Notes under the pieces: model-generated
What the model was told of the DNA's origin: nothing
What the model saw: only the letters and a program-made list of their open reading frames with translations
The model's database searches: none
Position numbers and translations under genes: made by a program
Assembly (NCBI GenBank): GCA_021159385.1
Contig: JAGGRW010000200.1
Span: forward strand, 1-39,736
Source: Methanosarcinales archaeon
GTDB lineage: Archaea; Halobacteriota; Methanosarcinia; Methanosarcinales; Methanogasteraceae
Direction: 5' to 3'
Length of the DNA: 39,736 bases
Shown: piece by piece, positions 1 through 39,736 of the stretch
Numbering within the stretch: the first letter of the stretch is position 1
Layout: every line of letters starts with the position of its first letter

Positions 1-2
1 CA

Positions 3-896
3 ACCACTCCAACCACTCCAACCACCACGATCATGCCGACCGCACAATCGGTCTTTCCGCAGGAACTTGGGAATCAGTACCACGATCCGGAATTCATCGG
101 AATGGGCGGGTTCGCACGGGCATTCCGGGCAAAGAGAACGACAGATGGCAGGATCGTGGCAGTAAAGATACCAATTAGCCTTGACAAAAACAGAAAAGCT
201 TTTCTGCGAGAGATAAACCTGTGGAAGTGGTTGAAGCACGAGAACATCGCATCGCTACATGCTGCAAACGTCCTGCCGATTCCGCATCTTGAGATAGAGT
301 ACGCCGGACACGGCAGTCTCGATCAGATAGAGGTGCCCGTGAAGCTCAAAACGGCTTTGGCGATCGTTCTCGGGATTGCAGACGGATTGGCTTATGCACA
401 CGCGCAGGGCGTGACTCACAGGGACTTGAAGCCAGCAAAAATCCTCGTAACCGAAGATAACACGCCGAAGATCAGTGACTGGGGGCTCTCGAGGATCATG
501 GCAGAGAGCGAGACGTCTCGCGTTCATGGCTTCACACCGCTCTACGGCGCACCGGAGCAGGTAGCTCCAGGAGAATTCGGGGAACCTGATGAGAGAACAG
601 ATATTTACCAGTTGGGACTCATATTCTACTGGCTCTTGACCGGAAGAACGCCTTATGGGGGTGGCGATCTGGTTGAAGTCACAACAGCGATTGCAAAAGA
701 GTTGCCTGAGCCACCATCGAAGATAAACCAGGAAGCCAGTGTCGTTGACTCGATAATCCTGAAATGCATCACAAAAAGAAAGGAAGATCGATACCAGAGC
801 GTAAGAGAGCTCCGGGAGGAACTCACGTCCGTGTCGTCCATGCCGTCAGTGTCGTCCGCGTCGCATATACCCAGCCCGGAGATTTACTGGTTCTGA
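3..896 (+). CDS. Ser/Thr protein kinase-like domain protein (5' partial; frame open to window start)
   Basis: Kinase motifs GMGGFARAF, VAVK, HRDLKPAKILV, ISDWGLS, APEQ, DIYQLG. Frame upstream of ATG 33 is open to base 3 and reads TTPTTPTTTI. Confidence 0.85.
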   Translation, partial: TTPTTPTTTIMPTAQSVFPQELGNQYHDPEFIGMGGFARAFRAKRTTDGRIVAVKIPISLDKNRKAFLREINLWKWLKHENIASLHAANVLPIPHLEIEYAGHGSLDQIEVPVKLKTALAIVLGIADGLAYAHAQGVTHRDLKPAKILVTEDNTPKISDWGLSRIMAESETSRVHGFTPLYGAPEQVAPGEFGEPDERTDIYQLGLIFYWLLTGRTPYGGGDLVEVTTAIAKELPEPPSKINQEASVVDSIILKCITKRKEDRYQSVRELREELTSVSSMPSVSSASHIPSPEIYWF

Positions 897-1103
897 TGGA
901 TTCTGTGGTTATTAGAATAGTCGGAAGTGTTTTTGAGGGGTGGATCGGATAGAAATTGTCCAGGAGGTTGAACTCATGAAAAAGAGATTGAGCATTCCAA
1001 AACCTCCCGTGCTCATCCCACCACCCGACTGCAAGCCCGCAGATGCCCCCTACCTTAGCCGGATATGGCGGGAATTGGGCTTCAGAGAATGCCACGAGGA
1101 TAC

Positions 1104-1559
1104 ATGAAATTACGAACCCACATCGCCTGCGGAATATTGCTCGCATCGCTCGTCACACCCGACCCGTCATTCGGCGTCCTTTGCTGGGCAGTGATCTGGT
1201 CTGTCGTAAGCGACTTTGACGTCTACATCCCAACAGTGCGACACCGCGCAGTCACCCACTCTCTCGCTTTCGCGCTTCTTTCGGGCGCTCTTCTCCTCGC
1301 ACTTGGAAAATCCGTGACAATCCCGGTCGTGCAGACGTTTTTCACGCCGTTCTATTCCGCTCTTGCGTCGCTGTGCATAATCTCACACCTACTGCTGGAC
1401 TCGCTGAACCCGGCTGGCGTACCGCTCTTCCTGCCGTTCAGCACAAAGAGAGTGCGATTTCCAGTGATCGGAGGGAAAATCCGGTCAGATAACCTGATTG
1501 CAAATGTGGGCATTCAGATAATCGCGATCTGGGTTGCGATACGGATTATTCTCCTGTGA
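1104..1559 (+). CDS. YdjM/DUF457-like membrane-bound metal-dependent hydrolase
   Basis: MKLRTHIACGILLASL, DFDVYIPTVRHRAVTHSLAF, HLLLDSLNPAGVPLF; start moved inside the track ORF. Confidence 0.75.
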   Translation: MKLRTHIACGILLASLVTPDPSFGVLCWAVIWSVVSDFDVYIPTVRHRAVTHSLAFALLSGALLLALGKSVTIPVVQTFFTPFYSALASLCIISHLLLDSLNPAGVPLFLPFSTKRVRFPVIGGKIRSDNLIANVGIQIIAIWVAIRIILL

Positions 1560-1632
1560 CTCAAGCGGTCAATACATTTTTAGTCTCTCAGACTGCACCA
1601 GCAACCAGAAAAATCACAGAGGCGAACCCTGC

Positions 1633-2805
1633 ATGAACGACAACGGAACTGCAACTGCAACCACAATTGCAACCACAATTGCAACCACAACTACAACTGC
1701 AAACGAGCCGCTCACCTATAAAAATGCTGGTGCGGACACTGGAAAGGTGGAGATCGCGCTGAAACGGATAATAGAACTCGTGAAGACGACGTTTGAGTTC
1801 AGAGATGGCATCGGAAAGCCAGTTCTACCGATCGGGCATTTTTCCGGAGTAATCGACATCGGAGGCGGCAGATCACTGGCTGTCAAGACGGATGGCGTCG
1901 GAACGAAGGTCTTCATCGCGCAACTCATGGAGCGGTATGACACAGTCGGAATCGATTGCGTCGCAATGAACGTAAACGACATCCTCTGCGTCGGCGCAGA
2001 ACCGATCTCGATGGTTGACTACATCGCGGTTCAGGAGCCCAACCCCGATATCCTTGAAGGGATCGTGGCTGGGCTTGTCGAGGGGTGCAGGCGCGCCGAT
2101 GTGACGCTCTCCGGCGGAGAGATAGCGATCATGCCGGAGATGATCAGAGGAATGGGAAATCGGGAATCAGAAGAGGATAAGAGGGGCTTTGACCTTGTTG
2201 GGATGGGTGTCGGCACAGTCGCAAGCGACAAGATCATAACCGGCGATAAAATCGAAGACGGTGACGCGATACTCGGTCTTGCGAGTTCCGGAATCCACAG
2301 CAACGGAATGACGCTTGCAAGGCGGGCTCTCCTGGATAATACTGGATTTGACGTAGATAATCGAGTCGATGGTCTGGACAGGTCGCTTGGAGAGGAGTTG
2401 CTCGAGCCAACGAAGATATATGTCCGTGAAGTGCAAGAGATGCTCAATTTAGGTTTGAATCTGAAATCACTTGCCCATATCACAGGCGATGGCTTTCTGA
2501 ACCTCAGGAGAGTCAGCAAGAACCACGGGTTCAGGATCGACCGCCTGCCTGATGTGCCACCGGTCTTTGAGTTGATCCAAAAATACGGTCATGTGAGCGC
2601 GGAAGAGATGTATCAGGTCTACAACATGGGAATCGGCTTCTGCATCGTTCTTCCGGAGAATGAGGTCGATTACGCGATCTCCACCGCAGGAAAGCACGGT
2701 ACCGACTGTTACGTGATCGGACACACATTCAGGGATGCCGACAGAACTGTGATCCTCGAAGAGCAGCGTCTCAAGAGCGAGGACGGGCGGTTTGTCAGGT
2801 ATTAG
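1633..2805 (+). CDS. purM: Phosphoribosylformylglycinamidine cyclo-ligase (AIR synthase)
   Basis: LAVKTDGVGTKVFIA, DCVAMNVNDILCVGAEP, LSGGEIAIMPEM, LASSGIHSNGMTLARR, HITGDGFLNL; Thr-rich repeat at N-terminus. Confidence 0.93.
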   Translation: MNDNGTATATTIATTIATTTTTANEPLTYKNAGADTGKVEIALKRIIELVKTTFEFRDGIGKPVLPIGHFSGVIDIGGGRSLAVKTDGVGTKVFIAQLMERYDTVGIDCVAMNVNDILCVGAEPISMVDYIAVQEPNPDILEGIVAGLVEGCRRADVTLSGGEIAIMPEMIRGMGNRESEEDKRGFDLVGMGVGTVASDKIITGDKIEDGDAILGLASSGIHSNGMTLARRALLDNTGFDVDNRVDGLDRSLGEELLEPTKIYVREVQEMLNLGLNLKSLAHITGDGFLNLRRVSKNHGFRIDRLPDVPPVFELIQKYGHVSAEEMYQVYNMGIGFCIVLPENEVDYAISTAGKHGTDCYVIGHTFRDADRTVILEEQRLKSEDGRFVRY

Positions 2806-2943
2806 TGTCGCGACAATTTAATTTGTGGACATGATAAAAAATATCCATGTCCTACTATATATCGCTCTCGCGCGACGATTGATGAGACTCATAACATTCT
2901 TCGACTTCCATAGAGTTGCGTTCTCAAGAAGATTTTATATAAA

Positions 2944-3174
2944 ATGGGTTATTATCCCCACTGCATGAAACACGGGGAACTCCACCATGATTTATGCACG
3001 ATAACGTTTTTGACTGATCATGTAGTGATGACGCTGAAGTATCATGGGATGATTCCGATTGGAGACGATCGCCGCGGCACAGGGAGCATCTGTAAGACCT
3101 GTGAAGAGGTCGAATATCGGGACGATGAATCGCTATGTATAGGCTCTGGACTTAAGTATAAATCCGGGGTTTAG
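2944..3174 (+). CDS. Hypothetical small Cys/His-rich protein (uncertain)
   Basis: 76-aa ORF with several Cys/His and an AT-rich ttttatataaaatg just upstream; no recognised family. Confidence 0.25.
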   Translation: MGYYPHCMKHGELHHDLCTITFLTDHVVMTLKYHGMIPIGDDRRGTGSICKTCEEVEYRDDESLCIGSGLKYKSGV

Positions 3175-3544
3175 TGACTTCGGAGACGGGCAGAGCGCGT
3201 GTTTGGGGTCGGGTGTGAATTGAATGATCGAAAGGATTTTGTGGGGCAGGTGTATGCACCGAGACGAGAGCGTATAACACGAGACAGTATAACGTGAAAA
3301 CGTGAACCCAACCAAAAGTAATATATAGCCCATATAGCACAACATACGTTAGTGAGTAAGTCCACCCGAAAGGATGATGGTGCTTTGAGTTGAGTTGCGT
3401 CACACATACCAGGACATGCATGGCATGATGGTTACACCGCAAAAGTGGCATATATGTGCAGTAAGGCGGCACTGGAACATAACATGGCAGGCTCAACGGC
3501 GTCCAAAAATGGATGTGTACCCGGGACGAGTAGGGTAGGGTTCA

Positions 3545-4177
3545 CTACTTCCTCCACATTTCGTGTGTGACAATACATTTGTTTTTGACTATCTCGAAAT
3601 ATTTGGGGTCCTGTCGATTGTAGCATCGGTATACCGCACCGCAAACGAAATCAACGGCTTGCAAACACGGTTCTTGGTGAGAATCTCTGTGGGCAATATT
3701 CAATACCTTCAGCCCATCCAATAGCTCTGTAATCTTCCATCCAAGATATTGATTGAAGTTCTCCCTATGTTTTTTAGCGAATTGTCGATCCACGATAAGG
3801 TCTATTTTTGGATCGGGCGTCTCGATGAGGAATTTGTCCAATAAAACCCTGCACATATAAGTATAAAATTCGTTCCTTTTCTCTCGAAGTCGTTGATATA
3901 CGCGCGCCTTCTCGACATGAACATATCCAAGCTCGACATTATTAGAGCTGATGATGTCCAATATGCCAATTTTCACATTATCTGGCGCCTTATTAAACTT
4001 GAATTCTCCCAGTTTACGATTTTTTTTGGATGATGCTTTTCTTATTTTTCTCCTATATCTTTTCAGCGCATTTTCAATCGTTTTTGGATCGCGTGTCGCT
4101 AAAACTGCGATGACATAATGTTTTGAAGATTGCCTATTGAAACCAAGATCGCCGCTTTCGTCAAGATAGATATACAA
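3545..4177 (-). CDS. DUF3800 family protein
   Basis: MYIYLDESGDLGF N-terminus, DLIVDRQ, and C-terminal LQAVDFVCGAVYR, typical of DUF3800. Confidence 0.8.
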   Translation of the reverse strand: MYIYLDESGDLGFNRQSSKHYVIAVLATRDPKTIENALKRYRRKIRKASSKKNRKLGEFKFNKAPDNVKIGILDIISSNNVELGYVHVEKARVYQRLREKRNEFYTYMCRVLLDKFLIETPDPKIDLIVDRQFAKKHRENFNQYLGWKITELLDGLKVLNIAHRDSHQEPCLQAVDFVCGAVYRCYNRQDPKYFEIVKNKCIVTHEMWRK

Positions 4178-4337
4178 AGGTACTCACTGGTGTTGGGATT
4201 GCTTCAAAGTGATTTATACTTATTCAAAGAGATTGATTGGAGGCAAACAGACACTAACAACATTCATATATGTCATCGATTCATCCGCCCCACATCTGTC
4301 CGCGCTCGCCCTCATCACATGTACGCGACCCCCCTTG

Positions 4338-4357
4338 TGATGCCCGCAATTCATTGC
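4338..4357. repeat. REP-like palindrome CCCGCAATTCATTGCGGG
   Basis: Near-perfect inverted repeat CCCGCAAT-TC-ATTGCGGG; similar core at about 30417-30434. Confidence 0.6.
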
Positions 4358-4441
4358 GGGGTCTGTGACTGGATTATAAAATTGTCTAAAAATTAAGTTG
4401 ATGAGACAATAGTGGAAAAGGTTGACGGCACGAGCGCAAAG

Positions 4442-5569
4442 TCACATCATCGCACTCCGCATCTTCCTCGCGGCATCATACCCGATCGACCCGCCGATGA
4501 GCCCGCCAAGAACTGCGAGCCCGACCTGAAGCCACGCGTACCAATCCGCATAGCAGATCTTCCACGCAGCCGGCGAAAAAAGGAAGTAGAAGAGCCAGTA
4601 CGAGATAAAACCCCGTGACATGCCGTAGATAACAGATGCAACCCGCGTATCCGCATAATTTCCCCCAAATAGCGCAACCTCGGCGTCCACGACCGCACCC
4701 TCCAGGAGGTACCACCCGAGCCAGACCGTTATGTTCGAGCCCCAGATCACCATGCAGACCATCTGGTCAACGAGGAATAGCAGCGTGGCAGTGCCGGGTT
4801 TTCGGACGAGGTGCAGCGCAATCACAAGCAGCGCAGACACCGGGATTGTGAATATCAGCCCCCCAAACGGCCCAAGCAGGTCATTGAACGTCTGCCAGAA
4901 CCATCTGAAGACGACACCGGCAAGCGCTGCGAGCAGTGCGATTGTGACGAGGTCGATCGTTGTGAACATCTCAAGAATCCCGAACCTGCTGACTGCAAAG
5001 AGCACTATTGCAACCAGAACGAGGCTGACAATGATTGTGCCGTAGGTGATCCACGATGGCGGCGGGATGATCGTCACTCTGTGTTTGTACTCGGTTCCGC
5101 TGCCGTCCGCTGCCGTCACACTCACGAGGAATTCCTCATTTGTCTTCATCGGGATTGAGTCCGGAGGTTTCACCCGGATCCGCACTGTAACAGACTCTCC
5201 ACTCGCAATCTCCCCGATCTCGACCGCTACGGTGTTGTCATGCGCACTGATCCGCTCGCTCAGTTCCTGCGTTGGGACCGATACCGACAGCAGATCCGGG
5301 ACCGCAATCGTTGCGGCGACGGTTGCGACATCTGTGCCGCTGTTTTCAAAGACTATGCGAACGCCCTCTACAGATCCGCCCGCAACCAGTTTATCGGGCG
5401 CAAAGACGCCCTCCTTCCGGTCGGGGATGGTGACTGTTACCTGTATGTCATCGACACTGTCCGCGGCACCGGCACTGCCAGCCGCACAAGCCACGGGCAG
5501 ACAGGATAGGCAGGATAAGGATAGCGCCAGTATCACGGCGAGAACGAAGAATATCGGTCTGTGATTCAT
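4442..5569 (-). CDS. Secreted/membrane protein: CARDB-like extracellular domain plus C-terminal TM module resembling ECF S component
   Basis: Signal peptide, Ig/CARDB-like region (VRIVFENSGTDVATVAATI...GESVTVRIRVKPP), then several TM helices (LVTIALLAALAGVVFRWFWQTFNDLLGPFGGL). Confidence 0.6.
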   Translation of the reverse strand: MNHRPIFFVLAVILALSLSCLSCLPVACAAGSAGAADSVDDIQVTVTIPDRKEGVFAPDKLVAGGSVEGVRIVFENSGTDVATVAATIAVPDLLSVSVPTQELSERISAHDNTVAVEIGEIASGESVTVRIRVKPPDSIPMKTNEEFLVSVTAADGSGTEYKHRVTIIPPPSWITYGTIIVSLVLVAIVLFAVSRFGILEMFTTIDLVTIALLAALAGVVFRWFWQTFNDLLGPFGGLIFTIPVSALLVIALHLVRKPGTATLLFLVDQMVCMVIWGSNITVWLGWYLLEGAVVDAEVALFGGNYADTRVASVIYGMSRGFISYWLFYFLFSPAAWKICYADWYAWLQVGLAVLGGLIGGSIGYDAARKMRSAMM

Positions 5570-5605
5570 GTCACTTCACCCCACCGCATCCCGTACCATT
5601 CCACA

Positions 5606-6742
5606 TCATCCGCGCCCTCGCCTCTTCTTCGCGTAGACCAGGAGAAGCGCAATCAATGAGATTACGAGCACTGCCACGACCGGAATCGGGATAGCCGGAC
5701 CGCGAGATGATTGCGTCTCGAAGACCGTTAGTTTCGTATCGCCGGTGACGTTCTTCTCGTGAACGACTGCAAAAATTGCGTTGAACGGATGTATGTACTG
5801 CTCGCCACCTCTCTTGAAGATTGCAGTGTTATTATGGCTGACGATGGAATCAGTGACAGTAAAATTGTCAAAATCGAGGTAGCTTCCTGTCTTTGCCTTT
5901 CCCACGTCCGTTCCAATGAGTTTTGAGTTGAACCACAGTTCATCCTCCTCCCCATCAGTTCCTGCAATTATTACAGTCCAGAGGTCTGCTCTTTCGACAG
6001 TCGCATTGTCCACATCCCCTGAAAACGGAGCAACTCCTTGATTTATAATGCTTCCGTCCGCAACCGCCTTGCTGAGCGCATGATTCCCCTCATCGATCCA
6101 GAATTGGGTGTACGGCATGCTCTGGTTCTCATACACCGCGACGAGGAATATCGCATAAGGCGCACCGTTGTTGTTCTCGTAGGTGGCTGAGACCTTGTTT
6201 ACCCCAACCACTAACGCTGCCCCGGAAACATCGTACGCGTAGCATGAAATCCCCCACGCAGCGATGTAATCGGGTTCACCTCTCGTCGCAAGTTCGTCTT
6301 CATTGATCGAGACCGTCAGCGTATCGCCGTCGTTGTAGTTCCACATCGGCACATAGAGGCGAGCGTAAATTATATTATTCGGAAGATCAAAATACTCGAC
6401 GTACGGATCAGAGTATGTGAGTCCATGCCCTCCACCGACATAGACGCCGCCGTGCAGGCTTCCTTCTGCGATCGTGTAGAGCGGGGTACCGCTGCCATGC
6501 CACTCGCCAGCAGTCGCCGCGGGCGAAAGTGACAGGCTGATCGCGATTGCGATTATGATTGCGCCCGGAAGGATCGGAATCGTCGGCTTTTGTGGTAGCC
6601 GGATGTACAACAACACGAAAGATGTGACGACGGAGATTATCCCCTTCGCGTTATATCGGAGGAAACGCAGAGACGCAAAGGTGCAAAGGCGCAAAGAACG
6701 AAAATCGCAGTTTATGCCGATGTCGAGTGCAGCCGCATTCAT
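5606..6742 (-). CDS. DUF3344-like cell-surface protein with C-terminal TM anchor (true start probably downstream of 6742)
   Basis: GEWHGSGTPLYTIAEGSLHGGVYVGGGHGL..., NNNGAPYAIFLVAVYENQ, C-terminal TM plus basic tail. Confidence 0.7.
   Translation of the reverse strand: MNAAALDIGINCDFRSLRLCTFASLRFLRYNAKGIISVVTSFVLLYIRLPQKPTIPILPGAIIIAIAISLSLSPAATAGEWHGSGTPLYTIAEGSLHGGVYVGGGHGLTYSDPYVEYFDLPNNIIYARLYVPMWNYNDGDTLTVSINEDELATRGEPDYIAAWGISCYAYDVSGAALVVGVNKVSATYENNNGAPYAIFLVAVYENQSMPYTQFWIDEGNHALSKAVADGSIINQGVAPFSGDVDNATVERADLWTVIIAGTDGEEDELWFNSKLIGTDVGKAKTGSYLDFDNFTVTDSIVSHNNTAIFKRGGEQYIHPFNAIFAVVHEKNVTGDTKLTVFETQSSRGPAIPIPVVAVLVISLIALLLVYAKKRRGRG
6659..6697. repeat. Interspersed CGCAGAGACGCAAAGGTGCAAAGGCGCAAAG-type repeat
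   Basis: Low-complexity repeat between ecfT and the DUF3344 gene. Confidence 0.55.
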
Positions 6743-7611
6743 GTTCCCAACCCCGGAGCGGTTCCGCCAAAACCAACGGAACTCAGGTACGTGCCGGTTC
6801 CCAGAAGCGCCACGATGTAGGCTATCATGAGATAATCGCTGGTTCCCAGCTGCAACTCGTCAACAAACGTGCGGTTCTTCGTCGCACGAAACGCACGCGC
6901 GTCAGCAGCGATTGCGATCTGCCGCCCCTTTCGCAGAAGCCCGACGACCATCGGGAAGAAGATGTGCCGCAGCGCAGTGATCTTCGTTCTGACGCCGCCT
7001 TTGATCTCAAGCCCGCGTGCCCGCATTGCGTTTATGATGATCATGCTCTCCTCGATCATCGACGGCGCAAAACCGACCGCTGACGACACCATGAACGCGA
7101 TCTCGTTCGGAACACCGATCCAGGTGTCGGTGCGTGGAATTCTCACGAATCGCACCAGTCCGAGGAGGAGCTCGCTCGGATGTGTGCTTGCAACGAACGC
7201 AAAAGCCGCACTCACGGTTATCATGAACCGAAGCGACTGAACAAGCCCGTAAAACGCGCCTTCTATGTAAAAATAGACTCCGCCGGTTATGCTTCCGAGC
7301 ACCGGGAATGTGGCCGGGATCACTGTCAACGTAGGATTCGCAGGGTCGCCCCAGTAGTAGAAGAACGACTGTGTGAGCATGAATCCGAAGACCATCGTGC
7401 CGAAGACGAAGAGCATCGCACGCACCTTTGCTGCGGACGGTCTCATCATCGCCCAGAACGGGAGCGTGGACACGAATGCGGTAGCAAGAAGGAGCGGCGT
7501 TCCCAGCAACATGCTCAGAACCGACATCCCGAAGACCCAGCAGAGCTTCACCCGCGGGTCGAGTCTGTGCATGATCGTATCTTTCTGCTCGTATCGGAAC
7601 AATCCTCGCAT
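6739..7611 (-). CDS. ecfT: Energy-coupling factor transporter transmembrane protein EcfT/CbiQ family
   Basis: MHRLDPRVKLCWVF N-terminus, IINAMRARGLEIKGG (A-R-G coupling motif), AIAADARAF. Confidence 0.82.
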   Translation of the reverse strand: MRGLFRYEQKDTIMHRLDPRVKLCWVFGMSVLSMLLGTPLLLATAFVSTLPFWAMMRPSAAKVRAMLFVFGTMVFGFMLTQSFFYYWGDPANPTLTVIPATFPVLGSITGGVYFYIEGAFYGLVQSLRFMITVSAAFAFVASTHPSELLLGLVRFVRIPRTDTWIGVPNEIAFMVSSAVGFAPSMIEESMIIINAMRARGLEIKGGVRTKITALRHIFFPMVVGLLRKGRQIAIAADARAFRATKNRTFVDELQLGTSDYLMIAYIVALLGTGTYLSSVGFGGTAPGLGT

Positions 7612-7890
7612 CGGATAGTTGAGCTTGATGATACTATTTAAGACTTGTGGCGTGGTGTGTGAGACTTTTTAATTTTTTCTGGTCGAGCGAAAAATTGGTA
7701 GTGTACCAATCCGGGATAGTTAATGGAGATAAAAGCGTCCACGTCATAATATCCGATAAAAGGGTAATTATACGTACATGCTCGATGTCATGCTCATATA
7801 TTTCCTCATAATGCATGTTATGATCAACTATTGTAGATCAGGACACTACCGGGATACCGAAGACCCATCTGTTAATCGGTCACTTTCCAG

Positions 7891-8505
7891 TCAAATCTCT
7901 CTGGCACCGGTATGCTGTGTCAGAAACTGCTTGAAACTGTCAACGCCATCATCGAGCGCATTTATATTTTCTCTGAACAATTTCGTGCCCGGGGTGTAGA
8001 ACTCGCACCGCACAGCAACACCATCATCATGTCTGGAGACCAGTACCGCAAGGTACATTCTTATCGTGTTCAATGTCAATCCGACGTAGGAACCTCTCGT
8101 GAACACCAGTTGATCGGGACTCGTGCCGGATTTCAGAGAATATCCCTGCGAGGTGAAATATTTGCTGGCAACGTCGCGTACGGCATCCGAATCAACACCC
8201 GCAAGTAGGATCGTCTTCCGGTGGGTATTCATGCCGCCGGTAACAGTCCACATCATAACGATCGCGAGAAACGCACAAACGAGGATGATCGATAGGGTGA
8301 ACAGGTACGTGTCAGCGCCACTTGCGTTCGTCGAATCCGATTCTCCGGCAAACGAATCAGCTACCCCCATTCCATAGTTCGGATCGGTGCCGGCATCCGC
8401 AATGCCGGTCAACATCGACACACATGCCCCAGAGAATACTACGAGCAATATCGATTGCGCCAACGACATCGGCACTGATGACTTTCTTATATGTGCCCCC
8501 ACCAT
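7891..8505 (-). CDS. Uncharacterised membrane protein
   Basis: Complete ORF with N-terminal hydrophobic signal and a second TM helix (YLFTLSIILVCAFLAIVMMW), soluble C-terminus. Confidence 0.6.
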   Translation of the reverse strand: MVGAHIRKSSVPMSLAQSILLVVFSGACVSMLTGIADAGTDPNYGMGVADSFAGESDSTNASGADTYLFTLSIILVCAFLAIVMMWTVTGGMNTHRKTILLAGVDSDAVRDVASKYFTSQGYSLKSGTSPDQLVFTRGSYVGLTLNTIRMYLAVLVSRHDDGVAVRCEFYTPGTKLFRENINALDDGVDSFKQFLTQHTGAREI

Positions 8506-8617
8506 GATATTACATCACGATATCATATCACATATACTTATCGGGTTTCCGGTCGGAGGACTGATAAAGTCAGGATCGAAGAATCATGGCGTGACCGCCG
8601 AGAACGCCTCGCCCTCG

Positions 8618-9349
8618 CTACTCTGCTGAGTCCAGCCTGAAATAGATCCGCCTGTTGTTCCTCCCCTTGTTCTCAGCCTTTATTACCTCGATATTTCCGA
8701 TCTCCCCTGTATTTCGCACATGCGTCCCGCCACACGCCTGCAAATCGAACCCAACGATATCGATTACGCGTATCTCTTCCATATCAGGAAGATCCATCCG
8801 GAGTTTCACGATCGATGGAATCTCAAGCGCTTCAGCCTTCGAAAGAATCTTTATGTCAACCGGAATATTCTGATTGATGATCTCATTCGTCTTCTCTTCA
8901 AACGACTTGATCTCAGACCTGTTAAAATCTTTCAAACTGAAATCAACCCTCGTCTTCGCATCCCCGATCTGGTTGCCTGTGATGAGCGCGCCTACCTCCT
9001 TGTGAATCACTGCACTGAGCACATGACAGGCGGTGTGCGATCGCATGAAGTAGTATCTCCGGTCCCAGTCGATCCTACCAGTGACCGGATCACCCGCGGT
9101 AAGCCCGAAATCAGATGGGTTAAGGACTTCGACCTCGCTCTCGATCACATCATCCACCTTCCGCACATAGACGACGGGATATTCCCGATCGCCCCTGATG
9201 AGAACTCCGAGATCGTTCGGCTGACCACCTGCATTCGGATAAAAAGCGGTTCTGTCGAGGATAACGAAACGATCATCGATTACGCCCTCGACCACCGCAC
9301 CAAACTCCTTCAAATAGCAATCAGACAGGTACAGCGCATCTGTTTTCAT
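8618..9349 (-). CDS. alaX: Alanyl-tRNA editing protein AlaX
   Basis: AFYPNAGGQPNDLG, RSHTACHVLSA (HxxxH), QACGGTHVRNTGEIG (CxxxH). Confidence 0.9.
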   Translation of the reverse strand: MKTDALYLSDCYLKEFGAVVEGVIDDRFVILDRTAFYPNAGGQPNDLGVLIRGDREYPVVYVRKVDDVIESEVEVLNPSDFGLTAGDPVTGRIDWDRRYYFMRSHTACHVLSAVIHKEVGALITGNQIGDAKTRVDFSLKDFNRSEIKSFEEKTNEIINQNIPVDIKILSKAEALEIPSIVKLRMDLPDMEEIRVIDIVGFDLQACGGTHVRNTGEIGNIEVIKAENKGRNNRRIYFRLDSAE

Positions 9350-9379
9350 TTTATCACTATCGCACCTTTTTATAATTTC

Positions 9380-10783
9380 TCATGCCTTCACAGCAAGCTG
9401 TTCTCCGACCATTGCGTCGATCAGTTCGAGAAATTCGTCTTTTGCACCCATAGGAATGGTCGCGCCGGCTGCGATGTTGTGTCCGCCGCCCATACCCTCG
9501 ACCTTCGCAGCGCACGCCTTCAGAGCGTCCGCAAGATTCAGCCCCTGCCTGATAAGCCCCTGCGTCCCGCGGGCTGAGACCTTGAGCCCGTCATCGCTCT
9601 CCGCGAACGCAAAGATCGGCATCTTCCGGTTTCTGGTGTTTGTGAGGCTCATTCCTGCAACGATGCCGACGATCGTGTCCTTGATCGAACTTCCCGCATC
9701 AAAGTACTGGATATGGTGGAGTTCCGTTATGCCTTCCTCTCTTACGAACTTCAACCCGTTCACAAGGTTTTTCCTGTGGTTTACAAGAAGCTCACGCGCT
9801 CTTGTGAGTTCCATCTCCCGATCTCCGATGCAAACGGCGAGACCGACATCAGCGAACCCGTATCGTGCGGTTGCATTGAGCAGGGTTGCGTATTCGGACG
9901 CGTCACGCATCTCGGTTCCTTCCTGCTCTCTTGCCAGCACATACACCTCTGTAATCAGTCTGTGGATGTTGTACGACGACATCTTCTTTGTGATGCAGTG
10001 CTGAACCAGCATCGATACGACCTTCTGCTTCTCGTCTTCGCTGAGATCGATCCACCGCTTCCACTGCTCGCCGCGGAAGTTGATGCCAGCCCGCTTCAAG
10101 AACTCGATGCTCGCGCTCTCGTTTCCTGTGATACCAGGGAGGTACGGATCAGAGGAATACTGCAACAAACGAAACACCTGACGCGTCTGTTTCCCAAATA
10201 GCGAGAGATCCTTCTTGTACTCGATAACTCCGCAATCCCTGCCGCGTTTCAGGATTTCCCGGTTGCATCCAACCAGCTTTCCGGACCTTCTTGCCTGCAG
10301 GTCGCCGACAGCGCCAACGATGGCAAGATCAGCGAGGTCAGCGTTCGTGCCAGCGTCCCTGCCGAGAGACTGCGCAACGATATACGCGCAGCCCGCGCCG
10401 CTCAACTCGGTCGATCCATCGATTCCGAAGAGGTGCGGGTTCAGGTGTCGCACCTGTAAATCGCAGCCAACGTCACGCTGATCGATCTGGTGGTGGTCAG
10501 CGATCACGATGTCTATTCCCGCCGGCATCTCGGAGAGCATCCCGCTGCCGAGATCTGTGAAGACGGTCGGGACATTCAGATCCGCGACCCGCTCGAGAGT
10601 ACCCCTGTCAAGTTGCTTGACAAAGGTTGTGCTGTGTTCGATTCCGGATCGTTCAAGCGCACGAGACATGATCGCAGCAGCGGTCAGTCCATCTGCGTCG
10701 ATGTGTGACACAATCCGCACCTCCGAATGCTTCTTGATCACTGCGGCGCAGGAGTCAGCCGTATCTTTCAGTGGTTGGTTCAT
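9380..10783 (-). CDS. DHH-family phosphoesterase, archaeal RecJ-like/GAN single-strand exonuclease
   Basis: VSHIDADGLTAAAIMSRAL, IVIADHHQID, C-terminal DHHA1 GMGGGHNIAAGATIP. Confidence 0.88.
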   Translation of the reverse strand: MNQPLKDTADSCAAVIKKHSEVRIVSHIDADGLTAAAIMSRALERSGIEHSTTFVKQLDRGTLERVADLNVPTVFTDLGSGMLSEMPAGIDIVIADHHQIDQRDVGCDLQVRHLNPHLFGIDGSTELSGAGCAYIVAQSLGRDAGTNADLADLAIVGAVGDLQARRSGKLVGCNREILKRGRDCGVIEYKKDLSLFGKQTRQVFRLLQYSSDPYLPGITGNESASIEFLKRAGINFRGEQWKRWIDLSEDEKQKVVSMLVQHCITKKMSSYNIHRLITEVYVLAREQEGTEMRDASEYATLLNATARYGFADVGLAVCIGDREMELTRARELLVNHRKNLVNGLKFVREEGITELHHIQYFDAGSSIKDTIVGIVAGMSLTNTRNRKMPIFAFAESDDGLKVSARGTQGLIRQGLNLADALKACAAKVEGMGGGHNIAAGATIPMGAKDEFLELIDAMVGEQLAVKA

Positions 10784-10845
10784 GGTTGTCGGGTCGTTTT
10801 GTCAGGTCGTGTTTATCTGGGCGATTTTTTCATAACTATCAACCA

Positions 10846-12522
10846 TCACTCCAGTAATTCCCGGATCACACGTCCGTACGCAGGTCTTGCGATCAGAACG
10901 CCGATCAGAACGCCGATTATGGTTGTTATCGCGAAACCCTTGAGTGCGCCGAACCCCATCACAAGAAGTGGCGACATCGCGATGATCGTTGTTGCCGCAG
11001 CGGCAATGATTATTGCAAACGCCTTTCCGATGCGGGAGAGGTACACCTTCAGAGACGGCATCACACCCTCGTAGAGCACCTCGTCTGTGATTATCACCAG
11101 ATGGTCGATTCCGGTTCCGATGACTGCGATGACCCCGGCAATACTTGGCAGGTCGAGCTGCCATCCGACAAGCGATGCAAAACCGAGAATCATGAATACC
11201 TCGCTTACCGATGTTGCGATCATCGGGAGGATGATCTTCTTCTGGCGATACCGGAGGAATATCACGAGAGCGACGGTTATCAGTGCAAAGAGTCCCGCGA
11301 TTACGGTCTGTTCCTTGAACTGGGCTCCGAGTGCTGCCGGTACCTGACCGGATCCGACAACAGAGACCTCGACAGGGAGCGCGCCTGCACGCAGATGCAC
11401 CTGAAGCTGCACCGCCTTCATCCGCCCCTCTTCGCCGCCGCCTGTGGTCGCAACAAGCCCGTATGAGGGCACGTTCTCGTCTTTCTCGTATAACGCCCTC
11501 AAATTGTCTGCAAGCTCATAAGCGATCGGCGCAGAGTATATCTCTTTATCGTCGAGGAGCATGACCAGTTCGTGTGCCGCTGGGTCATCGACTGCGCCGG
11601 ATTCGACTGCTGCGTCCCTTATCGCATTAGCACCGACGCCGTCCACCGTAAAGCCAATTCCCCATCCGCCGTCTCGCTCCCTTGGTATGTCCACTGCGGT
11701 GATGTGCTCGCCCCATACGACATGTTCTGTCGTGTTGTTGTCCGTCGTGTAGATGCGGATCTCGAACTTTCCTGGTGTTGCAACGATCTCCTGCGCGGTA
11801 TTGAGGTCGATTCCGGCAAGATCGATCAGAAGGATGTTATTCTCAACAGGGGTGATCGGAATCTCCTTTAGCCCGAATATATTCAGTTTCTCGTTTAAGA
11901 TGGCTTTCGTCATCTCCTGCGTCTTCTTTGTCACTTCCTCTTTGAAGACGGGTTTGCCTTTGATGTCCTTTGCAATCGATCCGCCGACTGGAGAGAGCGC
12001 ATCTACAAGCTCGCTTTTGCTGATTGTGGAGCGGATCTCGTACAGATCATACCCGTCGTTGCCGAGGTAGATCACCTCGCAGTTCAGATGTTTTGAAAGG
12101 TACGTCCGAATCGCATATTCCCGGCTTGTTGTGAGCGTAATCTCGTCATCCCTGACGAACGCACTGCCATATCCTATCGCCTCGATCTCCTCCTTCGTCG
12201 GGGTCTCTTCCGCCTCCACATCCGTTCCTGCTCCAACAATTTTGAACATGATATCGGATTCTGACTGGTCGAGGATCTCGACCTCTCCGAACGCGTCAGA
12301 GAACTCTTTTCTGACGATCTCGGACGGATCAGCATCAATTCCAGCGATCACGCCCTCCAGCCGGAGTTGCAGCCGTGACCCCCCCTCAAGATCGAGTCCG
12401 TATTGCAAGCGTGACGAAAAACCACCATCAGTATCGTAACTCGGGTAAATCGCGACGAGAGCTGCCAACATGAAGAAGACGAAGACTATGATCCTGATAT
12501 CCTTGTACAGTTTGGTACTCAT
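10846..12522 (-). CDS. secD: Protein-export membrane protein SecD
   Basis: YGLDLEGGSRLQLRLEG, SVVGSGQVPAALG, TSVSEVFMILG...GVIAVIGTGIDHLVIITDE. Confidence 0.93.
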   Translation of the reverse strand: MSTKLYKDIRIIVFVFFMLAALVAIYPSYDTDGGFSSRLQYGLDLEGGSRLQLRLEGVIAGIDADPSEIVRKEFSDAFGEVEILDQSESDIMFKIVGAGTDVEAEETPTKEEIEAIGYGSAFVRDDEITLTTSREYAIRTYLSKHLNCEVIYLGNDGYDLYEIRSTISKSELVDALSPVGGSIAKDIKGKPVFKEEVTKKTQEMTKAILNEKLNIFGLKEIPITPVENNILLIDLAGIDLNTAQEIVATPGKFEIRIYTTDNNTTEHVVWGEHITAVDIPRERDGGWGIGFTVDGVGANAIRDAAVESGAVDDPAAHELVMLLDDKEIYSAPIAYELADNLRALYEKDENVPSYGLVATTGGGEEGRMKAVQLQVHLRAGALPVEVSVVGSGQVPAALGAQFKEQTVIAGLFALITVALVIFLRYRQKKIILPMIATSVSEVFMILGFASLVGWQLDLPSIAGVIAVIGTGIDHLVIITDEVLYEGVMPSLKVYLSRIGKAFAIIIAAAATTIIAMSPLLVMGFGALKGFAITTIIGVLIGVLIARPAYGRVIRELLE

Positions 12523-13430
12523 CTTTTATTCCTCCTCGTCTTCGGCTTCTGAAGATACCATTTCAAAATCCCGGTATTTAGCATCCACGTATTCATCAGA
12601 TCGGCGACGAGACCGAATATCAGGACGATTGCGATATCGGAGATGATGCTGATCTGCGGAAACGTTGGTACGATGAGGTAGGAGTATGTTGCGACAAGGT
12701 ACATAACTGTAATCGCGGCGAGCGTTGTGCCGGTCATCGTCATACCGGTCGTCATCGCGCCCCTGATCTTATCATCGAGATTGCCACGTCGTTTGAGAAG
12801 CCTTGTCGTCAGTAGAATGTCGCTGTCCACCGAATACCCGATCAGCATGAGAAGCGCTGCAACTGTTCCGAGCGATAATTCGATTCCGGTAATGGCTATG
12901 AATGCGGCAGCAATCACTATGTCTGAGAATGCGGATAGCACAACCGCAACCGACGGGACGAATGTTCGGAAGATCAAAAAGATTATCGCAGCCATCAGGA
13001 CGAACGATATCAGTATCGCTTTTACTGCCTGTTTCTGTAACGACGCCCCGTAGACTGCGCCCATCTGCTTGATCTCGGGAGTCGCATAACCGTAATCGCT
13101 ATTGACCTCTGTAACAAGCGCCCTCTTCTCATCCTCACTCATCGGACCGAACTTGATCATCCTGCGATTGCCAGAATCCAGCAGATCGATCACAGGATAC
13201 TCGGAGAACGCAGCCGCCAGAACCTCGTACGAGTCATCGGTAGCAAGCGTGATCATCGTCCCGCCCTCAAACTCGAATCCGAGACGCACAGGCGAGCCAG
13301 TGCTGACAAACATCCCGCCGAGCACAACCAGTGCGATTGCAAGCACGACAAGTGGTGGAACGACCAGTTGTTCCGGTCTGTGGGCTCTGATGTACCTGTC
13401 GAGCGCTGATACCAGATTTAGTGTGCTCAT
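12519..13430 (-). CDS. secF: Protein-export membrane protein SecF
   Basis: RLGFEFEGGTMI, LSLGTVAALLMLIGYSVDSDILLTTRLLKRR; ATGA overlap with secD. Confidence 0.92.
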   Translation of the reverse strand: MSTLNLVSALDRYIRAHRPEQLVVPPLVVLAIALVVLGGMFVSTGSPVRLGFEFEGGTMITLATDDSYEVLAAAFSEYPVIDLLDSGNRRMIKFGPMSEDEKRALVTEVNSDYGYATPEIKQMGAVYGASLQKQAVKAILISFVLMAAIIFLIFRTFVPSVAVVLSAFSDIVIAAAFIAITGIELSLGTVAALLMLIGYSVDSDILLTTRLLKRRGNLDDKIRGAMTTGMTMTGTTLAAITVMYLVATYSYLIVPTFPQISIISDIAIVLIFGLVADLMNTWMLNTGILKWYLQKPKTRRNKR

Positions 13431-14287
13431 CGATCCCTCCTGATTCCATCAGCGATCAGATTCGCAACGCTCACCACGCCAACGCTCCTGTCGAGCGTGT
13501 CAGTCGCAACAATATCCTCGATTCCCGATGCAAAGAGGCGCAGCGCAGCATTGCGTGCGAGTACCGGGTGAATACATGCGGAAAAGACCCTGTTCGCACC
13601 GTTTTCGCGCAGCACCTGCGCAGCCTCTGTGATCGTACCTCCGGTCGAGATCATATCGTCCATCAGGACGACATCTCGTCCGGAAACGTCCATCTTCTTT
13701 CTTTTTATCAATACATCCTCTCCACTCAATCGTGTTTTTTCCAGATGATCAAAATCAACTCCGAGATGCTCGGATGCGGATCGCACGAGATCGATTGCGC
13801 CCTCATCCGGTGCAACGATCATGGGGTGCGTTAGTCCCATTGCAGCTATCCGCTCGCCGACAACAGGCGCAGCATCGAGATCGGTCGCCTCCGCATCAAA
13901 GTGTGAAAGCACATTCCGGTTGTGAATGTTTATTGTAAAGACGCGATCTGCTGTTATCGCACCAGCGAGCGCACGGGAACTCACAGCTTCTCCGTCCAGA
14001 AACCGCCGATCCTGCCGTGCATATCCAAAATACGGGATTACGACATCGATCTTTTCTGCCCGGTCACATGCATCGATCAGTTGCAGAAGCGAGATATAAT
14101 CAGAGTCGGTCGGCGTTGACTGGATGATAACAGAATGAGCACCCACATCAGGCACGCGAAGGTACTGCTCGCCATCAGGAAACCTGAAAAAATCGACATC
14201 TGCAAGACGAGATCCCAGCGCACGCGCAACCCTTCCTGCCAGTGCCTGCGAGGACGGTCCTGATATGATGCTTATTGCTGCCAACAT
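13427..14287 (-). CDS. prs: Ribose-phosphate pyrophosphokinase
   Basis: FPDGEQYLRV, IPYFGYARQDRRF, VVLMDDMISTGGTITEAA; ATGA overlap with secF. Confidence 0.95.
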   Translation of the reverse strand: MLAAISIISGPSSQALAGRVARALGSRLADVDFFRFPDGEQYLRVPDVGAHSVIIQSTPTDSDYISLLQLIDACDRAEKIDVVIPYFGYARQDRRFLDGEAVSSRALAGAITADRVFTINIHNRNVLSHFDAEATDLDAAPVVGERIAAMGLTHPMIVAPDEGAIDLVRSASEHLGVDFDHLEKTRLSGEDVLIKRKKMDVSGRDVVLMDDMISTGGTITEAAQVLRENGANRVFSACIHPVLARNAALRLFASGIEDIVATDTLDRSVGVVSVANLIADGIRRDR

Positions 14288-14403
14288 GTCGTATTCTTAT
14301 GATCGTTCTGTCTGATCCAACTAATACCTTTCGATTGCGGTGGCGGTAACAACAGTCGTTGGGTTCGCGGGTTTTGCCCAAACCCGGCAGAGAACGGAAC
14401 GCG

Positions 14404-14613
14404 TCACCTGCGCCGGTCCCGAAACCCGGACATCGGGATTCTGGTGTCTGGCGATCCCGCGCGTCTTCTCGATCCTGGCACTGGTTGGAAGCCCATGGCA
14501 GTCCCAGCCCTGTGGGAACATCGCGTTGTGCCCCCGCATCCGCTTGTATCTTGCCACAAAGTCGATGCAACGTCAGTTAAGCGAGTTTCCGATGTGCAGA
14601 TTGTTCGTCGTCT
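14404..14613 (-). pseudogene. Fragment of valyl-tRNA synthetase-like gene
   Basis: Minus strand reads [39 protein letters not shown]; internal stop and no full-length frame. Confidence 0.7.
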
Positions 14614-14628
14614 GATACTCAAGGAAAC

Positions 14629-14746
14629 TAGGTATCCACTTCAAAAAGCATGGCAAAACTCATCTTCAGTCTTTCTGAAAATATACGAAAAAACATCAAT
14701 CTGTGTTCATCCATGTTAATCAGTGGCTAAAAGTCATATCAGCCAC
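14629..14746 (-). repeat. Dispersed ~120-bp noncoding repeat, copy A (inverted relative to 32727-32852)
   Basis: Reverse complement shares gctgatatgacttttagccac...cgtatattttcagaaagactg.agat.agttttrccatrctttttgragtggatacct with copy B. Confidence 0.85.
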
Positions 14747-14833
14747 AGATTAACACTGATTTCACGGATTTCACTAATCCAATCGTACCAATGTTTGCAG
14801 GATCGACATCATGTTTTCAACCGACCAGAAAAA

Positions 14834-15242
14834 TTAAAAAGACTCCGAATTCTCGACATCGATTGACTCATGCTGCACGATGTACGCCCGGTTCACGTCC
14901 CTGTACTCGATTGTGAGCGGACGGAATCGACCCATCGTCGAGTTCAACCGAAAGTTCGAAACTGCCGAAATCATCTGCTTCCAGTTCTCCGATGAAGTAT
15001 TCCGGGTACGGCTGCCTCGGGGTCACGCCATCGGCAGCATCGATCGAGACGACCACACCCGAAAGATCGGTTGCGCCGTTAAAGAGGGCGATCGTAACAG
15101 TTCCGGTGTCACCGGGCATAAGCGTTGCCGGATCCACCGTGCAGTCCACCACAATCGTGGGCGCAATCTCGGTGTCTGCATGAACCGTTGGAACAACGAA
15201 TACGCTCAGAACGATGGATAGTAATATCAGTGTTTTATTCAT
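14834..15242 (-). pseudogene. CARDB/S-layer-like secreted protein with C-terminal frameshift
   Basis: MNKTLILLSIVLSVFVVPTVHADTEIAPTIVVDCTVDP...; frame changes near SIPSAHN, and the alternative frame gives TIEYRDVNRAYIVQHESIDVENSESF. Confidence 0.6.
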
Positions 15243-15852
15243 ATTCCACTTGTATATAGGTATATCATGGCTATGCCCCACAGCAGACAAAATACCGCAG
15301 GTATGCCAAGCACCGTGATAATTGCGTATTTCGTCGATAGATTGCGTGCATGCTTGATCCCAAATATCCATATATTCGCGCTCCACAACAAGAGAAGGAT
15401 TTGGATGATGGTTGCTGCCAGCGTCAATGGATGCATGGGTGGGGAGTGCCAGGCGAGAACTCGATGGTTGGGCGCACAGCCAGGGTTGCAGCAACTCCTA
15501 TGACTGTTGCAATGATCATTGGGATGAAACCATATCCAACGAACTCAAACACCCGTTTGAACGACCCCGTTCCGTTGAACAGCATCGAGATGGCATAGAA
15601 TACTCCGGCATACAGTAGCCATCCGATGAACGGCATAATAAGCCCCATGATGGCGCCGATTACTGCAAAGATGCTTGCAATCACCACCGCCTCTATCGGG
15701 AAAGAGGACACTATTGCACTCATGGTTATCACACTGGAGATAGCTCCAACGATGGCTGCAACGAGCACGATTACGAATGACGTCATCAGTTTTGTGTCTT
15801 TTGCGGATAGTTCGGCAAAGAACTGATCCGGGTTTGTCAGAACATTTGTCAT
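15239..15852 (-). pseudogene. Yip1-domain membrane protein split by a one-base frameshift
   Basis: ORF1 15424-15852 ends GTPHPCIH*; ORF2 15239-15436 continues MHPLTLAATIIQILLLLWSANIWIFGIKHARNLSTK, the expected Yip1 C-terminus. Confidence 0.7.
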
Positions 15853-15910
15853 ATTAGATCACCTCATGAATGGATATTCTTCTTTTTGGTATATAGATTT
15901 CTGTTCATAG

Positions 15911-16144
15911 TTACGATTCCTCGATGTCTGATTGATTCTGGTTCTGTGAATGCTCATAGTGGATGAACAGCTCCTCGATCGTCACGCCAAAGAAGTCCGC
16001 GAGTTTGAATGCAAGCTCAAGCGATGGGTTGTACCGCTGCTTCTCGATTGCATTGATGGTCTGGCGGGTGACCCCAAGTTTCTCTGCCAGATCCTCCTGT
16101 GTCAGGTCGTGCATCGCCCGAAAGACCTTGAGCCTGTTCTTCAT
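15911..16144 (-). CDS. XRE-family HTH transcriptional regulator
   Basis: MKNRLKVFRAMHDLTQEDLAEKLGVTRQTINAIEKQRYNPSLELAFKLADFFGVTIEELF. Confidence 0.92.
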   Translation of the reverse strand: MKNRLKVFRAMHDLTQEDLAEKLGVTRQTINAIEKQRYNPSLELAFKLADFFGVTIEELFIHYEHSQNQNQSDIEES

Positions 16145-16150
16145 CGGAAT

Positions 16151-16549
16151 CTACATCCTCCATCTATAGCATGCATAGAACCCAAGATAGCAGTACAGCA
16201 TCAAAATTGCCAGAGCCCCGAGCCAATCACCGGCTGCCTCTCCACTCATCGCCCCGATGAATGGATGAACAAAGCGGTTCAACATGTAGAGTGCCAGCAG
16301 CCCGATCACAAATACGCTGAATGCGGCACTCGCTGCCCTTCTGCTAATCTCCAGTGTCCGTTCGTCGTGTGTTATGACTCTGTACCTCTGTCTCGCGCTG
16401 ATCAGTATGATTATCCCGATGCCAACACCGATCGCTCCGATGATTGCATTTGATGTGAGCACTCCTGCGAGCACGCTGGCGACTGCGATGACGTGTGCTG
16501 CCACACGCCAGATCGTAAACATCTTCTCATTGTTTGTGTTATCAGACAT
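16151..16549 (-). CDS. DUF2178-like four-TM membrane protein
   Basis: Four TM helices with central DERTLEISRRAASAAFSVF; next to the XRE gene. Confidence 0.7.
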   Translation of the reverse strand: MSDNTNNEKMFTIWRVAAHVIAVASVLAGVLTSNAIIGAIGVGIGIIILISARQRYRVITHDERTLEISRRAASAAFSVFVIGLLALYMLNRFVHPFIGAMSGEAAGDWLGALAILMLYCYLGFYACYRWRM

Positions 16550-16571
16550 TTTGTATTGCCTCCATGTCCTT

Positions 16572-16591
16572 ATGTAAAGTATTAGTTACAT
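16572..16591. promoter_or_regulatory. Candidate operator ATGTAA-AGTATTAG-TTACAT
   Basis: 6-8-6 inverted repeat upstream of the 16549 start; same architecture at 18919 and 23972. Confidence 0.65.
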
Positions 16592-16742
16592 TTAGTACAT
16601 AAAGCTTTCTACCAACCCCGGTGAACAGGTGAGTATCAACGATATCATCGTCTGCACGTTCCTGCAGATGCTCTTCGACCGCAGACACCATGATCGGCAG
16701 GATCTTTGTTGCGCTGACGATGGAACTTGAGAGTCAGTTCTG

Positions 16743-17915
16743 TCATCCCTTCAGATACCCCGGAATGTCCCTTATCCGGATCTTCTTCCCCGACATCAGA
16801 ATCGCGTTCCTGAATATTCTTGCCGAGAGTTTGATCACCACGAGGACCGAGATTGTGAGTATCAGGAGGCTTGCTGCGATCTCATAGACCGAAATACCTG
16901 TTAGCGTGATTCGCATCAGTGTTGTTGCGGGTGCCGTGTAGGGTATGTATGTCAGAACCCTTGCGACGGTCGAATCCGGTGCGGCGATGATTACACCGAG
17001 CAACATTATTGGCAAAATCCCCATCATCGTGAATACCATCGCGCCCTGCTGCGCGTCTTTCATGGTGCTTGCTGGCGCCGCAACACATGCCATCGATCCT
17101 GCGAAGAGGAGATAACCCAGGATAAAATATGGGATTGCAAGAATCATTATCTGGGAGATCTGAATCTCCTGAAATACTGCTGCTAACGATGTTAACGAGA
17201 TCATTAGCGTCCCCGAACAGATCCAGACACAGATTTGCAGGAGTCCGGCAGAGCCAAACCCAATAAGCTTCCCTGTGAGAAGTTCTTCAGGAGAAAGTGA
17301 GGAAAGCAGGATCTCGACCGTCTTATTCTCCTTTTCCGCAACGATTCCCTGCATCAGATACCCCGAGGTTGTCATTATCGAGAGCATCATCAGAATTGCG
17401 ACCGCATAAGGTATCAAAAACCGGACCTCCTGCTTTTCTTCAACCTCTCCCTCTTCGTTTAAGGTGATCCGCTCCATATCTGCCGGGCGTCTGATCCGGT
17501 CACCCAGTGGTTCGTCCACATCCAAGTCGCGCAGAAGGTTGTCGATTATGAACGCCTCAATCAAACCGGTCGGGGCTGAACTGAAGAATCCGCCTGTGCT
17601 ATACAGGACAACTCTTCCGGTTTCAAGATAATCCGGGGGGATTGTGATAAATGAGTTTATCTCGTCATTCAAGAGCGCATGCTCTGCATCCCCGATATCT
17701 TCAAACCGGGTGAAGATTCCATCCGGCTGCATGATCCCGGTCTCGTCCACAAAACCGATGTTTCGCGGGGAATCGGTGGCTATCTGCATGACGTAGCCTG
17801 ACGTGAACATCACCGGCAGGAGGATTACGAGCGGCAGGATCAGAGTCAGGATGAAGCCCTTCGTCTTAACAGTCGCCAGAAACTCGTGCTTTGCGACGAC
17901 GAGTGTTTTACGCAA
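16743..17915 (-). CDS. ABC-2 type permease (NatB-like Na+ efflux/export family)
   Basis: MRKTLVVAKHEFLATVKTKGFILTLILPLVILLPV, SGYLMQGIVAEKENKTVEILLSSLSPEELLTGKLIG. Confidence 0.9.
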   Translation of the reverse strand: MRKTLVVAKHEFLATVKTKGFILTLILPLVILLPVMFTSGYVMQIATDSPRNIGFVDETGIMQPDGIFTRFEDIGDAEHALLNDEINSFITIPPDYLETGRVVLYSTGGFFSSAPTGLIEAFIIDNLLRDLDVDEPLGDRIRRPADMERITLNEEGEVEEKQEVRFLIPYAVAILMMLSIMTTSGYLMQGIVAEKENKTVEILLSSLSPEELLTGKLIGFGSAGLLQICVWICSGTLMISLTSLAAVFQEIQISQIMILAIPYFILGYLLFAGSMACVAAPASTMKDAQQGAMVFTMMGILPIMLLGVIIAAPDSTVARVLTYIPYTAPATTLMRITLTGISVYEIAASLLILTISVLVVIKLSARIFRNAILMSGKKIRIRDIPGYLKG

Positions 17916-18891
17916 CGCTAACCACCTCGATAAAGATCTCGTTCAACGACGGCGATTTCATCTCAAATCTTCTCAGTTTTACGGATTCCATCAGATTCTT
18001 GAGAACATCCTGCGGGTCAGTTCCTACCCCTATGTCCAGTTCAGCGTATCTTCCATAATCTTCCATCCCTGTTACGCCGTCGATCGGTTTCAGGTCTCCC
18101 TCGTACTCCACAACCATGACCGGTGATTCCCTGTAATCGGCTTTTATCTGATCGAGTGTGCCGTAGAGCACTTTCTTGCCATGGTTGATCATCAGAATCC
18201 GGTCGCACATCCGCTCTGCCTGATCCATCTGGTGCGTGCTCAGTATGATCGTCTTCCCATCGCGCTTCAGATCGAGCATGATGTCCTTCACAATCTTCGT
18301 ATTGACCGGATCGAGTCCGGAGAAGGGCTCATCCAGAATCAGGATGTCCGGGTCATGAATGAACGCGGAAGCGAGCTGGATCTTCTGTTGCATCCCCTTG
18401 CTCAGGTCACTCACCCGCCTCTTTTTGTGATCGATGAGGTCGACCTTCTCCAGCCAGAAATCGATCCGGTCATCGGGTTTTTTGACGTTTTTGAGGTTTG
18501 CAAAGTACTTCAGGCATTCAAAAACCGTTATTTTCTGGTAAAGCCCCCTCTCCTCCGGAAGATAACCAATCCTCTCCTTAAAAGCCTCATCAAACGCTTT
18601 TCCAAACATTTTAACAGACCCATGATCGGATTTGATGATGTCAAGGATTATTCGTATCATCGTGGTCTTTCCCGCTCCGTTCGGTCCGAGTAATCCGAAT
18701 ATCTCCCCGCTTTCGATATGAAAACTGAGATCATCAAGGATCGTCTTCGTGCCGAAGCTCTTTGTCAGGTGTAGAACATCCAGAACCGGCTCATCTGTTT
18801 CATCCGTTTTTTCCACCTGCGCACCCGCGATTACAGCCGCTGCTGTTTGCCAGATCGTAAATAGTCTCTTGTTCTTTGTGTTATCAGACAT
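17908..18891 (-). CDS. ABC transporter ATP-binding protein (NatA-like) with extra DUF2178-derived N-terminus
   Basis: GLLGPNGAGKTTMIRIIL, LSKGMQQKIQLASAFIHDPDILILDEPFSGLDP; N-terminus MSDNTKNKRLFTIWQTAAAVIAG. Confidence 0.92.
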   Translation of the reverse strand: MSDNTKNKRLFTIWQTAAAVIAGAQVEKTDETDEPVLDVLHLTKSFGTKTILDDLSFHIESGEIFGLLGPNGAGKTTMIRIILDIIKSDHGSVKMFGKAFDEAFKERIGYLPEERGLYQKITVFECLKYFANLKNVKKPDDRIDFWLEKVDLIDHKKRRVSDLSKGMQQKIQLASAFIHDPDILILDEPFSGLDPVNTKIVKDIMLDLKRDGKTIILSTHQMDQAERMCDRILMINHGKKVLYGTLDQIKADYRESPVMVVEYEGDLKPIDGVTGMEDYGRYAELDIGVGTDPQDVLKNLMESVKLRRFEMKSPSLNEIFIEVVSVA

Positions 18892-18918
18892 TTTGTAATG
18901 TCTCCCTGTCGTTATAAA

Positions 18919-18938
18919 TTGTAATGTACGTTTTACAT
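18919..18938. promoter_or_regulatory. Candidate operator TTGTAA-TGTACGTT-TTACAT
   Basis: One mismatch to ATGTAA-N8-TTACAT; upstream of the ABC ATPase start at 18891. Confidence 0.55.
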
Positions 18939-18950
18939 GAAGTGGATGCG

Positions 18951-19148
18951 TCAATCATCATCGAAAATAAACAGCTCCTCAATCGTCGTCTCCAGAACCT
19001 TTGCGACATCGTGAGCCAGCTTGAGCGACGGATTGTACTTCCCCTTCTCGAGAAACACAATCGTCTCCCTTCTCACCCCGACCTTCTTTGCAAGCTCCTC
19101 CTGCGTCAGGTTGTATCGTGCCCGCAGTTCCTTGATTCTGGTATTCAC
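18951..19148 (-). CDS. XRE-family HTH transcriptional regulator
   Basis: GTG start; (M)[65 protein letters not shown] overlap with upstream gene. Confidence 0.92.
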
Positions 19149-19550
19149 CGGGCGTCGCCCCTCCGGTTGTAGTACCACCTGAGCATGATCCACGACCAGA
19201 TCCCGACAATGAAGAGATCGGGCACAACATCCTTAAAATTGAAGTTTAGTCCCCAGATACAACCTATTGCTTGAAGAAGAGCCATCATAAGAAGAAGGCT
19301 GCAGAACGCATGATAACCCGCCTTCTCCTCGACCTTCGCCGACCGTTCGTCCTGTATCAGGTACTCTTCTGGTGTTATTGCTGCAACGACGATTGCGACG
19401 ATTGCGACGATCCCCATAAGGAGCAGGGCAAAACCAATTCCGAAATATGAGTAATCTGGGGTAAAACCCAGCATGATGCCGCAGGCGATGATCAGGAGAA
19501 GAGCGCCGCTTGATAACCGCAAGATATCTCTATCTTTTCTGAATTTCATC
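19145..19550 (-). CDS. DUF2178-like membrane protein
   Basis: [14 protein letters not shown]...[19 protein letters not shown]...[12 protein letters not shown]. Confidence 0.8.
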
Positions 19551-19869
19551 AAACCACGTCCCCCTTCCTGCTGTAGTAAAAATGCGCAACCAGAAAACTC
19601 CCGATCATCACTCCGGAAACAGCGGCGATAACCAGACGGGCAGTCAACAGTTCCGGTCTGAATATGCACACAAACGCCAGAGTCCCAACAGTCACAAATG
19701 TAAGAACCCATGACCTGCTCAACGATTGCCTCGTAATCCTGTCGGTCCGCTCGTCAAACTCGATCTCGTCTACGTGCTTATACCCCCGCCGCAGCCTGCG
19801 GACCGTTTCATAGAGCACCACGATCACCACGAAATACAGATACCAGATCCGGAAATCGCCTTCCTGCAT
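19549..19869 (-). CDS. Divergent DUF2178-like membrane protein
   Basis: IEFDERTDRITRQSLSRSWVLTF...AHFYYSRKGDVV; same position and ending as the paralogues; ATGA overlap. Confidence 0.65.
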   Translation of the reverse strand: MQEGDFRIWYLYFVVIVVLYETVRRLRRGYKHVDEIEFDERTDRITRQSLSRSWVLTFVTVGTLAFVCIFRPELLTARLVIAAVSGVMIGSFLVAHFYYSRKGDVV

Positions 19870-19873
19870 ATTA

Positions 19874-20230
19874 TCACTTCTCCCAGATTCCCAACAGTCC
19901 GAGCAAAAATCCTATAAGCAGCCCTGCGATGGCGGCTAACGCTATGGCAAGTATGGGGTGGCTATACCAGAATCGGTTATATGCATTATCCACCACACTC
20001 AGTTGATAGAGTTTGTCCCGAACCGGCGGAACCGCCATGAAAAGTATGACTGCTATCAAAAAGAGTATGTGGGTCCAGCTTATCTGGTCCAATTCGACGT
20101 CTCCCTTTAGATAGAAGTAAATAAAACCCAGGATACCGCTGAATAGCAGAAATCCAAAGAGACCTATCGCTTTCAAAGCTGTTTTTACACTTGTTGATTG
20201 TTTACGTTTTTCAGGATCTATGGTTTTCAT
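19874..20230 (-). CDS. Uncharacterised small membrane protein
   Basis: 118-aa ORF with multiple hydrophobic helices, overlapping 20227-20631 by 4 bp within the array. Confidence 0.65.
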   Translation of the reverse strand: MKTIDPEKRKQSTSVKTALKAIGLFGFLLFSGILGFIYFYLKGDVELDQISWTHILFLIAVILFMAVPPVRDKLYQLSVVDNAYNRFWYSHPILAIALAAIAGLLIGFLLGLLGIWEK

Positions 20231-20631
20231 ACGATCTCACCTCTGCGGTTGTAGTACCATTTGAGTATAAGGAATGAATATGCTCCGACAAGCAGGGTTG
20301 TCCAATACATATCTTCAAGTTCAATGCCGAGCGACCAAATTTTGTCTGCCCAAAATAGAATTATTACAGATAACACGACCATCCAGCCAGCATTATATCC
20401 TGCTTTTTCAGTGATTCTTGTAATCCGTTCATCTGCTATAAGCTCTGTTTTTGGTTTTGTCGCGGTGTATACCGCCCTGGTAAATATAAATAGTCCGGCA
20501 AAAATTAAACCAAATCCTATGAAAAATGTGGTTTTAGAGGGTGCTTGAAACATCAACACCACACCCAATAAAACCACCACCAGACCGACTCTTAAAAGTC
20601 GTAAAATATCTTTATCTTTTCTGAATTTCAT
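20227..20631 (-). CDS. DUF2178-like membrane protein
   Basis: MKFRKDKDILRLLRVGL...LIADERITRITEKAGYNAGW...LKWYYNRRGEIV; close to the 21569 copy. Confidence 0.82.
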   Translation of the reverse strand: MKFRKDKDILRLLRVGLVVVLLGVVLMFQAPSKTTFFIGFGLIFAGLFIFTRAVYTATKPKTELIADERITRITEKAGYNAGWMVVLSVIILFWADKIWSLGIELEDMYWTTLLVGAYSFLILKWYYNRRGEIV

Positions 20632-21041
20632 ACGATCTCACCCCTCCGGTTGTAATACCATTTAAATATAAATCGTGAGTATATCCCTACTCCCATGATA
20701 AAGATGCATAGGTCCCTAAGTTCGAGGTTTACTGACCAGATTATATCCACCATGATCACGGTTAATACAAATGACGAAACCATCCCAAATGCAGAATTGC
20801 CCGCCTTTTCATTGATTCTCGTGACCCTTTCATCCGCTACAAGTTCTGTTTTTGGTTTTGATGTTGTCGCAGCATACAACGCTGAAAGCGATGTGATCAA
20901 CCCAATAATAATTAAATATAATCCAGCATAAAACGTAGCTCTATACCCTGTCGGGAATTGAATCGCAAGCATCCCCAATAGAATCAATCCAATACCAATG
21001 CCTAAAGCAAATAAAATCCTTTTATTTGTTCTTATTTTCAT
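20628..21041 (-). CDS. DUF2178-like membrane protein
   Basis: ELVADERVTRINEKAGNSAFGM...FKWYYNRRGEIV; ATGA overlap with next gene. Confidence 0.82.
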   Translation of the reverse strand: MKIRTNKRILFALGIGIGLILLGMLAIQFPTGYRATFYAGLYLIIIGLITSLSALYAATTSKPKTELVADERVTRINEKAGNSAFGMVSSFVLTVIMVDIIWSVNLELRDLCIFIMGVGIYSRFIFKWYYNRRGEIV

Positions 21042-21063
21042 TTACATCGCCCGCGTTCTCAAA

Positions 21064-21174
21064 TTAAAACACGAAGTCACCCAACGACTCCGCTACTCTT
21101 ATCAGCTCGTCCGTCTCAAGTTCCTCCTGAGTCAGGCTGTATCGCGCCCACAGTTCCTCGATTCTGGTTTTCAC
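21064..21174 (-). pseudogene. Truncated XRE HTH remnant fused to a lipoprotein-tail-like sequence
   Basis: GTG start: VKTRIEELWARYSLTQEELETDELIRVAESLGDFVF*; first part matches the 18951-19148 regulator, second part matches the tail of the 22822-23916 protein (EKDELVNVAESMT). Confidence 0.75.
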
Positions 21175-21572
21175 ACGATATCCTCCCTTCGATTATAATA
21201 CCATCTGAGTATAACAAACGAAAGCATTCCAACAAAGAAAATATCAGGTGAAACGCTCTTATAGCTAAGATCTAATCTCCAGAACATAGCTATTGATTGA
21301 ACAAGAGCCCCGGTCCCAAGGAGAATCCAGAACGCGTGATAACCTGCCTTTTCATTGACTCTCACAGACCTTTCGTCCTGTATCAGATCTTCTTTTCTTG
21401 CTGCTGTGATGATGGCTATGATGATCGCAATAATCCCCGCGATGATCAGGACCGAACCGATCCCGAAATAGGTAGGACCGGAAAGAAAACTCATTATGAG
21501 GATACCGGCGAGGATTAATAGAACAGCAATGCCTGAGAAACGCAGGATATCTTTATCTTTTCTTATTTTCAT
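21171..21572 (-). CDS. DUF2178-like membrane protein
   Basis: MKIRKDKDILRFSGIAVL...[20 protein letters not shown]...[12 protein letters not shown]. Confidence 0.82.
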   Translation of the reverse strand: MKIRKDKDILRFSGIAVLLILAGILIMSFLSGPTYFGIGSVLIIAGIIAIIIAIITAARKEDLIQDERSVRVNEKAGYHAFWILLGTGALVQSIAMFWRLDLSYKSVSPDIFFVGMLSFVILRWYYNRREDIV

Positions 21573-21976
21573 ACTACATCCCCTCTCCTGTTGTAGTACC
21601 ATCTGAATATAAACCAGGAATATATTCCTACTAACAGGGTTGTCCAGTACATATCCTCAAGTTCGAGGTCTAATGACCAGATTTTATCTGCCCAAAACAG
21701 AATCATTACAGCTAACAAAACCAGCCAGCCTGCAGTATAACCTGCTTTTTCATTGATTCTCGTAACCCTTTCATCTACTATAAGTTCTGTTTTTGGTTTT
21801 GTCGCGGCGTGTGACGTCATGACAAACATAAATAGCCCAGTAAAAGTTAAACCAAGTCCTATGAAAAATAGGGCTTTAGATTGTGCTTGAAATATCAACA
21901 TAACCACACCCAACAGAACCGACCCCAGACCAATTCCTGAAGTGAGTAAAATCTTTTTATCGGTTCTTATTTTCAT
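21569..21976 (-). CDS. DUF2178-like membrane protein
   Basis: ELIVDERVTRINEKAGYTAGWLV...[12 protein letters not shown]. Confidence 0.82.
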   Translation of the reverse strand: MKIRTDKKILLTSGIGLGSVLLGVVMLIFQAQSKALFFIGLGLTFTGLFMFVMTSHAATKPKTELIVDERVTRINEKAGYTAGWLVLLAVMILFWADKIWSLDLELEDMYWTTLLVGIYSWFIFRWYYNRRGDVV

Positions 21977-21977
21977 T

Positions 21978-22373
21978 TTATTTACCCTCTACCCTGTTGT
22001 AATACCATCCAAGTATAACAAACGAAAACACACCGATAAGAAGAGTCGCCGAGAGCGTACCTCTAATTTCAAGATTGTATAACCCTCTTTCATCTGCCAG
22101 TAACAGCAGTCCGCCAGACATTACAATTATCCAGAATGCGGCATATCCCGCCCTCTGATCATTTTTCTCTGTCCTTTCATCAGGCAGGACTTCTGTTTCC
22201 GGTCTTCGCATGGCGTACAATGCTGAACCAAGCATGATCAGTCCGACCCAGATAAGAGAACAGTGCTTAAAATCATAACTATGAAGACAATTGATTATGC
22301 CCCCCAAAACCATCACGGTTCCTGCCAGTAAGCCCCCTATAACGAATGCATCCTTGTGGTTTCTAATTTTCAC
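21978..22373 (-). CDS. DUF2178-like membrane protein
   Basis: GTG start (V)KIRNHKDAFVIGG...EVLPDERTEKNDQRAGYAAFW...LGWYYNRVEGK. Confidence 0.78.
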   Translation of the reverse strand: MKIRNHKDAFVIGGLLAGTVMVLGGIINCLHSYDFKHCSLIWVGLIMLGSALYAMRRPETEVLPDERTEKNDQRAGYAAFWIIVMSGGLLLLADERGLYNLEIRGTLSATLLIGVFSFVILGWYYNRVEGK

Positions 22374-22780
22374 TGAATCACATCCCCTTTTCTGTTGTAG
22401 TACCACCTGAGTATGTTCCGCGAAATTATCCCGACAAACATCGCCGCATAGTACATATCCGCGATTTCGATTCCAATCGACCATGCCCGATCCGACCCGA
22501 ATAGAATAGTCATGGATATCAGAACCATCCAGTATGCGGAGTTGCCCGCCCTCTCATTGATTCTTGCAATCCGTTCGTCCGCTACGAGTTCTGTTTCCGG
22601 TTTCGTTGTGGCGTGTAACAATATAGTAAATATAAGCATCCCGGCAACGATCAAACCCATACTAAAGAAGAACTGGGCTCTGGAAGGCGTCCAAAAAGCC
22701 AGTATAGCTACACCCACCGCGATCACGCTTATACTTACCCCCATAGACAGTTTAATCTTCGTATCTGTTCTTATATTCAT
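22370..22780 (-). CDS. DUF2178-like membrane protein
   Basis: ELVADERIARINERAGNSAYWM...LRWYYNRKGDVIQ. Confidence 0.82.
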   Translation of the reverse strand: MNIRTDTKIKLSMGVSISVIAVGVAILAFWTPSRAQFFFSMGLIVAGMLIFTILLHATTKPETELVADERIARINERAGNSAYWMVLISMTILFGSDRAWSIGIEIADMYYAAMFVGIISRNILRWYYNRKGDVIQ

Positions 22781-22821
22781 CCGGTATCACCCCTTCCCGC
22801 ACAAAATAAAAAAATACGGAG

Positions 22822-23916
22822 TCATGTCATCGACTCCGCTACGTTCACCAGCTCGTCCTTCTCAAGCCCACCAGACAGCGAATAATCGATGCCATCTGCG
22901 CTCCACTGAAGCGTGTTCATACCGAACATGGACGTAAACTCTCCGTCAGTGCCATTGATGCTCACAATCTCGGGTTCGCCCATTCGCGGTCCGGACTGTT
23001 CCGTATCGTCACTGATCCACTCTGAGAGATACAATCGCTCATCTCCGTTCGTATATTTCAGCGATACGACCTCCCGCTCGCCACCAGTCACCATTGCATG
23101 GTCGTCTAATTCGTATCCTTCCGGCAGATATGACGGGGTTCTCAGATCGAATGTGAGGTTCGCCCTCGCTTCCTCAAGCGTCATCTTCTCAGGCATCCTA
23201 TCCTCAAACGATTCCTCCACGACCTCAGCACCAACCGGTGCCTCGAATATGAACTCGCTGTCAGGGATGCCGGTGTTAAACGTTATATCCCGGTATTCAA
23301 CCTTCACCATTGGATTGCCGTCCGCATCGTACATCTCCGTCCCGAGCAGCATCCAGTTTTCACGATCGACCCATACGCGTGTCTTAGCGATGAATTTACG
23401 CTTAGATTCATCCTTGGGCGTTGCCTCGATCACATAAGTGCTCCGCCCGCCGACATTCTCGGTGCCCTTGTATGATATGTCGTTCTCATCCATGAGATCC
23501 TTTACGATGCTGGTGTAATCCATCTCAAACGGTTCATCCCCCATATCAGGGAGTTCCGTCTTCGTCACCTGATTCTTTGCAGGGTCGTACATCCACATCG
23601 TGCTGCCATTCCTGATCATCACCGTGCCTGCAAATTCGGCTGGCTCGATGAATTCGGAGCGGGTTTTATCCGGCATTTTGGTCATGATCGTTGCATGCGT
23701 GGTTTCGGTTTCCCCGCCATACGACGATGTCATGACCATCGTGGCTGAAAAGTCCTTTATGCTCTCCTGCTTCGCTTCCATCCTGGCAGCGATCTGGTCT
23801 GCGGACATTTCAGACATCTGATCGACGCATCCTGTGAACAGGACGGCTGCAAGGACGATTGCGACTGCTGCGATCTGTTTCGTCCGTCTCTCCATTTGTT
23901 TCGTCTGTTTCTTCAC
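22822..23916 (-). CDS. LolA-like lipoprotein with DUF4367-like C-terminal domain
   Basis: Lipobox VLFTGC; SMWMYDPAKNQVTKTELP, KTRVWVDRENWMLLGTEMYDADG; C-terminal PSYLPEGYELDD domain. Confidence 0.82.
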   Translation of the reverse strand: MKKQTKQMERRTKQIAAVAIVLAAVLFTGCVDQMSEMSADQIAARMEAKQESIKDFSATMVMTSSYGGETETTHATIMTKMPDKTRSEFIEPAEFAGTVMIRNGSTMWMYDPAKNQVTKTELPDMGDEPFEMDYTSIVKDLMDENDISYKGTENVGGRSTYVIEATPKDESKRKFIAKTRVWVDRENWMLLGTEMYDADGNPMVKVEYRDITFNTGIPDSEFIFEAPVGAEVVEESFEDRMPEKMTLEEARANLTFDLRTPSYLPEGYELDDHAMVTGGEREVVSLKYTNGDERLYLSEWISDDTEQSGPRMGEPEIVSINGTDGEFTSMFGMNTLQWSADGIDYSLSGGLEKDELVNVAESMT

Positions 23917-23971
23917 CTGTTTTCACCTTCTTATGCTGTCTCTGTTGTTGAAGTTACTTATTTCTAACTCC

Positions 23972-23991
23972 ATGTTAGATATAGTTAACAT
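23972..23991. promoter_or_regulatory. Candidate operator ATGTTA-GATATAGT-TAACAT
   Basis: 6-8-6 perfect inverted repeat upstream of the lipoprotein start at 23916. Confidence 0.6.
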
Positions 23992-24264
23992 CAAGGTATA
24001 AAAGGGTTTCGGGGTCGGGTGCAAGACCCGGTACGTAAAAGTTTCAAAAACAGTGTCGGTAGCAATAGTTCCGAAAGCCGCTTTTCGGATCGACAGTGAT
24101 GCGGAAGCGTTGCGCAGCAGCGCCGGAGGCATAAAAATTGCCAGAAACAGACCCATTTCCCGGGAAACCCAATAATTTTACGCCGCGGAGGAGTCCCCCG
24201 CAACCCCCACAAAAGACTTAATACCAAATCACAAGAATCAACATCACAAGAGGTGCATAACAAT

Positions 24265-26172
24265 ATGGCAAAAATCCTGGGAATTGATCTTGGAACCACG
24301 AACTCCTGCATGGCTGTGATGGAAGCGGGCGAGCCCACCATCATACCGAACGCCGAGGGTGGAAGAACAACTCCTTCTGTCGTCGGATTCTCGAAGACCG
24401 GAGAGCGGCTGGCAGGGCAGATTGCAAAGAGACAGGCGATATTAAATCCGGAACGGACAGTCTCTTCAATCAAACGGCACATAGGCGAGAAGGACTACTC
24501 CGTAGACATCGATGGCAAGAAGTATTCGCCGCAGGAGATCTCTGCCATGATCCTGCAGAAGATGAAAGCCGATGCGGAGGCGTATCTGGGAGAGACGATA
24601 ACAGATGCCGTGATAACGGTGCCCGCGTACTTCGATGACTCCCAGCGGCAGGCGACAAAGGACGCCGGGGCAATAGCCGGGTTCGATGTGAAGCGGATCA
24701 TAAACGAGCCGACTGCGGCTGCGTTCGCTTATGGACTCGACAAGGACGAGGGCGAGCAGACCATCATGGTCTACGATCTCGGTGGTGGCACGTTCGATGT
24801 CTCGATACTTGAGCTTGACCCGAGTATCGGAACGTTCGAGGTGAAATCCACGTCCGGAGACACTCATCTCGGCGGGGACGACTTCGATCAGAAAATTGTG
24901 GATTACATCGTCTCCGAATTCAAGAAACAGGAAGGAATCGATCTATCCCCGGACAAGTCAGTGATGCAGCGGCTCACCGATGCTGCCGAGAAGGCGAAGA
25001 TCGAGCTTTCAGGCGTTGTCACGTCAACGATCAGCTTGCCATTCATAACGGTTGGTCCCGACGGGCAGCCAAAGCATCTCGAGATTACGCTCACTCGTGC
25101 GACATTTGATGAACTGACCGCAGACCTTGTGAATCGGACGATAGCGCCGATGGAGGATGCGCTCAAGAGCGCGGGACTCTCAAAAGGTGCGATCGACCGC
25201 GTACTCCTCGTTGGCGGCTCAACCAGGACGCCATCGATAATCGACGTAGTCGAGCGGATCACCGGAAAGAAGCCATACAAGAACATCAATCCCGACGAGG
25301 CTGTCGCTATGGGCGCGGCGATCCAGGGCGGGGTGCTCTCAGGCGATGTGAAAGACGTGCTGCTTCTGGATGTGACGCCGCTTGCGCTCGGAATCGAGAC
25401 GCTCGGCGGGGTTGCGACGCCACTGATCGAACGAAACACAACGATTCCGACGAAGAAGAGTCAGATATTCTCAACGGCAGCGGACAACCAGCCATCTGTC
25501 GAGATTCACATCCTGCAAGGGGAACGCGGCATTGCATCCGCAAACAAGACGCTCGGCAGGTTCATGCTCGACGGCATCCCGCTTGCTCCGAGGGGAATAC
25601 CGCAGATAGAGGTGACATTCGATATCGATGCGAACGGCATCCTGAACGTGAATGCAAAGGATCTCGGTACCGGAAAGGAGCAGTCGATCACAATCAAGAA
25701 GCCTGGCGGATTGTCCGAAGAGGAGATCAAGCAGATGATCAGGGATGCTGAGGATCATGCTGAAGAGGATAAGAAGCGAAAAGAGGCTGTTGAGACGAGG
25801 AATTCCGCTGAAGCGCTCGTAACCTCCGCTGAAAAGACGCTCAAGGAAGGCGGCGACCTTGTAACTCAGGATCAGCGAGAAACTGTCGAGAACGCGATAG
25901 AAGAGTTGAAGAAAACGCTTGAGAGTGGTGCTGGTGGCGAAGGTGAGGGCGAGGGCGCTGACACGCAGGAGATAAAAAAGAAGACAGAGGCGCTGACAGA
26001 GGCGATCTACCCAATCGCATCCGCCATGTACGAGAAAGGCGCGGCAGATCAGGCAGCAAGCCATGGCGCAGGCCAGGCGACAGGAGCGGAAGGTGCAGAG
26101 GGCGCAGCTGGCGGCGAAGGCGGAGATACTGTAGTCGATGCCGATTACGAGGTCGTGGACGACGAGAAATGA
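24265..26172 (+). CDS. dnaK: Molecular chaperone DnaK (Hsp70)
   Basis: [48 protein letters not shown]-terminal [13 protein letters not shown]. Confidence 0.97.
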
Positions 26173-26978
26173 CGCAGTCCCGGTCACTGCCCTCCCTGTC
26201 CCTGCGAGACGTTAGCTTCTCGTCACTCTGCGTAACGGATGACCCGTTTGCGTGGGCTCACAGACTCGAGGACATCGGCTTCGGCGGCTGGGAGGTCGTG
26301 CAGGAAGGAAAGCAGGTCGTAGACGACCGGAACATCGGAAAAATGCGCGAGGTCTGTCATACGACAGACCTTGCGATAACGATCCACCTGCCGTTTTCAG
26401 ATCTCAATCTCGCCAGCATGAACCAGCCGATCTGGGAGGAGGTCATGCGGCAGCATAAGTCCTGCATCCGGATTGCTTCCGAGTTCGCGGACCTGATGGT
26501 TGTGCATCCGGGCTACCTCTCGCCTATCGGGGCGCAGATGCCCGATCTTGCGTGGCAGCAGAACATCACCGGGTTGCAGCAGTTGTGCGACTTCGCTAGC
26601 GATTTCGGGGTCAAGATCGCTGTTGAGAACATGCCACGGATGGAGCTCGTCTTCGGAAGGGAACCCGGGGAGATGGCTGGCATGATAGAACTCGCAGATC
26701 GTGAGAATCTCGGCATGACGCTTGATCTTGGACATGCGCACACGACCGGCACGCTCTCCGAGTTTCTACTGATGAAAGAGATCGTGCATGTGCATGTGCA
26801 TGACAACAAAGGGAGGAGGGATGAGCATCTGCCGATCGGAGCTGGCACGATTGCGTGGGATCCTGTGATTAGTGAGTTACGCAAGCGGCACCGCGGGTGC
26901 AGGTTCGTAATCGAAGCGAGGAGTCTTGCGGAGGGGAGCGAGAGTCTGGAGCGGCTGCGTGAGATGGGGTGGCGGTAG
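26169..26978 (+). CDS. Sugar phosphate isomerase/epimerase (xylose isomerase-like TIM barrel)
   Basis: [63 protein letters not shown] overlap with dnaK. Confidence 0.82.
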
Positions 26979-27151
26979 CGCTGTAGTGAAGTGGTATCGG
27001 AGAGCCAGTGTTCATCCTCTGGCAGTGGGACCTTTTCGCACAAAATGAAAAATACAATCAACCGCAGATGAACGCAGATTTGTTAACTCTGGCATCTTTG
27101 TCGCATCTGCGGCTATTCAGATGTCATGAAATTTAGGGCACCACTCGTTTT

Positions 27152-27904
27152 TCAGTCTTTCCCTTTGCCCATTCCAAGCGTGCTCAGCATCTCTACCGGG
27201 AGCGGAATCACAACGGTCGTCGCCTTCTCCTCGGTCGCATCCTTGATCGTCTGGAGCGTCCGGATGTATAGAGCGCCGTTCTGCTCGTTTAACACCTTCG
27301 CAGCATCTGCCAGTTTGATTGATGCCTGCAACTCGCCCTCAGCGTTTATAACCCGTGCTCTCCGGTTCCTTTCCGCCTCTGCCTGCGACGCCATTGCGCG
27401 CTGCATCGCCTCAGGGAGTTCGACGTCTTTTATCTCGACAGCTGAAACCTTGATCCCCCATGGATCGGTGGCTTCGTCGATGATCTCCTGGAGCCTCTTG
27501 TTGATCTTATCCCGCTCGGAGAGAACCTCGTCCAGTTCGACCTGCCCGACGACGCCGCGGAGCGTTGTCAGCGCCATCTGCGCGGTTGCAGCCGAATAAT
27601 GCTCGACCTGTACAACCGCCTTGCTCGGATCCATCACCCGGTAATAGACGACAGCGTTCACACTCGCTGTTACATTATCCTTGGTTATGACCTCCTGCGG
27701 CGGGATATCAAGCACGATCGTCCTCAGATCGACCTTCTGCATCGTCTCGAGTAGCGGGATTATGAAGAAGAGCCCCGGACCACGTGCGCCGACCAGTCTG
27801 CCGAGCCGGAAGATCACGCCGCGCTCGTACTCCTGAACGATCTTTACTGCGCTTCCGAGAACGAGAAGCGCTATTAAAACTATAGGTATTAAATATCCTT
27901 CCAT
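27152..27904 (-). CDS. SPFH/stomatin-like slipin
   Basis: IVQEYERGVIFRLGRLVGARGPGLFFIIPLLE, VNAVVYYRVMDPSKAVVQVE, AEAERNRRARVINAEGE. Confidence 0.92.
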   Translation of the reverse strand: MEGYLIPIVLIALLVLGSAVKIVQEYERGVIFRLGRLVGARGPGLFFIIPLLETMQKVDLRTIVLDIPPQEVITKDNVTASVNAVVYYRVMDPSKAVVQVEHYSAATAQMALTTLRGVVGQVELDEVLSERDKINKRLQEIIDEATDPWGIKVSAVEIKDVELPEAMQRAMASQAEAERNRRARVINAEGELQASIKLADAAKVLNEQNGALYIRTLQTIKDATEEKATTVVIPLPVEMLSTLGMGKGKD

Positions 27905-27990
27905 GGTATCACCCGGATACCAATGGTCTTCGTGGTTTATAATGATTTGTGCTGTATGGGGCTGGAGTGGTTGGCGGTGTTGGTGCGAGA

Positions 27991-28034
27991 CTGGTGTGTG
28001 GCTGGTGTGTGGCTGGTGTGTGGCTGGTGTGGTT
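27991..28034. repeat. 11-bp tandem repeat (CTGGTGTGTGG)n
   Basis: Three perfect copies plus one degenerate copy, upstream of the IMPase start. Confidence 0.85.
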
Positions 28035-28110
28035 GGGTTGGTATGTGCTTGGTGTGGAGCCGCTCCACGCCATCGGAAACACTATTACACCGCGCAGCCA
28101 TCGTTTGAAT

Positions 28111-28923
28111 ATGGACGACCTCCTGACACTCGGAAACAAGATCTCCGCCGCAATCACTGATGCGATCGCGCCCATAATCGGCACACCGGAGTCCGGAAAA
28201 GTGCTCTACACCGGCGCAGACGGCACGCCCACGAAGATGATCGACGAGGTGGCAGAAAACGCCGCGCTCAATGTCCTGCGGGACGATGGGCGGAAGATAC
28301 TACTTGTGAGCGAGGAATGCGGCGAGAAACTGATTCATGGAGAGAAAACTGACGTTGCAGGTGGCGACATTGACTTCACGCTCGTTCTCGACCCGCTCGA
28401 TGGGACGTTCAACGTAATTTCCGGAATTCCGTTCTATTCAGTCTCAATAGCAGTAGGGGAACGCGATCTCTCTGACATCTCATTCGGATTCGTGCAGAAC
28501 CTCCATTCAGGCGACGCCTATCACGCAGAGGCAGGAAAAGGCGCGTACCTCAACGGAAAGCGCATCAAGGTCTCAACGAATGACGATTTGCAGAAGTTGA
28601 GCGTCACTGCTTATGCCTATCGGACGGACTCAACGAAGGTGGCTGATCTCGGAAGAACCGTGCGGAGGATCAGGGTTCTCGGGAGCGCGTCGCTTGAGCT
28701 CTGTTATGTCGCAAGCGGAGTCCTTGATGCGTTTGTTGACTTTCGCAGGTATCTCCGGGTGGTTGATATCGCTGCCGGAAAGTTCATCGTGGAGGAGGCT
28801 GGCGGGAAGGTCACAGACACTGTGGGTGCGCAGCTTCGTGGCGAACTCTCGATCACGTCGCGGGTGGATATGGTTGTCTCCAACGGGCCGGTTCATGAAC
28901 GGTTGCTGGAACTGATCGCATAG
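28111..28923 (+). CDS. Bifunctional inositol-monophosphatase/fructose-1,6-bisphosphatase family
   Basis: ILLVSEECGEK, LDPLDGTFNVISGIPFYSVSIA, GSASLELCYVASGVLDAFVD; start moved inside the track ORF. Confidence 0.9.
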   Translation: MDDLLTLGNKISAAITDAIAPIIGTPESGKVLYTGADGTPTKMIDEVAENAALNVLRDDGRKILLVSEECGEKLIHGEKTDVAGGDIDFTLVLDPLDGTFNVISGIPFYSVSIAVGERDLSDISFGFVQNLHSGDAYHAEAGKGAYLNGKRIKVSTNDDLQKLSVTAYAYRTDSTKVADLGRTVRRIRVLGSASLELCYVASGVLDAFVDFRRYLRVVDIAAGKFIVEEAGGKVTDTVGAQLRGELSITSRVDMVVSNGPVHERLLELIA

Positions 28924-29020
28924 TTGGGATAGCCAGACCGTGGAAGCGACCCGAATATTGTATACCGTGTACACCGCTAACGCTTTTCAATAATTCGGAG
29001 ATGCTGTGTACTCCAGGTTC

Positions 29021-29150
29021 CATGCCATAAAAACCACCTTCCGACCGAGATCAAGATCAAGAAGACGCGCGGAATCGCCAGACACCAGAATCCCGATGTC
29101 CAAGTTTCAGACCGTCGCAAGGACGTGGACGAGGGCATGAAGATCGAGTA
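29021..29150 (+). pseudogene. Second valS-derived fragment
   Basis: CH...LPTEIKIKKTRGIARHQNPDVQVS; shares the unusual KKTRGIARHQNPDV segment with 14404-14613. Confidence 0.6.
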
Positions 29151-29285
29151 GTGTTGCGCATCAGGCTCGGTGGTTGGAGGGATTTTATTGCTTAACCGAA
29201 CGCATATAAGGTGCAATCACCCCAAAGTTTGGGACGTTAAGTTTTATATTTTATAGCGCAACATCATAACGACGGCACAGGAGGG

Positions 29286-29747
29286 ATGAACTTGAAAAAA
29301 ACCGAAAGGATAAAAGAACTGAAAAGTTTCGTCAAATATCTGGAAGATTGTAATATTTTCAAGTTTAAAGTCAACATATTCAATAACAGACTCAAACTCC
29401 AGAAATACATATTTTTAGCCAGAAAATATGGTTTCAATCTGAGATATTCATATAATTTATATATCCACGGTCCGTACTCGCCACAACTTGCTGATGATTA
29501 TTATGCATTGGGGGAGTCGGCAATCGAACCTGAAAAAATAACCCTGGATGAGGGATTCATTAAACTCATTAAAAAGAAGAGTGAATGGTGGCTTGAACTC
29601 GCCTCAACAATTGTGATGATCTCTGAAAGGTATAGAGATATGGGGGATGAGATGATAATCAAACTTGTGAGAAACAGCAAGCCTTTTGCTTCCGAAAGTG
29701 AGGTTGAAGAGGTTATTTCAAAGTTAAGAAAAGCAAACGCCATCTAA
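29286..29747 (+). CDS. YwgA/Panacea-like protein
   Basis: NNRLKLQKYIFLARKYGFNLRYSYNLYIHGPYSPQLADDYYAL; pattern of the YwgA family. Confidence 0.65.
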   Translation: MNLKKTERIKELKSFVKYLEDCNIFKFKVNIFNNRLKLQKYIFLARKYGFNLRYSYNLYIHGPYSPQLADDYYALGESAIEPEKITLDEGFIKLIKKKSEWWLELASTIVMISERYRDMGDEMIIKLVRNSKPFASESEVEEVISKLRKANAI

Positions 29748-30253
29748 CGGTTTTTTCCAGCACCGCGTTTGGTGAATCTGTCTGATATTTTTAAGTTACT
29801 CTTTGCATCATCATATATTCTACTAAAGATTATTTTATTTTCCAGTAATTTCCGATCAGTTGTTATGAGCCATTCGGATGTGGGATCTGCAAGAGCTTGT
29901 GCAACTATCAACGTATCTGTTGGTTTTATGTGGTTATCAGCCCTCATCAGTTCAAAGGCTATCTTGTAACTTTCTTCGTCTGGAGGGGGTGTGTTCGCAT
30001 TCAGTTTAACTTCAATGAGCGTCTGAAGATTCTCAACAATTCCACCATTATTAGAGTTGAATAACCAATTCATGCACTCCCCAAGACTAATAAGCGGAAT
30101 CTTAACCATTATATCCGGATTCTTTATCATGGTTACAGCATTCTCTATGACGCCTTTTGAATGTTTCCTCTCGTCCCCTTTCTTGAAATAACCGATAATA
30201 ACGTTTGTATCAAAGTAAATGCTCTGTTTTGGCTCGTTTTTGTGTTTTGTCAT
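29744..30253 (-). CDS. PIN-domain protein (VapC-like nuclease)
   Basis: SIYFDTNVIIGYFKKG, PLISLGECMNWL, IKPTDTLIVAQALADPTSEWLITTDRKLLEN. Confidence 0.85.
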   Translation of the reverse strand: MTKHKNEPKQSIYFDTNVIIGYFKKGDERKHSKGVIENAVTMIKNPDIMVKIPLISLGECMNWLFNSNNGGIVENLQTLIEVKLNANTPPPDEESYKIAFELMRADNHIKPTDTLIVAQALADPTSEWLITTDRKLLENKIIFSRIYDDAKSNLKISDRFTKRGAGKNR

Positions 30254-30416
30254 GAGGTGGCACCAAAGAACTGAAGCGGTGTTTTGTCTGCATCTGACAT
30301 GAGATGAATCTATGCCTTGTGTATCAGGTTCCACGCCAAAAGACCTTTTCGACCACGCGGGTCCCCCACCCCCGGCTTAACTCATGATATTCTTCCAAAA
30401 CCCCGTCTGCGCCACC

Positions 30417-30434
30417 ACTCGCAATGAATTGCGA
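30417..30434. repeat. REP-like palindrome CTCGCAATGAATTGCGAG
   Basis: 8-bp arms; GCAATGAATTGC core similar to the 4338-4357 palindrome. Confidence 0.6.
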
Positions 30435-30681
30435 GGCGTTCTCACTCATAAGGTGAGGTACCCCGCCCAACACTGGAGAAGGGCGCCTGCAAGGAACAGA
30501 AATAACCCGGGTTTTGCTATCCAGCCCAAATACAAGTTATGCTTACCCGAGACAATCCGGAGTTTCCGGAAACCAATGAAAAGTTTCGGTCTTCGGACAT
30601 ACCCACATCCCGCCAAGACCATCCATCTTTATCTACCTTGAGGTAAGAAGTACCGTTCATTCGGTATGAGGTGGTACCATA

Positions 30682-31224
30682 ATACGGACGTTCATTGCTG
30701 TTGATCTGCCGGATTCGTTCAGGGACACGATTGCGGAGATCCAGCAGGAATTTAAAGGAAACACGAAGCTCGTGGACCCGAAGCAGGTTCACATTACGAT
30801 GAAGTTTCTTGGCGACGTGTCGGAAAAGAGCGCGCACGAGATCAAAGATGCACTTTCCGGCATCAGTTGCAGACCATTCGCTGCGAAGGTTCACGCCGTC
30901 GGCGCGTTCCCGAAACCGAGTTACGCCCGTGTGATATACATCGGCGCACATCCGAAAGATGCTTTTAATAGCTTGCACGCAGATGTAGAACAGCGACTGT
31001 TGCCGCTCGGGTTCAAAAGCGAGAAGCGTGCGTTCACTCCACACGCAACGATCGCACGGGTGAAACGCGTAACAAAGGAGCAGAAAATGCAGATTGAATC
31101 CGCAATCAAACGTCTGTCGGATGTTCCGATCGGAACGATGGATGTTACCACGATCAAACTGAAGAAGAGTACACTGACGCCTGCGGGCGCAATCTACGAA
31201 ACACTCAAGGAAGTGCATCTATGA
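30682..31224 (+). CDS. thpR: RNA 2',3'-cyclic phosphodiesterase (ThpR/LigT family); start codon uncertain
   Basis: (I)[45 protein letters not shown]...[12 protein letters not shown]; HxT motifs HIT and HAT. The conserved N-terminus lies upstream of the track start. Confidence 0.88.
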
Positions 31225-31676
31225 GCGAAGAAGCGATTTTTGTTGTGAAGACCACTGCGAATCAGGAACGTTCGGTTGCAAATATTCTTGCGCATGTCGC
31301 GCGGAAGGAGCGGTTCGATATACGTGCGATCCTTGCGCCCGATGAACTGCGCGGCTACCTGCTGGTCGAGGCTGGCGACCGCGACGAACTGAATCAGGCG
31401 GTGCAGATGGTGCCCCATGCCAGATCGCTTGTTGCTGGCGAGTCCGTGATGGGGGAGGTAGAGCACTTCCTGACACCGAAGCCGACTGTGACTGGCATAT
31501 CGGTCGATAGCGTCGTGGAACTGATTTCAGGACCGTTTAAGGGCGAGAAAGCGAGGGTGAAGCGGGTCGATGAGGGGCGCGAGGAGATAACGGTTGAGCT
31601 GTTCGAGGCGGTCGTGCCGATACCTGTAACTGTTCGCGGTGATCATGTCCGGGTTTTGAAGCGAGAAGGGGAGTGA
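31221..31676 (+). CDS. spt5: Transcription elongation factor Spt5
   Basis: [70 protein letters not shown]. Confidence 0.95.
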
Positions 31677-31780
31677 GGACGTAAATCGCAGTCTGAGTCC
31701 GGGTCTGATTCCGATTCCAGGATTGTGGCACTCGTTGGAACACCCAACGTTTAAGTGGAGGTGTTTCAAATATTGTTGAA

Positions 31781-32614
31781 ATGCTATTTGACATCACAAC
31801 AGCGATAATCGCGCTCGCGGTAACCGGCGTTTTTGTAGGAATTGTGAGCGGGCTTCTCGGCATCGGCGGATGCTTCATCATGGTTCCGGTGCAGTACTGG
31901 GTATACACGGCGATGGGAGTCTCCTCGGATGTTGCGATCAAGCTTGCGTTCGGGACAAACCTCGTAGTCGTGCTGGCGACGTCGGTGAGCAGCTCACTTG
32001 GGCACAGCAGAATGGGCGCGGTCTTCTGGCGGGCTGGAATAGTTCTCGGCATCACTGGTGCGATCGGAGCTATGATCGGCGCAACGATAGCAACGCATCT
32101 CCCTGGCGATGTTTTGAAGGTCATCTTCGGAACCGCGCTCCTTGCAGGCGGCGTACGAATGCTGACAGCAAAGCCGCCGAAGATCGACGATGGCATGAAC
32201 GGTCGCCCACTTCTCTGGGCGGCACTGGGTTTTCCGCTCGGAATCATTGCCGGCGTCAGCGGAATCGGCGGCGGGATACTGATGATTCCTGTGATGGTTA
32301 CCGTTCTCAGATTCGATATGCACCGGGCGGTCGGAACGTCAACGGCTCTTATGATCTTTACGAGCGCTGGCGGGGTTTTCGGCTATATCGCAAACGGACT
32401 CGGTGTTGCGGGTCTGCCTGCGTATTCGATCGGTTATGCAAATCTTGGTGCGGGGCTGGCGCTCGTTGTAACGAGCGTCCCGATGGCGCAGGTTGGCGTG
32501 AGAATTGCCCACCTGCTGCCTGCAAAGAAACTGAAGTATCTCTTCATCGTTGCGCTGATCTTTGTGGGGCTGAAGATGATCGGAGTCTTCGGGTGGCTTG
32601 GTCTGCCTATTTGA
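31781..32614 (+). CDS. TauE/SafE family sulfite exporter-like permease
   Basis: GVFVGIVSGLLGIGGCFIMVPVQYW, SGIGGGILMIPVMVTVLRFDMHRAVGTSTALMIFTS. Confidence 0.92.
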   Translation: MLFDITTAIIALAVTGVFVGIVSGLLGIGGCFIMVPVQYWVYTAMGVSSDVAIKLAFGTNLVVVLATSVSSSLGHSRMGAVFWRAGIVLGITGAIGAMIGATIATHLPGDVLKVIFGTALLAGGVRMLTAKPPKIDDGMNGRPLLWAALGFPLGIIAGVSGIGGGILMIPVMVTVLRFDMHRAVGTSTALMIFTSAGGVFGYIANGLGVAGLPAYSIGYANLGAGLALVVTSVPMAQVGVRIAHLLPAKKLKYLFIVALIFVGLKMIGVFGWLGLPI

Positions 32615-32726
32615 GCGGTCTTGAGTGATTCATACGGATTTCACAAATTTACGCAGATATTGCCTTAAATCTGTGTAATCAGTGTAAATGGCTGCGCCGC
32701 TGCTGGCGCAGACAGTGGCTGATATT

Positions 32727-32852
32727 GGCTGATATGACTTTTAGCCACAGATGAGCACAGATGAACACAGATGAACACGGATTAAGGTTTTTCCGTATAT
32801 TTTCAGAAAGACTGGAGATTAAGTTTTACCATACTTTTTGGAGTGGATACCT
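32727..32852 (+). repeat. Dispersed ~120-bp noncoding repeat, copy B
   Basis: Inverted relative to 14629-14746; includes cacagatgaacacagatgaacacgg tract. Confidence 0.85.
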
Positions 32853-33002
32853 GAAATTCACATATTCGTACCATTCGAGATAAAATCACGAATGCTGTCG
32901 TTTGTCGCGAGACTGCCGATTGATCAAAAGATCCGCCACAAGATGATCACATCAACTTTAAAACCGGATAGTTTTATAACCAATGGACTCATAAATTAAC
33001 GT

Positions 33003-33287
33003 ATGAGCGCGCTTGAAAAGGTATTCGGAAGGACGGCGCAGATGATCGTTCTTGAGAATCTGATGAAGAACAGGGGCACATTCACATACCTTTCCGGAAT
33101 CGCGGAGGAGACCGGACTCTCGCATTCGAGTGTTTCGCGGGTGATCGAGCCGCTGCTCGCAATCGAGATCATAACGGAAAAAAAGGTTGGAAAACAGATT
33201 CGCACGTTCACGCTGAACGACGCAAATCCCCTGACCGGATTTTTGATGGACTTTTACGACGAACTGGGAACGTTCCTCCCTGATTGA
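33003..33287 (+). CDS. Winged-helix transcriptional regulator
   Basis: GRTAQMIVLENLMKN...YLSGIAEETGLSHSSVSRVIEPLLAIEIITEKKVGKQIRTFTLN. Confidence 0.85.
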   Translation: MSALEKVFGRTAQMIVLENLMKNRGTFTYLSGIAEETGLSHSSVSRVIEPLLAIEIITEKKVGKQIRTFTLNDANPLTGFLMDFYDELGTFLPD

Positions 33288-33301
33288 AGGAAACCCGGAT
33301 G

Positions 33302-33502
33302 ACTATGGACGACACACAGGAAGACTTCAAGGAACTGGATGCGGCAATCCTTGCCGAATCGAAGAAGAGCCCTGCGCGGACGGTTCTCATCTGCCCGCAA
33401 TGCGGCTCAAAGAACGTGGCGTACTGGCTGGGCTTGAAAGCCGGCTGCCAGTACCAGTGCAAGGACTGCGACTACGTCGGCGCGTTCGTAATCGAGGAGT
33501 AG
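33302..33502 (+). CDS. Small zinc-ribbon protein
   Basis: CPQCGSKNVAYWLGLKAGCQYQCKDCDYVGAFVIEE; two CxxC pairs. Confidence 0.78.
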   Translation, partial: TMDDTQEDFKELDAAILAESKKSPARTVLICPQCGSKNVAYWLGLKAGCQYQCKDCDYVGAFVIEE

Positions 33503-33578
33503 GCTTTGGGTTTGGGCAGGCTGTTCGGATCGCCCTGCTGATGCCCTCACACCCTTATACCCTGTACCCTCACCCACC

Positions 33579-34259
33579 TCACAAGAGTTCGTGAAACCCG
33601 GGTTGCTGTTGAGTCATGTCCTCGAAATCACTGATCGATATGATCGGGATATCAGCACACGCATCCGCGCATCCCATATTCTCGGGTCGATAGACATTGA
33701 TTGTTGCAGCCGTTCTCCTGTATGCATTTATGATCGCCTCAAGGCTCTCGATGCCGGTGATGGTCGTGCCGTTCGCCATTTTAAATGTACCATCTATGAA
33801 GAACCCATTCTCAAAGAGAATCGTTCCGGTGCCCGATCTCGTGACAATCTCGATGCACCCGGTGTGTTTCCACGTTTCAAGCGTCAAAAGCAGTTTGTCG
33901 ATGTTTACAAACTCAGAACTCATGTTCTCGTAGACCGTCCTGTTGTTCACAAACCCGATGAGCGCATTCAATACCGCATCTGAGACCTCGCCCACATCAA
34001 GACCGACGTCTCCTGATCTGCAGCGTTTTATTATGTCGGCGCACGCTGGTTCCCCGATTACGACCGTGCCGGAATCCACCTCTTCGATCGCATCTACGAA
34101 CGCCCCTTTTCGCAGAAAGATGGTTCCCGAGAAATTGTCAGCGGTTGCCGCAACGTACCCTGTAAGTTCCCGCTTCTCCAGTTCGGCAAAAATCTCCCCG
34201 ACCTCGACCATCGTGCTCGTTAGATTCCTGAAGACTACAGTCCCTCCCGGTAGGATCAT
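33579..34259 (-). CDS. Uncharacterised DUF2226-like archaeal protein
   Basis: Two similar halves: LEKRELTGYVAATADNFSGTIFLRKGAFVDAIEE and LETWKHTGCIEIVTRSGTGTILFENGFFIDGTFK. Confidence 0.6.
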   Translation of the reverse strand: MILPGGTVVFRNLTSTMVEVGEIFAELEKRELTGYVAATADNFSGTIFLRKGAFVDAIEEVDSGTVVIGEPACADIIKRCRSGDVGLDVGEVSDAVLNALIGFVNNRTVYENMSSEFVNIDKLLLTLETWKHTGCIEIVTRSGTGTILFENGFFIDGTFKMANGTTITGIESLEAIINAYRRTAATINVYRPENMGCADACADIPIISISDFEDMTQQQPGFHELL

Positions 34260-34268
34260 CTTCTCACC

Positions 34269-34463
34269 CTACCGCAGCGTAATCTTCTTGATCTCTTCCA
34301 GTCGGGTGACGAGACCGCTCAACTCATCGCCAGTGATCTCTGTCCTCGACCGCATCCCGAGCATGTCGCCGCTCAACTGCTGTACGCGCGTCCAGAAGAC
34401 CAGATTCGCCAGCAACGACACCGTCAGAAAGATTCCGACCAGTAACCATAAGTAACCCCACAT
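34269..34463 (-). CDS. Small membrane protein, N-terminal TM plus coiled-coil tail
   Basis: MWGYLWLLVGIFLTVSLLANLVFW, then charged helix. Confidence 0.6.
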   Translation of the reverse strand: MWGYLWLLVGIFLTVSLLANLVFWTRVQQLSGDMLGMRSRTEITGDELSGLVTRLEEIKKITLR

Positions 34464-34466
34464 AAT

Positions 34467-34718
34467 TCAACCTCCATATATGCTTACACCCGCATCCATA
34501 TACGCGCCTACACTCTGCACGAAACGACCGTTCGAGTCAGCGATGCCGACACCGTCACCGATGTTGATGTTGATGTTGATGTCGGCCCCAACTCCGGTTT
34601 CAACTCCAGCTTCAACCCAGTGCGACGCGGTCAAGCTTTTTACAATTCCAATTCCAATACGATTCGCCATTCCTGTTGCTGTGATGGCGACGACGTAGAG
34701 ACTGTTCGCGAATTTCAT
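34467..34718 (-). CDS. Hypothetical protein with DINININI repeat
   Basis: 83-aa ORF in a tight same-strand series; ATGA overlap with the upstream small ORF. Confidence 0.5.
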   Translation of the reverse strand: MKFANSLYVVAITATGMANRIGIGIVKSLTASHWVEAGVETGVGADINININIGDGVGIADSNGRFVQSVGAYMDAGVSIYGG

Positions 34719-34882
34719 CTATCCCATATCCTCCATCTATTGATGATGGCATCGACCACTATCCAGAGTAGCGGACCGATGAACCCCCACATCACATACT
34801 GTTTTGCGCACATATAAATGTAGCCCTCGCCCTCCCGGAGATCACGAAGATTAGGCAAACCGGCAGGCACCATGAATGCCAT
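34715..34882 (-). CDS. 55-aa small membrane protein (absent from the supplied ORF track)
   Basis: MAFMVPAGLPNLRDLREGEGYIYMCAKQYVMWGFIGPLLWIVVDAIINRWRIWDR; ATGA overlap with 34718. Confidence 0.55.
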   Translation of the reverse strand: MAFMVPAGLPNLRDLREGEGYIYMCAKQYVMWGFIGPLLWIVVDAIINRWRIWDR

Positions 34883-34929
34883 GGGCACCCTGCGATAGGG
34901 TTTTAAGTCCTGCGGCGATAATCTGATCG

Positions 34930-37029
34930 ATGAATAGGGATATACAAAAGATCGCGATTATGGTTGTGGCTGTCCTCGTGGCATTTGGGATAGGGATTGC
35001 ATTATTTCTACAGGGCGAGTCCGACATCGCACTCTGGTTTGTGATAATAGGCGTTCTTGCGATCTTTGTCATCGCATCTGTTTGGTACATCAGATCTGTT
35101 AAGGCGCGGAGGCTCGAGGACCCTGCGGCACGCGTGAAGGAGCGTGAACTGCGCAGCGTCTGCAAGAACTTCATCCGACTGCGGGATCGGATACATGCCG
35201 TCGAGGAGGCGCATTCGATCACGATTCCTGAGAGCATAAGCGAGGTGGACGCAATCGAAGGCGCATTGCAGGAGGTCGGTGGGACAATCGATCCGGAGAA
35301 CCAGTCAATCGACTGCGATCAGGAGACGATCAAGGGAGTCACCCTCTTTGCGGTCAGAAACACCGCACAGGACCTTGATCAGGCAGAGGAGCGTTTCGTC
35401 GGTCGGTTGCATGATGCTGCAATCAAGCGTGCGGACGACACCTGCGCAAAGTTCGAGACGCTCTCAGACGCGGGATATGACATGGACTCCTACCGCGTCG
35501 AACTCGCATCCCTTGTGCCGCCTGAGATGGGTTTCGACGAGATTGTCCAGTATCTGGATCAATTGAAGGTTTTGACAGAAGATGCGCTGCGAGGGTGCGT
35601 GGATGACGCAAAGAAGCTCGCAGAGTACCACACCGGTGATACGTCCGCTGCGCGGGTGGAGGGCGCGTTGCAGGAGCAGGATTATGGCGAGGCAGTGGCT
35701 ACGCTTGAAGAGGACATAGCAACACTCAAGACCGCGACAGAGGAGGATTTCCGGACGTATCGAAGTTCGCTACTCAGTGCCCTCGACGTTGCAATCGGCG
35801 CAACTCATGATGAGCGGTTCGCAGAATTCAAGACAACGGTTCTCGATGCGTCGAGTTCCGAGAAGCTTGTCCGGATCCGAGAGGTCGGTGACGCGTTCGT
35901 GAAACACTGCCAGGGCATCGTTGATCTGATGCACTCTGAACTCGTCGGTACTGAAAACCACATAAAAGAGTTCATGCCGCCCGATTACTTCTGGAAGGAG
36001 AGCGGCTTCTCAGAGAAGGAGTACAGGCTTGTGGGAGCGGGAGTGGATGTGGATGTGGATGTCGGAGATCTTGGTGCTGTCGAGGATGTTGCCGGGTCGT
36101 TTGCGTCTGCGGTGAGCGAACTGGTTCCTGCCATGAATATAAATAATAATGCATATAAAATATTGAATAGTTATCATCGGACGGTTGAGCGCCAGATACG
36201 AAAGCAGTTGGTGGCTCACAACGTCGTCTCCGAGAGCGATCTGAAGGTCGCGCACCCTGGTGAGTTTCTGCACCTGTACGATTACTACCACCCGGACGCG
36301 TCGTACCACGAGGACAAAGGGACGCTGCACCTTCTGGAGGGCGCAAAGACGATTGAGAACCCGTTGGCGATTGCGGTCTCGGATGCAGACGGGGGTCTGG
36401 TCGAAGGCGCAAAGGTGACTCTTGCCCACGAGAGCGGGATCGGCGTCACCATGAATTACGTAACAGGCGAGGATGGGTGCGCAACAATCGAGAACCCGGG
36501 CGACGGGCGGTACCGGCTGATCGTTGACGCCGCGCAGTACCGGAGGCACGAGGACACGGTCGTTCTGCCGGCACACGAGATTGCGATCACGCTTGAACGG
36601 CTTGGGCTGAAGGATTACCTCTGTCGCGAGAAGGCGCAATCGATAAAAGATAACCTCAAGCGCTACGCGTCGGACGTTCTCAGGGAGCTTGCGAGAAGCG
36701 GGGTCGTCTCGTCCGGGTCTGAGATGCGGATCACAAGAGAGTATCGCGCATGTCTTCTGTACATACTCGCAGAGGAGTACCCGAATCTGCGGTTTGTATC
36801 GCCGGACTCACCGGATTCACCAGACTCATCTGCCCCGTCTGCCCCGTCAGATTCCGAATACATCGTCTACGATGAGGGGATGATGGTGTCACGGTTAATC
36901 GAGACTGCAGAAGCGATGGAGGGGGCTGCCCACGCCATATCTGACTTTGGAATCCCGCTTCCGGAGAGTGAGGTTCGCAACTTAATCGAAGTCGCGGGAG
37001 AGAAGGGCGTCAAGATCGCGGTGGAGTGA
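34930..37029 (+). CDS. Large uncharacterised membrane-anchored protein with helical region and CarboxypepD_reg-like Ig fold
   Basis: Two N-terminal TM helices; long charged helical region; [60 protein letters not shown] resembles a regulatory-like beta fold. Confidence 0.7.
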
Positions 37030-37036
37030 TGGCTGG

Positions 37037-38365
37037 ATGGCTGATATGACGCTACTTGACCGTGCGCGTAAGGGCGAGATCACTGCTGAGATCAGGCGCG
37101 CCGCTGAGGCTGCGGCGGGTGCGGGAATTGATCCCGAAACGCTGCGGCGGCTCGTCGCAAAAGGACACGTCGTAATCCCGATGAACGTCTCGTTGCGGGC
37201 GGTTCCCACACCGATCGGTGCATGCATGCGCACCAGGGTGAACGCGAACATCGGAACGTCTGCTGATTACGCGGATATCGATTCCGAGATTGAGAAGGCG
37301 AAAATTGCGGTTCAGTGCGGCGCAGACACAGTCATGGACCTCTCAACAGGCGGCGACCTCATGGATACGCTGGAGAGGATTCTTGATGCCACTCCTGTTC
37401 CTGTGGGAACGGTTCCGATCTATCACGCGGCGTGCACGAGAACCGCGGGGACTGCGCTTTCCGACATGACCTCTGATGACCTCTTCAATGCGGTCAGGAG
37501 TCATGCAAAGAGCGGCGTTGATTTCATGACGATTCACGCCGGCGTAACCAGTGCGACTGTGGACAATCTTATTGCGAGCGAGCGGATACTTACAATCGTT
37601 AGCAGGGGGGGTGCGCTCACAACTGCGTGGATGATGCAAAACGAGCAGGAGAATCCGTTTTACTCCGAGTTTGATTACCTGCTTGAGATCGCACGTGAGT
37701 ACGATATCACGCTCAGTCTCGGCGACGGCATGCGCCCGGGTTGCATCGCTGACGCCAATGACTATGCGATGTTCTCTGAGGTGATAACGCTCGGAAGACT
37801 GGTGAAAAGGGCGCGAGCAGCAGGCGTCCAGTGCATGGTCGAGGGTCCGGGACATGTTCCGATGGACGCAATCGAGTACGGTGTGCGGGTCACAAAGGAG
37901 CTCTGCGACAACGCTCCCCTGTACCTCTTAGGACCGGTCGTGACCGACATAGCTCCAGGCTACGACCACATCACAAGCGCAATCGGCGGCGCAATCGCTG
38001 GCATGAATGGTGCGGATTTCCTCTGCATGGTGACGCCAGCCGAACATCTTGCGCTCCCAACCGTTGATGACATCAGGGAGGGCACAATCGTGACAAGGAT
38101 CGCTGCCCACGCAATCGATCTCGTGAAGCCGGGTGTGCGGGATTCAGCGCGCGCGATGGACCTCAAAATGGCTGTCGCCAGAAGAGACCTCGACTGGGAC
38201 GCCCAGTTCGAGTTAGCAATCGACTGCGAATGCGGCGGGCAAAAGGAGAGCCAGCGTGCAAGATCGATTCACGAGGCGAGAAACAGCCAGAGCGAGACAT
38301 GTTCTATGTGCGGGGAACTCTGCGCAATCAAAGTGATGAATAAATCGCTCGGGAAGAAGGATTAA
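37037..38365 (+). CDS. thiC: Phosphomethylpyrimidine synthase
   Basis: [54 protein letters not shown]-terminal [11 protein letters not shown] cluster motif. Confidence 0.96.
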
Positions 38366-38388
38366 CGCTGGCATCGGATTTTACAGTC

Positions 38389-38398
38389 TTTTTTTTTC
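38389..38398 (+). terminator. T-tract terminator candidate downstream of thiC
   Basis: Run of T residues about 25 nt after the thiC stop. Confidence 0.4.
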
Positions 38399-38531
38399 CG
38401 TAACAATTACGCACCATTCTCTTTGAAGTAGTAGCAAAATGACATCAATTATTTGCATCCTGTGTTCAATCACCATGTTTAAGATGATGTTTGTTGAGTG
38501 TGGCAGGAACAGATCCTATGAGGGATACCAA

Positions 38532-39226
38532 ATGAAAGGAAAGAATATGATATTGCTGTCGGTTGCGGTACTTGCAATCGGGCTATTCGTGCCCCCGTAG
38601 ACGATGGCAATGTTCGTTGGACAGCACCAGTGGTTCAGCGTGAGAACTGCTGATGAGCAGTACATACTCTGTCAGCGATATCATGAGGGAGGTTGCTGAG
38701 TGGCAAGCCAATACTGGTGCCCACAGCACATACAGAGACGCATACACTGTTGAAGCTGGCTGCTTCTGCCACCAGATCAACGACACGCAACTGAGTGAGG
38801 AATGGAACCTCTCTAACGGAGAACTACGATTTCGTCCATTTCAATGCATCAGGTAACGTGACTGGTAAGGACAACTGGACATGGCGAACAAACCAGACCC
38901 CACATGCCGCGCTGAGCGTTCTATGTGTTGACTGCCACCAGAATGCAGCGGATCAGTTGAGCAATGAGAATTCTGCGCACAGAGAGTTCTATAACCAGAC
39001 GAGAAACGAACCAGAAGGCAGCAACAATACCGCATGTATGGCGTGCCATACGATGATCGGGCTCAACATCACGATGGAACGGATCAAGAGCGGTATCGAG
39101 CTAGTTGCGAACCACACCAACTACACGGCTGGCTGGACAGTGGAAGCATACGTGAACAACACCGAAAGGACGACCAACTATACGTACTGGGCGCCAGGTG
39201 AATCGCCACATAAGAATTCAAGTTGA
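38532..39226 (+). pseudogene. Decayed multihaem c-type cytochrome-like gene
   Basis: Signal-like MKGKNMILLSVAVLAIGLFVPP* (TAG 38598); later frames carry CQRYH, GCFCHQ, CVDCH, CMACH; at least two frame changes. Confidence 0.75.
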
Positions 39227-39254
39227 TCCTCATGGATCAACTTTTCTTTTTTTA
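39220..39254 (+). terminator. Hairpin plus T-tract resembling an intrinsic terminator
   Basis: AAGTTGATCC-TCAT-GGATCAACTT followed by TTCTTTTTTT. Confidence 0.65.
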
Positions 39255-39446
39255 TTGTGCCCCGCATATTTAACCGATCATGGAGCCGGAGGCATCAGTC
39301 ATCGCACCGGTTTTGGACGAGTCGAACTGTTTTGAGGCGAGACTGATTCCAAAATCGCGGGATCAGAACGCGAAGGAGTTTCGTAACTACCCAATGTATG
39401 TTGATTGGTCCCTCGATCGCGATTCTATGCTTTCTGGCAAGAAAAA

Positions 39447-39518
39447 TAACCGCAGAGTTCGCAGAGGGGCGCGGAGTTTTTATCCTCCTCCGCGTTCCTC
39501 TGCGCCCTCCGCGGTCAA
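39447..39518. repeat. ~70-bp imperfect palindromic interspersed repeat
   Basis: TAACCGCAGAGTTCGCAGAGGGGCGCGGAG...CTCCGCGTTCCTCTGCGCCCTCCGCGGTCA. Confidence 0.65.
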
Positions 39519-39736
39519 ATTCCCTGTTTGGTGCAGGCTGTGTCCCGGGTCAAGTAGTGCTGGTATAGGTGAAGTCTCACGATAGTGTTTTAGGTACCTG
39601 AATAGTACACGGGTCTTGGGACGAAATTCACGTACATCCCGCCAGTGTGGTACCACATCACCCATCACCTCCAGATATCCCACTCTTCGGATGTTGTGCC
39701 CCACAAGCTTAGAGCCGCGTCTCAGTCTCCTTCCGC

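Follow-up and report, generated by a model that had tools for sequence, protein, structure and literature searches.

A DUF2178 membrane-protein array with its own predicted XRE repressor and operator: a candidate self-regulated envelope-sensing or immunity module in archaea

In a methane-oxidising, ANME-2c-like archaeal MAG, an array of genes for small DUF2178 membrane proteins is preceded by a double operator and ends with a gene for an XRE-type HTH protein, and units of the same switch-array-repressor build are present in archaea of very different kinds, the number of membrane proteins ranging from 1 to 10. That this unit is an operon with autoregulation is well supported, and it looks like an undescribed self-regulated module for envelope sensing or immunity. 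The observations behind this reading are the operon structure, the conserved operator, the covariation of HTH subtype and operator, a set of old and mostly constrained paralogues, and a common topology pattern. All array copies lie on one contig, and they and every other feature located below are on the minus strand of the window, i.e. the whole stretch of DNA that was analysed (39,736 nt).

Layout of the array and of the second module

The operon starts with a TATA box-like sequence, CTTTTATAC (23996..24004), directly followed by a 37-bp double operator, GTTA-N8-TAAC-N5-GTTA-N8-TAAC (23953..23989), which is the predicted site of HTH1; in relatives, too, a TATA box stands directly before the double operator. 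Gene 1 (22822..23916) encodes a predicted lipoprotein with LolA/RseB-like and DUF4367 domains (Pfam LolA_like, 2.6e-20; DUF4367, 3.5e-13), and has weak PDB matches to the LolA family. Next come DUF2178 copies c1 (22370..22780; Pfam 3e-7), c2 (21978..22373; 0.0019), c3 (21569..21976; 2.2e-5) and c4 (21171..21572; 4.2e-8), a dead chimeric remnant (21063..21174), c5 (20628..21041; 1.1e-4), c6 (20227..20631; 1e-4), a small membrane protein x without significant family (19874..20230), the short divergent copy c7 (19549..19869; 106 aa, with a DER loop in the alignment) and c8 (19145..19549; 1.5e-6). The last gene encodes HTH1 (18951..19148), a 65-aa XRE protein (HTH_3, 4.1e-16) of the RRETI recognition type and a predicted autorepressor. 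Orthologues of c7 are present in relatives and form a clade in the tree, and x is also found at the related locus L045 and partly at L047 and L042.

A preliminary description of this DNA had listed seven clear copies (c1-c6 and c8), the divergent c7, a separate copy at 16151-16549 (c9) and one interspersed membrane protein unrelated to DUF2178 (x), all of which are confirmed in coordinates and strand. The 4-bp ATGA/GTGA overlaps that it saw at most junctions are present at c1/c2, c3/c4, c5/c6, c6/x, c8/HTH1 (GTGA) and c4/HTH remnant, and are missing at c2/c3, x/c7, c4/c5 and c7/c8. Absent from that description were HTH1, which overlaps c8, HTH2 after c9, the dead HTH remnant, the lipoprotein gene and the operators.

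Beyond HTH1, a GTAA-N8-TTAC motif match (18921..18936), an operator of the HTH2 type, stands in front of abcA (17908..18891), which by domain match encodes an ABC-2 exporter ATPase with a DrrA-like C-terminus, its leader and opening ~22 codons being a copy of those of c9 (repeat D8). It is followed by the ABC-2 permease gene abcB (16743..17915; ABC2_membrane_3, 3.6e-40). The second module consists of another GTAA-N8-TTAC operator, kept in relatives (16574..16589), c9 itself (16151..16549; 6.2e-10) and its partner HTH2 (15911..16144; HTH_3, 1.1e-18), an XRE protein of the TRQTI type, with a gene for a Yip1/YknW-like membrane protein (15424..15852; Yip1, 5e-19) on the 3′ side.

Among the operons counted (47 RRET-type and 18 TRQT-type), the HTH gene is last in nearly all arrays, which hold 1-10 DUF2178 copies, and single-copy units are common. 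A LolA-type lipoprotein gene lies near only 13 of the 47 RRET operons and an ABC exporter near only 11 of the 29 testable ones. The earlier interpretation had been built on the coupling of the paralogues; what stays constant across archaea is not the array but the presence of one XRE repressor gene together with an operator of its own. This arrangement also bears on whether the unit is a toxin-antitoxin-like or selfish module with the HTH protein as antitoxin and the membrane proteins as toxins, as might be suggested by the resemblance of the small XRE proteins to HipB/Y4mF antitoxins (under curated cut-offs) and by a patchy distribution that includes DPANN. However, the HTH gene is last rather than first, up to ten diverse 'toxins' would share one antitoxin and orthologous slots are retained within a family, which makes such a module very improbable; no type II toxin family was found above cut-off beside the HTH genes in the Pfam/NCBIfam matches.

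Operators and HTH subtypes

Both HTH proteins score far above the HTH_3 cut-off of 23 bits (HTH1, 59.2 bits; HTH2, 67.5 bits). The exact double operator has a single copy in its own genome, at the promoter of the lipoprotein gene, and was found in 27 of the 119 loci examined, one in each (some of these loci being duplicates of one contig). Further copies stand at DUF2178 arrays in Methanoperedens and in ANME-1, Nanohaloarchaea and Aenigmatarchaeota, the last three groups usually having one per genome, with no control matches.

The palindromic operator at the operon's own promoter covaries with the recognition helix. Operons with RRETI HTHs carry GTTA-N8-TAAC in 32 of 43 cases, the exact operator being absent from 11, and never GTAA-N8-TTAC, whereas those with TRQTI HTHs carry GTAA-N8-TTAC in 11 of 17 cases and never GTTA-N8-TAAC; spacing controls gave 0, and kinship among the operons makes the resulting 32:0 against 0:11 less independent than it appears. 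From this covariation and from the position of the operator, we infer that HTH1 very probably binds the double operator and keeps expression of the operon low. A regulon elsewhere in the genome was considered and rejected, as single sites occur only at chance level (GTTA-N8-TAAC, 12 matches vs 20 for the backward control; GTAA-N8-TTAC, 11 vs 15), and we therefore place weight only on the double site and on the conservation of sites between relatives.

Family, topology and age of the paralogues

DUF2178 (Pfam PF09946, curated cut-off 22.8 bits) is the family of most copies and resembles them in its four TM helices and central DER loop. The earlier assignment to this family holds above the cut-off for c1, c3, c4, c8 and c9, while c6 (22.7 bits) and c5 (22.6 bits) fall slightly short, c2 reaches 18.7 bits and c7 has no PF09946 match in the Pfam search. 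All eight matches in the genome lie within the window. Of 397 sampled genomes from the window's phylum, 181 contain the family, mostly with one or two copies per positive genome, compared with eight plus one here. The membrane families DUF6773, DUF6442, DUF3796 and DUF3784 have the DER region in common with DUF2178 and give weak profile matches (that of DUF6773 to 50 of 114 members, best 5e-8), but scores for the window copies remain under the curated cut-offs. Literature searches returned no paper mentioning DUF2178 and nothing on function for DUF3796/DUF6773-type names; the DUF2178 profile had no significant match in a PDB sequence search, a PDB fold search gave no match below E = 1, and tblastn of c8 against 50,697 phage records found none. 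In other genomes, copies of the c2 type (placed by the tree) are fused to the ectodomain of an ABC-2 permease; the AF2 model of this fusion is of low confidence (pLDDT 65) and was excluded from the argument.

For c8, the AF2 model (pLDDT 79, pTM 0.51) agrees with the four TM helices proposed previously (residues 7-29, 33-58, 68-99 and 105-130), and the positive-inside rule indicates an N-in/C-in orientation. Within the DER loop, E68 is invariant and D67 and R69 are nearly invariant in the alignment. The copies share their cytoplasmic face, comprising the N-terminus, the DER...EKAG loop and the C-terminal WYYNRRG, and conservation amounts to 2.17 bits on the inner face vs 0.98 in the outer loops, the differences between slots being concentrated in the outer parts and helices. 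A diversified sensor/immunity-type set, as suggested before, fits this contrast between a constant inner face and outer loops that vary. An EKAG-type loop is found in the HTH-adjacent copy of 37 of the 47 RRET operons and in nearly all single-copy ones, whereas the inner loop has diverged in many of the accessory copies, so that not all of them need bind HTH1. The variable outer loops would equally suit a pure immunity array, in which each copy neutralises another membrane-active peptide and HTH1 is an ordinary autorepressor without contact to the membrane proteins. The strong operator usually occurs once per genome, implying that the operon products themselves are the output, and exporter and Yip1/YknW-like genes lie near part of the loci, YknWXYZ being known to protect against SDP (PMC4887032). 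Nevertheless, the strongly conserved inner face and the special HTH-adjacent copy would be left unexplained, and we consider this possibility unlikely.

The tree contains slot-specific clades common to several species, including one shared by c4 and c8 and a placement for c5. These subtypes are old and occur in more than one species; the array is no recent expansion. The recurrence of subtypes noted earlier is borne out by the identities of c3/c6 (69%) and c4/c8 (52%), and the block duplication then proposed is marked by the dead chimera between c4 and c5, in which ~20 opening HTH codons are joined to the tail of a lipoprotein gene (HTH'/LolA'; repeats D3 and D14; read-through). The chimeric junction is conserved in three assemblies and is the same in L045 and L042. 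The preliminary description had called for a search for similar arrays in related genomes; such arrays, including the c4/c5 junction, occur in the separately assembled MAGs UBA203 and ANME-2c-GOS, and an assembly artefact is therefore rejected.

Selection on the paralogues is mostly purifying: copies with an L045 orthologue have dN/dS values of 0.17-0.41, with the exception of c3 (0.87), no stop codons interrupt the DUF2178 copies, and HTH1 is identical to the L045 HTH at a dS of 0.24. The value for c3 and the dead HTH/lipoprotein remnant are what drifting tandem duplicates without present function would leave behind, but the low dN/dS of the other tested copies, the slot orthologues across genomes and the intact reading frames largely refute drift, which we regard as extremely improbable. 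Purifying selection on most copies and slots kept across species with translational coupling would also be expected if the paralogues were subunits of one hetero-oligomeric membrane complex, such as a channel or transporter, with HTH1 setting only its amount on an intracellular signal. Against this, units hold anything between 1 and 10 copies, and commonly a single one, so there is no fixed stoichiometry, and conservation peaks in the cytoplasmic segments rather than in the helices; such a complex is doubtful, and the hetero-oligomers suggested earlier are not needed.

Proposed mechanism and comparison with known systems

We give an about even chance to an autorepressed multi-receptor or immunity operon that works like SdpI/SdpR, with HTH1 held at the membrane by engaged receptors. 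HTH1, bound to the double operator behind the TATA box, would keep the operon low; the DUF2178 proteins would most likely be parallel receptors for differing membrane-active compounds (peptides or lipids), and an engaged receptor would hold HTH1 at the membrane and thereby open the operon. More DUF2178 proteins and lipoprotein would then be made and protect the envelope. The HTH-adjacent copy may be the primary partner of HTH1 and the other copies accessory inputs or protectors. Repression, sequestration, ligand and protection are all parts that we infer. More tentatively, the unit might represent a previously undescribed archaeal signalling architecture, common to ANME, Methanoperedens and DPANN, where one small XRE repressor, controlling only its own operon, receives input from as many as ten diversified receptors of four helices each and which serves to sense and resist membrane-active compounds passed between partner organisms. 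What was a domain of unknown function becomes a testable regulatory system whose repressor, 37-bp operator and partner membrane proteins are named, and searching with the operator can reveal further units of this kind in other genomes. Should the receptors all act on the one repressor, this would be a sensory device with many inputs built from a minimum of parts. The system also has a bearing on the ways in which ANME and DPANN archaea withstand attacks of neighbours on their envelope.

The closest parallel in working is the SdpI/SdpR immunity and signalling module of Bacillus subtilis, in which the immunity protein doubles as receptor and the repressor is sequestered at the membrane (PMC1626106). 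Both systems encode a polytopic membrane protein alongside its own autorepressor, sequestration in the archaeal unit being presumed. Homology of DUF2178 to SdpI (PF13630) is unsupported by hhalign (probability 0.5%, with a shallow SdpI profile of only four close sequences), and the own genome has no SdpI match. SdpR is an ArsR-type HTH protein, not an XRE protein; to our knowledge, no conserved double operator is known for SdpI/SdpR, and that module has one receptor, whereas DUF2178 arrays have up to ten. In YknWXYZ, the Yip1-family protein YknW and an ABC transporter act against a membrane-active peptide (PMC4887032). In the window, genes for a Yip1 protein and for an ABC-2 exporter similarly flank the second module, but abcAB is DrrA-like and YknYZ is MacB-like, and no gene for a membrane fusion protein was recognised next to abcAB. 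Finally, operon gene 1 resembles the lipid-binding proteins RseB and LolA in its LolA/MucB_RseB-like domain and differs from them in being a predicted lipoprotein with an additional DUF4367 domain.

Gene organization and history of the DUF2178 array

The archaeal MAG that contains the window (2.05 Mb in 226 contigs, the window being contig C3) has ANME-2c and other Methanosarcinales MAGs as its closest named relatives, and its eight genome-wide DUF2178 matches all fall within the window. The genes listed in the preliminary description were all recovered at their reported positions, namely seven clear DUF2178 copies and a divergent short one (c7) in a minus-strand array (c1-c8, 19145-22780), as well as a separate copy, c9 (16151-16549). 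The accompanying statement that most junctions are 4-bp overlaps held in part: such overlaps are present at c1/c2, c3/c4, c5/c6, c6/x (x being an unrelated small membrane protein gene between c6 and c7) and c8/HTH1, as well as between c4 and an HTH remnant, and are lacking at c2/c3, x/c7, c7/c8 and c4/c5. The first gene of the operon encodes a lipoprotein (LolA-like/DUF4367). HTH1 (18951-19148), whose gene is overlapped by c8 through GTGA, is a 65-aa XRE protein, and a second XRE gene, HTH2, follows c9. Almost without exception, an HTH gene closes arrays of 1-10 DUF2178 copies; the largest array seen, with ten copies, is from Methanoperedens (L101:1414-5715).

The interval between c4 and c5 contains a dead chimera (21063-21174), in which approximately 20 HTH codons are fused to the tail of the lipoprotein gene. 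This is the scar that would be expected from tandem duplication of a block consisting of a lipoprotein tail, DUF2178 copies and an HTH start. The chimeric ORF comprises 36 codons, and its reading frame is still open in the window. The same c4/c5 scar is also present in two relatives that were assembled separately, which indicates an old duplication and rules out an assembly error as the origin of the array.

In a phylogenetic tree, which was built on few columns and whose deep forks are unsure, the DUF2178 copies group in slot-specific clades common to several ANME-2c-like genomes. Comparison with a sampled locus from another assembly (L045), in which c1 and c6 had no orthologue among the genes compared, yielded dN/dS values of 0.17-0.41 for c2, c4, c5, c7, c8 and c9 and of 0.87 for c3, and HTH1 is identical to its L045 counterpart, with a dS of 0.24. 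These ratios indicate that most copies are maintained by selection, which is unproven for c3. Among the sampled loci, a 1.6-kb contig filed as Deltaproteobacteria (L072, JAUVJO010000439.1) holds the end of an ANME-type array and was probably misbinned.

A conserved operator that covaries with the HTH subtype

Immediately behind a TATA box, the lipoprotein gene is preceded by a double operator, GTTA-N8-TAAC-N5-GTTA-N8-TAAC, whose exact form is a single copy in the whole genome of this MAG. It was detected in 27 of 119 sampled loci, one apiece (duplicates of the same contigs included). When 13 whole genomes (Nanohaloarchaea and other DPANN-like MAGs, Aenigmatarchaeota, ANME-1, and others) were searched with at most one mismatch, it occurred once in most of them, twice in one Methanoperedens and not at all in three, and backward controls of the double operator gave no matches in these genomes. 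Some arrays have just one GTTA-N8-TAAC; single sites by themselves have a genome-wide frequency at chance level.

The half-site covaries with the recognition type of the HTH protein. After removal of duplicate upstream regions, GTTA-N8-TAAC was found in 32 of 43 RRETI-type operons and in none of 17 TRQTI-type operons, whereas GTAA-N8-TTAC was found in 11 of the latter and in none of the former (Fisher 1.7e-10, the operons not being independent). At these operons, no site was found with the control spacings N7, N9 and N10 of the GTTA pattern or N7 and N9 of the GTAA pattern.

GTAA-N8-TTAC occurs in the window ahead of c9 and ahead of abcA, the ABC-2 exporter ATPase gene between HTH1 and c9. abcA shares its leader and first ~22 codons with c9, from which they were copied, a promoter capture by duplication. 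In this part of the window (17908-18954), the sequence taken over by abcA includes a GTAA-N8-TTAC site, and the same capture is found in another sampled locus (L048).

Membrane topology and a proposed regulatory circuit

Four helices were predicted for the DUF2178 protein (AF2, 114-row alignment), and the positive charges at its N-terminus, central loop and C-terminus point to an N-in/C-in topology. Mean conservation is highest in the inner segments (2.17 bits), followed by the helices (1.65) and the outer loops (0.98), and differences between slots are likewise concentrated in the outer loops and helices and lowest inside. In 37 of 47 RRET operons, the loop of the HTH-adjacent copy is of the EKAG type, frequently with the sequence [19 protein letters not shown], and this region is often diverged in copies that are not HTH-adjacent. 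In some genomes, a c2-type DUF2178 is joined via one extra hydrophobic segment to an ABC-2 permease ectodomain (L069:1782-2792 and L090:4458-5417); detached remains of such a fusion were observed in L084 and L096.

We propose that HTH1 represses its own operon and that the inner face of the DUF2178 proteins binds HTH1, while their outer surfaces would meet differing membrane-active compounds; engagement of a DUF2178 protein would then release the promoter. Since there is hardly ever more than one strong operator in a genome, the response should consist of the operon products themselves. An ABC gene lies nearby in 11 of the 29 testable RRET operons, and Yip1/YknW-like proteins as well as ABC exporters adjoin part of the units, which is in line with, and no proof of, an envelope-defence role.

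The logic proposed here is the same as that of SdpI/SdpR (PMC1626106). Homology of DUF2178 to SdpI was tested and not found, so that the DUF2178/HTH1 unit may work like SdpI/SdpR without belonging to that module, and no mention of DUF2178 was found in the literature searched. A membrane receptor combined with an autorepressor is a known kind of system; within the scope of the search, the variant in which a single repressor with a conserved double operator serves many diversified receptors is new.
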